Part shown: positions 1-58,797 of the stretch, piece after piece
How positions within the stretch are numbered: the stretch's first letter is position 1
Layout: each line of letters starts with the position of its first letter
From: Synergistaceae bacterium
Lineage (GTDB): Bacteria > Synergistota > Synergistia > Synergistales > Synergistaceae
Direction: 5' to 3'
NCBI GenBank assembly: GCA_031273805.1
Contig: JAISRE010000049.1
Location: 1-58,797, forward strand
Length of the DNA: 58,797 nt
Translations under genes and position numbers: made by a program
The notes under the pieces: generated by a model
Databases searched by the model: none
What the model was told of the DNA's origin: nothing
The model's input: the letters and a program-made list of their open reading frames with translations, nothing else

Positions 1-75
1 ATTTGCGTCAAGTAAATTTATTGATTTTACTTGGTTTATGCATTGCATGAATTCTCGCTGGTTCTCTCTTAGCTG

Positions 76-585
76 TTATTCTTTATGGTGGTAAAAATAA
101 TTCCGGGAATTACAGTTTACTATGTCCTGATCTTTTTCATTAGGGACAATTACATCAATGCCCCTTTCGACTAATTTTGATTTATAAAAATCTTCAGACA
201 TTGTATATTTTGTTCCCAACAATCCTACAATGTTTAATTTTTCATTCAATATTTCATCGGCTGTCATATCAGCTATGTGCAGGAATGGTATATTAATATT
301 TTTCAATAATATATCAGAAACTTTATGCATTGTATTTGTGCATAAAATTATTAATTCGGCTCCGGCTTTTTCAAGGTTTTTTGCAGCATCACCTAATATT
401 TTGCCACATTTTCCCCATTCATTTGTCCTTTGATATAATTCAATTTCTTCAAAATTGACGCTCCACAATATGCATTCAACAGAATTAAAACCGCCGAGAG
501 CATGTTTAACTTCTTCGTTAAGTATTTTGTAATATTCAATGGAAGATTCCCAACTCATTCCGCCAATTAAGCCAATACGTTTCAT
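76..585 (-). CDS. Aspartate/glutamate racemase family protein, C-terminally truncated
   Basis: The protein opens with MKRIGLIGGMSWESS, the hallmark start of the Asp/Glu racemase (RacX/YgeA) family, and carries the first catalytic-cysteine motif as LCTNTMH. I place the start at the ATG at 585, where the homology begins, rather than further upstream; GGGAGG lies about 14 bases before it. Only 169 residues are present, against about 230 in the family. Similarity fades after DQDIVN and the last dozen residues look unrelated, so the second catalytic-Cys region (usually near GCTE) is missing. The gene is clearly more AT-rich than its neighbours. I infer a horizontally acquired gene broken near its 3' end and probably inactive as a two-cysteine racemase; a frameshift or substitution near 110-120 may be the cause. 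Confidence 0.7.
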   Translation of the reverse strand: MKRIGLIGGMSWESSIEYYKILNEEVKHALGGFNSVECILWSVNFEEIELYQRTNEWGKCGKILGDAAKNLEKAGAELIILCTNTMHKVSDILLKNINIPFLHIADMTADEILNEKLNIVGLLGTKYTMSEDFYKSKLVERGIDVIVPNEKDQDIVNCNSRNYFYHHKE

Positions 586-717
586 ATGTTTATAGTTCGC
601 CTCCCGCAAACACCATTCTCCTTTATTCCGGTGCAAACATATCATACCATATTACGGGCGGCAAATTTTGGATATTATGATAATAAGCTGTTCTTGCGGA
701 GTTTGCGAGAGGGGTTA

Positions 718-1248
718 TTAGTCATAGCCTCGGCGGGATTTGCGGCGCTCCCTCTTACCTATCGACGGAGGCGTAAAGCGCACGCACGCGTCCTCGGGCA
801 CACCGGTCGGCTTCGTCTTGCCTGAGTCGAGGTAACTTTGCAGCAGCAGCGCGGCCGCTATCTTGTCGACATACCGCTTTCGTCCCGCGCGAGACACATC
901 CGCCTCGAGCAGCGCCTGAGTGGCTATCGTGGTGGTGAAGCGCTCGTCCCATGGAATTATCTCAAATCCAGAAAATCGCTCTCTCAGTGACGCTATAATT
1001 TTTTTCATCTTATCGGCCTCTGGACCTTCAGTTCCATCGGTGCGCACGGGCATTCCTATCAGAATTTTTTCAGCGCCGTACTCCTCCAGCAATCCAGACA
1101 GCTCCTCCATCCAAGCGCCATCAGCACGAAGAACCGCCACCGCCTGGGCAAACGTGCCAAGCGGATCGCTAGCCGCCACCCCTATGCGCACGCTTCCCAC
1201 ATCGAGCGCGATAATTCTTTTATGTATGTCCGACCCGGTCACGCGCAA
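718..1248 (-). CDS. ruvX: RuvX/YqgF family Holliday junction resolvase-like nuclease
   Basis: This 176-residue protein has the RNase H-like YqgF fold signatures: IIALDVGSVRIGVA with the first acidic residue, the ILIGMPVRTDG segment, the WDERFTT motif and the late DKIAAALLLQSYLD helix containing the last acidic residue. Family members act in pre-16S rRNA 5'-end maturation and were first proposed as Holliday junction resolvases. The start is probably the TTG at 1248 or the GTG six bases further in; neither has a strong ribosome binding site. It begins 7 bases after the alaS stop, so the two genes form an operon, the common alaS-ruvX arrangement. The basic C-terminal tail (KRERRKSRRG) is longer than usual. 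Confidence 0.9.
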   Translation of the reverse strand: MRVTGSDIHKRIIALDVGSVRIGVAASDPLGTFAQAVAVLRADGAWMEELSGLLEEYGAEKILIGMPVRTDGTEGPEADKMKKIIASLRERFSGFEIIPWDERFTTTIATQALLEADVSRAGRKRYVDKIAAALLLQSYLDSGKTKPTGVPEDACVRFTPPSIGKRERRKSRRGYD

Positions 1249-1255
1249 ACGCTCG

Positions 1256-3931
1256 CTATTTTTTTACGGCGACTTCGAGCTGATTTCGCACTATACCCTC
1301 CGCCTTAGCCAGGATATCCTTCAGCGCCGATGAGTTCTTGCTTCCCCCCTGGCCCATCGCCGGTTTACCGCCGCCGCTTCCGCCCATGAGGCCCGATGTC
1401 TCCTTGATGAGATTGCCCGCGTGCACACCTCGCTTCACTGCCTCGTCTGAGGCCATGCCTATCAACGTGACACCGTCGTCGTCAACGCCCGCGAGCAGCA
1501 TAACGGACAGGGGCTCGATCTGCTTTATCCTGTCGCCAATTTTGCGAAGCAGGTCCCTCGACGCCGCGCCAAAGCTATCAGATATCAACGCTATACCGTC
1601 AACCCTGACGGCATTGCGAACCCTGCTGTCGATGCCGTCGAGCACACTCCTGAGACTCAACTCCTGATTTCTGCGCTCAAGAGCCCTCTTATCCTCCAGC
1701 AGCTCCTCTATCTTTGCCGCAAATTGATCCGCTTCGACCCCGAGTATTTCCGACACTGAGCGGAGCGCTGAAGTCGTGCTCTGGAACAGATCGAGTGAGG
1801 CCATGCCGGCTATGGCATTGATCCTCCTGACGCCTGACCCTATGCTTTCATCCTTTATTATCTTAACGACGCCGATATCGCCGGTTGCTCGCACGTGAGT
1901 GCCGCCGCAGAGTTCTGTCGAAAATCCAGGTATTTCCAAAACCCGCACAACCTCTCCGTATTTCTCCTCAAACAACGCCTTTACGCCGGATTTCCGCGAC
2001 TCGGCATAGCTCATGACGCGGGTGTTGACCGGCAAATTTGCCAGCACCTGCGAGTAGATCATCGTCTCCGCCTCGAGTATCTGCTCGGCCTGCAGCGGCG
2101 CGAAGTGATTGAAGTCGAACCTCAGGAAATTCGGCCCTACCATGGAGCCGGCCTGACGGACGTGAGAGCCCAGCACACGGCACAGCGCCTCGTGCAGCAT
2201 GTGAGTCGCGGTGTGATGACGTCGTATCGCGTCCCGTCTTTCGGCGTCGACAACAGCGGAGACATTCATCCCAACTGCTATATCGCCCCCGGCCAGTTCA
2301 CCGATGTGCGCTATCAGTTCACCGCTCAGGTAAATTGTATCCCGAACATCGAACACCGCGTCTCCGACGGAGATAACTCCCGTATCCCCCACCTGTCCGC
2401 CTCGCTCTGCGTAGAATGGAGTACGGGATAAAACGATCTGAGCCTCATCTCCGCTCGATATCGAGTCGACGACTTGTCCGCCGCGTATTATCGCCGCAAT
2501 GACCGAATTATCCGAAGAGGTGGCCTCATACCCGTCAAACAGGGTCGCTCCAAGGCGATCCGCTAACTCAGTGTAAATGTTTTTCGCCATAACAGCGGAG
2601 GAGTGTTTGCTCGATGAGCGGGCGCGTTCCCTCTGGCGCTCCATCTCACGGACAAACTCCTCTTTTACGACCTCAACGCCTGCCTCGGAGGATATCTCCT
2701 CCGTCAGCTCGAGCGGGAAACCGTAGGTATCGTAGAGCAAAAACGCCACCTCGCCCGACAGTATGGCAGATGACCTGGACTTCAGTTTGTTCAGTTCGTT
2801 CTCGAGGAGCTCTATGCCCTGAGACAGTGTGTGCCCGAAGCGCTCCTCCTCGAGCGATATTATCTGGTTTATGGCGGAGCCGTGCTCCTTCAGCTCGACA
2901 TATGGGTCGCTCATTATCTCGTTTACCACCGGCAGAAGACTCGCCAGGAACGGCCTATCTATGCCTATCAGCCTGCCATATCTCACGCTGCGGCGAATCA
3001 AACGTCGCAGGACGTAGCCGGGGCCGTCGTTCGACGGCAGAACCCCATCGGCTATCATGAAGGCCGACGCCCTCAGGTGATCGGATATGACACGGACGGC
3101 AAGGTCGCTATTCTCCGCATCCCCGTATTTAACGCCGGATATATCGCAGGCCTTAGTTATTATAGGCCAAAAGAGATCGGTCTCGAAGTCTCCCTTTACC
3201 CTCTGCACAACGGAGGCAAGTCGCTCGATTCCCAAACCCGTGTCAATGTTTTTTTTAGGCAGCGGGGTCAGCGTCCCGCTCTCGTCACGGGAGTACTGCA
3301 TGAAAACGAGATTCCATATCTCCAGATATCTGTCGCAGTCGCATCCAACGCCGCAGTCGGGGCGTCCGCATGAAAACTCAGGTCCCTGGTCATAAATGAT
3401 CTCAGAACATGGACCGCACGGTCCGGTCGGTCCGGCCGCCCAGAAATTATCATCATCGCCAAGGCGCTTTATCCTGTCCTCCGGCAAGCCGACAAGATCT
3501 CTCCAAAAATCGTGAGCCTCGTCATCGTCAAGATATATCGTGGCGTAAAGACGGTCCTCATCGAACCCGATATGCTCCGTCAGGAACTTCCATGCCCACG
3601 GGATCACTTCCTTTTTAAAGTAGTCGCCGAAGCTGAAATTGCCAAGCATCTCGAAAAAAGTATGGTGCCTGGCGGTGCGCCCCACGTTCTCTATGTCGTT
3701 GGTTCTTATACACTTCTGGGCCGTGACCGCGCGAGCCACCTCAGGCGCGCGCAGACCGAGAAAGTACGGTTTGAATGGCACCATGCCGGCCACTGTGAAA
3801 AGCAGCGTCGGGTCATCAGGCACCAGGGGGAAGCTCCGATATCTCCTGGCGCCAAGTCCCTCAAAATATGTTAAAAATAACTCTCTAAGTTCATGCGCGC
3901 TTCTCCACTGCATAGTACCTGCTCTTGCCAT
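1256..3931 (-). CDS. alaS: Alanyl-tRNA synthetase
   Basis: The 891-residue length and domain order fit bacterial AlaRS: an N-terminal class II catalytic domain (ELRELFLTYFEGLGARRY, then GMVPFKPYFLG and RTARHHTFFEMLGNFSFGDY), a tRNA-recognition helical region, an editing domain with the zinc motifs HHTATHMLHEAL and ELCGGTH, and a C-terminal DHHA1/C-Ala domain ending in the Gly-rich GGSGGGKPAMGQGG. It charges tRNA-Ala and hydrolyses mischarged Ser/Gly-tRNA-Ala in the cytoplasm. The ATG at 3931 is preceded by a good GGGAGGAAG site; an internal ATG six codons later is possible. It is the first gene of an alaS-ruvX operon and is transcribed divergently from ahcY. Confidence 0.97.
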   Translation of the reverse strand: MARAGTMQWRSAHELRELFLTYFEGLGARRYRSFPLVPDDPTLLFTVAGMVPFKPYFLGLRAPEVARAVTAQKCIRTNDIENVGRTARHHTFFEMLGNFSFGDYFKKEVIPWAWKFLTEHIGFDEDRLYATIYLDDDEAHDFWRDLVGLPEDRIKRLGDDDNFWAAGPTGPCGPCSEIIYDQGPEFSCGRPDCGVGCDCDRYLEIWNLVFMQYSRDESGTLTPLPKKNIDTGLGIERLASVVQRVKGDFETDLFWPIITKACDISGVKYGDAENSDLAVRVISDHLRASAFMIADGVLPSNDGPGYVLRRLIRRSVRYGRLIGIDRPFLASLLPVVNEIMSDPYVELKEHGSAINQIISLEEERFGHTLSQGIELLENELNKLKSRSSAILSGEVAFLLYDTYGFPLELTEEISSEAGVEVVKEEFVREMERQRERARSSSKHSSAVMAKNIYTELADRLGATLFDGYEATSSDNSVIAAIIRGGQVVDSISSGDEAQIVLSRTPFYAERGGQVGDTGVISVGDAVFDVRDTIYLSGELIAHIGELAGGDIAVGMNVSAVVDAERRDAIRRHHTATHMLHEALCRVLGSHVRQAGSMVGPNFLRFDFNHFAPLQAEQILEAETMIYSQVLANLPVNTRVMSYAESRKSGVKALFEEKYGEVVRVLEIPGFSTELCGGTHVRATGDIGVVKIIKDESIGSGVRRINAIAGMASLDLFQSTTSALRSVSEILGVEADQFAAKIEELLEDKRALERRNQELSLRSVLDGIDSRVRNAVRVDGIALISDSFGAASRDLLRKIGDRIKQIEPLSVMLLAGVDDDGVTLIGMASDEAVKRGVHAGNLIKETSGLMGGSGGGKPAMGQGGSKNSSALKDILAKAEGIVRNQLEVAVKK

Positions 3932-4060
3932 TATGAAAACTTCCTCCCGGAATAAAAATCATGCTTGAGCATTATATCAGATGGTATAAGCATGATAATA
4001 TAGATAAAGCACCAACGATAATTTTTTAGTCGAATAAACAGATCATGGGAGGTTTTTGCA

Positions 4061-5323
4061 TTGGGCGAGAGGGAAAATTTTGCGGTGGCGGATATGAACC
4101 TGGCGGCGGATGGACACAGGAGAATAAACTGGGCGTGGCAGTACATGCCTGTCGTTCGGCTCATCTGTGAGCGGGCAGGCGCGGGCGGAAAACGTCCGCT
4201 GGACGGACATACAATAGCATGCTGTCTTCACCTCGAGGCGAAAACAGCGTGCCTGCTTAAAGTTCTGCGCGAACTCGGGGCTGTAGTAGCTGCCGCAGGC
4301 AGCAATCCGCTGTCGACGCAGGACTCGATATGCGCGGCTCTTGCCGATGATGGAATACATGTCTTCAGCAGACACGGCATGAGCGCATCCGAATACGAGG
4401 AGAATCTGCGCAAGACGCTCGCGTGGAACCCCGACATTATAATAGACGACGGGTGTGATACGGTGGCGATGATCCACGAACATTATCCTGAGCTCGCGTC
4501 GAAGATACTGGGAGGCTGTGAGGAGACGACCACAGGAATAAAGCGCCTCAGGGCAATGGATTCAGAGGGACTGCTGAAGTTTCCCATGCTGGCGGTGAAC
4601 GACGCGTTGAGCAAATATCTCTTTGACAACCGATACGGCACAGGACAGTCCGTGTGGGACGGCATCGTGCGCACCACTAACTGCGTCGTCGCCGGCAAGA
4701 ATGTCGTGGTGGTTGGCTACGGCTGGTGCGGCAAGGGAGTCGCTTCCAGGGCCGCAGGCCTCGGCGCCCACGTTATCGTGGCGGAGATCAACCCTCATAG
4801 GGCTCTGGAGGCTCATATGGACGGATATCGCGTGATGGACCTGCTCGACGCTTCAGAGGCCGGGGAGATCTTCATAACCGTGACGGGCAACACAAAAGTG
4901 CTCCGCAAAGAGCACTTCGAGCGGATGAGGGACGGAGTGCTCTTGTCAAACGCCGGACACTTCGACGTGGAGGTGTATATACCGCACCTCGAGGAGGTGG
5001 CGATGAAAGTTTACGACGCCAGGGACAATGTTCGTACATACGAAAAAGCAGACGGCAGAAAACTTCATCTCCTCGGTGAGGGAAGGCTCGTCAACCTCGC
5101 TGCGGCAGACGGACATCCGATAGAGATAATGGACACCAGCTTTGCGACTCAGCTTTTGTCCGCTCTTTACATTGCGGAGGGCGCGAAGCTCGAGCCGGGG
5201 CTGCAGAGGGTCCCTGATTCCATCGACGACGCCGTAGCGCGTTACAAGGTCGAGTCGCTCGGCATTAAACTCGAGCGCCTCACACCGGAACAGGAAAAGT
5301 ACCTCAACGACTGGAGGGAGTGA
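4061..5323 (+). CDS. ahcY: S-adenosylhomocysteine hydrolase
   Basis: The protein (420 residues) splits S-adenosylhomocysteine into adenosine and homocysteine and so relieves product inhibition of methyltransferases. Visible signatures are the N-terminal CLHLEAKTACL block, the IDDGCDT segment, GGCEETTTGIKRL, the NAD-binding VVVVGYGWCGKGVA Rossmann loop and the late SNAGHFDVE motif. It is the short prokaryotic form, without the roughly 40-residue insert of the eukaryotic type. The start is a TTG eight bases after TGGGAGG (4046-4052). One base separates its stop from the deaminase gene downstream, and the pair makes a SAH/MTA salvage module. Confidence 0.95.
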   Translation: MGERENFAVADMNLAADGHRRINWAWQYMPVVRLICERAGAGGKRPLDGHTIACCLHLEAKTACLLKVLRELGAVVAAAGSNPLSTQDSICAALADDGIHVFSRHGMSASEYEENLRKTLAWNPDIIIDDGCDTVAMIHEHYPELASKILGGCEETTTGIKRLRAMDSEGLLKFPMLAVNDALSKYLFDNRYGTGQSVWDGIVRTTNCVVAGKNVVVVGYGWCGKGVASRAAGLGAHVIVAEINPHRALEAHMDGYRVMDLLDASEAGEIFITVTGNTKVLRKEHFERMRDGVLLSNAGHFDVEVYIPHLEEVAMKVYDARDNVRTYEKADGRKLHLLGEGRLVNLAAADGHPIEIMDTSFATQLLSALYIAEGAKLEPGLQRVPDSIDDAVARYKVESLGIKLERLTPEQEKYLNDWRE

Positions 5324-5324
5324 C

Positions 5325-6602
5325 GTGTCCGTCATCCGCAACGTTCTCATCTGGGACTCCGAGAGAGTCGACGCTGAATATGGGGACATAGCCATAGACG
5401 ACGCCGGGAGCATAAGCTCCATAACCCCTCCAAACGAGGCTAGTGGAGATACATTATTCGACGGGCATGGGCGCGCGCTGGCTATGCCGGGCCTCGTCAA
5501 CGCCCACACTCATGTCTCCATGACGCTCCTCCGCGGACTCGGTGAGGAGCTCCCTCTCATGGAGTGGCTGAAAACCAGGATATTCCCCGTGGAGGACCGC
5601 CTAACCGCAGCCCATATCCGGTCCGGTGCGGAGCTGGCCATGTTGGAGATGATCGCGGGAGGCGTCACCTGCTTCGCCGACATGTATTTCTTCATGAAGG
5701 AGGTAGCTGACGCGGTCATAACCTCCGGCATGAGGGCGGCGTTATGCAGAGGGCTCCCGGGTGACGACCAGTCTAAGCTCGACGAAAACATCGCGCTCGC
5801 CAAGGAGTTCAACGGACGCGAGGGGAGAATCACCGTACAACTAGGACCCCACGCCCCTTACACTGTGCCGCGCGACGCATTGAAGCGCATCTCCAAGGCC
5901 GCCCACGAGCACAATATAGGCGTACACTTTCACTGGCTGGAGACCAAGGGAGAGCTGGAGATGTTCAAAAACGAATATAAGATAGCCCCTGTGGACTATC
6001 TGGAGGACGCCGGGCTGCTCGACGTACATGAACTTCTGCTTGCTCACTCAGTTTGGTTCCCGGAGGAAGAGTTGCATAGGGTGAAGAGGGATAATGTGAC
6101 TCTGGTTCACTGTCCCAAGAGTAACCTCAAGCTCGGCAGCGGGTACGCGCCCGTCAAGGAGATGATTGACGCCGACGTCAATGTGGCGCTTGGCACGGAC
6201 GGCGCCGCCAGCAACAACAGGCTCGATATATGGGATGAAATGCGCACGTGCGCGCTCATGCACAAGGGATATAGAACCGACCCGACTATAGCGTCCGCGC
6301 GGGACGTCCTCAAAATGGCGACAGTAAACGGAGCGCGCGGACTGGGCTTCAAAAATACAGGGCTTATTCGCGAGCGTTACACCGCCGACATAGCTATAGT
6401 CAACCTCGACCGCCCGCAGTACGTCGGCTGTGACAGAACGAACGTGCCTGAATTCGTCGTGTACGCCGGATCGTCCCGCGATGTCACGGCCACTGTTGTA
6501 TCAGGCAGACTTCTTTATAAAGATGGGGAATACCTGACGCTCGACCCGCAGGAGATAATCAAAACAGCATCGAGACACAGAACTGAAATAATCGACAGAT
6601 AG
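5325..6602 (+). CDS. mtaD: 5'-methylthioadenosine/S-adenosylhomocysteine deaminase (amidohydrolase)
   Basis: This 425-residue protein of the amidohydrolase superfamily deaminates S-adenosylhomocysteine, MTA or adenosine to the inosyl products. Metal-binding motifs are visible in order: NAHTHVSMTLLRG (HxH), the HFHWLETKGE His, LLLAHSVWF, VHCPKSNLKL and GTDGAASNN with the metal Asp. The GTG start at 5325 has a GGAGGGAG site directly upstream inside the end of ahcY. Its position behind ahcY and the HWLET/KSN signatures argue for a SAH/MTA-type deaminase rather than a guanine deaminase or chlorohydrolase of the same family; exact substrate preference cannot be read from sequence. Confidence 0.88.
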   Translation: MSVIRNVLIWDSERVDAEYGDIAIDDAGSISSITPPNEASGDTLFDGHGRALAMPGLVNAHTHVSMTLLRGLGEELPLMEWLKTRIFPVEDRLTAAHIRSGAELAMLEMIAGGVTCFADMYFFMKEVADAVITSGMRAALCRGLPGDDQSKLDENIALAKEFNGREGRITVQLGPHAPYTVPRDALKRISKAAHEHNIGVHFHWLETKGELEMFKNEYKIAPVDYLEDAGLLDVHELLLAHSVWFPEEELHRVKRDNVTLVHCPKSNLKLGSGYAPVKEMIDADVNVALGTDGAASNNRLDIWDEMRTCALMHKGYRTDPTIASARDVLKMATVNGARGLGFKNTGLIRERYTADIAIVNLDRPQYVGCDRTNVPEFVVYAGSSRDVTATVVSGRLLYKDGEYLTLDPQEIIKTASRHRTEIIDR

Positions 6603-6616
6603 GGGACGTGACCTCC

Positions 6617-7870
6617 ATGGGAAATCACATCTTGCTTGTGCCAAAAACAGAAAACTCTCCGGCCAAGATAAAAGACCCCGGAGTCATAAATATGGTCAAG
6701 GCGGGAAGCGCCGTCTACAACGCCAAAAGCGGCGAGGTACTGCTTCTGCCTGACGGAGAGACCAAAATGCGAACGCTGGCCTCAGAACTGAAGTCAGCGC
6801 TGTTTGAAACATGCGGCATACAACCTGTCGACTGCGGCAGTGACTCAGCGATACTCTCAGTGGCGGAGCGCTTCGCGCGTGATTACGGAGATGACGCCAC
6901 AGCGTTCTGTGAGGAACGCGGACGGACGCTGCGCATTCTGTCGTGGAATAAAGACGTTGACGTTGCGCGGAGCCGCGCGCTTCTGATGATGGATGCGGCT
7001 ATAAATATTTTGAGAAGTCATGACGTAAATCCAAGAGGAGTAACTTTTTCCTTCGTTCAGGAGGCAGTTGCATCCGGCGCTCTGTCATTCAGCCTGGCGT
7101 CATGCAGCGATGCGGGAGCCATAGGAGCGAGGCAGGGGGTATTCTGCAACGCTTGCGGAGCAATTAGCCTTCCGGATTCGCCAAACGATTTCAAGCCGAT
7201 CAGTGATCCTTCGGATGAAGTGGAAGAGGCGCTGGAGGATGTCGAGACCCCGGGGGCAAATACCATCGCAGAGCTCTGTGACCAATTGGGCATAGACGAG
7301 TTACACACAATAAAGGCCATGCTCTACGCGGCATCCGACTCGTCAGGCGAACTTCGCGCGGTTGCGGCATTCGTCCGCGGGGATCGCAACATCAGCATGA
7401 ACAAGCTGTCGAGCTGGGTAAAGACCAATTTGGAGTTCGACGGGCTTCACACCGCCATGGCAAACGAGGTCCAGAGCCTGATCGGAGAGGTGGCCGGCTA
7501 CTGCGGCCCGATAGGCATGCCGCAGAGCGTCCATATAGTCGCCGATGTAAGCGTAAAGGACTCTAAAAACATGGTGGTTGGCGCAAACCGTCCCGGCTAT
7601 CACAGAAAGGGCTGCTGCCATCCACGGGACTTCAACCCGGCCATTGCGGATATAGCTTGCGTGACGCCTGGAGCTCCATGTTCCTGCGGCGGCACATTCG
7701 AGAGCTCTCATCTACGGGAGTCGGGGGTGCTGCAGCTCGGTCTCTCGGACGAAATCGGTGGAGGAGGCATCGGTGCATTATCCTGGCGCGACCGCGTCGG
7801 AACGCACGACTATCCCATTATATGCTCCTGCAATATTTCTCTCGAATCCATACTGCTTGCAACGGGATAA
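6617..7870 (+). CDS. ProRS-like protein with intact editing (INS/YbaK) domain and degenerate catalytic domain
   Basis: Residues about 210-380 match the insertion (INS, YbaK-like) editing domain of bacterial prolyl-tRNA synthetase: TIAELCDQLGIDELHTIKAM, then AAFVRGDRNISMNKLSS, CGPIGMP, MVVGANRPGYHRKG and RDFNPAIADI, including the Lys and the Gly-x-His expected in the deacylase pocket. The flanks read like a decayed ProRS body: LLLPDGETKMRTLASELKS resembles the motif 1 region and GVFCNACGAISLP the segment just before INS. There is no recognisable motif 2 Arg, no motif 3 and no anticodon-binding domain; the protein stops after the short GVLQLGLSDEIGGG stretch. At 417 residues it is much shorter than ProRS (about 570). 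I infer a tRNA-editing or regulatory paralogue, not a synthetase. The ATG at 6617 lies 9 bases after AGGGGAC. It follows the deaminase gene closely. Confidence 0.72.
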   Translation: MGNHILLVPKTENSPAKIKDPGVINMVKAGSAVYNAKSGEVLLLPDGETKMRTLASELKSALFETCGIQPVDCGSDSAILSVAERFARDYGDDATAFCEERGRTLRILSWNKDVDVARSRALLMMDAAINILRSHDVNPRGVTFSFVQEAVASGALSFSLASCSDAGAIGARQGVFCNACGAISLPDSPNDFKPISDPSDEVEEALEDVETPGANTIAELCDQLGIDELHTIKAMLYAASDSSGELRAVAAFVRGDRNISMNKLSSWVKTNLEFDGLHTAMANEVQSLIGEVAGYCGPIGMPQSVHIVADVSVKDSKNMVVGANRPGYHRKGCCHPRDFNPAIADIACVTPGAPCSCGGTFESSHLRESGVLQLGLSDEIGGGGIGALSWRDRVGTHDYPIICSCNISLESILLATG

Positions 7871-7936
7871 ACTCGGCGAAACACTAAGTTTTTTCGGTGG
7901 TTCAATAAATCAACATTGCACAAAATTGCCAAAATA

Positions 7937-7974
7937 TGAGCACAGGGCTGGTAAATATGCCCTGTGCTCATTTT
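7937..7974 (+). terminator. Rho-independent terminator after the ahcY operon
   Basis: A perfect 12-bp inverted repeat (TGAGCACAGGGC, 7937-7948, and its complement at 7959-7970) with a 10-base loop is followed by TTTTG. It lies 66 bases after the end of the ProRS-like gene and ends the ahcY-mtaD-editing protein unit. Confidence 0.85.
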
Positions 7975-8120
7975 GTAAAAAACTAGTTTTGATTTAAGAA
8001 TTACAGTTAAGAATAGTAATTTCATTGATTGCCGCCAACAAAAACCCGTTTTATACTCAATACATGAAGGATGACATATCTCAAATAATATGTTAAATTT
8101 TGTCGTGGGGTGATGATGAA

Positions 8121-8540
8121 ATGGCATATGAGTGGGATCCAAGTCTGGAGACTGGGCACGAAGTGATTGACAGTCAACATCAACAGTTGATCGCGGCTGT
8201 AAACAACATCTATGATGCTTGCTGCTGCGGGAACAGGGATGTTGAGCTCACCAACACTCTGGATTTTCTGAACTGCTACATCGTGAAACATTTCTCCGAA
8301 GAGGAACGCATAATGATCGAATACGGCTACCCGGATTATGAATATCACAGACGTTATCACGAGATGTTTAAAGTCGATATCCGTGATATGACGAGAAAGC
8401 TGATGCAGGACGGCGTCAGTGAGTCGATTGTGAAGGAGATTCTGGGCAGCATTATAGACTGGCTGATCAACCACATCAAGAGTGACGATTTCAGGTTTAC
8501 CGCTTGTATATCATCTACAAGGGAACCGCTGATTAAATAA
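8121..8540 (+). CDS. Bacteriohemerythrin family protein
   Basis: The di-iron ligand set of bacteriohemerythrins is visible: H-x-x-x-D-x-x-H near residues 13-20, HFSEEE in the second helix, HRRYH in the third and HIKSDD in the fourth. Such single-domain proteins bind O2 reversibly and are thought to buffer or sense oxygen in anaerobes and microaerophiles. The ATG at 8121 is preceded by GGGGTGATG at good spacing, better than an upstream TTG. The final residues REPLIK and the stop codon are encoded by the left end of a dispersed repeat element, so the native C terminus was probably replaced when the element inserted; the fold ends before that point. Confidence 0.9.
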   Translation: MAYEWDPSLETGHEVIDSQHQQLIAAVNNIYDACCCGNRDVELTNTLDFLNCYIVKHFSEEERIMIEYGYPDYEYHRRYHEMFKVDIRDMTRKLMQDGVSESIVKEILGSIIDWLINHIKSDDFRFTACISSTREPLIK

Positions 8541-8596
8541 CCTTCGGCTGCAATGGGCGCCTTCGCCCGAAGAACATTTAGTCAGCGATTCCTCAA
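8519..8596. repeat. Short, internally deleted copy of the GGAACCGCTGATT element
   Basis: It begins GGGAACCGCTGATTAAATAA, continues CCTTCGGCTGCAATGGGC and ends with ATTTAGTCAGCGATTCCT, so both ends of the full-size element (12704-12890, 35152-35336) are kept while about 100 internal bases are missing. It overlaps the last codons of the hemerythrin gene and supplies its stop. Confidence 0.75.
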
Positions 8597-8606
8597 GGAA
8601 GCGCCA

Positions 8607-8650
8607 GCAAGAGGCGCCGCGCAAAAAACTCGCGCGGCGCCTCTTGCATA
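8607..8650. terminator. Strong bidirectional hairpin between hemerythrin and regulator genes
   Basis: A perfect 16-bp inverted repeat (8607-8622 and 8632-8647) of GCAAGAGGCGCCGCGC type surrounds a 9-base A-rich loop. It sits between convergent genes and is followed on the plus strand by ATATTTCG. The stem is strong enough to end transcription from the hemerythrin side; the T-tract is weak. Confidence 0.7.
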
Positions 8651-8674
8651 TTTCGTATTATGGCTGATTTTACA

Positions 8675-9340
8675 TCAGGCCAGAAAATACTGCTTTATGG
8701 GCCGCCCTTTTGCCTGATACTTATTTTTGACGTGCAGCTTGCCGGTGTTAACCAAGGCCTCGCAGTATTTTCTGACAGTGATTCTCGATACGCTCAAGAC
8801 TTCCGCAATTTCGCCGGCAGATTGCGGCTCTTCCTTATCCTCGATAAACTGCATGACCTTCTCCAACATTTCGCTGTTTTTGATCGTTCCGGACACTATA
8901 TGCTGGTGACGCTCGCGGGGGAAGAATATCGCGTCAAGACGTTCCTGCTGCAGCGGGTATTCAAGAGCTTCACCATATATATGGCGATAACGGAACATCT
9001 CCAGTGAAAAGCGAAGACGCTCAGGAGCTGCAGGTCTCAGGATTACATCCCATACGCCATACGAAATAGCATCCTGGATTAGTTCTTTTGTAGGATTCTG
9101 AACGAGCAACAGCAACTTAGCTTTGTGCATAAAGCTTGTAAAACTCTGCCATTTCTCAATATTATCCTGCCCGCCAATGATTAGAAGGTCTACGGGTACT
9201 ACCTTCATGCGCTCAATGGCATCCTCCACATGTTCCACTTTGTCCACTACCAAGTAATTGTCGAAGTACCTTATAACCTGGCCGATGGAGAATAGGACCA
9301 GAAGATCAGATTCGACAATCAACAAATGAATCGACTTCAT
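8675..9340 (-). CDS. CitB/DctR-like response regulator with a degenerate receiver domain
   Basis: Residues about 1-120 form a CheY-like receiver and about 165-221 a winged helix-turn-helix (SAGEIAEVLSVSRITVRKYCEAL ahead of a GRPIKQYFL end), the layout of regulators of citrate/dicarboxylate metabolism. The early acidic residues (VESD) are present, but the beta-3 position where the phospho-accepting Asp belongs reads VDLLIIGGQ, with Gly in its place. I infer a phosphorylation-independent or pseudo-receiver. No histidine kinase gene is next to it. The ATG at 9340 has AGGTGAGGTG at proper spacing. A palindrome upstream (9397-9412) could be its own operator. Confidence 0.8.
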   Translation of the reverse strand: MKSIHLLIVESDLLVLFSIGQVIRYFDNYLVVDKVEHVEDAIERMKVVPVDLLIIGGQDNIEKWQSFTSFMHKAKLLLLVQNPTKELIQDAISYGVWDVILRPAAPERLRFSLEMFRYRHIYGEALEYPLQQERLDAIFFPRERHQHIVSGTIKNSEMLEKVMQFIEDKEEPQSAGEIAEVLSVSRITVRKYCEALVNTGKLHVKNKYQAKGRPIKQYFLA

Positions 9341-9754
9341 TTTACACATCACCTCACCTAATTAAATGTCACCCCGTGCTACAATAATAACACGATACCC
9401 AATAAATTGGGATATTTATACGTAAAAATATAATAATATTTTCATATTGGTTGTTTCTACCTGCTTTGACTAATCGTAAATACTGAGGAAGTGTTCCTAA
9501 ATCCTAAAACTTAAATTTTTTCAAATATTTGAGGAATTTTGTAAAGTAAGAGCGATTCCTTAAGAGCTGCCGCTATTCCCGCATAAAGTTGTATGGACAT
9601 CATACTGCCTCAGATCTGGAAACCTATGGAGTCAGCAAAAATCAGCGATTCCTGAGAAATGAAATTTATAATTTGCCATAACCCAGATTTCATGTTAGGA
9701 TACCCAACATAACCGCATGGAGCAATGCGAAATAACTTGTACAGGGGGTATTCC
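9341..9754. promoter_or_regulatory. AT-rich divergent intergenic region with a palindrome
   Basis: This 414-base stretch separates the minus-strand regulator from the plus-strand LytM peptidase and holds no gene I can support. It is very AT-rich near 9361-9500, with several TATAAT-like hexamers on both strands. The palindrome TACCCAATAAATTGGGATA (about 9397-9415) is an operator-like site about 60 bases upstream of the regulator start. Short partial matches to the dispersed repeat end (GCGATTCCT) occur near 9551 and 9645. Confidence 0.45.
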
Positions 9755-10702
9755 ATGAGGGACGGACAGCGCTTCTGCGACTCTCTTCTCCACTTCGGAA
9801 AAATTCGGACTCACATCTGCAATAAGAAAAGACTCTTTCAGCGGATCCTATTTTCTATCATCTTACTCCTTCTGCTAATTACATTTGCTGAAACCTCTAT
9901 TGCCGATGTCAATTCTCCACAGGGAGCTCTTGATATTGCCGGCATAGTCCCAGGAAATTATTTATTTGCCGAGAAACGACAGGACATAATTGGTACAGCT
10001 GAGGCCGCCATCTCGTCAGTAAAGGGGATAGTCGGCCTGATGAAGCAGGTAAACGAGGTCAACGCCATGCTTTCTCCATCTGAAGATACCTCGCGGAGCT
10101 CTTCAAAAGAAGCGCTGGATCTCGTTTTGAAAGTTTCTGCGATAATTCCGGATTTTCCCGAAAATGAAAAAAACAAAACGCCGCTTACTCCCAAACCGGG
10201 CACAACAAAAACGGAGAAAGCCAAAACAGTGATAGCTCCGCCAATCAACAGTGTGCTCGACTCGAAAAATCTGCAATGGCCCACTGACGGCGTCATATAT
10301 TCGGCATTCAGGGCCACCAGGGGAAAGAAGCTGCACGGCGCCATAGATATCGTGACCAAGAAGGGGACGCCAATCCTGGCGGCAGCAGATGGAGTCGTCT
10401 CGGTAGTCGCCAACGGCGGCAAAAAATACAGCGGGTACGGCAAGATAATCATTATAGATCATGGCAAGGGAGTACATACCGTCTATGCTCACTGCGACAC
10501 TCAGATAGTCAAGATGGGTCAGAAGATTAAAAAGGGAACATTCATAGGCACCGTCGGCAGAACGGGCAGAGCTAGCACAGATCACGTTCATTTCGAAGTG
10601 AGAATCGCCGGCAAAAAGGTCGACCCGCTGAATTATCTGCCATCTCGTCCCGGAGTGGTGAAGACCGTCAACTGGCACTCAAAGAAAAAAAGCAGCAACT
10701 GA
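9755..10702 (+). CDS. Membrane-anchored or secreted M23 (LytM) peptidase
   Basis: A hydrophobic segment (ILFSIILLLLLITFAETSIA) near residues 30-50 directs export. The C-terminal 130 residues are a LytM/peptidase_M23 domain with the zinc motifs HGAIDI (H-x-x-x-D) and HVHFEV (H-x-H), typical of endopeptidases that cut peptidoglycan cross-bridges or of their regulators. Between them lies a Lys/Pro/Thr-rich linker. The ATG at 9755 follows AGGGGG at 7 bases; an ATG at 9725 gives a longer N terminus without a site. All active-site residues are present, so I expect an active hydrolase in cell wall remodelling. Confidence 0.88.
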   Translation: MRDGQRFCDSLLHFGKIRTHICNKKRLFQRILFSIILLLLLITFAETSIADVNSPQGALDIAGIVPGNYLFAEKRQDIIGTAEAAISSVKGIVGLMKQVNEVNAMLSPSEDTSRSSSKEALDLVLKVSAIIPDFPENEKNKTPLTPKPGTTKTEKAKTVIAPPINSVLDSKNLQWPTDGVIYSAFRATRGKKLHGAIDIVTKKGTPILAAADGVVSVVANGGKKYSGYGKIIIIDHGKGVHTVYAHCDTQIVKMGQKIKKGTFIGTVGRTGRASTDHVHFEVRIAGKKVDPLNYLPSRPGVVKTVNWHSKKKSSN

Positions 10703-10731
10703 TACTGCATATCCAAAATATGATAAATAGG

Positions 10732-10765
10732 GCCGAATCCGAGAATCACGGCGGATTCGGCTTTT
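10732..10765. terminator. Terminator between convergent LytM and gpt genes
   Basis: The inverted repeat GCCGAATCC/GGATTCGGC (10732-10740, 10753-10761) is followed by TTTTA on the plus strand. It lies in the 64-base gap between the two convergent genes. Confidence 0.8.
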
Positions 10766-10766
10766 A

Positions 10767-11276
10767 CTATTCACCCTCTATTCGATCAACGATAGGCGCC
10801 ACAAAAGATGTCGTTGCGTAAGAATCCCACGGGAACAGTATCCATGTGTCCTGACTGAATTCCGTTATAAATGTATCGACAATCGGGCGTCCCTCCGGCT
10901 TTGCGTACACAGTGGCAAAGTGTATGTCAGGAAACATATGCCGGACCTCGATTGCGGTTCTTCCAGTGTCGACAAGATCATCGATGATGAGCCACTTCGG
11001 ATCCATATCCGCCAGATCAGGACGTTTCAGGATGTCCACTGTATCGCTCTGGCTGCGCAGGGTGTAGCTCGATATACACACCGTATCGACAACCCTTATA
11101 TTAAGCTCTCTGGCTATAATAGCCGCTGGCGCCAACCCTCCCCGCGCAATGGCTATTATCCTCGACCAGTCATGTCTGACGTCAAGCAATTTCCACGCCA
11201 ACGCCCTGCAATCTTTTTGAAGATGGTCCCACGAAATTGAAAATGTCTTGTGATAACGCTCCTCAGCGTCTCCCAT
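10767..11276 (-). CDS. gpt: Xanthine-guanine phosphoribosyltransferase
   Basis: The sequence follows enterobacterial Gpt closely: ISWDHLQKDCRALAWKL, IIAIARGGLAPAA, VDTVCISSYT, the PRPP loop WLIIDDLVDTGRTA and FATVYAKPEGRPIVD, then QDTWILFPWD. It salvages xanthine and guanine with PRPP in the cytoplasm. The ATG at 11276 has GAGGGGGAC six bases upstream; seven extra codons to 11297 are not needed. It is divergent from a BMP-type binding protein that may bring in nucleosides or purines. Confidence 0.92.
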   Translation of the reverse strand: MGDAEERYHKTFSISWDHLQKDCRALAWKLLDVRHDWSRIIAIARGGLAPAAIIARELNIRVVDTVCISSYTLRSQSDTVDILKRPDLADMDPKWLIIDDLVDTGRTAIEVRHMFPDIHFATVYAKPEGRPIVDTFITEFSQDTWILFPWDSYATTSFVAPIVDRIEGE

Positions 11277-11459
11277 GATTGTCCCCCTCAAAGCCAATGG
11301 ATAAATTATGATGGCGCTATGTCGTGGAATTATACAATTTTATTAGACAGTGATACAGCACTGATTTAAGATATTCTGTTGCGCTTTTCCCATTCTCGTA
11401 TAGAATAAGTTAATCAATCCCAGTTAAGATAAAACCCAAATCCAAATTAAGGAGTGATT

Positions 11460-12557
11460 GTGTTGTTTTTTAAAAAATTCATCTCTTCCGTTCTCGCTAT
11501 GGTGTTTTGTGTTTTAGTTTCAAAAGAAGGAATTGCCTCAATCCAAGCGATGGCTCCATCTGAAATGAACCCCGGATTTGTCTATGTCGGTCCGGCCGCT
11601 GATGGCGGCTGGAGTTACATGCACGACATTGCTCGCAAGGAGATGGAGAAAGAATTCCCCGGTCTGAAGAGCAGCGTTGTGGAGTTGGTTCCGGAGGGAC
11701 CTGACGCGGAGCGTGTGATGGAAACGCTCATCCGCAACGGGTCCAGGATAATTTTCGCAACGTCATTTGGCTATATGGACCCGGTCCAAAATGTGGCCAA
11801 ACGTCACCCGGACGTGATCTTCATGCACTGCTCCGGCTATAAGCGCGCGGACAACGTGGGCGTGTACTTCGGTCGCGTTTACCAGCCCAGATACCTCTCC
11901 GGACTGGTAGCCGGAAAGATGACGAAGAGCGACGTAATAGGATATGTCGCTGCGTACCCCATACCAGAGGTCATCAGAGGACTTAACGCTTTCACGCTTG
12001 GAGTTCGCAAGGTGAATCCCAAGGCAGAGGTCAAGGTGGTATGGCTCTTCTCGTGGCAGGATCCCGCCAAGGAGAAGGAGGCTGTCAAGGCGCTTTACGA
12101 TATGAAGGCCGATGTTATAGGCATGCACGCCGATACAGGAGCGGCGCCCCAGTCTGCTGAGGAGCTCGGCATTTACGTTGTCGGCTACAGCAGCGACATG
12201 AGCGGATACGCCCCGACAAAACACCTGACTGCCCCGATCTGGAACTGGGGCATGGTTTACAGTTACGTGCTGAAACAAGCACAGGCCGGCACATGGAAGT
12301 CCGAGGAGATCTGGTGGGGATTGAAGGAGGGGCTTGTCGGCCTGGCGCCTTATGGCAAAGATGTTCCGGAGGACGTCAAACAGCTTGTGGAGAGCGAGCG
12401 CCAAAGAATAGTCTCGGGAGAATGGGACGTTTTTTACGGTCCCATTAAAGATCAGAAGGGTAATATAGTGGTCGCTGACGGCGCCAAGATGACTGATGAT
12501 GAAATGTTGTCACTCAACTGGTATGTCGAGGGCGTATCTGGAGAGATGCCGAAGTAA
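11460..12557 (+). CDS. BMP/PnrA-family substrate-binding protein, orphan
   Basis: After a signal sequence (FISSVLAMVFCVLVSKEGIAS) the protein shows the BMP (Med/PnrA-like) fold of nucleoside- or purine-binding proteins: FVYVGPAADGGWSYMHDIARK, IIFATSFGYMDPV, HPDVIFMHCSGY and NVGVYFGRVYQPRYLSGLVAG. No clear lipobox is seen, although a Cys lies inside the signal region. No ABC permease or ATPase gene adjoins it, so it must work with components encoded elsewhere. The GTG at 11460 lies 6 bases after AAGGAG. The divergent gpt gene makes a purine or nucleoside ligand plausible; that is inference. Confidence 0.82.
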   Translation: MLFFKKFISSVLAMVFCVLVSKEGIASIQAMAPSEMNPGFVYVGPAADGGWSYMHDIARKEMEKEFPGLKSSVVELVPEGPDAERVMETLIRNGSRIIFATSFGYMDPVQNVAKRHPDVIFMHCSGYKRADNVGVYFGRVYQPRYLSGLVAGKMTKSDVIGYVAAYPIPEVIRGLNAFTLGVRKVNPKAEVKVVWLFSWQDPAKEKEAVKALYDMKADVIGMHADTGAAPQSAEELGIYVVGYSSDMSGYAPTKHLTAPIWNWGMVYSYVLKQAQAGTWKSEEIWWGLKEGLVGLAPYGKDVPEDVKQLVESERQRIVSGEWDVFYGPIKDQKGNIVVADGAKMTDDEMLSLNWYVEGVSGEMPK

Positions 12558-12577
12558 AACGCTGACTCTAAAGGGCT

Positions 12578-12606
12578 GGATCCTCTGGTCAAGCCAGAGG
12601 ATGACA
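12578..12606. repeat. REP-like hairpin repeat, copy 1
   Basis: TCCTCTGG-TCAAG-CCAGAGGA forms an 8-bp stem and is followed by TGACAG. A close relative stands at 50749-50777 (TCCTCCGG-TCAAG-CCGGAGGA, then CGACAG), with compensating changes in the stem, which argues for a conserved hairpin. It may also end transcription of the BMP gene. Confidence 0.65.
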
Positions 12607-12703
12607 GGGTCAAGCCCAGACCATGAGCCGGGGGACTGGGTTTTGAGTGCGCACTCTCTGTCGTCCACCGGCTCGACCGGAGGACCCATTTTGACCTTGC
12701 TCT

Positions 12704-12890
12704 AGGGAACCGCTGATTTAATAACCTTTGGGCTGCAATGGGCGTATTCGCTCACCCTCTTCACGGTTGCCGCAAAAATGGTCCTCAACATAGCTCTGCT
12801 ATGCCTGTGGCCATTTTCGCGACAACCGTTTCGATGGAGAACGAATCCACTCCATTTCGCCGCAAAGAACATTAAATCAGTGGTTCCTTA
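12704..12890 (+). mobile_element. MITE-like element, full copy A
   Basis: The element of about 187 bases starts AGGGAACCGCTGATTTAATA and ends ATTAAATCAGTGGTTCCTTA, imperfect terminal inverted repeats. Inside are a hairpin around TAGCTCTGCTATGC and no coding capacity. The reverse complement of 35152-35336 matches it nearly throughout, with compensating stem changes. Directly abutting (12889-12913) is a solo left end GGGAACCGCTGATTTAATAA. I infer a non-autonomous element; no matching transposase is in the window. Confidence 0.75.
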
Positions 12891-12913
12891 GGGAACCGCT
12901 GATTTAATAACCT
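12889..12913 (+). repeat. Solo left end of the MITE-like element
   Basis: TAGGGAACCGCTGATTTAATAACC repeats the beginning of copy A immediately after that copy ends, and then diverges. It lies 22 bases before the end of tsaD and suggests a tandem insertion followed by deletion. Confidence 0.6.
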
Positions 12914-12934
12914 CACAGTGGTCATCTTCAACTA

Positions 12935-13984
12935 TTATGTTGTTCGGGCAGGGCGCCCTTTCCATATCGACCAGGAGGGGTTCGGAGTCAGGGACAGATC
13001 GGATCTGCTGCCGCGCATATATGAGCTGTATCCTGCGCTCGCAATCATTACCGCGTTATCCGTACAATAACTGCGAGGCGGCAGAAAAACTTCCCAGCCC
13101 TTTTTTTCCCCCGCCGCCGCAAGTTCATCCCGCAGCGCAGTATTGGCCGCAACGCCGCCTGATATCGTTATTCTCCTGACACCAGTGATCTTTGCCGCAA
13201 GCTCCGTCTTCACCAGCAGTGTCTCCGTTATGGCCCTTTGATATGAGGCGCATATGTCGGCGATAGGCAGCTCAGAGTCGTCAGCACACAAATTCTTGAG
13301 CTTTTGTATCGTAGTACGCAGTGACGTCTTCACCCCACTGAAACTGAACTCCACGATTTGTGAACTCTTCAAAGCCACAGGAAAGCGATAGGCGTTTGGG
13401 TCTCCTCCAAGTGCCGCTCTCTCTATTACCGGTCCTCCAGGATATGGCATACCGAGGAGCTTGGCAGCTTTGTCGTAGGCTTCTCCAGCGGCGTCGTCGC
13501 GCGTCTCTCCAAGCAGCAGATAGTCCCCAAAATCTTTAGCCAGCACGATTTCAGTGTGACCTCCTGAGACTATGAGACACAAAAAAGGAGGCCTTAAGCT
13601 GGGATTGGCGACTATACCGGCGAACAGATGACCTTCCAGATGATTTACACCTATCAAAGGAACATTCCATCCCTGCGAAAGAGCCTTAGCTGCCATGACC
13701 CCCACCAACAGAGAACCCATAAGGCCCGGCCCTGAGGTTACAGCTATCAGATCTATATCTCCAGGCCGGACGCCCGAACTGGACATCAGAGCGCTGAGCA
13801 GCGGTATCAGAACCTCCTGATGCTTTCTGGACGCCAGTTCGGGAACGACTCCGCCAAATGGAGCGTGATCCGTGATCTGACTGGAGACCACATCTCCAAT
13901 TATTTCCCTCTCCCCTCTCATCAAGGCCAGGGCTGTATCATCACAGCTCGTCTCAATGCCGAGCGTTATGAAATCAGTTTTCAC
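12935..13984 (-). CDS. tsaD: tRNA N6-adenosine threonylcarbamoyltransferase
   Basis: TsaD completes the t6A37 modification of ANN-decoding tRNAs, with TsaB and TsaE. The kinase-like ASKHA fold is evident: TLGIETSCDDTALAL, SGPGLMGSLLVG, the metal motif NHLEGHLFA (H-x-x-x-H), IVSGGHTE and ISGGVAANTALR. The GTG at 13984 gives a protein of 349 residues, the family norm, and starts 7 bases after the stop of the zinc-ribbon gene; the reading frame continues further upstream without homology. The last residues (SIWKGRPARTT) are slightly divergent. Confidence 0.94.
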   Translation of the reverse strand: MKTDFITLGIETSCDDTALALMRGEREIIGDVVSSQITDHAPFGGVVPELASRKHQEVLIPLLSALMSSSGVRPGDIDLIAVTSGPGLMGSLLVGVMAAKALSQGWNVPLIGVNHLEGHLFAGIVANPSLRPPFLCLIVSGGHTEIVLAKDFGDYLLLGETRDDAAGEAYDKAAKLLGMPYPGGPVIERAALGGDPNAYRFPVALKSSQIVEFSFSGVKTSLRTTIQKLKNLCADDSELPIADICASYQRAITETLLVKTELAAKITGVRRITISGGVAANTALRDELAAAGEKKGWEVFLPPRSYCTDNAVMIASAGYSSYMRGSRSDLSLTPNPSWSIWKGRPARTT

Positions 13985-13991
13985 GATATAT

Positions 13992-14171
13992 TTAGTGACA
14001 GCCGCCTCCGCCGCACGAACAGCCACTACTGCAGCCTCCGGCACAACTCTTGGATTTGCGCCGACGCCCCTCCAGATGTATCAATACCTTGCACCTGCAT
14101 CTGGGACACCGGTTCGCAAAGTTATCCGTCTCGAATTTTTCACCGCACTCCGCGCACTTATATATGTGCAT
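13992..14171 (-). CDS. Small FmdB-like zinc ribbon protein
   Basis: The 59-residue product begins MHIYKCAECGEKFET and continues with a second knuckle, RCPRCRCK, giving the CxxC...CxxC pattern of FmdB/CxxC_CXXC zinc ribbons (usual start YEYxCxxCG). A Gly/Ser/Cys-rich tail (CAGGC, SSGCSC) follows, as is common in this family. Its ATG at 14171 has GAGGT 11 bases upstream and its TAA ends 7 bases before the tsaD GTG, so the two are probably co-translated. The role is unknown; members are often called putative regulatory proteins. Confidence 0.75.
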   Translation of the reverse strand: MHIYKCAECGEKFETDNFANRCPRCRCKVLIHLEGRRRKSKSCAGGCSSGCSCGGGGCH

Positions 14172-14197
14172 GCCTATACTACCTCACTTTTTATTTT

Positions 14198-14812
14198 TTA
14201 TTGGTTGCTCAGTGGAACGCGCCACTTAGTGGCAAAACCATCGTAGCTAACTGTGATCTCCTCACCGGGTTTAACATACTCCGCAGGCACGTAAAAGCCC
14301 ATATATCCGCTGTAACCCTGGCCGAACTCCTTGACTCCAGGACGTATCTCCGCAGAAGGGTTGCTGCCGATACCTGTGAGTATATCGGACTTCTTGAGGC
14401 TATACCCTGCGACCGACATTTTCTCGGGATCAAAGGATAATGACTTGTAGACCTGAAGCTGGGCCGTGAGGAGAACACGCCCTTTTTTATTATACTTAGT
14501 CGAATACAGAAACAGAACCTCCGGGACATCTGTAGACGGTCCGCTGCTCGAATCGGGCTTTCTCAATCGCCCTATCTCACGCCCAAGTTTGTTGTCAATA
14601 TAGAGAAAAGTGAGCTTGCCTCGCGAATTCAGGACTATTTCATCAATTGCGTCCCCATCGATCCACAATGAGAACGTGCGATGTCTTACCAGCTCCACGA
14701 GTGCGCTCCCATCAGAACCCAACGATTGCCCCGCATCCATCCACACCATGACCAAAGAGGCAATTATCAGAAATGTCAAACGAATAACAAACTTGTAAGA
14801 TGTCAACCACAT
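14198..14812 (-). CDS. Secreted protein of unknown function
   Basis: I do not recognise this 204-residue protein. It has an N-terminal hydrophobic segment (FVIRLTFLIIASLVMVW) consistent with a signal peptide or anchor, then a soluble region rich in beta-type alternation (LTFLYIDNKLG, VLFLYSTKYNKKGRVLL) ending in an Ig-like or jelly-roll style stretch (YVPAEYVKPGEEITVSYDG). It lies 12 bases after murJ on the same strand, so it likely belongs to the lptA-lptB-murJ envelope operon and acts in the periplasm or outer envelope. That is context only. Confidence 0.6.
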   Translation of the reverse strand: MWLTSYKFVIRLTFLIIASLVMVWMDAGQSLGSDGSALVELVRHRTFSLWIDGDAIDEIVLNSRGKLTFLYIDNKLGREIGRLRKPDSSSGPSTDVPEVLFLYSTKYNKKGRVLLTAQLQVYKSLSFDPEKMSVAGYSLKKSDILTGIGSNPSAEIRPGVKEFGQGYSGYMGFYVPAEYVKPGEEITVSYDGFATKWRVPLSNQ

Positions 14813-14824
14813 AATAAGTACCTC

Positions 14825-16417
14825 CTATTTCTTTCCCTTGTCAAAAGAATGCCGTATCCACGTCCATTCAGGACATCTCAGCACAGTAGAGACAGAAGCG
14901 TAAAGCAATCCTCCGAACACGACTACAAGCGTCATCCAGAACAAACGCCATGCGAATCCGGAGTTTACCGGATACGGATGATATCTCATGATAACAATCA
15001 AAGCTACGGCCATCACCGAACACGATATCATCAGGCGGAGTAGCCAAACAGACTCGAATAACCTTATTCGTACGCCAAGATCCCTCGCCAGCAACCACGC
15101 AGCCAGGAAAGCCGCCCCGGTAAACGCACATGACGTGCCAAGAGCGAGCCCTTTATGTGAGAACCACTGCATCAAGACGGCGCCCAGAATAAGATTGGCG
15201 CACACGGTGAATATTGTGACGCCCACAGCCTCCTTGGGGAGACTGCGCGCATAGAGAGCTCTCATCAAAACGGTATTGCATGCTATGCCTGGCAGACCTG
15301 CGGCGTAACATGCGAGAGCGCCGGATGTCGCCTCCCACGCCCACTCATTGAATGCCCCGCGCACCAGGAGTATATGTACTATAGGCCGAGCGGTCAAGAT
15401 AAGCGCAAGTGCGGCAGGAAGCACCACGAAGAGATTAAAGCGCAGAGCATCTCGCAGAAAGATGTTGAACCCATTTTTATCCGTGCTGTCCAGCCTTGAA
15501 AGCATGGGTAGAACCGCCTGGGATATGGCAATCACAAAGAGCCCCAGCGGAAGCTGGATTATTCTGTCCGCGTAGTTGAGCACAGAAATCACGCCATCAC
15601 CCAAAAAAGACCCCAGCATTCTGCTTATTACAGGATTTATCTGGTTCAGAGACAGCCCCGCCGCATATGGAAGAAAGAGCTTCAAAGTCTCCCTCAGGTC
15701 GGGATTGCGCAAATCAGGGCGCAGAGGAAGGATCGGATATCCCATTCGTCCTGCCCATGCGCATTGCAGTATCATGCTGCAGACGCCTCCTGCCAAGACT
15801 GCCGTGACCAGAGTCCAGATGGATATCCGCTGTCTAAATGTCAGTAAAATAGCTATGAACGCCAAATTGCTCACAGCCGGGGCAATCGCCGGAACGAAAA
15901 AACTTCCGATGCTGTTCAACACCCCCATTGCCAACGCACCCACTGATACTATGATTAAAAAAGGAAACAGCGACCTCGTAAAAGTGACTGCGGCGAGTCT
16001 CTGTTCATAATCAAAACCTGGGGCTATTATCTTGACCAGTACGGGTGAGAATAACACTCCAATCAGAACAACCAGCGCGCACGCCGCCAACAGAATTGAA
16101 AGCACGCTCTGAGCGAGTTGCTTGGACGCCTGTTCGCCATTTTTTTTGAGCACTCGGGAGAATACCGGTACAAACGAAGCTGACAAAGCTCCCTCGGCAA
16201 GCAATTGACGCGATAGGTTCGCCAGTGTATAGGCCACATAGAATGTGTCGAGAGTGCGAGTCGCGCCAAAAAAGACCGCAGTCAAAACTTCACGCAACAG
16301 ACCAAGCACTCTGCTGGCAAGTGTCCCAAGCATCATTCGGAGAGCGCGATTTACCATGCCAGGCATTTGATTCGATTGATCGACCGGAGGGGGCGTGTTT
16401 TTTTCAAAACTTACCAC
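14825..16417 (-). CDS. murJ: Lipid II flippase MurJ
   Basis: The 530-residue protein carries the MurJ/MviN pattern: MMLGTLASRVLGLLREVLTA, then FFGATRTLDTFYVAY and ANLSRQLLAEGALSASFVPV, followed by about 14 hydrophobic spans. It flips lipid-linked peptidoglycan precursor across the inner membrane. The GTG start at 16417 overlaps the end of lptB by 7 bases, which indicates translational coupling; about 22 N-terminal residues precede the first conserved segment, so a later ATG is possible. Confidence 0.93.
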   Translation of the reverse strand: MVSFEKNTPPPVDQSNQMPGMVNRALRMMLGTLASRVLGLLREVLTAVFFGATRTLDTFYVAYTLANLSRQLLAEGALSASFVPVFSRVLKKNGEQASKQLAQSVLSILLAACALVVLIGVLFSPVLVKIIAPGFDYEQRLAAVTFTRSLFPFLIIVSVGALAMGVLNSIGSFFVPAIAPAVSNLAFIAILLTFRQRISIWTLVTAVLAGGVCSMILQCAWAGRMGYPILPLRPDLRNPDLRETLKLFLPYAAGLSLNQINPVISRMLGSFLGDGVISVLNYADRIIQLPLGLFVIAISQAVLPMLSRLDSTDKNGFNIFLRDALRFNLFVVLPAALALILTARPIVHILLVRGAFNEWAWEATSGALACYAAGLPGIACNTVLMRALYARSLPKEAVGVTIFTVCANLILGAVLMQWFSHKGLALGTSCAFTGAAFLAAWLLARDLGVRIRLFESVWLLRLMISCSVMAVALIVIMRYHPYPVNSGFAWRLFWMTLVVVFGGLLYASVSTVLRCPEWTWIRHSFDKGKK

Positions 16418-17157
16418 TCGAAGCGCTCCCCTAAATAGTATTTTTTTGCAATGGGATCGTTGGCTATTTTTTCAAGAGGTCCCTCCAGCACAACGCTCCC
16501 CCGGTGCATGAGGTACGTTCTGTTTGTTATGGCCAGGGTTTCCCTAACGTTGTGATCAGTCAGCAGTATTCCATATCCCTTGCCGCAAAGTTCGGCGACT
16601 ATCTCCTGAATGTCATAAACCGCTACTGGGTCGATTCCGCTGAACGGTTCGTCCAACAAAATAAAGGAGGGCTTCATTGCCAGACATCTCGCAATCTCGA
16701 CCCGCCTTCTCTCTCCTCCCGAGAGGGCGTATCCCGGCGCTGTCGTTATATGCACCAATCCCAGTTCATCTATCAATCTTTCGCACTCGATCTCCGTTTC
16801 ATGCTTATCAAGACCGTTTGCATGAAGCACCAACCTGAGGTTATCATGGACTGACAGCCTGCGAAAGATCGATGCCTCCTGCGGAAGATAACCGATTCCT
16901 CTGCGCGCGCGCAAATACATGGGCATTGCCGTCACGTCGGCGCCCTCGATCAAAACCCTGCCGGAGTCCGGCATAATGCGTCCCACCATCATATAAAACG
17001 TGGTGCTCTTTCCAGCGCCGTTGGGTCCCAGAAGACCCACTATCTCACCGGTGTTCACCGTGAGATTCACGTCATTTACAACTAATCTGTTCTTAAAACC
17101 CTTAAAAAGATTCTCCGCTATTAATGACCCTGCCACAGCGTACCCCATTCCCACCAC
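16411..17157 (-). CDS. lptB: LPS export ABC transporter ATPase LptB
   Basis: The Walker A (GLLGPNGAGKSTTFYMMVG), Q-loop (GIGYLPQEASIFRRLSV), signature (ALSGGERRRVEIARCLA) and Walker B (ILLDEPFSGIDPVAV) motifs and H-loop (LLTDHNVRETL) are all present, with the LptB-typical wording of each. It powers LPS extraction from the inner membrane with LptF/LptG. It lies 9 bases after lptA. The start is unsure: GTG at 17157, ATG at 17148 or a GTG a few codons on; none has a clear ribosome site. Its presence implies an outer membrane. Confidence 0.95.
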   Translation of the reverse strand: MVGMGYAVAGSLIAENLFKGFKNRLVVNDVNLTVNTGEIVGLLGPNGAGKSTTFYMMVGRIMPDSGRVLIEGADVTAMPMYLRARRGIGYLPQEASIFRRLSVHDNLRLVLHANGLDKHETEIECERLIDELGLVHITTAPGYALSGGERRRVEIARCLAMKPSFILLDEPFSGIDPVAVYDIQEIVAELCGKGYGILLTDHNVRETLAITNRTYLMHRGSVVLEGPLEKIANDPIAKKYYLGERFEW

Positions 17158-17166
17158 ATAGATGTT

Positions 17167-18036
17167 TTAATTCTTCTGCATCTCAAAGATGAGGACCGTG
17201 TTTCCTATGGCGTCGACCCTTCCAGAGTCGAGGTCGTATACGATGTTCTCGGAGCTCAAATTACGTCCGGCCTGAGTTATCGTTGTATTCCCCGATACCA
17301 CCAATGTTCCCCGAGCCACTGAAAATATTCCCTTGTCCCCAGTCACCTTCGTAACGGCTCCCCCGCTGTCCGGCATAGTTATGGCTACCTGTCCATCCGC
17401 TACCAGTTCCACAACTTCGCCGACATTGATTACCCCCTCAGCTTTAGCGGCGGATAGTGTTATCCGCCTTTTTATGTCGGTATAATTTCTTATATTTTCG
17501 GCGAAGAACGTTTCTTGATTCCTTGATATTTTGTCTGCATCGAGCGAATAAGTCTCGAACTCGCCCACAACGTTTCCAGATGCTGAGTAGTTCTCGCTCC
17601 CCATGCTCCAAATTACTGTCTCCGCAGCCAAACGCTCACCCGCGTTCGACAACTTGACTCCTCCTGAAGCAGTTATAGTTTTATTTTTTGACTTATCAGT
17701 CCCGTTTGCGGTCTCTTGAAGCTTGATGGAGTCACATGTTATATCCAAAGACCTGCCGTCCAAATTATGGAAAAAGCCTTTGACATTTCCGCGCATTTCA
17801 AAATTGCCATCGCTGACCGCTCCGAGTCCCCAGTCTCCGAAAATTTCACCGTCAGGTCCCTTAAAGCGAACATTACCGGATGCAGTTATCACTCCCTCTG
17901 ACGGAGAGTATTTCATCGAGTCGGCCTCAAGCGTGGCTGTATTCGCACACAACGCACGTAAAACAAAAGCCGGCATAAAAAATACAGTCAGCATACACAT
18001 AAATACAGCTGCCAGAGATTTCCTCATATCATTCAC
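17167..18036 (-). CDS. lptA: LptA/OstA-like periplasmic LPS transport protein
   Basis: A signal peptide (SLAAVFMCMLTVFFMPAFVLRALCA) precedes repeated OstA-type beta-jelly-roll strands: TLEADSMKYSPSEGVITASG, KTITASGGVKLSNAGERL, SENYSASGNVVGE and TLVVSGNTTITQAGR. LptA bridges the periplasm for LPS. At 289 residues it is longer than the E. coli protein, closer to LptC-A-like architectures of other diderms. The GTG at 18036 lies 8 bases after GGAGGTG. It is first in the lptA-lptB-murJ-unknown run. Confidence 0.85.
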   Translation of the reverse strand: MNDMRKSLAAVFMCMLTVFFMPAFVLRALCANTATLEADSMKYSPSEGVITASGNVRFKGPDGEIFGDWGLGAVSDGNFEMRGNVKGFFHNLDGRSLDITCDSIKLQETANGTDKSKNKTITASGGVKLSNAGERLAAETVIWSMGSENYSASGNVVGEFETYSLDADKISRNQETFFAENIRNYTDIKRRITLSAAKAEGVINVGEVVELVADGQVAITMPDSGGAVTKVTGDKGIFSVARGTLVVSGNTTITQAGRNLSSENIVYDLDSGRVDAIGNTVLIFEMQKN

Positions 18037-18078
18037 AAATTGGACACCTCCGACGATAAAAAAATGACCTCATAACCA

Positions 18079-18176
18079 ACCTCAACTCATGCGCCCGTGA
18101 AGGGCGCAACAGGCGCCGCAAAACTTAATGAGATTATATCACGATGTTCCAACTCACGCGCCCGTGAAGGGCGCTA
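18079..18176. CRISPR. Two-repeat CRISPR-like relic, type I-C style repeat
   Basis: Two near-identical units, AACTCATGCGCCCGTGAAGG and AACTCACGCGCCCGTGAAGG (each followed by GCGCWAC), lie 66 bases apart, which equals a 32-base repeat plus a 34-base spacer. The internal GCGCCC-GTGAA-GGGCGC palindrome and the overall form resemble type I-C repeats read backwards. There are no cas genes nearby. With only two degenerate units it may instead be a REP-type pair, so I keep the confidence modest. Confidence 0.45.
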
Positions 18177-18811
18177 CGGAACCCACCAAGAAGATATTGA
18201 GCACGATGCAAGGGCCGCAGGATTTTATATCGGTTCTTTGCCAATGTATTCGATCAACGCTCAACCAGAACAAAAATCTATGGGTGAAAGAAGCAAAGCA
18301 GGCCGGTGGAATACCCCACCTGCTTTTTGTGAAATTACGCATAAATACCGATTTTTTAACGGAGATTTATGCTTATCCGAAAATACCGGAAATGTTACAT
18401 ATACTATATGGTAGAGAGATATAAAACAGAATAAAAAATCATGACTATCAAGTTTACTCAAGCAGTGGCTTGTGTTATGCGAGCGAACGTAGCGAACGAC
18501 GCTCGAGGTGATGTCGGGCGAGGAAAATAAGGGTATGGATGCCCGTATTTTCAGTTCGTTCGCGAAGTAAGCCGCATGGCACAAGGTACTAGGCCGGTTA
18601 CATGACGCAACTTTATAGTCATATAAAAAATTGAACTAAACAGGCTCCCGGCGAGCGAGAACTAAAAAGCCCGTCGGGAGCCTATTCATGTTAAGCCTCC
18701 GGAATCTATTCCGGGGTTGCGCGCAGCGGGCAAGTTCCAATGGATCGTTCCGAATGGACCATATGTCGGACACGGCAAGCAGACAGGGAAACCAGAAGGG
18801 AGAGTGCGGGA
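18177..18811. other. Non-coding stretch with palindromes, no supported gene
   Basis: About 630 bases downstream of the CRISPR-like relic hold only short overlapping reading frames without recognisable content. There is an inverted repeat AGGCTCCCGGCG/CGTCGGGAGCCT (18642-18653, 18672-18683), whose minus-strand reading is followed by a T-rich tract, so it may end minus-strand transcription. Another hairpin is AATAAGGGTATGGATGCCCGTATTTT near 18526. Base composition shifts several times. I read it as decayed accessory DNA. Confidence 0.4.
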
Positions 18812-19387
18812 ATGGCTATAGCAGAGTTTTGCGCAATGTTTGAGGCAGAGGATGAGGAAAAATTCGAAAAATCATTCAGCGAACCGATAAAACCAGACAA
18901 AAAAACCGTTTACTCGGACGATGGCGAAGATGATCAGAGGAGTTGTATTCGAATCACGTGCCCGAAGTGCGGGGAGCGGATTTACCTCGTTAAGCACAAT
19001 GGGGGGACATTATACTGCGACGAACTCGGAAATGGCTGGCCAAAACATGCTTGTTATGACTATGGTCGGGCTGCTCCAAAAAAACATTCGGCAGAAAATA
19101 GAAAACTCCTCTCTTTTAGAGGACATGACAACGACCAAGCTAAGGCCGTCAAAATCGGCGACACAGTCCAGTTTCTAATACTTGAATCGGACGGGCGGAA
19201 TATCGAACGAACTCTCGTCGAAACCATAACGCAATCCAAGAAAGATCAGACGCTTTCTAAAGACAGCCCGATTGGGCGGGCAATATTGGGGCGTAAAGCA
19301 GGCGAGACAATAGAGTATGTTTCCGGGAAAACTCCACGCAAGGTTAAGATAATTGAAATAATGCAGCCCGCAAAAAATTCGCGATAA
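18812..19387 (+). CDS. Zinc-ribbon protein with a GreA/GreB-type C-terminal domain
   Basis: A short acidic N terminus is followed by a CPKCGERIY...YCDELGNGWPKHAC pattern that looks like a zinc ribbon (about residues 50-85), and then by a stretch that reads like the C-terminal FKBP-like domain of GreA/GreB: VKIGDTVQFLILESDG, then SKDSPIGRAILGRKAGETIEY with the conserved SPIG-A-LG-K-G-E pattern. The N-terminal coiled coil that enters the RNA polymerase channel in GreA is absent. I infer an RNA polymerase secondary-channel or surface binder of unknown role, possibly of mobile-element origin. The ATG at 18812 follows AAGGGAG at 9 bases; upstream codons to 18740 lack support. Confidence 0.65.
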   Translation: MAIAEFCAMFEAEDEEKFEKSFSEPIKPDKKTVYSDDGEDDQRSCIRITCPKCGERIYLVKHNGGTLYCDELGNGWPKHACYDYGRAAPKKHSAENRKLLSFRGHDNDQAKAVKIGDTVQFLILESDGRNIERTLVETITQSKKDQTLSKDSPIGRAILGRKAGETIEYVSGKTPRKVKIIEIMQPAKNSR

Positions 19388-19566
19388 AAGATTTTGGCGT
19401 GCGCCTGACACTGGCGCACTTAAGCCGTAATAACACTTAAAACTTCCCATCGGACGCATCGCTTTTTATCGACTGGAAAAGCCGCAGAGTAAATTTTGGG
19501 GCAAAAACACGCAATGGTTTGCGGGAAGCATCAATGCGATAAATGAAAGAAGGGAGGCGGTCGGGA

Positions 19567-19644
19567 ATGAACAGAATATACCCTGCATTGAAGCCCCCGA
19601 GGGCGCGTTTGACTAATATGAGCTTGGGAAGGGCGGGACGATAA
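19567..19644 (+). CDS. Possible 25-residue leader peptide or coupling ORF
   Basis: An ATG at 19567, preceded by AGGGAGG at about 9 bases, opens a 25-codon frame with a basic product (MNRIYPALKPPRARLTN...). Its TAA shares a base with the ATG of the next gene (TAATG), a typical coupling arrangement. An in-frame ATG at 19543 would add eight codons. The product is not recognised, and the frame may simply serve translation of the following gene. Confidence 0.35.
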   Translation: MNRIYPALKPPRARLTNMSLGRAGR

Positions 19645-19961
19645 TGGCTAAGATGTATCCTTATTGGGGATTGCCTGATGACGACTGGACAGTGGACACG
19701 GATGGGTTTATGAAATGGGTTGAAAATCAGATGTGGCTCGCCGTCCGCGTCACCAATTGGAAAACACGATGGCACGACTTCCGCGTGTGGAAGAAAGAAA
19801 AGGACATAACGGAGGACGCCGGAGTCGAGGGCATAGCGTGGAAAGCGTACATAGCGTGGAGGGAAGAGCACATGGATCCCGAAATTAAAAAGAATCTAAC
19901 CAGAGTGTTCATTGAGTATGGAGGCGACATAGCATGGGTCTTAGAGCAGATAGTCAAATAA
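19644..19961 (+). CDS. Hypothetical protein, Trp-rich, 105 residues
   Basis: I do not recognise this protein. It is notable for its Trp content (ten or more in 105 residues, for example YWGLPDDDW, KWVENQMW, KTRWHDFRVWKK) and looks soluble and helical. Its start overlaps the preceding small frame by one base. Together with the GreA-like gene it occupies a small accessory segment between the CRISPR-like relic and birA, and phage or plasmid ancestry is possible. Confidence 0.5.
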   Translation: MAKMYPYWGLPDDDWTVDTDGFMKWVENQMWLAVRVTNWKTRWHDFRVWKKEKDITEDAGVEGIAWKAYIAWREEHMDPEIKKNLTRVFIEYGGDIAWVLEQIVK

Positions 19962-20151
19962 ATTTACAGGCAAGATATAGGAAACGCGTTTTGCGCTGAC
20001 AGTCAATGGAGTGATGAACTAAGTGAAGCGAACACATTACAAGGGTACGTGGTATTTCATAAACCGAGTACATACGTGAAATCACTGTTATTTTGTTATA
20101 ATCCACCGATAAGCGCGCACGGCAAAACCAGTGCCCGGGAGGAGTATCACC

Positions 20152-20979
20152 ATGTCAGACACAATTTCCCACATAGATTGGGAGAGCTCGAAAAAATTTC
20201 TGCGCGGGATTGGATTAGGGACCTCCATACACTCCGCGCCTCAGATGCCATCGACCCAGGCGTCAGCAAAGGAGGCCGCTCGCCTCGGCGCTCCGCACGG
20301 GGCAGTATTTGTGACGGACTATCAGAGCGACGGCAGAGGAAGGCGAGACCGCGCGTGGCACTCCATTCCACGTGTCGACCTGACGTTTTCAACGATCTTC
20401 AGGCTCGACGTTGCAACCAGGCACGCGCACCTGTTGAATTTGGCCGCAGCGCTGGCTGTTGCAGCCGCGCTCGAAAAAAATTTCACCGGCTCGCGGGACC
20501 GCGTTAACATAAAGTGGCCCAATGACGTCCTCGTGGACTCCAATAAGATATGCGGAATAATCTGCGAGGGCTCCGGAACAGTCGAACATCTGGACTACGC
20601 CGTGCTGGGCATAGGGCTCAACGTCAACAGGACGGAGGAGAATCTGCCGACGCCGGATTCTCCAGACAGACCGCGCGCCACGTCCACACTGGTATCGTTC
20701 GGCAAAAAATTAAACCTGCCCTCCATTCTGGCGGATGTCTTAGCCGAACTCGACATATTATCGGCTATGATAACGACTGACGACGGAAGGAGACAGCTTG
20801 TGGATGAATACAGGACCAGGTGCTCCACGATCGGAAAGAGAGTCAGGGTAATATCCGACGACGGGGAGACTTTCGGCGAGGCCGCAGGCATAACTGACGA
20901 TGGAGAGCTGCTCCTAGACATCGGCGGAGAGATTGTAGTATTCGATGCCGCCGACGTAGTTCACGCCCGAGTACAATAA
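20152..20979 (+). CDS. birA: Biotin--[acetyl-CoA-carboxylase] ligase, without DNA-binding domain
   Basis: The biotinyl-AMP loop SDGRGRRDRAWHS (GRGRxxRxW) and the KWPNDVLVDSNKICGII lysine motif identify a BirA-type ligase of 275 residues, with a C-terminal SH3-like part (GITDDGELLLDIGGE). The N-terminal helix-turn-helix of regulatory BirA is absent, so this is a class I ligase that only biotinylates carrier proteins. The ATG at 20152 has GGAGGAG upstream; seven earlier codons lack support. A TATAAT (20097-20102) lies about 50 bases before. Confidence 0.92.
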   Translation: MSDTISHIDWESSKKFLRGIGLGTSIHSAPQMPSTQASAKEAARLGAPHGAVFVTDYQSDGRGRRDRAWHSIPRVDLTFSTIFRLDVATRHAHLLNLAAALAVAAALEKNFTGSRDRVNIKWPNDVLVDSNKICGIICEGSGTVEHLDYAVLGIGLNVNRTEENLPTPDSPDRPRATSTLVSFGKKLNLPSILADVLAELDILSAMITTDDGRRQLVDEYRTRCSTIGKRVRVISDDGETFGEAAGITDDGELLLDIGGEIVVFDAADVVHARVQ

Positions 20980-20991
20980 TACTTTAAGGCT

Positions 20992-21020
20992 TTGACAATA
21001 TCCCCGGCGATCTGTATAGT
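20992..21020 (+). promoter_or_regulatory. Near-consensus sigma-70 promoter of the polyamine operon
   Basis: TTGACA (20992-20997), a 17-base spacer and TATAGT (21015-21020) stand 54 bases before the speD start. The -35 box is perfect and the -10 box differs at one position, suggesting strong housekeeping transcription. Confidence 0.8.
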
Positions 21021-21073
21021 TATTCAGTCAGTCTCAAGGGACGGGCCAGACTAGGAAGGGACGTGAGATAGGG

Positions 21074-21904
21074 TTGAAAGAGAAGATCCAGCTTTACGGG
21101 TTCAACAATCTTACTAAAACGTTGAGCTTCAACATTTACGACATATGTTATGCGAAGACGGATCGGGAAAAAAAGGACTATATAGCGTATATCGACGAGC
21201 AATACAACTCAGACAGATTGACCAAAATCCTGCGCGGGGTCACCGACATAATCGGGGCGTGCGTTCTCAACATATCCAAGCAGGACTACGACCCGCAGGG
21301 GGCGAGTGTTACCATCCTCATTTCCGAGGACCTGGTTCCACCCGATCAGATAGATGTATCGTGTAATCAGGGAGACAGGGCGCGGCAGCTTCTGGGGTGT
21401 TCCGACGACTATATACCCCGCGAGACGGTCCTGGCTCATCTTGACAAAAGTCACGTCACGGTCCACACATATCCCGAATTTCACCCAAACAACAACATAA
21501 GCTCATTCAGAGTTGACATAGACGTATCCACATGCGGCAAGATCTCCCCTCTGAACGCGCTCAATCACCTGATAGATTCGTTCGACTCCGACATAATAAC
21601 CATGGACTATCGCATACGCGGCTTTACTCGCGATGTGGACGGCAAGAAGTACTACAAGGACCATGAGATAAACTCCATACAGAAGTACATAGACAGCGAC
21701 ACTCTGACGCGTTACGACGCCATAGACATAAACGTCTATCAGTCGAACATATTCCACACGAAGATGATCCTGAAGGAGATATCGCTTGGAGACTACCTCT
21801 TCAACGTGGATCCGAGAGAACTGTCGCCTGAGGTCCGGCTGTCCTTGAAGGACCAGATAAACAAGGAGATGCTGGAGATATACTACGGCATGAACATGTA
21901 CTGA
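21074..21904 (+). CDS. speD: S-adenosylmethionine decarboxylase proenzyme
   Basis: The 276-residue protein is of the E. coli SpeD type. The self-cleavage site is visible in [19 protein letters not shown], where Ser is converted to the pyruvoyl cofactor, and [15 protein letters not shown] and [11 protein letters not shown] are family blocks. It makes decarboxylated SAM, the aminopropyl donor for SpeE. The start is TTG at 21074 with AGGAAGGGACG about 12 bases before. It heads the speD-speA-speE-speB operon, one base from the next gene. Confidence 0.93.
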
Positions 21905-21905
21905 C

Positions 21906-23375
21906 ATGAGCGGAAAAAAAATAGGCCTGTCACAGAATACGGCCCCGCTCCACGACGCTCTGGCGGCCTACAGGACAAACCGCATAGTGCCGTTTGACGT
22001 GCCCGGCCACAAGCAGGGTCGCGGTACCCCGGAGCTGACGGCATTTCTGGGCCGTGACTGCATGTCGGTGGACGTAAACTCCATGAAGCCGCTGGACAAC
22101 CTCTCCCACCCGACGTCAGTGATACGCGACGCGGAATCCCTGGCTGCGGAGGCGTTCGGAGCGGACGCGGCGTTTTTGATGGTAGGCGGCACTACTTCGG
22201 CGGTTCAGGCGATGATCATGAGCGTATGTCACGCCGGGGACTCCATAATAATACCGCGCAACGTCCACAAATCAGCCATAAACGCGCTCATACTCAGCGG
22301 CATCAGGCCTATATACGTCGACCCCGGCATCCACGCCCGTCTCGGAATATCTCTGGGCATGGACGCTGATGACGTGGCTGGCGCCATCGAGGCAAACCCT
22401 GACGCGAAGGCGGTTTTTATCAACAACCCGACCTATTACGGCATATGCCCTGACCTCGAAAAGATAGTGGATATGGCGCACAAGGCCGGAATGGCGGCGC
22501 TTGTAGACGAGGCGCACGGCACTCACTTCTACTTCGGCGAGGGATTGCCGCCAAGCGCGATGTCAGTCGGCGCGGATATGTCATCTGTGAGCATGCACAA
22601 AACAGGAGGCTCACTCACGCAGAGCTCCTTGCTCGTCATGAAGAGCGCACTCGTAGAGCCGGACTACGTCCGGACGATAATAAACCTGACGCAGACGACA
22701 AGCGCGTCGTATCTGCTCATGAGCTCGATAGACATAGCGCGCAAACACCTGGCCACTGAGGGCAGTGAGATATTCCGCAGGGTCCTGGAGCTGGCCGAGT
22801 ACGCTCGATCAGAGATAAACGGGATTGGCGGCTATTACGCCTTCAGCGGTGAGATAGTGAACGGGCGCGACATAGCGGCGTTCGACGCGACTAAGCTGTC
22901 AGTTCATACGCTGAAGATAGGACTCGCCGGAGTAGAGGTCTACGACATACTGCGTGACGACTACGGGATACAGATAGAGTTCGGGGACATGGGCAACTTG
23001 CTCGCAATAATTTCCGTGGGCGACACCCATTACAACATAGAGCGGCTGGTATCGTCGCTCGCGGAGATAAAGCGGCTCCACTCCAAGGAGGGACTTGACC
23101 TGTGGGATCACGAGTACATACCCCCTGTCGTCAGGCTCTCCCCGCAGGAGGCGTTTTACGCCCCGCGAAGACCAGTTCCGATTAAAGAGAGCTCGGGCGA
23201 AATATCGTCGGAGTTCGTGATGTGCTATCCTCCCGGGATCCCTATACTGGCGCCGGGAGAGTTGATAACGGAGGACGCCCTTGGCTACATACTCTACGCA
23301 AAGAGTAAGGGAAGCCTAGTAATGGGTCCTCAGGATATGACACTGCAAAACATACAAGTTGTGAGTTCGAATTAG
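21906..23375 (+). CDS. speA: Arginine decarboxylase of the Orn/Lys/Arg decarboxylase family
   Basis: This fold type I PLP enzyme shows PFDVPGHKQGRG at the N terminus, VGGTTSAVQAMIMSV, LVDEAHGTHFYFGE (the PLP-ring Asp and His) and SVSMHKTGGSLTQSS with the Schiff-base Lys. At 489 residues it is the short biosynthetic form, as in Bacillus SpeA. The family also includes lysine and ornithine decarboxylases; I call arginine because agmatinase follows in the same operon, which completes arginine to agmatine to putrescine. Confidence 0.85.
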   Translation: MSGKKIGLSQNTAPLHDALAAYRTNRIVPFDVPGHKQGRGTPELTAFLGRDCMSVDVNSMKPLDNLSHPTSVIRDAESLAAEAFGADAAFLMVGGTTSAVQAMIMSVCHAGDSIIIPRNVHKSAINALILSGIRPIYVDPGIHARLGISLGMDADDVAGAIEANPDAKAVFINNPTYYGICPDLEKIVDMAHKAGMAALVDEAHGTHFYFGEGLPPSAMSVGADMSSVSMHKTGGSLTQSSLLVMKSALVEPDYVRTIINLTQTTSASYLLMSSIDIARKHLATEGSEIFRRVLELAEYARSEINGIGGYYAFSGEIVNGRDIAAFDATKLSVHTLKIGLAGVEVYDILRDDYGIQIEFGDMGNLLAIISVGDTHYNIERLVSSLAEIKRLHSKEGLDLWDHEYIPPVVRLSPQEAFYAPRRPVPIKESSGEISSEFVMCYPPGIPILAPGELITEDALGYILYAKSKGSLVMGPQDMTLQNIQVVSSN

Positions 23376-23387
23376 GGGGAACACGAC

Positions 23388-24239
23388 ATGGAGCTCTGGT
23401 ATACTGAAGAACACACGCCTGCCGTACGTTTTTCAATAAAGGTGAGAGAGCAGCTGCTCTGCAAAAAAAGCCCATTTCAGCAGATAGACATCTTCGACTC
23501 CGCCGAGTTCGGAAAATTTCTCACGCTCGACGGGCTCATGATGGTAACAGAGTATGACGAATTCATCTATCACGACATGATCGTGCACGTTCCAATGGCG
23601 ACCAACCCTTCGATCAAGAGGGTGCTCGTCATTGGAGGCGGCGACGGCGGCACCGTGCGCGAGCTCACGAGATACGACGGCATAGAGCGCATCGACATGG
23701 TGGACATCGACGAGATGGTCGTCGACGCGTGCAGGGAACACATGCAAATAACGTCGTGCAAGCTCGGCGACAAGAGGGTCAACCTGTACTTCGAGGATGG
23801 GCTGAAGTTCGTCAGAAGGTACGAGAGCGCCTATGATCTCATCATAGTCGACTCCACCGACCCCTTTGGCCCAGGGGAGGGGCTCTTCACGAGGGAGTTT
23901 TACGGAAACTGCTTCAACGCGCTGTCGCCGGACGGCATACTCGTCAATCAACACGAGAACCCCTACTATGAATCGTACTCCACCGCGATGAAAAGGGCCC
24001 ACCGCAGGATACGGGAGCTCTTCCCAGTCTGCAGGGTGTATCAGGCGCATATACCGACATACCCGTCCGGACACTGGCTCTTCGGGTTTGCGTCCAAAAA
24101 ACACGACCCGATAAGGGATCTGGACGCTCCCGCGTGGAACGGACTGGGAATCGAGACTCGTTATTACAACACGGATCTGCACGTGGGCGCGTTCATGCTC
24201 CCGAATTATGTAAAAAAAGCGCTCGAACGGGACGACTGA
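23388..24239 (+). CDS. speE: Spermidine synthase
   Basis: The protein transfers an aminopropyl group from decarboxylated SAM to putrescine. It has the family start ELWYTEEHTPAVRFSIKV, the nucleotide loop RVLVIGGGDGGTVREL, the acidic VDIDEMVVD that binds the substrate and DLIIVDSTDPFGPGEGLF with the catalytic Asp. The length (283 residues) is normal. It starts 12 bases after speA with GGGGGA upstream and ends one base before speB. Confidence 0.96.
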   Translation: MELWYTEEHTPAVRFSIKVREQLLCKKSPFQQIDIFDSAEFGKFLTLDGLMMVTEYDEFIYHDMIVHVPMATNPSIKRVLVIGGGDGGTVRELTRYDGIERIDMVDIDEMVVDACREHMQITSCKLGDKRVNLYFEDGLKFVRRYESAYDLIIVDSTDPFGPGEGLFTREFYGNCFNALSPDGILVNQHENPYYESYSTAMKRAHRRIRELFPVCRVYQAHIPTYPSGHWLFGFASKKHDPIRDLDAPAWNGLGIETRYYNTDLHVGAFMLPNYVKKALERDD

Positions 24240-24240
24240 C

Positions 24241-25086
24241 ATGGAACTCAATGTACAGACCTTTATAAGCTGTGATTCAAAATATGAGGACGCGAATGTG
24301 GTGCTCTTCGGAGCCCCGTTCGACTCGACGACGTCGTACAGGCCAGGCGCGAGATTCGCCAGCTCTGCGATACGCAGCGAATCCTTCGGCATAGAGACAT
24401 ATAGCCCATACCTCAGAGGCGACATCACAGACTATAAAATCTTCGACGCCGGAGATCTCGACCTGCCCTTCGGCAACGCGGGAAGAGTGCTCGATACAAT
24501 AGAGTCCTTCTGCGGCAAGGTGCACGACGACGATAAGATGCCGGTCATGATAGGCGGCGAACACCTCGTCACCTTCGGAGCTGTCCGGGCGGCGGCGGCG
24601 CGTTATCCCGACCTGGCAATCCTTCACTTCGACGCCCACGCCGACTTGAGACGGGACTACATGGGAGAATTTCTCTCGCACGCCACGGTCATGCGCAGGG
24701 TGTGGGACATCGTCGGGGATGGCAGAATATATCAGTTCGGCATCAGGTCCGGCAGCAGGGAGGAGTTCGAGTGGGCAATGGATCACGTAAGGATGGAGCA
24801 GTTCAACGCGAACAGCATAGACAGCTGCGCTGAGGCCGTAGTATCCCATCCGGTGTATATAACAGTCGACCTCGACGTAATCGACCCGGCTGAATTTCCC
24901 GGAACCGGAACGCCTGAGGCCGGGGGCATGTCGTTTCGCGCGCTCCACGACGCTCTGACCAGTCTGAGAGGACTGGACGTCATAGGCTTTGACCTGTGTG
25001 AGCTCTCGCCTCATTACGACGCTTCCGGCGCGTCTACAGCCCTCGCCTGCAAACTGCTTCGGGAAATGCTGATAGCTTTCTCCTGA
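24241..25086 (+). CDS. speB: Agmatinase
   Basis: This ureohydrolase-family enzyme (281 residues) cleaves agmatine to putrescine and urea. All binuclear manganese motifs are visible: MIGGEHLVTFG, ILHFDAHADLR and VDLDVIDPAEFPGTGTPEAGG. The agmatinase rather than arginase role follows from the operon, which supplies agmatine by SpeA. The ATG lies one base after the speE stop. Confidence 0.93.
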   Translation: MELNVQTFISCDSKYEDANVVLFGAPFDSTTSYRPGARFASSAIRSESFGIETYSPYLRGDITDYKIFDAGDLDLPFGNAGRVLDTIESFCGKVHDDDKMPVMIGGEHLVTFGAVRAAAARYPDLAILHFDAHADLRRDYMGEFLSHATVMRRVWDIVGDGRIYQFGIRSGSREEFEWAMDHVRMEQFNANSIDSCAEAVVSHPVYITVDLDVIDPAEFPGTGTPEAGGMSFRALHDALTSLRGLDVIGFDLCELSPHYDASGASTALACKLLREMLIAFS

Positions 25087-25114
25087 CAGTATGTAGATTG
25101 ACAATTAACCTGAA

Positions 25115-25888
25115 TTGAACGATTTAACAGTATCCCTGCTCCAGATGGCGGCGACGGAATCTGACGCGAAGATCAATATAACACGAGCGAGAGAGATCTT
25201 CCATAATCTTACTGAGATGCCGAATGTGCTCGTGCTGCCAGAATTATGGCCCGGATCGCGCGTATCTCGTGACTCGGCTCTGAGTGCTCGTGAAGCTGTC
25301 TCTGAACTCTGCGCGGAGCATGGGATATATGCGGTGGCGGGAACGATACCCTGGGCGGATGAACGGGGAATATCCAACAGAGCGTGGATATTGGACGACC
25401 TGGGACGTGGATTCGCGTTTTACGACAAGACTCATCTGTCTTCGAAGGACGGAGAGGGCTTGATGTTTGTGTCCGGGAATTCAGCGCGCGTCTTTGAAGC
25501 GTGCGGGGTAACCAGTACCGTTATGACAAGTTACGACGCGCTGTTTCCGGAGTTCCATCGCTCGATATCGCTGTCGGGCGCTAAAATTTTTTTCGTGGTC
25601 TCCAGGTGGAGGTCCGACATGGGCGGCATATGGGAGTCAACGCTTCGCGCAATCGCCGCGTGGAATCAAGTTTTCGTCGCTGCCTGCAACCAGACAGGGG
25701 AATCGGCGAGCGGAAAATTCTTCGGGAACTCCATGGTCGTCTCTCCGTCCGGGGATATTCTTGGACGGCTGGGCGATGAGGAGGGGGCCCTGTCAATTAC
25801 GCTGGACCTCCGTGAAATCAAGAGGATCCGCAGGAATTTATCCATCGAACATGATAGACGTAACGATATTTATACGATATTATCTTGA
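25115..25888 (+). CDS. Nitrilase-fold (carbon-nitrogen hydrolase) protein with Ser in place of the catalytic Cys
   Basis: The nitrilase fold is clear: VLVLPELWPGSR holds the catalytic Glu, FAFYDKTHLSSKDGE the Lys, and the Cys motif, normally C-Y-D-x-R-F-P-E, reads VMTSYDALFPEF. The nucleophile position is therefore Ser. A Cys-to-Ser change generally abolishes amidase activity in this family, so the protein is either catalytically silent or has another role. The TTG start at 25115 has no good ribosome site. It follows speB by 28 bases and may be the last gene of the polyamine operon; related amidases (N-carbamoylputrescine amidase) act in this pathway. Confidence 0.8.
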   Translation: MNDLTVSLLQMAATESDAKINITRAREIFHNLTEMPNVLVLPELWPGSRVSRDSALSAREAVSELCAEHGIYAVAGTIPWADERGISNRAWILDDLGRGFAFYDKTHLSSKDGEGLMFVSGNSARVFEACGVTSTVMTSYDALFPEFHRSISLSGAKIFFVVSRWRSDMGGIWESTLRAIAAWNQVFVAACNQTGESASGKFFGNSMVVSPSGDILGRLGDEEGALSITLDLREIKRIRRNLSIEHDRRNDIYTILS

Positions 25889-25928
25889 CGCTCTCATATT
25901 AATATCTTTGTTAAAAGGGGTTTTTTTC

Positions 25929-26972
25929 TTGTCACCAGCAAATATTCCATTTGAGCATTTAGAAGGGGATGGCTGGGATGATGTTTTCAGTTCTTTTCTT
26001 AATTTTGGAACTTCACATGACTTGAAACACATCACCCGCGAAAGTCTTAAAATACTCTCCACTATGCTCTCCCAAGTGCCTTTTGGGGTAGTAGTTGTGG
26101 ATATTGACGATAAAATCATACTGATGAATCACACTGCCGAGGACCTATTAAAGCTCGACCGACCTCTCAAACCTCAGACAACATGGTCTGACGTCAGAGC
26201 TATGACAGATATGCGCAGCTACAAGGGCATACCCCTCACAGAGGATATGGACCCGATCTACATCGCCATAAGGAATATGGAGTGCGTTGCCGTCAACATA
26301 CTCGTAAAAGCGTCGGAGCAGGAATCGAGCAACTGGCTGAACGTAACGTCATTCCCGGTCACAGATAGCGACGGAAAATTTATAGCCGGAGTCGCCACTC
26401 TGTTCGACGTATCTGAATTCAAGGGCATCCAGGACATTCTCTACCACAAGGCAACGCACGATCCCTTGACCGGACTCTCCAACAGGACTCTTTTCTCCGC
26501 CAACCTATGCAAGGAGTTCGCCAGGGCGAAACGAAAAAAATCAGCGTGCGCGCTGCTCGTAGTGGATATAGATAAGTTCAAGCGCGTCAATGACTCGCTT
26601 GGCCACGCCGCAGGAGACGACCTGTTGATGAAGGTTGCTAACAGAATCAGTTCAGAGGTTCGCGAGTCCGATGTAGTAGCCCGCCTGGGCGGTGATGAAT
26701 TTGCCATCCTGCTGACGGATCTGAGTCTCGATAATGGACTTCATGTGGCCGGAGATATAGCTGACAGAATTTGCCGCTCCATTACAAACGCATTCCAGAT
26801 AAAAGACGACGAGGTCTACGTCTCTGCCAGCATAGGGATAAGCCTATATCCCACAGACGGGCTCGATGAGACGGCGATCTTCACCAAGGCGGACGCAGCA
26901 ATGTACAAAACGAAGGAGAACGGTCGCAATGGGTGGAGCTTTTGGGAGGATCCCGATAAGTCTGTGAGCTGA
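25929..26972 (+). CDS. PAS-GGDEF diguanylate cyclase
   Basis: A PAS domain (about residues 50-160; SQVPFGVVVVDIDDKIILMN) precedes a GGDEF domain (about 180-340) with HDPLTGLSNRTLF and an intact RLGGDEF active site. The inhibitory RxxD site (RESD) stands five residues before the active-site loop, so product feedback is expected. It makes cyclic di-GMP in response to an unknown PAS signal. I choose the TTG at 25929, 9 bases after AAAAGGGG; an earlier ATG at 25851 would overlap the previous gene and add a hydrophobic segment (FIRYYLDALILISLLKGVFF), which if used would anchor the protein. Confidence 0.85.
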   Translation: MSPANIPFEHLEGDGWDDVFSSFLNFGTSHDLKHITRESLKILSTMLSQVPFGVVVVDIDDKIILMNHTAEDLLKLDRPLKPQTTWSDVRAMTDMRSYKGIPLTEDMDPIYIAIRNMECVAVNILVKASEQESSNWLNVTSFPVTDSDGKFIAGVATLFDVSEFKGIQDILYHKATHDPLTGLSNRTLFSANLCKEFARAKRKKSACALLVVDIDKFKRVNDSLGHAAGDDLLMKVANRISSEVRESDVVARLGGDEFAILLTDLSLDNGLHVAGDIADRICRSITNAFQIKDDEVYVSASIGISLYPTDGLDETAIFTKADAAMYKTKENGRNGWSFWEDPDKSVS

Positions 26973-26977
26973 ACTCA

Positions 26978-28684
26978 TTATACCGAGAAATATTTTGCGA
27001 GTCTCTCCTCTATCCCTGGAGAATCCAGCTGAGAGAGACTTTTTTTTATATCGTCGATCGAGCCATAGGGAGCGCATGACATCAGACGCTCGGCGCGCGC
27101 TCTGCCAATTTCCGGCAGCGCCATGAGCTCAGGTAACGCTGCGGAGTTGATATCCAACGGGCGTCTTACGGCAGTGAGAGATCTGCCCCCCCTGCCGGTC
27201 ACCATCACGTCCACTTTCTCACGCGCGCCTAGCGAACCTGACACAATACCGACCAGAGGAGGATAACTTCCGATCTGCCTGCCGAAGACGACGTTTCCGA
27301 CCCGTCTCTCCGTTATGACATCCCGCAGAAGCGTCCCATCAGGCGCGACACGCTCCAGCATAACAGGATCCACCTCCTCCCTCACCCATCTCTTCCATCT
27401 GGAGTAATCGCGCTCCTTCAAACGCGACGGATTCGCGGCGAGCGCATATTCGAGCCCGAGGCCGGGGAACACCATTGCCCGCCTGATGTTGATGCGGCGG
27501 ACGGCAAGTCCCTCATCGAGCAATGTCTCGAGGAATTTCGTGTTCCACGCCATGCCCTGGCCGGACTCGCCGGCGAGCCCAAACAAGAAGTTCAGCCCCG
27601 GCAGAAGCGAAGGAAGGGAGCACGGCGCGCGCCGAGCGCCTCCAACATCGTTTATCAGCCGGACCGCCATGAGCGCCTCCTCCATCGAGACCTTGAGGTT
27701 GTTCGCTCTCCTCGCCTCCGGGTCGAGGTTCTCTATCCCGAGCGAGAGACCGTCACCCTCAGTGTTGTAACGCGCTATAGCATCGATGCAGGCGGCGGAT
27801 TCACCGGGAAAGCGGGCGATAGTCGCCGGGTTGCAGTTGTCCGTGTGAAGCACGCTCAGATTGCGGGCGATCCGCCTTATGCCGGAATAAAGCTCCTCGA
27901 TGCGCGATGGGTTTGGGCGAAAACCCGAGGCAGTGAGCTCGCCTCCATACGCCAGGATATTAGCGGCCCGCCCCAGCCTGAATGCCGCCGCCCCAGCCTC
28001 GGCCAATGCTGATATCTCCCGCGCCACCCCCTCGACGCCCCTCTCCTCATACCCCGCGCCGGTCCCCTCCGCGCAGAAGCTGCACCTCACGGACAGACCG
28101 GCGGCTCGGTCACATCCCCGGGACAGCTCCATCTCCATCATCACGTCCGGATATGACGGATGTGACCGCAGAATGCCAGCCCCAAGCGACGCTATATTTC
28201 TGGAGCCGTCGAGCCAATCGTATGACCTCACGGCGTCGCTAATCCACTCGCCAGTCCTGCAATATATGTCTAAAGAAGCCTCGGGATCGCCTTCGGCTGC
28301 AAAGTCGACCCCGTCGATGCGGATTTTTTGGGCGCGCGCCCCGCCGCGCAGGGCATATCCATTGCGCACAGGTCCGCCCACCATCAGCACGCCCTTTCTC
28401 CTAATGCCCGATATCTCGCGCAGTTCACGCAGCGTGAGCGGCGAGCCTCCGCGATATCTCCCGGGCACTGTCAGACCCATTATGACTACGACGATGTCGC
28501 TGGATGCGATTATCTCATCGATCTCACGCCTCGCCTCCCTCCACTGGTCACACGCAGCGTAGCTCACGTCATGCCCGTGAGAGAAAAACACCCCCGCGCA
28601 GTACCTCACATATGGGGATACATACGGAGGCACGCCAAAGCAAGCCGGCTCATCGACATAACCGTCGAGTATTAGAGATTTCAT
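26978..28684 (-). CDS. Radical SAM protein with C-terminal helix-hairpin-helix
   Basis: A B12-binding-like N-terminal region (about 1-150) precedes a radical SAM core whose cluster Cys are spaced unusually: RGCDRAAGLSVRCSFC, that is C-x9-C-x2-C, not the canonical C-x3-C-x2-C. The family, known mainly from archaea and some anaerobes, also varies this spacing. A C-terminal HhH motif (DINSAALPELMALPEIGRARAERL) suggests nucleic acid or protein contact. The substrate is unknown. It is convergent with the GGDEF gene, with only 5 bases between them. Confidence 0.75.
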   Translation of the reverse strand: MKSLILDGYVDEPACFGVPPYVSPYVRYCAGVFFSHGHDVSYAACDQWREARREIDEIIASSDIVVVIMGLTVPGRYRGGSPLTLRELREISGIRRKGVLMVGGPVRNGYALRGGARAQKIRIDGVDFAAEGDPEASLDIYCRTGEWISDAVRSYDWLDGSRNIASLGAGILRSHPSYPDVMMEMELSRGCDRAAGLSVRCSFCAEGTGAGYEERGVEGVAREISALAEAGAAAFRLGRAANILAYGGELTASGFRPNPSRIEELYSGIRRIARNLSVLHTDNCNPATIARFPGESAACIDAIARYNTEGDGLSLGIENLDPEARRANNLKVSMEEALMAVRLINDVGGARRAPCSLPSLLPGLNFLFGLAGESGQGMAWNTKFLETLLDEGLAVRRINIRRAMVFPGLGLEYALAANPSRLKERDYSRWKRWVREEVDPVMLERVAPDGTLLRDVITERRVGNVVFGRQIGSYPPLVGIVSGSLGAREKVDVMVTGRGGRSLTAVRRPLDINSAALPELMALPEIGRARAERLMSCAPYGSIDDIKKSLSQLDSPGIEERLAKYFSV

Positions 28685-28753
28685 TTAAAGACGCCTCCAA
28701 ATTCGAAATAACGACACAGGACACAGGATCTTGGGGCCCTGCCCCAAACCCCG

Positions 28754-28776
28754 CCAGAGGGGCTAAGCCCCTCTGG
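28754..28776. repeat. Hairpin repeat of the CCAGAGGGGC type
   Basis: A perfect 10-bp inverted repeat CCAGAGGGGC-TAA-GCCCCTCTGG follows the Pro-like GGGGCCCTGCCCCAAACCCC text, a repeat module seen in many bacterial genomes. A shorter relative is at 35105-35129. It lies between two minus-strand genes and may act as a terminator of the upstream one. Confidence 0.55.
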
Positions 28777-28813
28777 ACTTCCATAAAATGTGTAAAGAGC
28801 CTGGCGTCATGCG

Positions 28814-31768
28814 TTATTTTACATCAAACTCGCCGACAACTATCCTATCCTTGGCGTCCTTCAGACGCATGGTGACGGACTGTTTCTCGCACTCAGGGGT
28901 CCCGTAGCGGGTAAACAGATCGAGCTGTATCGTTGTGGCCTCCGAAATCATCTGCTGGGTATGGCCGTAAAAGTTCACCTCCACGCGATACTTGCCGGGC
29001 TTCGCAAGTTTCAGCGAGAACTCCTCCGGACCGTAGCCGACCGTGTTGTCAGGCGTTATCCGACCGCCCTGGTAGCTGAGCGGGACGCTGTAGAACGTCT
29101 CCTCCCCGTTCGGGTCGATGACGTGCAGGTCGACGTCGGTGTTGTCGGAGTCCCAGGTCAGCACTACGCGCAGGTCCAGGGGACGGTTCGAGAGAAATCG
29201 CGGGTCTATCCTGCCGGTGTCCAGCTCGACCGAGGACGCCGCCACTATCGAGTTGAGCTCCGTAAGGGCAATGACCTCGATGCCCGGGAAAGTCCTGCCA
29301 AAATCACGCTCCACCACGTCATACAACCTGTCGATGGCCATCTGATATTCGCCTATGGCGGCGTACGCGAGGCCGAGGTCCCTGTATGACTGAGGCTCCT
29401 CCTCCCCCATAGCCAGCACGCGTCTGAAAATGATCGCCGCCTGCCTGGCCCTGCCGGCCTCCAGCAGCCGATAGCCAAGGACCCGCAGGATGGAGCGGCT
29501 TTCCAGGTTCATCTCGGCCAGGTTAGAGAGCACGCGCAGAGACAGCGCCTCCTGCCCACGCAGGGCCAGTTGATGGGATACGTCCAGGTAGAAGGCGACG
29601 CTGTTCTCGTAGTCGGGGCGCTCATCCAGGTAGACGCGGTACAGGTCCTCGCTCCGCGCCTCCTTCATTCTCCCGATGTACGCGGCGTCAGGAGTCCAGG
29701 GGCGCAGGGTCACGCTGATAACTCCTCCGCCGTCAGACGCAACGCTATCAACGCGAGAGGCGGACATCCCCTGTATCGATAGCGCAGGGACCGGAGGCGC
29801 GTTTGATGGGGAACTGTCTTCGTAGTTCATGGGCTCGCTCAGGGCACTCATGTCGGATTCCATGAGACTTAACGACTCTTCGCCCCCTCTGGGCGGTCTC
29901 ATAATCGGCTTATTTGACTGCGGAGGAATACCATCCTTCGGGAAATCGCGCTTCCACCACTCCTCTCGAGCGCTCCACTCCGCCAGGACGCGCTCCAGCT
30001 TGTTCTGCTCACCCCTTTGCGGCATCCCGCTCATTTGAGCCCGCAGGCGGTCGTACTCATCCTTCAGCTCCGCCGGGGGGTCGATTTCATAGCGGACATA
30101 ATCTTGAGCGCTGTCCAGCACTATGAGGGACGTCTCTCGCGTCGCCATGCGGAACTCCCTGCCAATGCGGCGGATCTCCCCTCTGTTCAGGTCATACTCA
30201 GCCTCCAGAGACTCGACCTTCAGTGACGCCCACAATAACGGCACGCCATCAAAATACCGCCCATCATCCGCGCCGGCAAACATTGCGCTCAGATCCCGCT
30301 CGACCCTGCGCCCGTATGAATCCTCGAAGACCATACGAACGCCGCTGACATTGCCGTCAACCACGCCTGATGCGACCAATGCCGAGCGGGGCGCGGAGCG
30401 TGAGCCCAGGATGACATCCGATACGCCGCGCCCCTCGAGTGAGACGACGCGAGGCTGAATCCTCATAACGGCATCAAGCGCCGCAGGCGCGTCAAGGGCC
30501 GTGAGGTCAACAAGGGCCCCGCCGCTGGACACAGCCAGCCCACTCAACTTCGACACATCCGCGCCGGGCGCTGAGGTGAACGCAAAGAGCGGAGCGCCCG
30601 CCACTTTCAGCGGCGTCTCGCTGTAGTTGTCAAGACCATCTGAAAACAGTAAATACATATCGGCGCCGGCGGCGTCAAACGCTCCTAAGTTCGTAGCGCC
30701 ATCGTACACCACCGACTCGAGTCTCCTCTTGACCTCGCTCCAATCTCCTTTTTTGACCGTAAAACGAACCTCGTCATCAGCTGTATCCCTCACGACCTGA
30801 AGCGAGACCTCGATGTCCTGCGCGCTCCTGAAGAACTCGTCCAGAAACGCGAACTCCCTTCCTCTCTCACGCTTTGCTCCGGACGCCGACGCATCCCACA
30901 GGATCGACACTTTTCCGGGATATGCGCGCGTTTTTCCATCCGCCGGAGCAGGTCCAGGCGATACCTCGGCTAGGAAATAGGTTTTACCGTTCCATCTGCC
31001 AAAGTATACGGCGTCGTTGTTGCGTGCGACCGAAAGCGTCAACATGCCGCCGCTGAATCTCACTCCCTCCGCCGATGCGGCGGCGGTGAAAAAATTTTCC
31101 CCGCTGCGGTTAAAATTCAGCGAGACGCCGCCGGGCACATCGCCTATTACCTTCGGCGCGTCCTGAACACCGGACGCGCGCACGCTCAGGCTGAATTTTT
31201 CGACGCTGCCGGCGTATGAGAGCGGCAGTCTGTATATCGGAACACCCTCTTCGCCGGACAGTCTCTCGCTGTAGGTCAGGCGCACGACGCGGCTCTGGCC
31301 CGGATTGAGCGGATAGACTCTGAGCTTGAAATTGCTGCCCTGCGTAACCTCGAGAAGCGCCGGGTCGACGTTCCGTCTGGCGATTGCCTCGAACGTCTCT
31401 CTCCCCTTCGCCTTATCTACGGGGACCGCATCGCGCATGGTCATTTTTTTGCCCTCGCTCATCGAGAGCGCGAAACCAGTGACTGTCTGCCCGTCCAACA
31501 GAGGAAACTGCAGATCGCCCTCCAACACACGACCGTTGGGATTGTAGAATGTCATCTCCACAGTCGTGACTGCCATGCCGCCTGTTATATCGCTCTCGAT
31601 GCCGAGGCTGCGGAGCTCTATCGGACGTTCAGCCCCGCTTACGGCAATGCGCGCCTCCGGTATCACTCCTCCGATATCGCCTTCAGCGCCGTGCGCGCGT
31701 GACAAGACGGACAATGAACATGTAATGACAGCTGCGGAAATCAGTATCAACTTTATCAGTCGTGACAT
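28814..31768 (-). CDS. Large secreted VIT/vWA-type protein with TPR and DUF2135 domains
   Basis: After a signal peptide (LIKLILISAAVITCSLSVLSRAHG) the protein of 984 residues has a VIT domain (TTVEMTFYNPNGRVLEGDLQFPL, ...QSRVVRLTYSERL), a vWA-like region (GKVSILWDASASGAKRERGREF, with MYLLFSDGLDNYSE), a central low-complexity linker, TPR-like helices (RVLAMGEEEPQSYRDLGLAYA) and a C-terminal DUF2135 beta domain (VVLTWDSDNTDVDLHVIDPNGEE). The vWA metal site reads DASAS, close to the DxSxS consensus. It is probably an envelope protein of protein-protein contact; the target is unknown. The ATG at 31768 has GGAGGTG upstream. Confidence 0.8.
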   Translation of the reverse strand: MSRLIKLILISAAVITCSLSVLSRAHGAEGDIGGVIPEARIAVSGAERPIELRSLGIESDITGGMAVTTVEMTFYNPNGRVLEGDLQFPLLDGQTVTGFALSMSEGKKMTMRDAVPVDKAKGRETFEAIARRNVDPALLEVTQGSNFKLRVYPLNPGQSRVVRLTYSERLSGEEGVPIYRLPLSYAGSVEKFSLSVRASGVQDAPKVIGDVPGGVSLNFNRSGENFFTAAASAEGVRFSGGMLTLSVARNNDAVYFGRWNGKTYFLAEVSPGPAPADGKTRAYPGKVSILWDASASGAKRERGREFAFLDEFFRSAQDIEVSLQVVRDTADDEVRFTVKKGDWSEVKRRLESVVYDGATNLGAFDAAGADMYLLFSDGLDNYSETPLKVAGAPLFAFTSAPGADVSKLSGLAVSSGGALVDLTALDAPAALDAVMRIQPRVVSLEGRGVSDVILGSRSAPRSALVASGVVDGNVSGVRMVFEDSYGRRVERDLSAMFAGADDGRYFDGVPLLWASLKVESLEAEYDLNRGEIRRIGREFRMATRETSLIVLDSAQDYVRYEIDPPAELKDEYDRLRAQMSGMPQRGEQNKLERVLAEWSAREEWWKRDFPKDGIPPQSNKPIMRPPRGGEESLSLMESDMSALSEPMNYEDSSPSNAPPVPALSIQGMSASRVDSVASDGGGVISVTLRPWTPDAAYIGRMKEARSEDLYRVYLDERPDYENSVAFYLDVSHQLALRGQEALSLRVLSNLAEMNLESRSILRVLGYRLLEAGRARQAAIIFRRVLAMGEEEPQSYRDLGLAYAAIGEYQMAIDRLYDVVERDFGRTFPGIEVIALTELNSIVAASSVELDTGRIDPRFLSNRPLDLRVVLTWDSDNTDVDLHVIDPNGEETFYSVPLSYQGGRITPDNTVGYGPEEFSLKLAKPGKYRVEVNFYGHTQQMISEATTIQLDLFTRYGTPECEKQSVTMRLKDAKDRIVVGEFDVK

Positions 31769-32122
31769 ATCGGTCACCTCCAAGAGCAATGATACATTAT
31801 CGGACAGCGCGCGTTGTCACCGCTCTGTCATAAAAATGTAACGAAATTGTAAAAGCATAGCCAAAGTCACAAGAGCGCACACGGACAAATGACGGCGTAT
31901 TTACGATTTCTCGTGATTCGGCAAAAATATCGCGAACTTTAGCCGCCGCGTGAGCTGCCTTAATTTGCCTCGCACTGATAGTGTGATAAAATAACCATAT
32001 CGGCGCTTAGCTAAAGGCTGATTCATTGATGGGATTACAACTTCGGCTCACAAGCAGGGCATTTCAAAAACAGTTTTGAGAAGTGCCTATTAAATATATT
32101 TTACTCAAAAGGTGGTTTGCGA
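31769..32122 (+). promoter_or_regulatory. Divergent intergenic region with a candidate yebC-ruv promoter
   Basis: About 350 bases separate the VIT/vWA gene and yebC. A candidate promoter, TTGCCT (31965-31970), 16 bases, then TAAAAT (31987-31992), lies about 130 bases before yebC and could drive the yebC-ruvCAB run. I see no gene and no clear RNA structure in the rest. Confidence 0.5.
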
Positions 32123-32872
32123 ATGTCAGGACATTCAAAATGGGCGAATATCAAGCATCGTAAGGCGGCTCAGGATGCCAAGAAGGGAGTTGCCTACCAG
32201 AGGCTGACCAAGAACATAATAGCGGCGGCCAAAGCGGGCGGCGGAGATCCAAACGCTAACTTCCAGCTCAAGGTGGCCGTTGACCGCGCCAAGGAGGGCA
32301 ACGTCCCGATGGACAACATCGAGCGCGCGATCAAGCGCGGCTCCGGCAATCTAGAGGGAGTGACCTATGAGGACGTGACTTACGAGGGCTACGGCCCCGG
32401 GGGTGTGGCCGTGATGGTGGAGACCTCCACAGACAACAGAAACAGGACTGCGCCCGAGATGCGCTCCCTCTTCTCCAAGACCGGCGGGGCGATCGGGGAG
32501 CTCGGCTGCGTGGCGTGGAACTTCGAGCGGCGCGGCGTTATAACCGTGACCGGCAAGGGCATAGACGCGGACGAGCTGCTTGGGGTCGCCGTGGATGCCG
32601 GGGCTGATGACCTGAGCGAGGAGGAGGACGGCTTCGAGATAATAACCGATCCATCCGTCCTCTCGCAGGTGGCGTCGGCAATCAGGGACGCCGGCTACAT
32701 AGTCGGCAACGTCGAAGTATCGCTGGAGCCAAAGACGACAATACAGGTCAAAACAAAGGAAGAGGCGGAAAAACTGCTCTCGATGGTAGACCGCTTCGAG
32801 GAACATGACGACGTCCAGAGCGTATTCTCCAATTTCGAGATACCCGACGAAATTCTGGCGATCCTCAACTAG
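32123..32872 (+). CDS. yebC: YebC/PmpR family transcription or translation factor
   Basis: MSGHSKWANIKHRKAAQDAKK at the N terminus, SGNLEGVTYEDVTYEGYGPGGVA and VEPKTTIQV-like late strands give an unambiguous YebC/TACO1 protein of 249 residues. Family members bind DNA in some species and relieve ribosome stalling in others. The ATG at 32123 follows GGTGG. It precedes ruvC, ruvA and ruvB in the widespread yebC-ruvCAB order. Confidence 0.93.
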   Translation: MSGHSKWANIKHRKAAQDAKKGVAYQRLTKNIIAAAKAGGGDPNANFQLKVAVDRAKEGNVPMDNIERAIKRGSGNLEGVTYEDVTYEGYGPGGVAVMVETSTDNRNRTAPEMRSLFSKTGGAIGELGCVAWNFERRGVITVTGKGIDADELLGVAVDAGADDLSEEEDGFEIITDPSVLSQVASAIRDAGYIVGNVEVSLEPKTTIQVKTKEEAEKLLSMVDRFEEHDDVQSVFSNFEIPDEILAILN

Positions 32873-32887
32873 CGGAAGCCGTAATAT

Positions 32888-33367
32888 ATGATCTGCTTCG
32901 GAATAGACCCCGGCATCGGGACTCTTGGGTATGGCGTTGTGTGTCAGAGGGGCGATGATTTGAGGGCTATGGACTACGGCGCAATATCGACTGAGCCGGG
33001 AAGGCCTCTCGCATTGAGATTAAACGACCTCTTTGGATCTCTCGACGCTAAGATAAAGGAACACAGCCCGGATGTTATAGCCGTCGAGCGGTTATTTTTC
33101 GGACGAAACACCACGACTGCGGAGATGGTTTTTCAGGCGCGCGGGGTGGTCCTGCTCATTTCGGCCCGGGCCGGTCTGATTCCATACGAGCCGAAACCGT
33201 CCGAGGTCAAGCTGGCCGTCTGCGGAAACGGGGCGGCTGAGAAGCAGCAGGTGCAGGGAATGGTTCGCCGCCTGCTTAACCTTGACCGCGACCCAAAACC
33301 CGATGACGCGGCTGATGCTCTGGCGGTCGCTATAACTGGGCTGTCGCTCGCCATGTACGACAGATAA
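32888..33367 (+). CDS. ruvC: Holliday junction resolvase RuvC
   Basis: RuvC cuts Holliday junctions within the RuvABC complex. The acidic active site is visible: FGIDPGIGTLGYGV (Asp), VIAVERLFFGRN (Glu) and PDDAADALAVAI (two Asp). At 159 residues it has the usual size. It starts 15 bases after yebC and precedes ruvA by 16 bases. Confidence 0.94.
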   Translation: MICFGIDPGIGTLGYGVVCQRGDDLRAMDYGAISTEPGRPLALRLNDLFGSLDAKIKEHSPDVIAVERLFFGRNTTTAEMVFQARGVVLLISARAGLIPYEPKPSEVKLAVCGNGAAEKQQVQGMVRRLLNLDRDPKPDDAADALAVAITGLSLAMYDR

Positions 33368-33383
33368 GACGGCGACATACAGG

Positions 33384-33986
33384 ATGATACGCAGCCTTTA
33401 CGGAATTGTTATATCGATAAGCGGAGACGCAATATGTCTCGACGTCTCAGGGTTCGGGCTCGAGATATTCGCGTCCGGCTCGCTTTTGGCATCAGCCCGC
33501 GCCGGGGACTTCCTGCGCTGTTCGGCGTATATGCAGGTATCGGACTCAGGCATTACGCTATATGGCTTCTCGGACGAGACGGAAAGGGCGCTCTTCCTCG
33601 AGATCACCCAGGTGAAAACAATGGGCGGCAAACTCTCCATAGCAATCCTGCGCCACCTTGACGCGGAGACCATCCTGCGATCTATAACATCCCAGGACAC
33701 GGCCCGCCTCGCAGTCCCAGGCGTGGGAACAAAGAGGGCCGAGCGAATCTGTTTCGAGCTGAAGTCAAAGGTTGAGAAAAAATTCGGCGCATTGCTGAAA
33801 TCGGACATTCATGGACTCGGTTTGGGTTCAATCGACGGCGAGGTAATTTCGGGTTTAGTGGGGCTTGGCTTCTCGCAGAGTGAAGCTGCGCGGGCTGTGG
33901 CTCAGTGCAGGTCCGAATCGGAAGATCGAGGGCTGAGCGAGGAGGAGCTTATGATGTCGGCACTCGGCAGATTACAGAGGATATAA
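33384..33986 (+). CDS. ruvA: Holliday junction branch migration protein RuvA
   Basis: The N-terminal OB-fold ([20 protein letters not shown]), tandem HhH motifs (ISQ-type and [19 protein letters not shown]) and the C-terminal domain that binds RuvB ([20 protein letters not shown]) fit RuvA. The second Hh[12 protein letters not shown], is canonical. The length is 200 residues. The stop is one base before the ruvB start. Confidence 0.94.
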
Positions 33987-33987
33987 A

Positions 33988-35052
33988 TTGACACAGCCCG
34001 GCAGGACGGAAAAAACGGATAAAACATTCGAAAATTTACGCGCCAGCGGCGAGGAGGACGCGCTATCCCTCCGGCCTCAGGCGCTGATGGACTTTATAGG
34101 CCAGGACTCGCTCAAGGACAAGCTCTCCATATTCATCAGGGCGTCCCAGAGCAGGGAGGAGCCGCTCGACCACACGCTCTTCTACGGGCCTCCCGGCCTT
34201 GGCAAGACGACGCTCGCGGGTATTATAGCGCGCGAGATGAACGGCAACCTGCGAATCACCTCCGGCCCGGCACTCGAGCGAGCCGGCGACCTTGCGGCAA
34301 TACTATCCAACATACAGCCCAACGACGTCCTGTTCATAGACGAGATCCACAGAATGTCGGCGAACATCGAGGAGATACTCTACCCGGCTATGGAGGACTT
34401 CTGCCTGTCGATCATAGTGGGCAAGGGACCTCTCGCAAGGAGTATCCGATTACAACTGCCGCGATTCACCCTTGTGGGAGCAACGACCCGGCTCGGCCTT
34501 CTGACCTCGCCCCTTCGCGCCAGATTTGGCATAGTGGAACAGCTCCACCTTTACGCTCCGTCCGAACTGACGGAGATAGTCGTAAGGGGCGCCCGTGTGC
34601 TGGAGACCGATATAACGCAGGAGGCCGCGCGAGAGATAGGGGCCCGCGCGCGCGGCACGCCCCGCGTCGCGCTGCGGCTGCTGAGAAGAGTAAGAGACGT
34701 TGCGACTGTCAGGTCTATGGACGTGATAGAGGAACCGCTCGCTAAGGCGGCGCTGGATATGCTTGGAGTTGACACTCTCGGACTGGACGACCAGGATCGC
34801 AAATTTCTGAGCGCCCTTACCGAGTTATTTGACGGCGGGCCCGTCGGGCTCTCCACTCTCGCCGCCGCGCTGAACGAGGATTCTCAGACAATAGAGGATA
34901 TTTATGAACCATACCTCATACAGAAGGGATTGCTGGAACGCACGCCTCGAGGCCGCAAAGCGACGAGAAACGCCTACGGATACATGGGTATAACACAGCC
35001 GGGCATACAACGGCAGCTCCCGCTCCCGGACGACGACATGATGGAGATGTGA
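33988..35052 (+). CDS. ruvB: Holliday junction branch migration helicase RuvB
   Basis: This AAA+ motor of 354 residues shows [19 protein letters not shown], Walker [15 protein letters not shown], Walker [11 protein letters not shown], sensor 1 [22 protein letters not shown] and the arginine-finger region, followed by a winged helix ([13 protein letters not shown]). A TTG start at 33988 is used one base after ruvA. Confidence 0.96.
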
Positions 35053-35104
35053 CGGTATTATAGGCGGGATTCAACGCTACAGGCTCATTTTTGTGAAGTC
35101 AGCT

Positions 35105-35129
35105 CCAGAGGGGAGGCACAGCCCTCTGG
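35105..35129. repeat. Short hairpin repeat after ruvB
   Basis: CCAGAGGG and CCCTCTGG form an 8-bp stem with a 9-base loop, related to the perfect repeat at 28754-28776. It is about 50 bases after ruvB and may work as a terminator. Confidence 0.5.
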
Positions 35130-35151
35130 TACCGATAATTATAAAATATCA

Positions 35152-35336
35152 AAGGAATCGCTGATTAAATGTTCTTCGAGCGAAATGGAGCGGATTCGTT
35201 CTCCGTCGAAACGATTGTCGCGAAAATGGCCGCAGGCGTAGCGGAGCTACGCCCGAGGACCATTTTTGTGGCAACCGTGAAGATGGTGAGCGAATATGCC
35301 CATTGCAGCCGAAGGTTATTTAATCAGCGGTTCCCA
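35152..35336 (-). mobile_element. MITE-like element, full copy B (inverted)
   Basis: This is the same element as 12704-12890 in opposite orientation: it starts AAGGAATCGCTGATTAAATG and ends TTTAATCAGCGGTTCCC. The internal stem near GTAGCGGAGCTACGC differs from copy A but stays paired. It lies between ruvB and the SpoIID-domain gene. No open frame is present in it. Confidence 0.75.
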
Positions 35337-35359
35337 AAATAAATACCCGGAGGTATGTT

Positions 35360-36802
35360 ATGAAACCATTGATTGCTTCAAAGAAAACTTGGAATCTCGA
35401 GAACGGAGTGAGACTCCTCCTCTTAACAGTCGTGATCGCGGGGCTTCTTGCGGCGCGCGCTGAAGCGGTGCAAAATTTCAACATAAAAATAGGTATCGCC
35501 GACGGCGTCAAGAGCGGCAAGATCTCAGGCAAGGGATTGGTTCTCACGGATGCCAAAGGGACCAAGGTCAGCCTTGGCGACGGCTCGGTCATAGCAGTTT
35601 CAGGGAACGGGATATCTGCGGCGAAGAAGAACCTTACGCTGCCTGTGAGAGTCAGCGCAAAGGGAGGACTTGGCTGGGAAAATGTAAGATATCGCGGAAG
35701 TTTGAGTCTAGTGCGAGGCGGAGGCGGTTTTACGGTCGTCAACGAGTTGGATCTGGAGAGCTATCTGAGGGGAATACTCAAGATGGAGATGAATCCGGAG
35801 TGGCCGTTCGAGGCGCTGAAAGCACAGGCAATACTCGCGCGAACTTACGCCGCGAAAAACAGGGGAAGGTTTGCCGCTCGCGGCTACGACCTGGACGCGA
35901 CCGAGAACTCACAGGTATATCGCGGAGTGAACGCGGAGGACCCGCGCACCGACAGGGCAGTTGCGGAGACGAAAGGCATGGTCTTGACGTGGAGCGGCGC
36001 TACCGCTGATATATTTTACCATTCTGACAGCGGTGGCTCTACGGCGGACGTCTCTCACGTCTGGGGCGGAACCATACCGTATCTTAAGACGCGTGCGGAA
36101 CCAGTGAACTACACCTCCCCATACTCCACCTGGCAGGCAACCGTCTCAGCGGCGCAGATATCTTCGATAATGTCGAACATGGGCAAGAACGTCGGCAGGG
36201 TGAGCTCTGTCGAGGTGGCGCAGAGGGACTCCGCCGGCAGAGCGATCGCGCTTCGCGTCACCGGGGATTTGGGCTCCTCCGTCATCAAGGCTCACGCTTT
36301 TCGGATGGCTGCCGGCAGCAGCGTGATACGCAGCACCAATTTTAACATTTCGGGCGCATCCGGCACGTCGCCGGCCGCAGCGGCGAACCTCTCGCCAGCT
36401 CCGACTAAACCTGCCAACGCCTCACAGGTCGCGGCAAATCTCGTGAGCTTCTCAGGAAATATAGATCCTCTCATAGAGATGACAAAGGGCAACGTCTTCA
36501 CAAACGCTGAGATGTTGGACATGCTGATGAACCCCGATAAGAGGGAGGAATATTTAAAAATAGGATTTCAGCGCATCTCCGGCAAACAGACGCCTCAGCC
36601 CGCACAGCCCCCTCAGCCCAAGGAGGACAAGCCATATCCACAGATCAAGACGACGTCGAACGGCAGTTTTGTATTCTCAGGCAAGGGCTGGGGACACGGC
36701 GTCGGGCTCTCCCAGTGGGGCGCGAAGGCGATGGCGGAAAATGGGTCTCGATGCGAGGATATCCTGGCTCATTACTTTCCAGGCACAAAAATTGGCAGAT
36801 AG
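35360..36802 (+). CDS. Secreted SpoIID/LytB-domain protein
   Basis: A signal peptide (GVRLLLLTVVIAGLLAARAEA) leads to a SpoIID/LytB domain: NELDLESYLRGILKMEMNPE, then FEALKAQAILARTYAAKN, YDLDATENSQVYRG and FYHSDSGGSTADVSHVWGG. In spore formers SpoIID is a peptidoglycan lytic transglycosylase; diderm homologues act in cell wall or septum remodelling. A Pro/Gln linker precedes the last block, GKGWGHGVGLSQWGAKAMAE, a conserved C-terminal signature. The ATG at 35360 has GGAGG upstream. Its 3' end overlaps queA. Confidence 0.88.
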   Translation: MKPLIASKKTWNLENGVRLLLLTVVIAGLLAARAEAVQNFNIKIGIADGVKSGKISGKGLVLTDAKGTKVSLGDGSVIAVSGNGISAAKKNLTLPVRVSAKGGLGWENVRYRGSLSLVRGGGGFTVVNELDLESYLRGILKMEMNPEWPFEALKAQAILARTYAAKNRGRFAARGYDLDATENSQVYRGVNAEDPRTDRAVAETKGMVLTWSGATADIFYHSDSGGSTADVSHVWGGTIPYLKTRAEPVNYTSPYSTWQATVSAAQISSIMSNMGKNVGRVSSVEVAQRDSAGRAIALRVTGDLGSSVIKAHAFRMAAGSSVIRSTNFNISGASGTSPAAAANLSPAPTKPANASQVAANLVSFSGNIDPLIEMTKGNVFTNAEMLDMLMNPDKREEYLKIGFQRISGKQTPQPAQPPQPKEDKPYPQIKTTSNGSFVFSGKGWGHGVGLSQWGAKAMAENGSRCEDILAHYFPGTKIGR

Positions 36803-37856
36803 CCCGAGCGATCCGCCGACCGGGTACGACATAGAATCGTACGCGTGGGATATTCCGGAGGCATTGATAGCTCAAAACCCAACCGATAAGAGGGACAATT
36901 CGAGACTGATGAGGGTATCGCGCGCGCAGGGCGATATCGATCACCGGCATTTCTCGGATCTGCCCTCCCTCCTGCGCTCGGGAGACCTGCTCGTGCTGAA
37001 CGACACCAGGGTCTTTCGAGCGCGAGTGCCGGCTAAAAAAATACCGGGCGGAGCATCCGTTGAAATTTTTTTCCTTTCTCCAACCGGCGACCCGAACGTT
37101 TGGAACGCGCTTGTACGCCCAGGCCGCAGGCTCCCCCCCGGCGCCTCGGTCGAGCTGCCGGACGGGAGAATCATCGATATCGTGGACCGTCTTGACGACT
37201 CCACAAGACTGGTTCGTATACCACGTGACATATCTTCGCAAGAGCTCTTCGAGAACTATGGACAAATTCCATTGCCCCCTTATATAAAAAGCTCCGCCGA
37301 GGATGATGAACGCTACCAGACTGTCTACTCCGACAGGCTCAAAAATCGGTCGGTCGCGGCCCCGACGGCGGGGCTTCATTTTACGCAAAACCTCCTCGAT
37401 GAGCTTAAATGTAACGGAATCGACCACGAGTTTATAACTCTCGACGTCGGGATAGGGACATTCAGGCCAATCAAGACCAGGGACATAAGGGACCATGTGA
37501 TGCACAGCGAGAAATGCGCCATAGAACCTCGCGCTGCCGACCGTATAAACTCTGCTCGCGCGGATGGGAGAAGAATAGTAGCGGTGGGGACCACCGTAGC
37601 GCGAACACTCGAGTCGTTTGCGGAGGACTCCGGATATTTAAGAAGCGGAGAGAGGACTACAGATATATTTATCTCCCCGGGATACAGGTTCAAGGTCCCG
37701 GACGCCCTCATTACCAATTTTCATCTGCCCAGAAGCACTCTCCTGCTGCTCGTATCCGCGTTTGCCGGATATGAATTGATGATGAGCGCATACGCGGAGG
37801 CAGTTGATAAGGAATACAGATTCTTCTCATTTGGCGACGTAATGTTGATAGAATAA
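36792..37856 (+). CDS. queA: S-adenosylmethionine:tRNA ribosyltransferase-isomerase
   Basis: QueA transfers the ribosyl part of SAM to preQ1 in tRNA and makes epoxyqueuosine. Signatures are YAWDIPEALIAQNPTDKRDNSRLM, LLVLNDTRVFRAR, YGQIPLPPYIK, AAPTAGLHFT and NFHLPRSTLLLLVSAFAG. The TTG start at 36792 lies within the last codons of the SpoIID-domain gene and yields 354 residues, the family norm; the longer upstream frame has no homology. Confidence 0.92.
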   Translation: MADSPSDPPTGYDIESYAWDIPEALIAQNPTDKRDNSRLMRVSRAQGDIDHRHFSDLPSLLRSGDLLVLNDTRVFRARVPAKKIPGGASVEIFFLSPTGDPNVWNALVRPGRRLPPGASVELPDGRIIDIVDRLDDSTRLVRIPRDISSQELFENYGQIPLPPYIKSSAEDDERYQTVYSDRLKNRSVAAPTAGLHFTQNLLDELKCNGIDHEFITLDVGIGTFRPIKTRDIRDHVMHSEKCAIEPRAADRINSARADGRRIVAVGTTVARTLESFAEDSGYLRSGERTTDIFISPGYRFKVPDALITNFHLPRSTLLLLVSAFAGYELMMSAYAEAVDKEYRFFSFGDVMLIE

Positions 37857-38041
37857 TGTCCGCGCCGAGGATACACCCATGACCATAGATCATGCCGAAA
37901 TTAATATTATAGAAACGAATGTAAACCACTCAGCAGACATAATCACCCCGAAAAAGAGTATAATAAGTATACGTTAAATCGCGACCAGCGCTAGTTCTGA
38001 ATCTCATGTGTGAAATCAAACGAAAAGGAGTTGTTATTCTA

Positions 38042-38539
38042 ATGAAGAAAATTTTTTTGTCGATGCTGTTTGTCATGTTGTTTTGCGGTACTGCACTTGC
38101 CGGAGAGGCGACCATCACGCTTTCGGAAGCAAAGTATGACGACGATGGAACGACTGTAACAGATTACAACGCTGTGGCCGCAGGCCGGATAATATCATTG
38201 GTATTCACATTCGAGAACGCGAAATCTGCCTCAATCGAGCCTAATAATTTCCCGTCACACTGGGAAGTCGGCGAAACCAAATCTGGAGACGTCGTGGAGA
38301 AAGGAACATGCGCTTTTCGGCTCCAATCCGGTAATTCCGTCGAAATCACCGTAGTTGCGACGGACAGCGGGGGCTGGGACACCATTAAAACTTTTCCGTT
38401 TAAGGCTGCAGGCGTTCCGGAGCCGGAACCCGAACTCCCGTCCGAGAGCAGCAGCAGCGGTTGCAACGCTGCCGGCTTTTCGGCGTTTGTCCTGGCCGGT
38501 GTTGCGTTTGCCTGCATGAGGAGATCCGGAGAGCGTTAA
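38042..38539 (+). CDS. Secreted protein with a Synergist-CTERM-like sorting signal
   Basis: A signal peptide (MKKIFLSMLFVMLFCGTALA) is followed by a beta-rich domain of about 100 residues that I do not recognise, a Pro/Glu linker (PEPEPELPSESSSSG) and a C-terminal signal with a Cys (CNAAGFSAF), a hydrophobic run and a basic end (MRRSGER). This tripartite end resembles the Synergist-CTERM domain. It opens the accessory island after queA. TATAAT at about 37958 lies 80 bases before the ATG, and AAGGAG stands 11 bases before it. Confidence 0.7.
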   Translation: MKKIFLSMLFVMLFCGTALAGEATITLSEAKYDDDGTTVTDYNAVAAGRIISLVFTFENAKSASIEPNNFPSHWEVGETKSGDVVEKGTCAFRLQSGNSVEITVVATDSGGWDTIKTFPFKAAGVPEPEPELPSESSSSGCNAAGFSAFVLAGVAFACMRRSGER

Positions 38540-38572
38540 TCATCCGCTCAAGCGTCGGTTATGCGTTTTAAT

Positions 38573-38614
38573 ATTGTTTGTCCGGGGCGGCGCTTCTCGC
38601 TCCGGACAAACAAT
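38573..38614 (+). terminator. Hairpin after the CTERM-like gene
   Basis: A perfect 13-bp inverted repeat, ATTGTTTGTCCGG and its complement (38573-38585, 38602-38614), with a 16-base loop, lies 33 bases after the stop. It has no long T-tract afterwards. Confidence 0.6.
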
Positions 38615-38732
38615 TTAGCGAATCCGTCAATGCGAGTAGTCGTAAAGGAAAAGGGGAAAATCTCCCGTGCAGTCCGGCTCGTCCCTTTACGCGGCGTTAT
38701 GAGCCGACGTACGGCAAAATAGGAGGATTTTT

Positions 38733-39671
38733 TTGCTGGATATAAATATCAGGGAGGTTGACTTGCCCTCGTACAAGAAATTTTTCGGACAGTCCCTTCC
38801 CGCCATTTCCGAACACTACGCGCGTCGCAGCGCGGAAGAAAAACGAGGCTTTATACTGGGCGCTTTTTGTGGCGGACACGCGTGCGGAGTGCTCTCCGGC
38901 GGCGAGTTTGCGGACAGGGTTGGCTCCATCTCCCGTGTCGACACGGTCGGGGCGTACAGGCTTAGCGGAGTGTGCAAAGCGCTTGTGTCCAGCGCCTTGA
39001 ACCGTTTCAGGTCGCGCGGAGCTGAGTTCGCCGACACGAGTTGCGTCATCGGTTCCCCAGGCTGGGAAGCGATGGATTCATTCCTGCGAAAAACAGGGTT
39101 TGAAGAGACTGTATCCCAGACCTCGGTGCTCAATTACTGCAACTCCGAAACCGAAGCGGAACTCCGCAGATTCAGGGAGCATTTCGGCGACAGACTGACA
39201 GAGCGCCTTCTTCGCAGAGGATATCACATAACCTCGTTCAAGGACGCAACCGACGGAGACGTCGAGGCGCTGACGAAAGACGCGGAGAATATGACTGGAA
39301 TCCTGACGCGGTATCGGACGGACGGCAAAACGATAAGCCGCGCGAGCTTCATGGTTTATAAAAACGGAGAACCTGCGGCTTGCAGCGTGCTCTCGGAATT
39401 CGACGCGGGACGCACTACTGCTGTCGTTTCGGCATTGGCGTGCAGAGAGCGGTACAGGAAGACAGGCGCCGGATTGTGGCCCCTTTTCAGGAGCATCGAG
39501 GAGATATCGACCGGAAGAGGGTATGAATATAAAAAAGTAATCTACACCTTTCTGTCCGACAACACCGAGATGGCGAACCTGCAAAAATCTCCTCTCGTCC
39601 GCTTCAGCGGGCGGAGATCGTCGGTCACCCGTCTGTACCGGATGAAAATCACCGGAGGAAGTCTCCTGTGA
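38733..39671 (+). CDS. GNAT-family acetyltransferase-like protein, possibly two domains
   Basis: The 312-residue protein reads as one or two GNAT folds: an N-terminal half with GSISRVDTVGAYRLSGVCKALVSS, resembling the acetyl-CoA loop, and a C-terminal half with VVSALACRERYRKTGAGLWP, which has the motif A-like R-x-x-G-x-G/A pattern. The TTG start at 38733 follows AGGAGG at 7 bases. Its stop overlaps the next radical SAM gene (GTGA), so the two are coupled. In a RiPP locus it could acetylate the product or give self-protection; that is inference. Confidence 0.7.
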   Translation: MLDINIREVDLPSYKKFFGQSLPAISEHYARRSAEEKRGFILGAFCGGHACGVLSGGEFADRVGSISRVDTVGAYRLSGVCKALVSSALNRFRSRGAEFADTSCVIGSPGWEAMDSFLRKTGFEETVSQTSVLNYCNSETEAELRRFREHFGDRLTERLLRRGYHITSFKDATDGDVEALTKDAENMTGILTRYRTDGKTISRASFMVYKNGEPAACSVLSEFDAGRTTAVVSALACRERYRKTGAGLWPLFRSIEEISTGRGYEYKKVIYTFLSDNTEMANLQKSPLVRFSGRRSSVTRLYRMKITGGSLL

Positions 39672-41569
39672 TTTATCTCGTCGCAGCTCCATTTGCGATG
39701 ATCAGCTATCCGCATCTCGCCGCGCCTCTGTTGTCGTCGATATTGAAAGAGGGTGGGCTGCCGGTCAGGACTATCTATCTGAACTTTGACCTGGCGAAGA
39801 TGATGGGCGCCTTGAAATACGAAAACCTCGCCGGGAGCAGGGACCGGCAGAGCCTGAGGGAGTGGCTGTTCTCCGACGCCTTATGGGGGAAGGGGAAATC
39901 CGAAGAGGAGGACGCGGCGTTTTTGAACCTGGAGGCCGGCGACCTGGACGACGATGAGAAGGCTCGGATGCTCGATATGAAATACAGCGTCGTGCCGCGC
40001 TTCATGGCAGGCGTCATGGAGCGGTTCGAGACGATGCCCGACGTCAGCGTCGTCGGTTTTAGCTGCTTGTTCCAACTGCTCCCGCCGCTGGCGATCGGGC
40101 GCATGATCAAGGAAGCGCATCCGGCTGTGAAGCTGATCTACGGCGGTTCCGCCTTTCACGGGCAGATAGGCGAGGAACTCTTTGACAAGCTCGACTGGAT
40201 AGACGCGGTGTCTAACTCCGAGGCGGACGACGTGGCGCTGGAAGCGTTCACCAGAATATCGGAAGGAAGACCGATCGACGGGCTTCAGGGAATGATGTAC
40301 AGGGACAGGCGAAACGGGGCTGTATACAAAACCGAGGGCAGGCAGGTATCGCCCGAGGATATGAACAGGGCGCCGTACCCCGATTTCGACGATTACTTCG
40401 AATCGCTGCGCCAGAACTACGGAACAGACCTGGGCCCTCTCGCCGGAAAACTGCTGCCATTCGAGGGATCCAGAGGATGCTGGTGGTTCGAGCGAAGCCG
40501 GTGTAGATTCTGCGGCTTAAACGGAATCAGCAAGTCCTTCAGAGTCAAAGACCCGATCAAGGTGGCCGAAACGCTGAAACACTACAAAAACCGGTACGGC
40601 GTAAAGTATTTCGCGGCCTCCGATAACGTTATGCCCAATGAATTCCTGGACTCCTTTCTGCCGAGGCTCCGGGCGCTCAACCAACCGGGCGGGGCGGAAT
40701 CCGAACATCGGCCGTATAACGTATTCTACGAGGTGAAGACCACGTTTAGCCGTGAACAGGTAAAGCGCCTGGCCGAATCCGGCGTCGTCCTGGTTCAGGC
40801 CGGGATAGAGAGCCTGTCGGACAACCTGCTCAAGCAGATGAATAAAGGAGTCTCCGCAATTCAGAATATATTTTTCCTGAAGTGCGCAAGGCAGTATGGG
40901 TTATTCGTCATCTGGTACGTTCTGATGAAGATGTATGGCGAAACTCAGGAGGACTACGACGAGATGGCGGCACTGGCGCCCTATCTGGCGCATTTCTCCC
41001 CGCCGAGCATGTCCAGATCGTTTATTAAGTGCCATCGTTACAGCGCGTATCACAACGATTCGGAGCGCTATTTCGAGAAAATCGCGCCGGCGGCATTTTA
41101 TTCGGCGCTCTTCCCGGATTTTTTCGATCTGGACAAGCTTGCATATACGTTCGACGTGAAGTGGCGCGGCGTCCCGGACGCGACGGAGCGCTACGACGCT
41201 CTCTCCAAATGGTTGGAGCGATGGCGCGAACTCTGGGTTTCGAGGACAATCCCGGCGTTCTTCATGCGCGATACGGGAGACGGTTGTCTGTCGCTCTTCG
41301 ATTCGCGGGATGGGACGACAGAGACAAAGATAGACCTCGACAGCGACGAGAGCAAGATATACGGTATGCTGGACGATATAACCGCAATGAATTCCATTCT
41401 GGACAGGTCGTCGGAATTCTGTCCGCCGCACAGGACGGAGGTGATACTCGCTTCTTTCGTGGAATATGGATTTGCAGTGCGATTTGACAATCTCTTCCTC
41501 GGGCTTGCTAACAGGGAGGGATTTAAACAGTGGCCGCTGGACGAAAGGCTTCTTATGACGAACAGTTAA
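39668..41569 (+). CDS. RiPP maturation radical SAM protein, B12-binding type
   Basis: This 633-residue protein has an N-terminal Rossmann-like, cobalamin-binding type region (VSVVGFSCLFQLLPPLAIG and KLIYGGSAFHGQIGEEL) and a radical SAM core with EGSRGCWWFERSRCRFCGLNG, that is C-x7-C-x2-C. The RGCWW...CxFCGLNG signature is that of the RiPP maturation radical SAM C-methyltransferase family (rSAM type 1), whose known members accompany Nif11-type or nitrile-hydratase-type leader precursors. The C-terminal third is less conserved. It starts at a GTG overlapping the GNAT stop. It probably methylates a peptide made from the island. Confidence 0.85.
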   Translation: MIYLVAAPFAMISYPHLAAPLLSSILKEGGLPVRTIYLNFDLAKMMGALKYENLAGSRDRQSLREWLFSDALWGKGKSEEEDAAFLNLEAGDLDDDEKARMLDMKYSVVPRFMAGVMERFETMPDVSVVGFSCLFQLLPPLAIGRMIKEAHPAVKLIYGGSAFHGQIGEELFDKLDWIDAVSNSEADDVALEAFTRISEGRPIDGLQGMMYRDRRNGAVYKTEGRQVSPEDMNRAPYPDFDDYFESLRQNYGTDLGPLAGKLLPFEGSRGCWWFERSRCRFCGLNGISKSFRVKDPIKVAETLKHYKNRYGVKYFAASDNVMPNEFLDSFLPRLRALNQPGGAESEHRPYNVFYEVKTTFSREQVKRLAESGVVLVQAGIESLSDNLLKQMNKGVSAIQNIFFLKCARQYGLFVIWYVLMKMYGETQEDYDEMAALAPYLAHFSPPSMSRSFIKCHRYSAYHNDSERYFEKIAPAAFYSALFPDFFDLDKLAYTFDVKWRGVPDATERYDALSKWLERWRELWVSRTIPAFFMRDTGDGCLSLFDSRDGTTETKIDLDSDESKIYGMLDDITAMNSILDRSSEFCPPHRTEVILASFVEYGFAVRFDNLFLGLANREGFKQWPLDERLLMTNS

Positions 41570-41581
41570 GGGAGTGTTGTT

Positions 41582-43303
41582 ATGAGTTATAGTAATCGTC
41601 GTCACAATGAAATGAGAGTTCTGCTCTTTGCGGTGATGCTCGCGTTTCTGGCTGTGTTTGCGAATTCGCAGGCATCAATCGCCGATTCGGCTGCAGAACC
41701 GAAATTGGAACTTCTGCCTGTCAACCCCAAATATGTCGAATATTGGGAGAAGGTCCGGGCGGGAGAGCGCCCAAGCGGATTGGCGCCCAGTCCCATCGAC
41801 TGGTCCATACTGAAAAAAGAGGGGGCCGCCAGGAGGAGAGCGAGGGCAGCCGTGGACTTGCCGTCCGCCTACGACCTCGTAGCCGAGGGCGTGACGCCTC
41901 CCGTGCTGAATCAGCGCAACTGGGGAACATGCTGGTCGTTTGCCGCGATAGAGGCGATAGAGGCAGGCGTTATGTCTGCGGACAAAACCAACGGCACGAA
42001 AAACCACGTGGCGCTTTCGGAGCTGCATCTGGCCTATTACGCTTATGTGGATGAGGTCCCGGACAAACCCGCTTTCACCGGGAATCCAAACCCTTTTGAA
42101 AATGATGGCAAAACACCGCGCAATGTCATTTTCGACAACGGCGGAATCACCGAACTGGTGACCGCCCTTTTGTCCCGAGGCACAGGCCCTCTGGCAGAGG
42201 CGGTCGCTCCCTATCCAGACCACATCCCCGATGATCTCGGCGCGTGGGCCGCGTATGTACCCAACCCAGCGCCGCCCAAGGGCCCCGCTCAGTTTCGCCT
42301 GAAGAACGCCTACTATTTCTGGGATGATCCGGAGGATATCAAGTCTGCGCTGATGAAGTTCGGCGCTCTTTCATTCTCGTTCGGCTACTATGTCGGAATG
42401 GTCTCCGGAGACAGCATCTACACGCCGGATGCGAGAAACTCGAACCATAGGGTTCTGCTGGTCGGGTGGGACGACAATTACCCGAAAGAGGCGTTCGGAC
42501 CGTACCAGCCTGAAAACGACGGAGCGTGGAAATTACAGAACAGTTGGGGGCCGCGCGCTGGAACGGATGGTTTCTATTGGATATCTTACGAGGACGCGAC
42601 GCTATTCGGAGCAGAAGTCGGCAATCTGTACGCTCTTCCTGCCGCTTTTGAGATGATGCCCGCCGACGCCTACGACGATGACGGAATATACTTTCACGAT
42701 CCTCTGGGGACGAGCGGTTTTATCAGCGCCACCGACGCCGCGTACGACACCTTTACGGCCGCAAACGCTTTTACCGCGAGACGGGACGAAAAGATCACGT
42801 ACATCGGCTTCATGACGGGCCAGGATGAGCAGGACTGCGAGATACAGATCTACCGCGACATCCCGGACGGGAGCTCTCCCGACAAAGGTAAGGCCGTTTT
42901 CGCCGCTCCCCTGCCCTACCGTGTGACCGACGGCGGAGGATATGTCTCCGTAAAACTGGACGACCCGGTTCCAATCAGGAAGGGCGAGCGCTTTGCCGTG
43001 GCCGTGACGTTCAAGCGACCGGTCGGCGACAGGCGCCTGGCAGTCCCTATCGAGCAGATGCTGGAGGGACTTTGGGAAAAGGCCTCCATTAACCAAATGG
43101 AGAGTTATTACCTGTGGGGAAACGAGTGGCGAGACATCTACTATGAGACAGACCCGAAGGGCAATTTCTGCGTGAAGGCGTTCACCGCGCCGTCGCCCGC
43201 TCCGGACGATGGCGGCGGCTGCGACTCCTTTTCCGTCGGCCTATTCGGAATTGCCGGAGTAGCGTTGCTCATGTTCGGAAGGAAGAACAAAAAAAGCTCA
43301 TAA
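41582..43303 (+). CDS. Secreted C1-family (papain-like) peptidase with lectin-like domain and CTERM-like signal
   Basis: An exported cysteine protease of 573 residues. A signal sequence (VLLFAVMLAFLAVFANSQAS) precedes a pro-region and a papain-like domain with Gln-Asn loop NQRNWGTCWSFAAIEA (Cys117), SNHRVLLVGWDDNY (His289) and LQNSWGPRAGTDGFYWISY (Asn320). A lectin-like beta domain follows (ITYIGFMTGQDEQDCEIQIY) and then a GGGC patch, a hydrophobic run and basic end, a Synergist-CTERM-like signal. In a RiPP island it is the only candidate leader protease here, but its export makes a general or defensive role equally possible. It begins 12 bases after the radical SAM gene. Confidence 0.85.
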   Translation: MSYSNRRHNEMRVLLFAVMLAFLAVFANSQASIADSAAEPKLELLPVNPKYVEYWEKVRAGERPSGLAPSPIDWSILKKEGAARRRARAAVDLPSAYDLVAEGVTPPVLNQRNWGTCWSFAAIEAIEAGVMSADKTNGTKNHVALSELHLAYYAYVDEVPDKPAFTGNPNPFENDGKTPRNVIFDNGGITELVTALLSRGTGPLAEAVAPYPDHIPDDLGAWAAYVPNPAPPKGPAQFRLKNAYYFWDDPEDIKSALMKFGALSFSFGYYVGMVSGDSIYTPDARNSNHRVLLVGWDDNYPKEAFGPYQPENDGAWKLQNSWGPRAGTDGFYWISYEDATLFGAEVGNLYALPAAFEMMPADAYDDDGIYFHDPLGTSGFISATDAAYDTFTAANAFTARRDEKITYIGFMTGQDEQDCEIQIYRDIPDGSSPDKGKAVFAAPLPYRVTDGGGYVSVKLDDPVPIRKGERFAVAVTFKRPVGDRRLAVPIEQMLEGLWEKASINQMESYYLWGNEWRDIYYETDPKGNFCVKAFTAPSPAPDDGGGCDSFSVGLFGIAGVALLMFGRKNKKSS

Positions 43304-43318
43304 CTGTTGAATAGTCTT

Positions 43319-43374
43319 AAGGAACCGCTGATTCCCGTGCGGTCATTTATCAAGTGGGGAATCAGCGGTTCCTT
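43319..43374. repeat. Minimal palindromic derivative of the MITE-like element
   Basis: AAGGAACCGCTGATTCCC (43319-43336) and its exact complement (43357-43374) flank 20 bases. The arms match the ends of the larger element, so this is a copy shrunk to its ends. It sits right after the peptidase gene and can form a strong hairpin. Confidence 0.7.
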
Positions 43375-43439
43375 GGAAGTCTGAAGGGCGGAGGGTCTAG
43401 CGCTCACAGATGGCAAAGCGCCGTGAGGAGGTTTTTACA

Positions 43440-43679
43440 ATGGGAATCGACGAATTTGTGGAAAAGATCAGGAGCGACGAGGCTTTTGCCAAGAAGTGCG
43501 AGGCTCTCGCCAGCCTTGACGATGTACTGGCTCAGGCGAAGGCGGACGGCTGCTCCGAGACCAAAGAGGAAGCCAGGGAGTATCTCGGGGCGCACGGCAA
43601 GCTGAACGACGGGGACCTTGCGGATGTAGCCAGGGGGATAGGCCCGGCGATTCAAGTCGTTGAGGGAAAGAAAAAATAG
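43440..43679 (+). CDS. Nif11-like leader peptide protein, possible RiPP precursor without GG site
   Basis: The 79-residue product shows the Nif11-type leader pattern: MGIDEFVEKIRSDEAFAKKC with the usual F-x-x-K-x-x-x-D segment and a DDVLAQAKADGCS helix. Where the other precursors have an acidic helix and VAGG it reads LNDGDLADVARG, followed by a 13-residue tail (IGPAIQVVEGKKK) with no Cys, Ser or Thr. It is therefore either a precursor with an unusual core, or a leader-like protein that works in trans. GAGGAGG lies 9 bases before the ATG. It stands between the peptidase and a SPASM enzyme. Confidence 0.65.
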   Translation: MGIDEFVEKIRSDEAFAKKCEALASLDDVLAQAKADGCSETKEEAREYLGAHGKLNDGDLADVARGIGPAIQVVEGKKK

Positions 43680-43979
43680 GAAGAATCGTTAAACGCGATA
43701 TTGCCAATCCGCAGTCAATGACGACGAGTGAGGTGACGCGATAAGTGACGAGCAGCGGTTTCGCGCTTATAGCGATGATCCGCGTCGCGGACTCCCCCCG
43801 ATGGAAAGCGGACGGCTCCCCGGGGCTCCCCTGCACGGCTATCTGGAAAAGATTTCCGAGGTGATGCAGGGTGCGCGCCCGCTCAACGCGGATCCAGTGC
43901 GCGATCACGGCGCCGGATCTGAGGATGGCCGGGTATATCAGGGAAAAGTTCGCGGCGAACGGATGAGGATATTAATATT
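43680..43979 (+). other. Intergenic stretch with an open frame lacking a good start
   Basis: This 300-base gap holds a frame open from 43732 to 43983. The upstream part has no start codon; the only ATG is at 43801 without a ribosome site. The translated text (for example PRRGLPPMESGRLPGAPLHG) has coding-like composition and its TGA overlaps the ATG of the radical SAM gene at 43980. I read it as either a remnant or an unusual small gene of 60 residues. Confidence 0.3.
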
Positions 43980-45383
43980 ATGATGCATCTCCAAGTGTTA
44001 TGGCTCGATGATGGGCAGTGTGTCCTTTTTAACGTTCCCGACAAACGCATCTCGGGAAGGGCGCCCGCGTTCGTCGGGAGAGTTGCGGAAAAAATCGTGG
44101 ACGGAAAAGACTTAACGGCGGCGATTGCCGAGGAGTCAGTCGATCCCGACATGCGCCGCAGGATCGTCGATCTGCTGACGTACATCGGTGGAGAACGTTC
44201 TTCGGTACGCACTGAGCCTTTCGGAAGAAACGAAAAGCGATTCGGCAATGTATTGGCCCTGTGCCCTTCCACCAAATGTAACTTGCGCTGCATGTACTGT
44301 TCCGGCAATGCCGGAAACTGCTCGGACACGCTGATGGATTGGGATTTGGCAAAAACCGCGATAGATTATTACTTCGCCCACGCTAGAGAGAAAGACGCGT
44401 ATGTGCTGCAGTTTCACGGAGGAGGCGAGCCGATGCTCAACATGGGCGTAATCAAAAAATCAATAGATTACGCGCGCTCCATCGCGGAGGGAAAAGGAGG
44501 ACGGCTCACGACGAAAATATCCACAAACGGTTATTTTTCACCCGATACCGCGCGGTGGGCAGCTGACACGTTTAACGACGTAAGCCTGTCACTGGACGGG
44601 CCTCCGGACATTCACGACAGACAGAGGCCGACGATGAACGGCAAGGGCAGTTATGACGTTGCTTGCCGCACGCTGCGCATACTGGAGGAAAAGGGCGTGC
44701 ATCTGCGCATCAACACGGTGATAACCAATTATGGAATAGATCGCATGGAGGAGATAATCGGGCACATACGATCCGTCACGCGCACGACGGAACTCAGGCT
44801 TTTGCCGATGGAGTATTGCGGACGCTGCGCGGAGTCCGGCGCTTCCCCACTGGATTTTGAGAGGTACGCCCTCAATCTCGAAGAACTTTTGCCGGCGGCG
44901 CTGTCTTTGGACTTCGATCTTCTGGATGTACTCGAAAACGCTGATTATTATACCGACGGACATTATTGCCGGGCCTGCGGATATGTGATGTGCGTAGCGC
45001 CGCACGGGAGAATAAGCACATGCATCGAGGTCATGGACGAGGCGTCAGGTGTGGATGATCTGCTGATCGGTCGCTATGACGGAGAAAAAATCGTCATCGA
45101 CTGGAACGCTGTTTTCAGGCTTCGGGACAGGACGTATCATAACCTGGAACCCTGCAAGAAATGCGCTTTCCGGAGCAATTGTTCAGGAAACTGTCTCGTG
45201 CGGGCGGGACGCAAAAACGGGACTGTCATGTCCGTCGATCCCGACGCCTGCGCGATGACGAAAAAAGCTCTCACAAAATATTTCGCCAATGTGGCTGATT
45301 CGCTTGAAGACTTCGTGGGAACAGAGTGTTTTCCATTCACTCCTGGCTACATGCTCGGCGGGGCTTCTCCGGACGGTCGTTGA
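43980..45383 (+). CDS. SPASM-domain radical SAM peptide maturase (island enzyme 2)
   Basis: Residues about 1-85 are a leader-recognition-like N-terminal part; the radical SAM motif STKCNLRCMYC (Cys 100, 104, 107) follows, and a SPASM domain with CRACGYVMCVAPHGRISTC and CKKCAFRSNCSGNCLVRAGR gives auxiliary-cluster Cys. SPASM enzymes of this kind make thioether, C-C or other crosslinks in RiPP cores. GAGG lies about 11 bases before the ATG. The Nif11-type precursor with the GG site starts 83 bases downstream, so that peptide is the likely substrate (inference). Confidence 0.82.
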   Translation: MMHLQVLWLDDGQCVLFNVPDKRISGRAPAFVGRVAEKIVDGKDLTAAIAEESVDPDMRRRIVDLLTYIGGERSSVRTEPFGRNEKRFGNVLALCPSTKCNLRCMYCSGNAGNCSDTLMDWDLAKTAIDYYFAHAREKDAYVLQFHGGGEPMLNMGVIKKSIDYARSIAEGKGGRLTTKISTNGYFSPDTARWAADTFNDVSLSLDGPPDIHDRQRPTMNGKGSYDVACRTLRILEEKGVHLRINTVITNYGIDRMEEIIGHIRSVTRTTELRLLPMEYCGRCAESGASPLDFERYALNLEELLPAALSLDFDLLDVLENADYYTDGHYCRACGYVMCVAPHGRISTCIEVMDEASGVDDLLIGRYDGEKIVIDWNAVFRLRDRTYHNLEPCKKCAFRSNCSGNCLVRAGRKNGTVMSVDPDACAMTKKALTKYFANVADSLEDFVGTECFPFTPGYMLGGASPDGR

Positions 45384-45409
45384 AAAGTCAATCACGGATA
45401 TGATATTAT
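45380..45409 (+). promoter_or_regulatory. Candidate promoter of the Nif11-type precursor
   Basis: TTGAAA (45380-45385), 18 bases, TATTAT (45404-45409) stand 58 bases before the precursor ATG. The -35 box overlaps the stop of the preceding radical SAM gene. Confidence 0.5.
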
Positions 45410-45466
45410 AAAGTAACTTGATGTACGTATTATGATAGACAACACAATAAGGAGAGTGTGGAAACA

Positions 45467-45727
45467 ATGAGCAAGCTGGCAGACTTTTACAAGAAGGCGG
45501 AAAGCGACGACGCGCTCAAGGAGGCGTTGAAAAAGGCAAACATTAAGGCCAAAGAGGAGAATATCACCGCGTTGATCAAGGTAGCTGGTGAATTCGGCAT
45601 TTCTCTGGATCGCAATGACTTCGGCGATCTCGACGAGGACGATCTCAAAGCGGTGGCGGGCGGATGGTACGGCGAGCCTCGATGCAGCGGGACATGTAAG
45701 GAGGCTGGACAACAATATTATCGCTGA
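45467..45727 (+). CDS. Nif11-type RiPP precursor with GG site and two-Cys core
   Basis: The 86-residue peptide has a Nif11 leader (MSKLADFYKKAESDDALKEA, then KEENITALIKVAGEFGISL), an acidic helix (LDEDDLKAVAGG, Gly-Gly at 65-66) and a 20-residue core beginning WYGEP and containing Cys 73 and Cys 77 (RCSGTC). The core ends in QQYYR. AAGGAGAG precedes the ATG at 45467 by 10 bases, which favours it over the GTG at 45458. SPASM radical SAM genes flank it on both sides. I infer a modified peptide with one crosslink or small ring. Confidence 0.8.
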   Translation: MSKLADFYKKAESDDALKEALKKANIKAKEENITALIKVAGEFGISLDRNDFGDLDEDDLKAVAGGWYGEPRCSGTCKEAGQQYYR

Positions 45728-45923
45728 TGTTTCGGCGACTCTCTACGCGAATCTGACGCTTGACGAGTACTTCCATGTGCTTAAATCGCTTACCCGACTT
45801 CCTGTCGGTCGCAGATTCGTTCCGCGCTACGCGCCGAGAACAACGCGTTCGCCGAAACATCGGCACTTGAGCCGAGCTAATAGTCATAACAATATTTGAC
45901 GCCGAAACGCGAAGGGAGAAATA

Positions 45924-46145
45924 ATGGGCAGACTGGGAGATTTTTATCGCAAAGCCTCGAGCGACGAGAATTTACGGATAGCTTTGGACGAAGCGAATCA
46001 GGATGCGAAGGAAAATAATATAACCGCGCTGATTGAAGTCGCGCGTAATTTCGGAGTGGAACTTGACCACAGTGACTTTGATCTGCGCCTTGGCGAGGAC
46101 GCGGAGCGCGCGTTAAAACGAGGCTGGTCTCGCCGGGAATTCTGA
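45924..46145 (+). CDS. Degenerate Nif11-type peptide lacking GG site and core
   Basis: The 73-residue product is clearly a paralogue of the precursor at 45467: MGRLGDFYRKASSDENLRIA, KENNITALIEVARNFGVELD. Where that peptide has AVAGGWYGEP, this one reads LKRGWSRREF and ends, with no Gly-Gly and no Cys. It could be a leader-only decoy, an activator of the radical SAM enzyme in trans, or a decayed gene. GCGAAGGGAG precedes its ATG. The next radical SAM gene starts 7 bases after it. Confidence 0.65.
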   Translation: MGRLGDFYRKASSDENLRIALDEANQDAKENNITALIEVARNFGVELDHSDFDLRLGEDAERALKRGWSRREF

Positions 46146-46152
46146 GGCCGGT

Positions 46153-47616
46153 TTGTACGTTCAGTTAGGCGAAGAATATATGCTGCGGGGATGGAAAGAC
46201 CTTCCCTTCGTGATGGTCAACTCCACGACGGGGGAGGAGACGGTTCTTCCCGGCGAAGGTTTGACGGTACTATTGGAGGGCGAGGTGGACAGCGCTCTGG
46301 TATTGCTCACCCCTTCCGAAAGGCTTTTTCTCGACTCGCTTGTCGGCAGCGGGCGCTGTAGTTTTCTCGATCGACCGAGCCCTCTTCCAAACAGAAAAAA
46401 GTACAGGAGGAGCGAGGGCGTCCGCATAACCGAAGTCTGCTGGTCAATCACCGGAAAGTGCAATCTGCGGTGCAGACATTGTTATATGGGCGCCCCGGAG
46501 CAGAGATACAAGGACCTCGAGACCGAAGACTGCCTGGGGCTGATCCGACAGATGGCGGCAGCCAACGTCACCAGAGTTTCGCTCACCGGAGGGGAACCTT
46601 TGCTTCGCCCTGATTTTTGGCGTTTGGTCGACGCTGCGGAGGACGAGGGAATAAGAGTATCAAGTGTCCTCACCAACGGTGTCTTGCTGGACGAAGCTTT
46701 CTTCATGAACATGAGAAGAAGGAATTTGTCCTTTGGCATCCTCATAAGCTATGACGGCCTGGGCTGCCATGACTGGATGCGCGGAGTCGACGGGACCGAG
46801 AAAAAAGCCATAGAGGCGATAAAACTGGCCCGAAGCTTCGGGCACAATGTGACCGTCAATATGATGTTGCACAACGATAATTTAGAAACTCTGATCCGGA
46901 CATACGAACTGTTGATTGATCTGGGTATACAGGCAATGCGGGTATCGACCGTCGACGACGCTGGGTGCTGGCGAAAATACGGCAGCGGGCCGATCCCGCC
47001 GGAGCGTTTATTTGAGGAGTATTTGAAACTGGTTCGGCGCTTTGTGGAGGACGGTCACCCGTGTGCGTTGCAGTTGAGCAAGTTTTATCACGGTTCGCCG
47101 ACGGACGGGGATAAAATTATTTGCGTGCTTGGAAACGGAGAAAAAAACTTAGATTCGTCGGCATGTCCTTATATGCGCGAACATCCCTGTCTTATGCCCA
47201 ACGGGCGCTTGCTGCCGTGTCCGAGTTTTTCGGATACGCATGTGGAACAAAATATGCCGAATCTGCTCGAAGTTCCTCTTGCAAGCATATACAGCAATCC
47301 GGAGGGATATTTTTGGGAGGTCGCAGATACGAAACTCGCGGATGTTGTGGAGCGCGACGGAGAGTGCGTTGACTGCCCTCACAAATTCGAGTGCGGAGGG
47401 GGAGCGTGCCGAGCCGGCGCCGCGATTCAATGCGGAGATTTCAGGGGAAGCGACAAACTCGTGTGCGGATTCTTCAAGGATGGATGGAGACGACGACTGG
47501 AATCCGTAATCTATGGCTGCGCCGAGGGTTTTAACAGGATATTGGGAAAAGGCCTCCATGAACCCAAGGGAGAGTTATTACCTGTGGAGAAACGAGTGGC
47601 GAGACATCTACTATGA
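46153..47616 (+). CDS. SPASM-type radical SAM enzyme (island enzyme 3), C terminus replaced
   Basis: A leader-binding-like N terminus (YMLRGWKDLPFVMVNSTTG) is followed by the radical SAM motif ITGKCNLRCRHCYMG (Cys 103, 107, 110), GGEPLLRPDFW and a SPASM region: CLMPNGRLLPCPSF, CVDCPHKFECGGGACRAGA, CGFF. It resembles heme d1/PqqE-like peptide-modifying enzymes. The frame runs on past codon 460 into DNA homologous to the C1 peptidase gene but read in a different phase (after about 47540), so the last 25 residues or so are not native. The SPASM core is complete, so it may still be active. The TTG at 46153 is needed to include the conserved YMLRGW part; an ATG at 46180 is an alternative. Confidence 0.8.
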   Translation: MYVQLGEEYMLRGWKDLPFVMVNSTTGEETVLPGEGLTVLLEGEVDSALVLLTPSERLFLDSLVGSGRCSFLDRPSPLPNRKKYRRSEGVRITEVCWSITGKCNLRCRHCYMGAPEQRYKDLETEDCLGLIRQMAAANVTRVSLTGGEPLLRPDFWRLVDAAEDEGIRVSSVLTNGVLLDEAFFMNMRRRNLSFGILISYDGLGCHDWMRGVDGTEKKAIEAIKLARSFGHNVTVNMMLHNDNLETLIRTYELLIDLGIQAMRVSTVDDAGCWRKYGSGPIPPERLFEEYLKLVRRFVEDGHPCALQLSKFYHGSPTDGDKIICVLGNGEKNLDSSACPYMREHPCLMPNGRLLPCPSFSDTHVEQNMPNLLEVPLASIYSNPEGYFWEVADTKLADVVERDGECVDCPHKFECGGGACRAGAAIQCGDFRGSDKLVCGFFKDGWRRRLESVIYGCAEGFNRILGKGLHEPKGELLPVEKRVARHLL

Positions 47617-47782
47617 GACGGACCCGAAGGGCAACTTCTGCGTCAAGGCGTTTACCGCGCCGTCACCCGCGCCGGACAACGGAAGCGGCGGCGGGGGCGG
47701 CGGATGCTCCGTTTCATTAGGCTTGTTCGGATTTGCCGGAGTAGTGCTCCTTATACTAGGGAGTAAGAACAAAAGTTTATAA
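47540..47782 (+). pseudogene. 3' fragment of a second C1 peptidase gene with CTERM-like end
   Basis: From about 47540 the DNA follows the 3' part of the peptidase gene (43073-43303) closely: YWEKASMNPRESYYLWRNEW, YYETDPKGNFCVKAFTAPS, then a Gly-rich patch, hydrophobic run (LGLFGFAGVVLLIL) and a short basic end. The rest of the protease is missing. The fragment overlaps the end of the radical SAM gene in another frame. It is the product of a duplication and deletion; only the sorting-signal end is left. Confidence 0.8.
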
Positions 47783-47822
47783 AGTGTTCATTGCGGAGCC
47801 GTGACAAAAAAATAAAAATCGA

Positions 47823-47851
47823 TTGCTCGTGTAGTGAGTTTGGAGTATATT
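47823..47851 (+). promoter_or_regulatory. Candidate promoter of the crystallin-leader cassette
   Basis: TTGCTC (47823-47828), a 17-base spacer and TATATT (47846-47851) lie 35 bases before the first crystallin-leader precursor gene. The spacing is ideal, and it separates this cassette from the upstream pseudogene. Confidence 0.6.
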
Positions 47852-47885
47852 ATTCTGGCAATTATCACAGTGGAGGTGTTCGGAC

Positions 47886-48533
47886 ATGAAGTTCGTCAAT
47901 TTAATCGGCAAGTCGCAGTCGGCAGTGTACGCGGAATTTTTCACGGAACCTGAGTTCAAGGGCAACGCTAAGAAGCTCCACAGAGGAGAATACGGCGAGA
48001 ACGCGGTCGGCGTCTCCAGAGTGAAGTCGGTCAAGGTCTCGGACTTCGCGACGGTCACGTTTTACGAGACGCCGGACGGCCCCGGAAAGAGCGCCGCTTT
48101 CACCTCCGACGCGGCGGAAGTCAAACTCGGCTTCACCCCAAGTTTCGTAACGGTGGAGAGCCACGTGAAGGGCTGGAAGAACGGCGTGTTGTCGGCGACT
48201 CTCACAACTGGGGAATACGAGGTCTCCGAGATCAAGAAGTTCGACAGGGTATCGGTCCCGAGGGGGACATACCTAGTTTTTCTGGGGTCCGTGTCCGACC
48301 CCAACTCCGTGCACCTTTTCGAGAACGAGGACTACACGGTTGACGCCAGGATAGACGGCTACAAGAGAGTCGCGATCTTTCCGCTCGACAATGACGACGT
48401 AAGGCTGAATTTTAAACTTAGCTCCTCTCTCTCCGACGACGATCTTCTCGCGGTGGCCGGAGGAGTGTGCCTCAAGAACACCTGCGGGGCTAAGGCTTGC
48501 GCCGCAGACAGTCCTTGCGGCATCAATGCCTGA
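47886..48533 (+). CDS. Putative RiPP precursor 1: beta/gamma-crystallin-like leader with Cys-rich core
   Basis: Residues about 10-92 read as two beta/gamma-crystallin Greek-key units: VYAEFFTEPEFKGNAKKLHR with GEY and, after a VKSVKV strand, TVTFYETPDGPGKSAAFTSD. Residues about 100-168 look like a second, more diverged pair (LTTGEYEVSEIKKFDRVSVP, then GTYLVFLGS). The calcium N/D-N/D-x-x-S/T-S motifs are not conserved. An acidic helix and junction LSDDDLLAVAGG (Gly-Gly 192-193) then precede a 22-residue core with Cys at 195, 200, 205 and 211 (CLKNTCGAKACAAD). GGAGG lies 9 bases before the ATG. The same junction as in the Nif11-type peptide supports precursor status; the leader is unusually large. 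The function is an inference. Confidence 0.75.
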   Translation: MKFVNLIGKSQSAVYAEFFTEPEFKGNAKKLHRGEYGENAVGVSRVKSVKVSDFATVTFYETPDGPGKSAAFTSDAAEVKLGFTPSFVTVESHVKGWKNGVLSATLTTGEYEVSEIKKFDRVSVPRGTYLVFLGSVSDPNSVHLFENEDYTVDARIDGYKRVAIFPLDNDDVRLNFKLSSSLSDDDLLAVAGGVCLKNTCGAKACAADSPCGINA

Positions 48534-48586
48534 ACGATGCGATCTGCGGCATTGACGGATCGCATTGACGAAAGGAGGGATAACAC

Positions 48587-49297
48587 GTGAAGTTCGTCAT
48601 ATTGAACGACGGCGGCAAGATGTCGATTCTCGCGAATTTTTTCGAGAAACCTGATTACGAGGGAGATGGGCAGGATATGCCGCTCGGTCGTTACAACAGG
48701 GAGCAGTTTCACATCAAGACGATAGGTTCCGTCAAACTCAAGGAGAACGTGACGCTAGCCGTGTACGAAAACCCTGACAGGAGCGGCAGAGTGCTCTTAT
48801 TGAGCGAGGATGTCCCCGATCTGTCCAAATCACTCCCGTTCACGCCGTCCGTCTTCACTCTCGCGCACAGCGTCGGCGCATATGAGGGCGAGGTCAAAAA
48901 GGACAACCTGGTACCCGGCGTTTACAACGCGGCGTCGCTCAGGGGGTTTGGCAGGCTGCGGATACCGGAGGAGACAAGGGTTACATTCTGGTCGGGAGAG
49001 GGGAACGACCCCGGCGAGTCGGGGCGTTCGTTCGAAAAGGGAGACCTCGTTTTGGATGAAGGCATGCGCGCGTACGACAAGTTCGCCATCATCCCGATCC
49101 TCTCCGGCGAAGCCGCGCGGCAGGCCGGAGAATCCGGCGAGCTCTCTGACGAAGAACTGCTTTCCGTGGCCGGAGGAGAATGTAAAGCTATGGCGTGTGC
49201 CGCTGCGGCGTGCGCCGCCGATATGTGCTCCGTTGATGCGTGCGCGGCAAAGGCGTGCGCGGTGAACGCATTTCCGTTTCTTCCGATAAGCCCTTGA
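48587..49297 (+). CDS. Putative RiPP precursor 2: beta/gamma-crystallin-like leader with six Cys at five-residue intervals
   Basis: A paralogue of the preceding gene (both begin MKFV). Greek-key units are clearest at residues 13-38 (SILANFFEKPDYEGDGQDMP) and 54-80 (NVTLAVYENPDRSGRVLLLS), followed by a more diverged pair (to about 170). The junction ELSDEELLSVAGG (Gly-Gly 196-197) precedes a 39-residue core with Cys 199, 204, 209, 214, 219 and 224, each followed by four mostly Ala residues (for example CAADM, CSVDA), and a Cys-free tail (AFPFLPISP). The GTG start has AAAGGAGGG 7 bases upstream. The stop overlaps the TTG of the SPASM enzyme downstream. Confidence 0.78.
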   Translation: MKFVILNDGGKMSILANFFEKPDYEGDGQDMPLGRYNREQFHIKTIGSVKLKENVTLAVYENPDRSGRVLLLSEDVPDLSKSLPFTPSVFTLAHSVGAYEGEVKKDNLVPGVYNAASLRGFGRLRIPEETRVTFWSGEGNDPGESGRSFEKGDLVLDEGMRAYDKFAIIPILSGEAARQAGESGELSDEELLSVAGGECKAMACAAAACAADMCSVDACAAKACAVNAFPFLPISP

Positions 49298-50664
49298 GAC
49301 TGTCCGCGTACAGACCGTCCCGTTATAATTTTTTCGTTCCGCTCAAGGACGATTTCACCCTTGCATATAACAGCCTGGGAAATTCTCTCGCGGTATGGGA
49401 CGAATACGACAGAAAAGTATACGATATCCTGTGCTGCGGCGGCGATCGGGAGACGGCGACGGAGACCGTCGGCAACGACAGGTATCTCGATTCGATCCTG
49501 AAAGATCTCAAAAAAGGATCGTTTATCATCGAAAAAAAGACCGACGAGAGGGAGAAGATCGACGAGGCGGTCAAATTGCTGCGCTTCGGCAGAGAACAAC
49601 TGACGCTCACCATCGCCCCGACGCTCAAATGCAACTTCGGCTGCGACTACTGTTATCAAGGCAATGATAGGACCGGGCGCATGACCGATTCGGTGCGCGA
49701 CGCCCTGGTCGGTTTCGTGGAGCGCGCCTCGCATGACATCAAGTCGCTCGGGGTCGCGTGGTACGGCGGCGAGCCTCTGCTCGAGCCGGACATCGTGGAG
49801 CGTCTGTCCGAAAGATTCATCGCGTTATGCGGCGAACGGAACATCTCGTACAGCGCTATGATGGTGACAAACGGCTTCCTTCTGACGAAGGAGACCTCGG
49901 ACATCTTCAAGAGGTGCAGGATCTCGTCAGTCCAGGTGACGCTTGACGGAGACAGACCGGTTCACGACACGAGGAGAATATTGCTGGGCGGAGGGCCGAC
50001 CTTCGATAGGATAATCGGAAACCTGGCCGATGTGACGTCCTCCAACGAGGAATTGCACATATCCATAAGGGTGAACGTAGACCGGAGGAACTGCGATTCC
50101 ATAGAAGCGTTGATCGACCGCATGTGCGCCGAGGGGCTAAACAAGCGGAAAAACCTGTCTATGTATTTCGCGCCTGTGGATGTCTGTTCGAGCGAGTGTC
50201 TCAAAATAGCGGACAACGTGATGCCGATGCAGGAATACGCAGCTTTGGAGGCCGAACTGGCGAGGCTCGCGACCGAGCGCGGCATGTACTTCCCCTCCAT
50301 GCCGAACCGGGCGTTCAGCCTGTGCGCGGCCGTCAAGCCGAACGGCTTCGTCATTCTGCCGAACGGGGACATCCATAAATGCTGGAATACCGTGTCGAAC
50401 TCATCTCAAAGCCTGTGCCGCATCGACGAAATCGACTGCGTTTGGGACTCTCCGCTTCAGCGGGAGTGGCTGGAGCACGAACTGTTCAGTATGCCTGAGT
50501 GCGATGACTGCGAAGCTCTGGCAAACTGCGCCGGAGGGTGCGCGAACAAGGCCATGATGGGATACGCAAATCCTTGTATTAGCCTTAAGTACAACATGGA
50601 GAAAATGCTCGCGCTGTACGCGGTCTCAAAGGGAGCGATAAAGCCGGAGGACGTGCTCGTATAA
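49294..50664 (+). CDS. SPASM-domain radical SAM maturase of the crystallin-leader cassette (island enzyme 4)
   Basis: The N terminus (RLSAYRPSRYNFFVPL, then LAYNSLGNSLAVWDEYD) is typical for SPASM enzymes of the Cys-rich peptide thioether group. The radical SAM motif is TLKCNFGCDYCYQG (Cys 113, 117, 120 from this start), WYGGEPLLEPDI follows, and the SPASM Cys occur in SLCAAVKPNGFVILPNGDI with HKCW and in CDDCEALANCAGGCANK. The start is taken as the TTG at 49294, inside the stop codon of precursor 2 (TTGA), which matches the conserved N terminus; an upstream in-frame ATG overlaps the precursor by 58 bases. I infer that it modifies both crystallin-leader precursors. Confidence 0.85.
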   Translation: MRLSAYRPSRYNFFVPLKDDFTLAYNSLGNSLAVWDEYDRKVYDILCCGGDRETATETVGNDRYLDSILKDLKKGSFIIEKKTDEREKIDEAVKLLRFGREQLTLTIAPTLKCNFGCDYCYQGNDRTGRMTDSVRDALVGFVERASHDIKSLGVAWYGGEPLLEPDIVERLSERFIALCGERNISYSAMMVTNGFLLTKETSDIFKRCRISSVQVTLDGDRPVHDTRRILLGGGPTFDRIIGNLADVTSSNEELHISIRVNVDRRNCDSIEALIDRMCAEGLNKRKNLSMYFAPVDVCSSECLKIADNVMPMQEYAALEAELARLATERGMYFPSMPNRAFSLCAAVKPNGFVILPNGDIHKCWNTVSNSSQSLCRIDEIDCVWDSPLQREWLEHELFSMPECDDCEALANCAGGCANKAMMGYANPCISLKYNMEKMLALYAVSKGAIKPEDVLV

Positions 50665-50748
50665 CGAAACCTGCAAGATGACGCGCGTCTCATGTGTCGG
50701 CGCTTCTCCATCAAATCATTAAGCGGCTCATGGTTCATGCACCTCCGT

Positions 50749-50777
50749 GGATCCTCCGGTCAAGCCGGAGGACGACA
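50749..50777. repeat. REP-like hairpin repeat, copy 2
   Basis: TCCTCCGG-TCAAG-CCGGAGGA followed by CGACAG, a relative of 12578-12606. It lies after the last island gene and can end its transcription. Confidence 0.65.
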
Positions 50778-50800
50778 GAAAAAGAGTGCCGGAGGATGAA

Positions 50801-50827
50801 AAAGGTTATTAAATCAGCGGTTCCTTA
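50801..50827. repeat. Solo end of the MITE-like element at the island border
   Basis: AAGGTTATTAAATCAGCGGTTCCTTA matches one end of the full elements and stops just before the dhaM stop codon. It marks the right border of the accessory island. Confidence 0.65.
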
Positions 50828-51232
50828 ATGGTCTGTTTTTCGCAAATTCCTCGCCTCTCCCGCGCTGGCGGCTACTTTTAAGAGGTCTGAGCCGAGACTT
50901 GCCTCAATCGCTGCCATAAGCGCGCCTTCCAGTATCGGTGCATCCGCTATTATGACTTTAGACGCATCCTCAGGAGGCAAAAGCTCTATCGCGTTTCGCG
51001 CGGACAATATCGAACTGCCGATATCCGGCAGTATCAAAACTTCATTTGAATGCTCGAGGATCTGTTTGAGGGAATCCAAAATCTTCTGAGCGGTTATCCC
51101 AAGCCCTCCAGTGTCATTGCCGCCTATCCCAGCTATTTTCACCATACCGCTTCCGCCTGACATCTCGAGGGCTATCTGGACTATGCCCTCCGCAGCCGAT
51201 AAACTGTGAGAGACAACCAGTATCCCGACCAT
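50825..51232 (-). CDS. dhaM: Dihydroxyacetone kinase phosphoryl donor subunit DhaM
   Basis: The 135-residue protein is a mannose-type EIIA domain (MVGILVVSHSLSAAEGIVQIA, phospho-His in VSHS), with GGNDTGGLGITAQKIL and LPDIGSSILSAR as in DhaM. It passes phosphate from HPr to DhaL-ADP. Only the EIIA part is present, without the HPr and EI-like extensions of E. coli DhaM, the usual Gram-positive-like form. It lies one base after dhaL. Confidence 0.9.
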   Translation of the reverse strand: MVGILVVSHSLSAAEGIVQIALEMSGGSGMVKIAGIGGNDTGGLGITAQKILDSLKQILEHSNEVLILPDIGSSILSARNAIELLPPEDASKVIIADAPILEGALMAAIEASLGSDLLKVAASAGEARNLRKTDH

Positions 51233-51233
51233 T

Positions 51234-51863
51234 CTACCCCTCCACCGACGCGTCTCTGAAACAACTTATCAGATAGTACGATGTCGTCGCCCCCGGGTCC
51301 TGATGACCGATGGAGCGTTCTCCCAGATAGCTGCTGCGTCCCCGTCTCGACAGCATGGGAATCGTTCCCTTCATACCGAGCTCGGCCGCAATTACAGCTT
51401 TGTTCCACGCCGCGCTGTCTCCATCGGAAGAGTTCTCCCTCAGAGCTTCCACAGCCGGAGCGATGGCATCGATCATGGTCTTGTCTCCCACGCCGGATCT
51501 GCCGAGGAACATTATCCCATCCAGCCCATCCTGCATTGCAACAGCCAGCTCCTCTATCGATACCTCACTCTTGCCAATCAGTTTCTGGCCAATCTTCATG
51601 AAAAATGTGCCGAATAGAGGTCCGGCCGACCCCCCGACCGCGCTCATTATAGTCATCGCGGCATCCCGGAATATCCCCCCGAAGTCGGAATACTCCTTTC
51701 CGCGTATCTTCTCGATGATGTGCTTCATACCCCGGTTCATGTTTATTCCATGGTCGGCATCTCCGATTGCGGAGTCGAGATCGGTCAGGTACTCTCTCTT
51801 TTCCTCTATCAGGACGTTGAGCTTCTCCAAAGATAAACGAACCATCTCCACAGTGAATGCCAT
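51234..51863 (-). CDS. dhaL: Dihydroxyacetone kinase subunit DhaL
   Basis: DhaL holds ADP with two magnesium ions; the motif LTDLDSAIGDADHGINMNRG carries the metal Asp residues, and GPLFGTFF, GDKTMIDAIAPA and SYLGERSIGHQDPGA are further family blocks. The ATG at 51863 has GGAGG 11 bases upstream; an additional 18 codons upstream lack support. The length is 209 residues. It starts 8 bases after dhaK and is coupled to dhaM. Confidence 0.93.
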   Translation of the reverse strand: MAFTVEMVRLSLEKLNVLIEEKREYLTDLDSAIGDADHGINMNRGMKHIIEKIRGKEYSDFGGIFRDAAMTIMSAVGGSAGPLFGTFFMKIGQKLIGKSEVSIEELAVAMQDGLDGIMFLGRSGVGDKTMIDAIAPAVEALRENSSDGDSAAWNKAVIAAELGMKGTIPMLSRRGRSSYLGERSIGHQDPGATTSYYLISCFRDASVEG

Positions 51864-51871
51864 TAGCAAAT

Positions 51872-52870
51872 CTACCTCCACATACAAAGAGCCGGAGTCC
51901 TGACAGGGTGGTCCCACAGCTCCTTCATTTGATTGTCAAGCCTTAGCAGGGTTATCGATACCCCCTGCATATCCAGACTCGTGATATAGCTCCCCACCAA
52001 ATTGCGTCCAATCTTTATTCCTCGCCCGCCAAGGAATTGTTTAAGATCATTGTATACTATATAGAGCTCAATAAGCGGTGTACCGCCCATTCCATTCACC
52101 AGAACCGCAACCTCGTCCCCGGGACGGAATGGCAGGTCGTCGACTACCGCGCCGGCGATATACTCGACAATCTCCGCCGAACTTGACATTTTAACTCGCG
52201 CCCTTCCCGGCTCTCCATGTATGCCTATCCCAAGCTCTATCTCATCATCCCCCAAGCCAAAAGTCGGCCTTCCGACTGCGGGAACAGTACAGCTGGTGAG
52301 AGCCGCTCCCATAGTTCGGACGTTTGCGTTGACCCTATCAGCCAGAGACTTCACATCATTGAGTGACGCTCCCGTCTCAGCATACGCGCCGGCTATTTTC
52401 TCGATAAACACGGTACCGCCCACACCGCGGCGCCCAACCGTCCACGTCGAATCCGTAACGGAGACGTCATCGCATATCACGACGGATTCAACATCCACGC
52501 CTTCTCCCTCGAGGATCTCCCTCGCTATTTTGAAGTTCATTATGTCGCCTGAGTAGTTCTTAACGAGGAACAGCACGCCTCTGCCCCCGTTAACCTCATG
52601 AACCGCGCTGCAAATCTGATCCGGCGTTGGAGAGGTGAAAATCTCTCCGGCACACGCTGCGTCCAACATCCCATAGCCGACGAAACCGCAGTGAAGAGGC
52701 TCATGTCCGCTTCCTCCGCCTGAAATAAGAACCACCTTGGGCGAGGATGAAGACGCGCGAACAACGACACGAGACTCAGGGATCGCTCTGACAGTATCCG
52801 AATGAGCCGCAGATAAACCCTTCAGCGCCTCCGCGACAACATCGTCAATTTTATTGATAAGTTTTTTCAT
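51872..52870 (-). CDS. dhaK: Dihydroxyacetone kinase substrate-binding subunit DhaK
   Basis: DhaK binds dihydroxyacetone covalently through a His. MKKLINKIDDVVAEALKGLS, VLISGGGSGHEPLHCGFVG, LFLVKNYSGDIMNF, ELGIGIHGEPG (active His) and VLVNGMGGTPLIELYI are all canonical. The length (332 residues) is normal. The ATG at 52870 has GGAGG 7 bases upstream. It heads dhaK-dhaL-dhaM; the PTS (EI, HPr) must be encoded elsewhere. Confidence 0.95.
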   Translation of the reverse strand: MKKLINKIDDVVAEALKGLSAAHSDTVRAIPESRVVVRASSSSPKVVLISGGGSGHEPLHCGFVGYGMLDAACAGEIFTSPTPDQICSAVHEVNGGRGVLFLVKNYSGDIMNFKIAREILEGEGVDVESVVICDDVSVTDSTWTVGRRGVGGTVFIEKIAGAYAETGASLNDVKSLADRVNANVRTMGAALTSCTVPAVGRPTFGLGDDEIELGIGIHGEPGRARVKMSSSAEIVEYIAGAVVDDLPFRPGDEVAVLVNGMGGTPLIELYIVYNDLKQFLGGRGIKIGRNLVGSYITSLDMQGVSITLLRLDNQMKELWDHPVRTPALCMWR

Positions 52871-52936
52871 GGCGAACCTCCATCATCTCCATGCGACACG
52901 CCTCGCCCGATTACGCGACCCCGGCGGTCTTATGCA

Positions 52937-52965
52937 CTCTAAAACGTCAAAATGCCGTTTTAGAG
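52937..52965. promoter_or_regulatory. Palindromic operator candidate upstream of dhaK
   Basis: A perfect 10-bp inverted repeat, CTCTAAAACG and CGTTTTAGAG, with a 9-base loop, stands about 70 bases upstream of the dhaK start. It is an operator candidate or an end of transcription from the other side. Confidence 0.45.
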
Positions 52966-53625
52966 CGGTTCCGAACACTATATTTTATCAACCCGCAATA
53001 TTACGCATAAATATTCCGCAGAGGGGAGAACTTGAGAATTTTCTCCTGTAATCAGCTCGATCAAGATGCTATTATTTATTGCTAAATATCAAATTTATTT
53101 GATAAGTTCTTTTTAAAAAATACTGATATCTTTAACAATTTGCAATAGCAACATTCATCGCCATTGACAATATTTAATCACTTCTGCGGATTACAAGTTT
53201 ATGAATTAATTTATTATACATTAGAAGCATGTACATTTTACGCTAAGGTCAAAGCAACCTAAAATGCAATACGTTGTGATGCCATTTTTTCTCCGTGGTT
53301 TCTCACAAATTCGGCTCCAAACACCTTGATTTTTTTCGGTTTGTCTGATAATTTAAGGCCCTAATATATCGCTATAAATTTTTTTTTTGAAATAACAATG
53401 TGACAGCGATAAGTATCTGGAACTACGAATTGACAACAACGAAATAAGTTACGTCAATGCGCGCAGTACTCAAAAATTTAAACGGGAGGAGAGGCGCCAT
53501 ACAGGAGATATGGTTAATATATGTTGTAAAAATAGATGGACTACAGCACAATTTTAATAAAAGGCGTATTTCTTATTTAAGAAAAACGAGAAATTCTAGC
53601 ATACGTCGATTGGGAGGATAATGAC
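52966..53625. other. AT-rich intergenic stretch without a supported gene
   Basis: About 660 bases between dhaK (minus) and the Lrp gene (plus). It is strongly AT-rich with many A/T runs and no coding signal. It must contain the promoters for both sides; TATTTAAG-type and TTGACA-like texts occur (for example TTGACAACAACG at about 53430), but I cannot fix one promoter. No tRNA or known riboswitch is seen. Confidence 0.4.
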
Positions 53626-54093
53626 ATGCAGGGTGATAAGCTACTAGACGATATTGGCAGGCAGATTTTGAAGGCATTGCAAGAAAATGCTAGGATTTCC
53701 TTCAGCGAGCTGGGAAGACGCGTGGGACTCTCATCCCCAGCGGTAGCAGAGAGGGTACACCGCATGGAGGAGGCAGGATATATAAAGGAGTACAGGGCTA
53801 TCGTAGATCAGGAAAAACTTGGCTTTCCCATCACAGCGTTCATTCGCGTGACCGCGAATGTAGGCAAACTCAAAGAGGCGGATGATATGGCGCGAACTAT
53901 ACCGGAAGTTGTGGAGGGGCATCATCTCACAGGAACTGACGGTTTCATTCTTAAAGTAGTAGTCGCGTCCGTTGGCCATCTGGAGGAGATTATCAATCAG
54001 ATGGGGAATTACGGTCAGACAACCACATCTATAGTGTTATCCTCCCCAGTATCGTCACGCGTGCTGACACCGTTCTTCCCTGCGGGTAACTGA
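53626..54093 (+). CDS. Lrp/AsnC family transcriptional regulator
   Basis: The N-terminal helix-turn-helix (LDDIGRQILKALQENARISFSELGRRVGLSSPAVAERV) and the RAM effector domain (FPITAFIRVTANVGKLKEA, then VVEGHHLTGTDGFILKVVV) are typical, with a length of 155 residues. Such proteins are octameric regulators that sense amino acids. The ATG at 53626 follows GGGAGG. The last residues (VSSRVLTPFFPAGN) differ from the usual short tail. It stands alone and may control the neighbouring AT-rich promoter region. Confidence 0.9.
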   Translation: MQGDKLLDDIGRQILKALQENARISFSELGRRVGLSSPAVAERVHRMEEAGYIKEYRAIVDQEKLGFPITAFIRVTANVGKLKEADDMARTIPEVVEGHHLTGTDGFILKVVVASVGHLEEIINQMGNYGQTTTSIVLSSPVSSRVLTPFFPAGN

Positions 54094-54158
54094 CGATATT
54101 TTTTTACGACCTCTCAAAAAACACTTTATTAGTGGTAAAATAACTCCATATGATTCCC

Positions 54159-54183
54159 CAAGCGGCGGAACCTCCGCCGCTTG
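54159..54183. terminator. Hairpin between the Lrp gene and gyrA
   Basis: A perfect 10-bp inverted repeat, CAAGCGGCGG and CCGCCGCTTG, with a 5-base loop, is followed by ATTTATG. It may end Lrp transcription or lie in the gyrA leader. Confidence 0.6.
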
Positions 54184-54226
54184 ATTTATGCAATGAACGC
54201 GGAATTGTTCTTTTGGAGGTATGCAA

Positions 54227-56683
54227 ATGGACCACGACAACAGGCAACGAAATCTCTTCAACAGGGTTTTGCCTCTTCCCATAGAGGAGGAGATCAAACA
54301 CAGTTATCTGGATTACGCCATGAGCGTCATAGTCGGACGCGCCATACCAGACGCCAGGGATGGACTTAAACCCGTCCAGAGACGCATTCTCTACGCTATG
54401 CTCGAACTGGGGCTCAGACATAATCAACCGTTCAAAAAATCAGCCCGCGTAATCGGAGAGACGATGGGTAAATACCATCCGCATGGAGACTCTGCCATCT
54501 ATGGAACTATGGCCCGCATGGCGCAGGACTTCAGCATGCGATACCCTCTTGTGGACGGACAGGGAAATTTCGGCTCCATAGACGGGGACGAACCTGCGGC
54601 GATGCGCTATACGGAGGCGCGCCTCCACTCGATAGGCGAGGAGATGCTCGCCAACATAGATGAGGAAACTGTCGACTGGGGCCCCAACTTCGACGAGTCC
54701 CTCGAAGAACCTCTGCTGCTCCCATCTCTGATACCCAACCTCCTGGTGAACGGATCGTCCGGCATAGCGGTCGGGATGGCATCCAACATACCTCCTCACA
54801 ACATAGGCGAGGTAATAGACGCCTGCTCCGCCATGCTGGAGAACCCCAATATCGAGCTCGGAGACCTCATGTCTCTCATCCCGGGCCCGGATTTTCCTAC
54901 AGGCGGTATAATTTTGGGAAGGGATGGCATAGTCGAGGCATACACCTCCGGGCGAGGCCGCATAATCTGCCGCGGACGCGCCGAAATACAGGAGATAAAG
55001 CGCGGTAAGTCGGCTGTCATAATCACAGAGATCCCATATATGGTCAACAAGACTAATCTTATAGAGACTATAGCCAAGGGAGCGACCAACGGCCTCATCG
55101 ACGGCATCACCGACATGCGCGACGAGTCCGACAGAGAGGGTATGCGCATAGTCGTGGAACTCCACCGAGACGCTGACCCTGAGCTCGTTCTTCGTCAGAT
55201 CTATAATCGCACCCAACTCCAGAGCACGTTCGGCGTCATCAACCTCGCGCTGATCAACGGCAGACCGATGGAGATGGGTTTGAAGCGCCTGATAGAGGTA
55301 TTCCTGGACCACAGAAAATCCGTAGTGCGCAGGCGGACCGAGTATCGGCTCCGCAAGGCGGAGGAGCGGGCGCATATAGTGGAGGGGCTCGTGCGCGCGC
55401 TCGACTTTATAGATGAGGTCATAAGGATAATCCGGGCAGCCAGTGATACCCCGCAGGCCAGAACGAACCTCGTGGCTGAGCTGGAGTTCTCGGAGATACA
55501 GGCTCAAGCCATATTGGAAATGCGTCTGCAGCGGCTGACCGGATTGGAGAGACATAAGCTGGACGAGGAGCTGGCCGCGCTCATAGCCGATATAGAGCGC
55601 TATCGCTCGATACTCGCTAACACGTCTGTGCTTGACGCGGTAATAAAGGACGAACTCGCTCTCGTCAAAAAATCATACTCCGACAAGAGACGCACGGAAA
55701 TTCAGGACTCCATGGAGGACATCGCGGCTGAGGACCTGATCCCAGAGGCTGAGATAGTGGTAGTGCTGAGCCGCGACGGATATATCAGGCGCATGCCCCT
55801 TCAGGACTATCGGCTTCAGTCACGCGGCGGAAAGGGAGTAAAGGGCGCCACGCCGAAGCCGGAAGACGAGATCTCCCTGATAAAGGCGACCACCACTCAC
55901 AACACGCTCTGCTTATTTACCACAAAAGGACGGATATTCGGCGTCAAATGTTACGTCCTGCCGGAACCAAAGACCGGAAAGGGCAAGCTTATCAGCTCTA
56001 TGGTCCAGCTCGAGCCAGGGGAAAAGGTCGTGGCCCTTCGCGATATGAACCACGGAGACGCCAAATTCGTGTTCTTCGTGACGAAGAACGGTCTGGCAAA
56101 GCGTATGCCGATCGAGGAACTGGACGGGTTGACTAAGGCAGGCAGACGCGTATTGGGAGTACACGACGACGACGAGATCGCGCGAGTCCGCATCACTAAC
56201 GGTTCTGATGAACTGCTGCTCACTACCGCGCAGGGACAGACACTCAGAGCCTCTGAGACGGAGTTCCGCCCGCAGGGACGCATGGCCCACGGAGTGAGGG
56301 GCATAAAGCTCGGAGACGACGACCATGTTGTGGGATGCGACGTGATTATACAGGGCAGGCAGACGCTCCTGGTGAGCGAGCACGGCATAGGCAAGCGGAC
56401 CCCATACGACGAATTCACTCAGCATCACAGGGGCGGAAGCGGAGTCAAAGCCATTAGGCTGAATAAAAGAACCGGGAAACTCATCGGCGCCTGGGGTGTT
56501 GCGGAGGATGACGAACTGATGATCATCTCAGGACGCGGAAGAGTCGTGCGAATGATGGCCAGCGAAGTCTCCTGCCTCAGCAGAATAGCCACCGGATATA
56601 CTATGGTAAAGCTAGACGACGGCGATATCGTTGCTGATCTCAGTGTCATAAAGTCCGATCCGGAGGCGTCCAAGGAGGGATAA
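54227..56683 (+). CDS. gyrA: DNA gyrase subunit A
   Basis: GyrA breaks and rejoins DNA; the catalytic Tyr is in [33 protein letters not shown] opens the core, and six beta-propeller blades form the C terminus. The GyrA box, usually QRRGGKG, reads [11 protein letters not shown]. In the quinolone-determining region ([19 protein letters not shown]) the position corresponding to E. coli Asp87 is Gly, while Ser83 is kept. The length is 818 residues. The ATG at 54227 has GGAGGT 7 bases before. No gyrB is adjacent. Confidence 0.94.
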
Positions 56684-56688
56684 GGACT

Positions 56689-57312
56689 GTGCGGATATCT
56701 CGAGACGGATGGCCGTCGATATTTGCCCTCATCTTCATGGCGGCGGGAGCATATTTCATATCTCCCGCAATAACAGCGATTCTGATACTTCCTCTCGCGC
56801 TCGCGTTGTGGTTTTACAGAGACCCTGATCGCACCGTGCCGGACGACCCTGATATATGGGTCAGTCCCGCAGACGGGCGGGTGGTGGAGATAGAGGAGAA
56901 CGCATATGATCGTTACGCCGGTAAAACTGTAAAAATAGGCATATTTATGAGCGGTCTCGACGTCCACGTGAACAGATTCCCATACGATGGCGTCGTGGAG
57001 AATATCGCATACGTGCCAGGCAAAAAATGGTTCGCTATAGCGCCCAAAGCATCCGAGGTAAATGAGCGGCTCTACGTCGGGGCGCTCACCCCTCATGGAA
57101 GGATGACAGTCGTTCAAATCGCCGGCATTTTAGCAAGAAGAATATCTTGCCGCGTAAAGAACGGCAAAAGTCTTGCGCGCGGAGAACGTTATGGTATGAT
57201 TAAGCTGGGCTCGAAAGTAGATGTTTATATGCCTGTTTCAATTGTTCCAAAAGTACAACTCGGCGACAGAGTCAAAGCCGGGGAATCGGTCATAGGAGTG
57301 GTGGATAAGTGA
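56689..57312 (+). CDS. psd: Phosphatidylserine decarboxylase (short form)
   Basis: The 207-residue proenzyme has an N-terminal membrane segment (FALIFMAAGAYFISPAITAILIL), WFYRDPDRTVPDDPDIWVSPADG, DVHVNRFPYDG and the self-cleavage motif KLGSKVDVYMP, where cutting between Gly and Ser gives the pyruvoyl cofactor. It is of the short PSD-II/archaeal type. It forms phosphatidylethanolamine and overlaps pssA by 4 bases (GTGA). A GTG start follows AAGGAGGG. Confidence 0.93.
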   Translation: MRISRDGWPSIFALIFMAAGAYFISPAITAILILPLALALWFYRDPDRTVPDDPDIWVSPADGRVVEIEENAYDRYAGKTVKIGIFMSGLDVHVNRFPYDGVVENIAYVPGKKWFAIAPKASEVNERLYVGALTPHGRMTVVQIAGILARRISCRVKNGKSLARGERYGMIKLGSKVDVYMPVSIVPKVQLGDRVKAGESVIGVVDK

Positions 57313-58052
57313 GAGGCAGAAGAAGAAGGGTTAAAAATATTCCATTTAACAAGATAGTCCCCAACATGATAACAAGCGGAAGCGTGTTATGTGGGATGTT
57401 TTCCCTGATACTGACATATCAAAGGCACTTTATGCCATCAGCCCTGCTGCTGATAATCGCTGTATTCTTCGACTACATGGATGGCAGGGTCGCGCGCACG
57501 CTTGGCGGCAGCAGCTCCTTTGGAGAGGAGCTCGACAGCCTTGCTGACGCGCTCTCATTCGGAGCGTCTCCCGCATTTCTGATATATGCCTGCTATATTG
57601 GCATAGACGGCGGGATGAGGGGCGCTTTCAGCGCGGCATTTTTTCCACTTTGCGGAGTACTGAGGCTTGCTCGTTTCAACGTCACTCACGTGGTCGGGCC
57701 GTTCCAGGGACTGCCGATTCCGGCTGCGGGAATGGCTCTCGCGGCGCTGGTCATAGGAGGCGTACCACTGACGCCGACACTTGCTATGGCAACCATGACC
57801 GCTCTCGCTATCTTGATGATCTCCACCGTTCCATACGGCAACCTCAAGCTGGTTCGCCGCGGCAACCTGAATAAATTAAAGGCGCTGCTGCTGCTGGGCG
57901 TCACGGTGTCATGTTTCGTGATACTGCGCGAAAAAGCGTTGCTTGCGCTTATCGGAATATACATAGTGAGCGGCCCATTGCGCTTCAACTGGGGCACATG
58001 GCTGTCACTGCGCCACGATGAGGAAAAGAACACCGCGTCGGGCGAGGATTGA
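57309..58052 (+). CDS. pssA: CDP-diacylglycerol--serine O-phosphatidyltransferase
   Basis: This CDP-alcohol phosphatidyltransferase of 247 residues has the active-site motif DYMDGRVARTLGGSSSFGEE followed by LDSLAD (D-G-x2-A-R-x8-G-x3-D-x3-D), preceded by VPNMITSGSVLCGMFSL, and about seven membrane spans. It makes phosphatidylserine for Psd. The GTG start overlaps the psd stop. Confidence 0.92.
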   Translation: MRGRRRRVKNIPFNKIVPNMITSGSVLCGMFSLILTYQRHFMPSALLLIIAVFFDYMDGRVARTLGGSSSFGEELDSLADALSFGASPAFLIYACYIGIDGGMRGAFSAAFFPLCGVLRLARFNVTHVVGPFQGLPIPAAGMALAALVIGGVPLTPTLAMATMTALAILMISTVPYGNLKLVRRGNLNKLKALLLLGVTVSCFVILREKALLALIGIYIVSGPLRFNWGTWLSLRHDEEKNTASGED

Positions 58053-58082
58053 AGTTGTAATCTTTGCCTTTTAAATATTCTG

Positions 58083-58114
58083 CGGGCGCACACCTTTTGG
58101 CGTGCGCCCGTTTC
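58083..58114 (+). terminator. Rho-independent terminator after pssA
   Basis: CGGGCGCACACC and GGCGTGCGCCCG (58083-58094, 58099-58110; one mismatch) are followed by TTTC, between the convergent pssA and thiT genes. Confidence 0.75.
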
Positions 58115-58132
58115 AAATAGAACCCTAGGACC

Positions 58133-58669
58133 TTACGCCGCTGAATTTGGGAATTTTCTCCATAGAAACAGCGCGATCACGCCGGAGATGATGAGCGAGG
58201 GGACCATAAAGCTGGCGTTATAGACGAACGAGTACACCCACGGATTCTGCCCGTCAGGCGCGTAGCTCGAGAAGAATATCACGCCAGAGAGCACATGACA
58301 GAGCAATCTCAAAGCTGACGCCGCAATTGTGCCGCATATTATCTGCTTCAGATTCTTGACGAATATGCCGGCGATACCCATGCAGGCAAACGCCAGAGGA
58401 TAATCGAGAATAGCCTGAATGGGATGCGCTATGTATCCGCCAAACAACATCTGAAGCAGACCGGAGACGCCGCCGGCCAAGATGCCCCACCTCCATCCGC
58501 ACCTGTACGCGAAGTAAAACAATGGGGCCATCTCAAGTGTTATGGAACCACCCTGCGGCATACTGAACAGCTTGAAATACGAGAAAACCACAGACAGAGC
58601 AACACAGAGCGCTCCCTCCACCAGAACTATTACCTTGCTGGAACTGCCGATTGTTGTTCTTGTACTCAT
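58133..58669 (-). CDS. thiT: Thiamine ECF-transporter S component ThiT
   Basis: The protein has six hydrophobic spans, with ThiT signatures: ALCVALSVVFSYFKLFSMPQGGSITLEMAPLFYFAYRCG (in parts), GGYIAHPIQAILDYPLAF and, near the end, NPWVYSFVYNASFMVPSL. It binds thiamine outside and works with a shared ECF module encoded elsewhere. The ATG at 58669 has GAGGGGGG 8 bases before it. A TPP riboswitch upstream confirms the substrate. Confidence 0.93.
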   Translation of the reverse strand: MSTRTTIGSSSKVIVLVEGALCVALSVVFSYFKLFSMPQGGSITLEMAPLFYFAYRCGWRWGILAGGVSGLLQMLFGGYIAHPIQAILDYPLAFACMGIAGIFVKNLKQIICGTIAASALRLLCHVLSGVIFFSSYAPDGQNPWVYSFVYNASFMVPSLIISGVIALFLWRKFPNSAA

Positions 58670-58708
58670 AAAAAATACCCCCCTCAGTTTTTTTGCATTG
58701 GGGGCATG
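58670..58708 (-). promoter_or_regulatory. Shine-Dalgarno-sequestering hairpin (riboswitch expression platform)
   Basis: In the thiT leader RNA, CCCCC (58704-58700) can pair with the GGGGGG of the ribosome site (58683-58678), which would block translation. No T-tract follows, so control of translation initiation fits better than termination. Confidence 0.6.
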
Positions 58709-58734
58709 GATAGTAAACTCCTGGAAGAGAAGAA

Positions 58735-58797
58735 CGGACTGTCCATCTTTCCTTCGCCGGCATTACCCGGATCAGGTTCCAAGGGTCGAGGCTTTCG
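58735..58797 (-). ncRNA. TPP riboswitch (THI element), cut by the window edge
   Basis: On the minus strand ACCCTTGGAACCTGATCCGG, then GTAATGCCGGCGAAGG, is the conserved 3' half of a TPP aptamer (compare CCTGATCTGGTTAATACCAGCGAAGGGA). The 5' half with the GCTGAGA element lies outside the window. It controls thiT. Confidence 0.9.

What the first reader, a model, noticed from the sequence alone, without database searches (positions are those of the whole stretch)
47886..49297. RiPP precursors with a folded beta/gamma-crystallin-like leader
Seen: two tandem paralogues whose first ~90 residues follow the Greek-key crystallin pattern (FFTEPEFKG...GEY, FYETPDGPGKS; FFEKPDYEG..., VYENPDRSGR), a second diverged pair up to ~170, then LxxVAGG and a short Cys-rich core. 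Known: RiPP leaders are mostly 20-90 residues and helical (Nif11, NHLP) or unstructured; beta/gamma-crystallins are structural or Ca-binding domains. I know of no RiPP class with such a leader. Inference: the crystallin unit is a leader that docks a SPASM enzyme, or protects or scaffolds the peptide.
Basis: partly seen in the sequence, partly recalled or inferred. Interest (0 to 1): 0.93.

Follow-up and report, generated by a model that had tools for sequence, protein, structure and literature searches.

The report
Crystallin-fold leader on modified Cys-rich peptides
Two neighbouring genes in a gut Synergistota bacterium encode peptide precursors that carry a folded eye-lens-crystallin-like domain in front of a short cysteine-rich tail which radical enzymes probably modify and a transporter probably cuts off; the same gene set recurs in three phyla, so it is a real and, as far as the searched literature goes, undescribed kind of folded RiPP leader.

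Summary
Observation confirmed. ORF A (47886-48533) and ORF B (48587-49297) are paralogues whose residues ~12-166 are predicted with high confidence as a double beta/gamma-crystallin fold; their family profile finds Protein S in the PDB at E=3e-11. A classical double-glycine site (LSxEELxxVAGG) and a short Cys core follow. Homologues occur in other Synergistota, a Planctomycetota MAG and a Bacillota MAG, nearly all beside the same TIGR04463-like SPASM enzyme and a B12 radical-SAM methyltransferase (TIGR03975). The two non-Synergistota loci also hold an NHLM peptidase-exporter (TIGR03796/03797). A and B are ancient paralogues kept as a pair. The tails are short versions of NCBI's Cys-every-fifth peptide CefA, whose long relatives carry crystallin, ricin, tectonin or no domain. 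Best model: N-terminal strand docks the RRE, the crystallin is a folded spacer (as in proteusins), the core is cross-linked, and C39 cleaves at GG. Chemistry and product activity are untested. New variant of a known kind.

The parts
38733..39671 (+). GNAT-family acetyltransferase-like protein of the cluster (conserved upstream of the B12 rSAM in G034 and in the Planctomycetota locus)
   Evidence: PF00583 E=4e-8; same order in L015 and L033
39668..41569 (+). B12-binding radical SAM C-methyltransferase, TIGR03975 (rSAM_ocin_1)
   Evidence: 504.6 bits against cut-off 281.85; directly next to the precursors or the SPASM gene in L015, L016, L030, L033, L038, and in long-form loci
47886..48533 (+). 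Precursor A: N-terminal strand MKFVN, double beta/gamma-crystallin domain (~aa 12-166), LSDDDLLAVAGG, core VCLKNTCGAKACAADSPCGINA
48587..49297 (+). Precursor B: N-terminal strand MKFVI, double beta/gamma-crystallin domain, LSDEELLSVAGG, core ECKAMACAAAACAADMCSVDACAAKACAVNAFPFLPISP (Cys every fifth residue, follower FPFLPISP)
   Evidence: NF038108 CefA E=3.3e-5, 23.7 bits
48429..48464 (+). Double-glycine site of A, LSDDDLLAVAGG (L at -12 and -7, V at -4)
   Evidence: position from the translation of 47886-48533
49142..49177 (+). Double-glycine site of B, LSDEELLSVAGG
   Evidence: position from the translation of 48587-49297
49294..50664 (+). SPASM radical SAM maturase, TIGR04463-like, with an N-terminal RRE (aa 24-~95 of the 49240 frame); likely TTG start overlapping the stop of B
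   Evidence: 426 bits, cut-off 525; RRE by AF2 and Foldseek; start codon from the sequence

Best explanation
A and B are the two precursors of a radical-SAM RiPP system built of four modules: (1) an N-terminal strand (MKFVN/MKFVI) that the RRE of the SPASM enzyme binds; (2) a double beta/gamma-crystallin domain that has lost its calcium site and acts as a folded spacer or solubility domain rather than the docking site; (3) a flexible LSxEELxxVAGG segment for the C39 exporter and perhaps the second enzyme; (4) a Cys-every-fifth core of CGAxA pentads, with a -PxxP-type follower in B only. The SPASM enzyme probably forms Cys-to-Ala (or neighbouring) thioether bridges and the B12 enzyme C-methylates. 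An NHLM C39 transporter then cuts after GG, leaving the crystallin leader inside the cell, and exports the pair of small peptides. Shown: domain content, conservation, gene linkage, RRE, transporter family. Inferred: docking by the N-terminal strand, dispensability of the crystallin, thioether and methyl chemistry, joint action of A and B.
For: Crystallin fold and homology. Conserved A+B pair with 99/97-supported A and B clades across Synergistota, Planctomycetota and Bacillota. The maturases of the short form make one 100/100 clade. Complete operons HlyD-TIGR03796-TIGR03797-TIGR03975-TIGR04463-like-A-B in L033 and L038, with the transporter over the curated cut-off. An NHLM exporter elsewhere in the window's own genome and in G034 and G095. 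GG site in 11/11 short and 0/5 long precursors. Calcium motif in 0/11 short and 3/5 long precursors. RRE on the maturase: Foldseek TbiB1-leader complex, TigE, SuiB, CteB. N-terminal motif in 21/22 precursors as listed, 22/22 once G034_A is read from its GTG start; only 8 of 439 ORFs in the loci match it and all 8 are precursors. The motif was seen first in the other loci and then held in the Methylomagnum CefA fetched afterwards (MQYLV). Precedent: in proteusins the folded part of the leader is dispensable and the disordered LXXXXL segment at -12 to -7 docks the enzyme (PMC10858898); ours has L at -12 and -7.
Against: No transporter gene lies in the window near the precursors; it is inferred from another contig. 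G096 carries a precursor with only 2 Cys and no detectable TIGR04463 maturase in its assembly, though the gene lies at a contig end. The short-clade maturases score below the TIGR04463 cut-off and the short tails below the CefA cut-off. In the window the B12 methyltransferase is 6 kb away, separated by a Nif11 cassette with two other rSAM genes. RRE docking of the N-terminal strand has no structural test, and LSxEEL next to the core could dock the enzyme instead. Few sequences: 12 short precursors from 7 genomes, most of them metagenome assemblies.
Confidence: 0.62

Rival explanations
1. One reading: the crystallin domain itself is the recognition leader that docks the SPASM enzyme (or the B12 enzyme).
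For: The domain is conserved in all short precursors and their maturases form one clade, so co-evolution is possible. Residues 1-11 are unstructured in the model, which does not exclude a composite site.
Against: Related TIGR04463-type enzymes act beside precursors with other domains or none (L039, L042, L044). The RRE fold binds linear strands. In proteusins the folded part is dispensable (PMC10858898).
Confidence: 0.15
2. The crystallin stays attached: the tail is a modified, cross-linked extension of a folded crystallin protein that acts as one molecule (surface or stress protein), as is likely for the long CefA-like lectin/crystallin proteins.
For: Long relatives (515-910 aa) have crystallin, ricin or tectonin domains, 27-42 tail Cys, no GG site and no NHLM exporter among the genes read nearby.
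Against: All 11 short precursors carry the double-glycine site, and C39 NHLM exporters lie in the operon in both non-Synergistota loci. The calcium motif is missing from all short forms.
Confidence: 0.15
3. The Cys tails bind a metal or form ordinary disulfides, and the radical SAM genes act on the Nif11 peptides in the same region.
For: Three Nif11-type ORFs and two further rSAM genes lie between the B12 gene and A in the window.
Against: In L015, L016, L033 and L038 no Nif11 ORF lies between the rSAM genes and the crystallin precursors, and the rSAM genes and precursors are adjacent. NCBI pairs the same tail (CefA), TIGR04463 and TIGR03975 in Methylomagnum.
Confidence: 0.07

Closest known systems
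Cys-every-fifth RiPP peptide CefA (NCBIfam NF038108) with the TIGR04463 maturase and TIGR03975 C-methyltransferase, e.g. Methylomagnum ishizawai WP_221067166.1
   Same: Same pentad C-G-A-x-A, same C-terminal IPxxP-type follower (in B), same two enzyme families side by side, same N-terminal MxYLV strand; also has crystallin repeats
   Different: Known members found here are long (515-910 aa) with ricin/tectonin/fascin-like domains, 27-42 Cys in the tail, no double-glycine site and no NHLM exporter nearby; A and B are 215-236 aa with 4-6 Cys, a GG site, no calcium motif, and score below the NF038108 and TIGR04463 cut-offs
Proteusins (NHLP leaders)
   Same: Long leader with a rigid fold borrowed from another protein, then a flexible LxxxxL segment at -12 to -7, GG cleavage, NHLM export, and B12 rSAM methyltransferases
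   Different: The fold is beta/gamma-crystallin instead of nitrile-hydratase alpha-like helices; the core is Cys-every-fifth
Microbial beta/gamma-crystallins (Protein S, clostrillin, hahellin)
   Same: Greek-key double-domain fold and detectable sequence homology
   Different: No (N/D)(N/D)xx(S/T)S calcium motif; C-terminal GG plus Cys-core extension
Ranthipeptides and sactipeptides (CteB, PapB, SkfB)
   Same: RRE-SPASM radical SAM enzyme on a Cys-rich core (CteB profile match E=1e-27)
   Different: Linkage chemistry unknown; folded leader; two precursors; additional B12 enzyme

Membership tests
Beta/gamma-crystallin superfamily | Greek-key crystallin fold | tested here: met
   AF2 and Foldseek: top hits all crystallins, E 7e-6, domain TM about 0.76
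Beta/gamma-crystallin superfamily | Sequence homology | tested here: met
   Family profile against PDB: Protein S E=2.8e-11; single sequences stay below the Pfam gathering score
Beta/gamma-crystallin superfamily | Calcium motif (N/D)(N/D)xx(S/T)S (typical of microbial members, not universal) | tested here: not met
   0 of 11 short precursors, 3 of 5 long forms
RiPP precursor (general) | Leader and core with a conserved cleavage site | tested here: met
   LSxEELxxV(A/V)(G/A)G in 11/11
RiPP precursor (general) | Modifying enzyme with RRE next to the precursor | tested here: met
RiPP precursor (general) | The core is actually modified | not testable with these tools
   Needs expression and mass spectrometry
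CefA (NF038108) | Curated model cut-off (30 bits) | tested here: not met
   Short B forms 22.2-28.4 bits and A 12.8 bits; long forms 53-91 bits
TIGR04463 maturase | Curated cut-off (525 bits) | tested here: not met
   Short clade 396-426 bits over the full length; long-form maturases 561-606 bits
TIGR03975 RiPP C-methyltransferase | Curated cut-off (281.85 bits) | tested here: met
   476-505 bits
NHLM export system | TIGR03796 C39-ABC over the cut-off with the cluster | tested here: met
   967 and 938 bits in L033 and L038; in Synergistota on another contig, found by its C39 domain and gene order
Proteusin (NHLP leader) | Nitrile-hydratase-like leader | tested here: not met
   No NHLP or Nif11 leader model hit for A, B or the three other precursors scanned; crystallin fold instead
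Ranthipeptide / sactipeptide | Cys thioether to alpha, beta or gamma carbon | not testable with these tools
   Chemistry not inferable from sequence

The most novel reading that the evidence does not exclude
Radical-SAM tail modification is an add-on for folded proteins: a five-residue N-terminal strand recruits the RRE-SPASM enzyme whatever domain follows (crystallin, ricin, tectonin, bulb lectin or none). In long CefA-like proteins, from an archaeon to Myxococcota, the 27-42-Cys cross-linked tail stays on a sugar-binding protein, while in the short branch the same fold has become a throw-away leader with a double-glycine site and no calcium site.
Probability: 0.4. Interest if true: 0.87.

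Novelty: new variant of a known kind. Interest (0 to 1): 0.73.

Why it matters
It adds an all-beta, autonomously folding domain to the very short list of structured RiPP leaders and gives matched natural variants (crystallin, other domains, no domain; with and without GG) around one enzyme family. That makes a question raised by proteusins directly testable: do folded leaders guide the enzyme, or are they spacers fused onto a linear docking motif? It also points genome mining to precursors over 200 aa that length filters discard, and predicts a portable N-terminal tag for attaching an enzyme-modified Cys-rich tail to folded proteins.

Tried and rejected
(1) First genome-contig scan with the two precursors: no confirmed relative; the maturase scan found the other phyla. 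(2) Plasmid and phage tblastn with B: none. (3) Rfam over 41-51 kb: none. (4) sigma-70 promoter and terminator scan: nothing above shuffles. (5) Crystallin domain 1 against domain 2 by hhalign: weak (probability 15, E 0.002), so domain 2 rests on structure. (6) Cys register of A alone is not significant (8% of shuffles). (7) G098 and G114 hits are ordinary predicted secreted crystallin proteins, G067 and G078 hits are only the GG region, G596 is an unrelated crystallin protein. (8) More TIGR04463 loci in Chloroflexota, Gammaproteobacteria, Myxococcota and Cyanobacteria: rare, and the low-scoring ones had no Cys-every-fifth ORF in the short flanks held. (9) Precursor-maturase complex modelling was not possible with single-chain prediction. 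(10) Only papers in the open library were searched; subscription journals were not covered.

Full report
What is there. The window belongs to a Synergistota genome: the nearest relatives of the cluster are contigs titled Synergistales bacterium MS502-76 and Synergistaceae bacterium Po218_bin80, which correspond to G034 and G162, G162 being of the same family as the window. At 47886-48533 and 48587-49297 lie two tandem ORFs, A and B, each with a good ribosome-binding site, 33% identical. The next gene is a SPASM radical SAM enzyme; its likely TTG start at 49294 overlaps the stop of B, which suggests translational coupling.

The crystallin claim. Single-sequence Pfam hits are only suggestive (across the family five of seven members hit PF08964, best E 1e-3). 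A profile of seven homologues finds Protein S in the PDB at E=2.8e-11 and clostrillin at 3e-5. AlphaFold2 gives about pLDDT 75-94 for residues 11-165 and under 50 for residues 1-11 and the tail. Foldseek returns beta/gamma-crystallins at the top of the list, two-domain ones over about 175 columns. The first domain is secure by sequence and structure; the second is secure by structure only.

Conservation. In the 188 genomes of the phylum the family profile finds the precursor in G034 (A+B), G162 (A+B) and G096 (A only, at a contig end) besides the window; G095 has the start of an A-type gene at the end of its contig, directly after the maturase. The maturase scan of genome contigs found L033 (Planctomycetota MAG) and L038 (Candidatus Alectryocaccobium, Bacillota), each with A and B. 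A and B form two clades (99/97) that both span these phyla, so the duplication is old and the pair travels together. The Planctomycetota A sits among Synergistota ones, which suggests transfer or mis-binning. Every one of the 11 complete precursors has LSxEELxxV(A/V)(G/A)G. Leaders have no Cys in 9 of 11, while cores have 4-6 Cys except G096, with 2. The most conserved core motif is C-x4-C-x2-D.

The gene set. In L033 and L038 the operon is complete: HlyD, C39 peptidase-ABC transporter (TIGR03796, 967 and 938 bits, over the cut-off of 853), second ABC protein (TIGR03797), B12 radical SAM C-methyltransferase (TIGR03975), SPASM maturase, A, B; HlyD reached its curated model in L033 only, TIGR03797 just misses its cut-off in L038, and the L038 B12 gene was named by similarity of its N-terminus, not scanned. 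G034 has maturase, GNAT, B12 enzyme, A, B; G162 has the end of the B12 enzyme, maturase, A, B. In the window, GNAT (38733) and the B12 enzyme (39668) are split from A, B and the maturase by a papain-like peptidase and a Nif11 cassette (43410-47616). The fragment at 47513-47782 is an 83% identical copy of the 3' end of that peptidase gene, so the cassette sits between duplicated ends. The own genome has an NHLM-type exporter on contig C111, and so have G034 and G095.

The wider family. The tails match NCBI's Cys-every-fifth peptide CefA below cut-off, and the maturases match TIGR04463 at 396-426 bits, below its cut-off of 525. True TIGR04463 members (561-606 bits) sit beside 515-910-aa proteins in Methanothrix, Thiothrix, a Polyangia, an Ardenticatenaceae and a Clostridia genome. 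These have crystallin domains over the Pfam cut-off, often with ricin, tectonin or fascin-like domains, tails of 27-42 Cys with the same C-G-A-x-A pentad, and a C-terminus such as IPIIPGI matching B's FPFLPISP. A B12 enzyme stands next to several of them (by N-terminal similarity). In Methylomagnum ishizawai NCBI itself annotates the row as CefA, TIGR04463 maturase, C-methyltransferase. In Bacteroidota the domain is bulb-lectin-like (and close to putidacin-type lectin bacteriocins); in Actinomadura and a gammaproteobacterium there is no folded domain. The long forms have no GG site (0 of 5) and 3 of 5 keep the crystallin calcium motif; the short forms have the GG site and 0 of 11 keep the calcium motif. 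The short-form maturases are one clade with 100/100 support.

How it works. The maturase N-terminus folds as an RRE (AF2 pLDDT 86; Foldseek TbiB1 with leader, TigE, SuiB, CteB). RREs bind a leader as a beta-strand (PMC7470986). What could that strand be? All 22 precursors, with or without folded domains, start with M-[KRQD]-[FYVA]-[VIL]-[NVI]; the one mismatch, G034_A, becomes MQFIN when read from the GTG that follows a Shine-Dalgarno sequence. Among 439 ORFs of the loci only 8 match and all are precursors. The motif was noted before the Methylomagnum protein was fetched, and that protein starts MQYLV. These residues are disordered in the model and lie outside the crystallin fold. The motif classes were chosen after looking at the first 21 sequences, so only the Methylomagnum case is a true test. 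I therefore infer that the N-terminal strand docks the enzyme, and that the crystallin is a folded passenger between docking strand and core. Proteusins are the precedent: their rigid region is dispensable and a disordered LXXXXL segment at -12 to -7 docks the enzyme (PMC10858898); A and B carry the same spacing (L at -12 and -7) inside a classical double-glycine motif. Bridge chemistry is an inference: pentad position 4 is almost always Ala and position 3 variable, so Cys-Ala thioethers are the simplest guess. The B12 enzyme would methylate carbons. Both are untested.

Verdict. The docking interpretation is probably wrong, but the folded-leader claim holds. Membership in CefA and TIGR04463 fails the curated cut-offs, so I call it a new variant related to both, working like a proteusin with a different fold.

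Noticed in passing
window 43410-47616: Nif11-type RiPP cassette (three Nif11-like ORFs 43410, 45458, 45924 and two SPASM/rSAM genes 43980, 46153) inserted between the B12 rSAM gene and the crystallin precursors.
   Followed up: partly
window 47513-47782: 83% nt copy of the 3' end (lectin-like domain plus predicted Synergist-CTERM anchor) of the papain-like peptidase gene 41582-43303, flanking the Nif11 cassette on the other side; looks like a duplication scar.
   Followed up: partly
L037 2116-4728 (Methanothrix): An archaeal protein with ricin-like, crystallin and fascin-like domains and a tail of 42 Cys in a five-residue register, beside a TIGR04463 maturase and two B12-rSAM-like genes.
   Followed up: partly
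L039 (10459-11853 frame) and L042 (11320-11934 frame): Cys-every-fifth precursors without any folded domain: MRFLVTP... (Actinomadura) and MKYIVSP... (gammaproteobacterium) run almost straight into the Cys repeats.
   Followed up: partly
L044 7334-15283, L045, L040: Bacteroidota and Hormoscilla loci add a TPR protein and a glycosyltransferase-like gene (plus an oxidase-like gene in Bacteroidota) to the maturase; the L044 tail protein has a bulb-lectin-like domain and matches the putidacin-L1 lectin-bacteriocin model.
   Followed up: no
L018 8208-8738 (-) and L009/L019: Stand-alone predicted secreted crystallin proteins in other Synergistota; the L018 one keeps the canonical calcium motif NDRLSS.
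   Followed up: partly
L017 9647-10255 (G096): Crystallin precursor with only two Cys (GCLKQQDCPTDD) at a contig end, in an assembly without a TIGR04463 hit; possibly a decaying or incomplete locus.
   Followed up: partly
L033 8876-12039: The Planctomycetota MAG copy nests among Synergistota copies in the maturase and A trees: recent transfer or mis-binned contig.
   Followed up: no
L016 3768-5612: Subtilisin-like protease with Big_2 domain and predicted Synergist-CTERM directly after precursor B in G162; the window has a papain-like protease with the same kind of C-terminus in the cluster, so a surface protease may be linked to these peptides.
   Followed up: no

What the first reader, a model, noticed from the sequence alone, without database searches (positions are those of the whole stretch)
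49178..49294. Core with six cysteines at an exact five-residue period
Seen: Cys 199, 204, 209, 214, 219 and 224 of precursor 2, each followed by four mostly Ala residues, directly after VAGG; precursor 1 has the same rhythm for three Cys and then 5+1. Exact spacing of five with small residues fits repeated Cys-to-backbone thioethers (sactipeptide or ranthipeptide logic). Two units have Asp three residues after Cys (CAAD, CSVD). The bond type is an inference.
Basis: partly seen in the sequence, partly recalled or inferred. Interest (0 to 1): 0.82.

Follow-up and report, generated by a model that had tools for sequence, protein, structure and literature searches.

The report
Crystallin-led peptide, cysteine every fifth residue
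A bacterium encodes a peptide with a cysteine at exactly every fifth position, carried behind an eye-lens-like (crystallin) protein domain and next to two radical enzymes that probably cross-link and methylate it; the same five-step cysteine pattern recurs beside the same enzyme in many distant bacteria and an archaeon, so the pattern is real, but its chemistry and purpose are still untested.

Summary
In detail: Cys 199-224 of the 236-aa ORF 48587-49297 sit at an exact period of five (chance about 4e-6). It is conserved. Three relatives keep the same six-slot register without indels. Around relatives of the adjacent SPASM radical SAM enzyme, 15 of 17 loci from about ten phyla have a neighbouring protein with a Cys-every-fifth array; the two exceptions are a contig end and an insertion in the target gene. 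NCBIfam already names this rhythm (CefA, NF038108; maturase TIGR04463), but I found no paper on it. What I could not find described: the leader carries a betagamma-crystallin fold (probably two domains) ending in a Nif11-like LSDEELxxVAGG tail. In other phyla the array is fused to crystallin, ricin-type, tectonin or fascin modules. A B12-dependent radical SAM C-methyltransferase usually accompanies it. Within arrays, loss of a Cys goes with loss of the polar residue at +3 of the same unit only, which fits an intra-unit Cys-to-(+3) contact, possibly a thioether. Bond type, methylation, cleavage and function are unproven. Verdict: a real RiPP-type system, a new variant of a known but uncharacterised kind.

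The parts
48587..49297 (+). Precursor 2: 236-aa ORF (GTG start, AAAGGAGGG upstream) with crystallin leader and Cys-every-fifth core
48587..49114 (+). Leader body of precursor 2: betagamma-crystallin domain (residues about 14-95) and a second all-beta, probably crystallin-like domain (about 96-172)
   Evidence: AF2 block pLDDT 60-94 over residues 11-170; Foldseek betaB2-crystallin E 6e-7 over the chain; VIA Z 12.3, rmsd 2.1, 82 residues to 3hzb for residues 14-95; leader profile vs Protein S E 8.8e-11; domain 2 alone has no sequence hit
49142..49177 (+). LSDEELLSVAGG: Nif11/double-glycine-type leader end, predicted cleavage site
   Evidence: sequence; strongly conserved in 9 relatives; same tail in Nif11 precursors
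49178..49294 (+). Core: six Cys at exact period five, then a conserved N-x-x-P-x-x-P-type end
47886..48533 (+). Precursor 1: paralogue with the same crystallin leader and a CxxxxCGAKACAADSPC core (spacings 5, 5, 6); close forms in L007, L017 and L026
49294..50664 (+). SPASM radical SAM maturase, best family TIGR04463 (426 bits, below its 525 cut-off); likely TTG start overlapping the precursor 2 stop (TTGA)
39668..41569 (+). B12-binding radical SAM C-methyltransferase (TIGR03975, 505 bits, above cut-off), conserved cassette member
38733..39671 (+). GNAT-like protein overlapping the methyltransferase start; a protein of similar size lies in the L017 and L026 cassettes (BLAST match only to L026)

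Best explanation
A RiPP-type cassette. Two precursors (pre1, pre2) carry a betagamma-crystallin leader that ends in a Nif11-like LSDEELxxVAGG tail. The adjacent SPASM radical SAM enzyme (TIGR04463-like) works along the pentapeptide core and modifies each Cys, most likely by a thioether to a residue of the same five-residue unit (best guess the +3 position). The B12 radical SAM enzyme 39668-41569 probably adds C-methyl groups. The leader is then cut after GG, probably by the C39-peptidase transporter encoded elsewhere in the genome, releasing a short modified peptide. In other phyla the same array stays fused to carbohydrate-binding-type modules, so a common theme may be a lectin-guided or surface-bound modified tail. 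Shown: precursor anatomy, conservation of the period, co-segregation with the enzyme, co-location of the methyltransferase, the crystallin fold model. Inferred: bond type, methylation, cleavage, export, function.
For: Exact register kept in L007, L017 and L026. Arrays beside 15 of 17 loci of relatives of this enzyme and 0 of 8 outgroup rows; array rows lie on one side of a branch, support 88/90. The exceptions are explained: L020 target gene interrupted by an insertion; L029 contig end, with a pre1 start visible. SPASM motifs complete in all 18. B12 radical SAM beside 10 of the other loci plus the window, none beside L033-L042. Missing-Cys units keep the register (spacings 10, 15) and lose D/E/N/Q at +3 (7/40 vs 98/183, stratified p 1e-4) but not at -2 or +8. 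Closest solved enzyme is 5wgg (CteB, by own knowledge), E 4e-20. C39 transporter next to the cassette in L026 and near L025, and a 42%-identical one in the own genome, contig C111.
Against: No mass data. 46% of Cys units lack D/E/N/Q at +3, so one fixed Cys-Asp chemistry cannot cover all. The +3 test was chosen after looking at the data. No C39 transporter or peptidase next to the precursors in the window. The window enzyme scores below the TIGR04463 cut-off and the core below the CefA cut-off.
Confidence: 0.68

Rival explanations
1. The radical SAM enzyme makes a non-thioether change (for example epimerisation or C-C cross-links) and the Cys stay free, as metal ligands or as disulfides along a repeat.
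For: Bond type is untested; many units have only Ala/Gly around Cys and offer no special acceptor; hydrophobic residues at +2 when Cys is lost (24/40 vs 25/183) would fit packing in a fold.
Against: Characterised relatives by profile or structure (SCIFF maturase, PapB) form Cys thioethers (PMC9413430); the array is the conserved feature that tracks the enzyme.
Confidence: 0.2
2. The array is an ordinary structural repeat, such as a pentapeptide-repeat beta-helix, and the enzyme's neighbourhood is incidental.
For: Period five with consensus C-G/A-A-D/N/A-A resembles the spacing of pentapeptide repeats.
Against: No Pfam pentapeptide match; AF2 leaves a 171-aa array unstructured, pLDDT 37; array and enzyme co-segregate over many phyla.
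Confidence: 0.05
3. The crystallin part is not a removable leader: the precursors remain full-length, sugar- or calcium-binding proteins with a modified tail, as the long relatives suggest.
For: Most long homologues lack a VAGG tail and join the array to crystallin/lectin modules directly or by Gly-rich linkers; no peptidase of C39 type in the cassette here.
Against: The LSDEELxxVAGG tail is among the best-conserved parts of the leader; C39 transporters lie by L026 and L025, whose precursors carry the same type of tail.
Confidence: 0.25

Closest known systems
NCBIfam NF038108/NF038107, 'Cys-every-fifth RiPP' CefA and its maturase CefB
   Same: Cys at every fifth residue with Ala/Gly-rich units; pre2 core matches CefA positions 33-64 of 65; the long arrays of L019, L021, L022, L023, L024, L031 and L038 exceed the CefA cut-off.
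   Different: pre2 23.7 bits, pre1 12.8, cut-off 30; the maturase scores 211 against the CefB cut-off 600; the 65-position CefA model matches only the tail and core, not the crystallin leader.
TIGR04463 family radical SAM/SPASM RiPP maturase (rSAM_vs_C_rich)
   Same: Full-length best match, 426 bits; L019, L020, L022, L024 and L028 exceed the cut-off and sit beside a Cys-every-fifth array or, in L020, an interrupted gene.
   Different: The window enzyme and its Synergistota/Bacillota clade fall below the 525 cut-off (396-426) and form their own branch (100/99).
Ranthipeptides: PapA/PapB (freyrasin), SCIFF and its maturase
   Same: SPASM radical SAM enzyme; several Cys, with acidic or amide residues at fixed distance.
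   Different: PapA uses Cys-X3-Asp/Glu (PMC9413430); here the tied position is +3 (Cys-X2), polar in only about half of the units; PapB model 108 bits against a cut-off of 340.
Nif11-type leader RiPPs
   Same: LSDEELxxVAGG-type tail.
   Different: The body of the leader is betagamma-crystallin, not the Nif11 domain; no Nif11 Pfam match to pre1 or pre2.
Myxococcus Protein S and bacterial betagamma-crystallins
   Same: Leader fold and sequence profile.
   Different: Those are not fused to a Cys array or paired with radical SAM enzymes (own knowledge).

Membership tests
CefA (NF038108) | Score above the curated cut-off of 30 bits | tested here: not met
   23.7 bits for pre2, 12.8 for pre1
CefA (NF038108) | Cys every fifth residue in an Ala/Gly-rich core | tested here: met
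TIGR04463 maturase | Score above the curated cut-off of 525 bits | tested here: not met
   426.2 bits, full length 1-438
TIGR04463 maturase | Common branch with cut-off-passing members that neighbour Cys-rich arrays | tested here: met
   tree, 88/90; arrays; scores of members
Radical SAM/SPASM RiPP maturase | CX3CX2C and complete SPASM cysteines | tested here: met
   CNFGCDYC, C..GDIHKC, CDDCEALANCAGGC and a last Cys
Ranthipeptide | Thioether from Cys to a non-alpha carbon | not testable with these tools
   needs mass spectrometry or NMR
Sactipeptide | Thioether from Cys to an alpha carbon | not testable with these tools
   needs mass spectrometry or NMR
Betagamma-crystallin (leader, first domain) | Greek-key crystallin fold | tested here: met
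   residues 14-95: Z 12.3; profile vs Protein S 8.8e-11
Betagamma-crystallin (leader, second domain) | Second crystallin domain, residues about 96-172 | tested here: inconclusive
   whole-chain Foldseek alignment but no sequence match on its own
Nif11-leader precursor | Nif11 domain in the leader | tested here: not met
   no Nif11 match for pre1 or pre2; only the GG tail resembles it

The most novel reading that the evidence does not exclude
A wide class of proteins in which interchangeable carbohydrate-binding-type modules (crystallin, ricin, tectonin, fascin, mannose-lectin) carry a pentapeptide tail of up to about 45 Cys that is cross-linked unit by unit (Cys to the +3 residue, a Cys-X2 ring) by one SPASM enzyme and C-methylated by a B12 radical SAM enzyme; the window holds a trimmed version in which crystallin domains serve as a cleavable RiPP leader.
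Probability: 0.3. Interest if true: 0.82.

Novelty: new variant of a known kind. Interest (0 to 1): 0.64.

Why it matters
If right, it gives a folded eye-lens-type domain as RiPP leader, a substrate with one modification per exact five-residue step that makes stepwise cross-linking by a SPASM enzyme directly testable, and a link between radical peptide chemistry and lectin-type modules in bacteria and a methanogenic archaeon. The related arrays of 5 to 45 Cys are ready-made substrates of graded length.

Tried and rejected
A scan of genome contigs with the two precursors found nothing; the enzyme alignment worked instead. NF038108 hits in L011-L015 of other Synergistota were looked at and dropped: simple repeats or reading frames inside other genes. 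G096/L005 is a crystallin protein without a Cys core. A pentapeptide beta-helix was tested by AF2 on the L038 array and not supported, though modification is not modelled. The second leader domain alone gave no sequence match. Literature searches for TIGR04463, 'Cys-every-fifth', and crystallin or beta-trefoil with radical SAM RiPPs found no paper on this system; only open-licence papers are held, so this is not proof of absence.

Full report
Observation. ORF 48587-49297 encodes 236 aa ending VAGG-E-CKAMA-CAAAA-CAADM-CSVDA-CAAKA-CAVNAFPFLPISP. The six Cys lie at 199, 204, 209, 214, 219 and 224. For 6 Cys in 39 residues, exact period five has chance 4e-6. Precursor 1 (47886-48533) has spacings 5, 5, 6. 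The two are paralogues, 33% identical over their length.

Conservation of the period. Relatives of precursor 2 occur in G159/L007 (CKAAV CGGQA CASDM GLFDA CGGKA CGINVIPITPVSP), in L017 (DKANA CGAQA CGADL CGAQA CGAQA CGVNVVPLMPIGP) and in the Bacillota contig L026 (CFFNS CDAQA CAADL CAVQA CPGNA CVTNMIPVVGLI). With the window, all six slots align without indels; 22 of 24 slots are Cys. Precursor 1 relatives keep C-x4-C-x4-C-x5-C or a near form. Codon differences against L017 are 10/10/22 by position, so selection acts on the protein.

A wide family. A scan of genome contigs with the neighbouring enzyme gave 26 loci. Beside 15 of the 17 closest (L018 is the same contig as L007) lies a protein with a Cys-every-fifth array, from 5 to about 45 Cys, often ending CAxDIIPIIPGI. 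Lineages include Synergistota, Bacillota, Cyanobacteriota, Myxococcota, Pseudomonadota, Actinomycetota, Verrucomicrobiota, Chloroflexota, Bacteroidota and the archaeon Methanothrix. In the Bacteroidota (L030, L032) the spacing is mostly ten. L020 has its target gene broken by an insertion (resolvase- and transposase-like genes follow). L029 ends at the contig end, where the start of precursor 1 is seen. In a tree the array rows, with these two, lie on one side of a branch (88/90); eight more distant enzymes have no array in reach.

Upstream modules. Pfam finds Crystall, RicinB_lectin, Tectonin, Fascin or B_lectin modules in L019, L021, L022, L023, L030, L031 and L038. The window leaders show only weak Pfam crystallin matches, but a profile of nine leaders matches Protein S at 8.8e-11, and the AF2 model matches crystallins: Foldseek E 6e-7 over the chain, with low TM-scores since the two halves are placed differently, and Z 12.3 for residues 14-95. 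The second domain is likely the same fold but not shown on its own. By tblastn the window leaders also match the crystallin modules of L022 and L038. The core is unstructured in the model.

Enzymes. The maturase 49294-50664 has intact CX3CX2C and SPASM motifs, as do all 17 relatives. Best family is TIGR04463, 426 bits, under the cut-off. The TTG start would overlap the precursor 2 stop (inference). A B12 radical SAM C-methyltransferase (TIGR03975; 39668-41569) is a cassette partner: it lies by L007, L017, L019, L021, L022 (two), L023, L025, L026, L029 (two) and L038, and by none of L033-L042. In the window it is separated from the precursors by about 6.3 kb that hold a papain-type protease and a second, Nif11-type cassette.

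Covariation inside arrays. In units that lost the Cys (register kept), the D/E/N/Q at +3 of the same unit drops to 7/40 from 98/183, while -2 (17/40 vs 88/183) and +8 are unchanged; a hydrophobic residue appears at +2 (24/40 vs 25/183). Shuffling within loci gives p of 1e-4 and under 5e-5 (pooled counts). The positions were picked after inspection, so this is a lead. It suggests that the Cys acts together with the residue three after it. PapB links Cys-X3-Asp and tolerates n = 0-6 (PMC9413430).

Processing. The tail LSDEELxxVAGG recurs in Nif11 precursors. C39 transporters are next to the cassette in L026 and near L025. The own genome has one on contig C111 with HlyD- and TolC-like neighbours and another Nif11-like precursor; it is 42% identical to that of L026. 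Cleavage here is an inference.

Known or new. The rhythm has an NCBIfam name, Cys-every-fifth CefA, so the period itself is not new. No paper was found on it in the held library. The crystallin leader, the lectin-array fusions, the pairing with the B12 enzyme and the Cys/+3 coupling were not found described.

Verdict. Observation confirmed; thioether reading plausible, unproven; new variant of a known, uncharacterised kind.

Noticed in passing
window 43980-47616: A second RiPP cassette: two Nif11-type precursors (45458-45727 with a CSGTC core; 45924-46145 with almost no core) and two radical SAM/SPASM-like enzymes.
   Followed up: partly
window 41582-43303 and 47513-47782: The C-terminal part of the papain-type protease is duplicated 4 kb on (73% identical over 83 aa), and the last 25 aa of the radical SAM protein 46153-47616 match protease DNA in another frame (84%): the Nif11 cassette seems to sit between two copies of the protease end, interrupting the older methyltransferase-precursor cassette.
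   Followed up: partly
L020 9480-12061: In Microseira wollei the lectin-type gene beside the maturase is interrupted after its N-terminal part by a resolvase/transposase element resembling IS607 (by eye).
   Followed up: partly
L061 552-785 and 5841-14199 (own genome contig C111): C39-peptidase ABC transporter pair with HlyD- and TolC-like genes near a further Nif11-like precursor ending AVAGGISWVLTKAYLITR.
   Followed up: partly
L030 6832-7755, L032 48-983: In Bacteroidota the arrays use mostly ten-residue spacing; in L030 they follow a mannose-lectin domain that also matches the lectin-like bacteriocin model NF033557 (51 bits, below cut-off).
   Followed up: no
L026 5050-5472: A small secreted protein resembling chagasin-type protease inhibitors lies between the C39 transporters and the methyltransferase (recognised by eye, not tested).
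   Followed up: no
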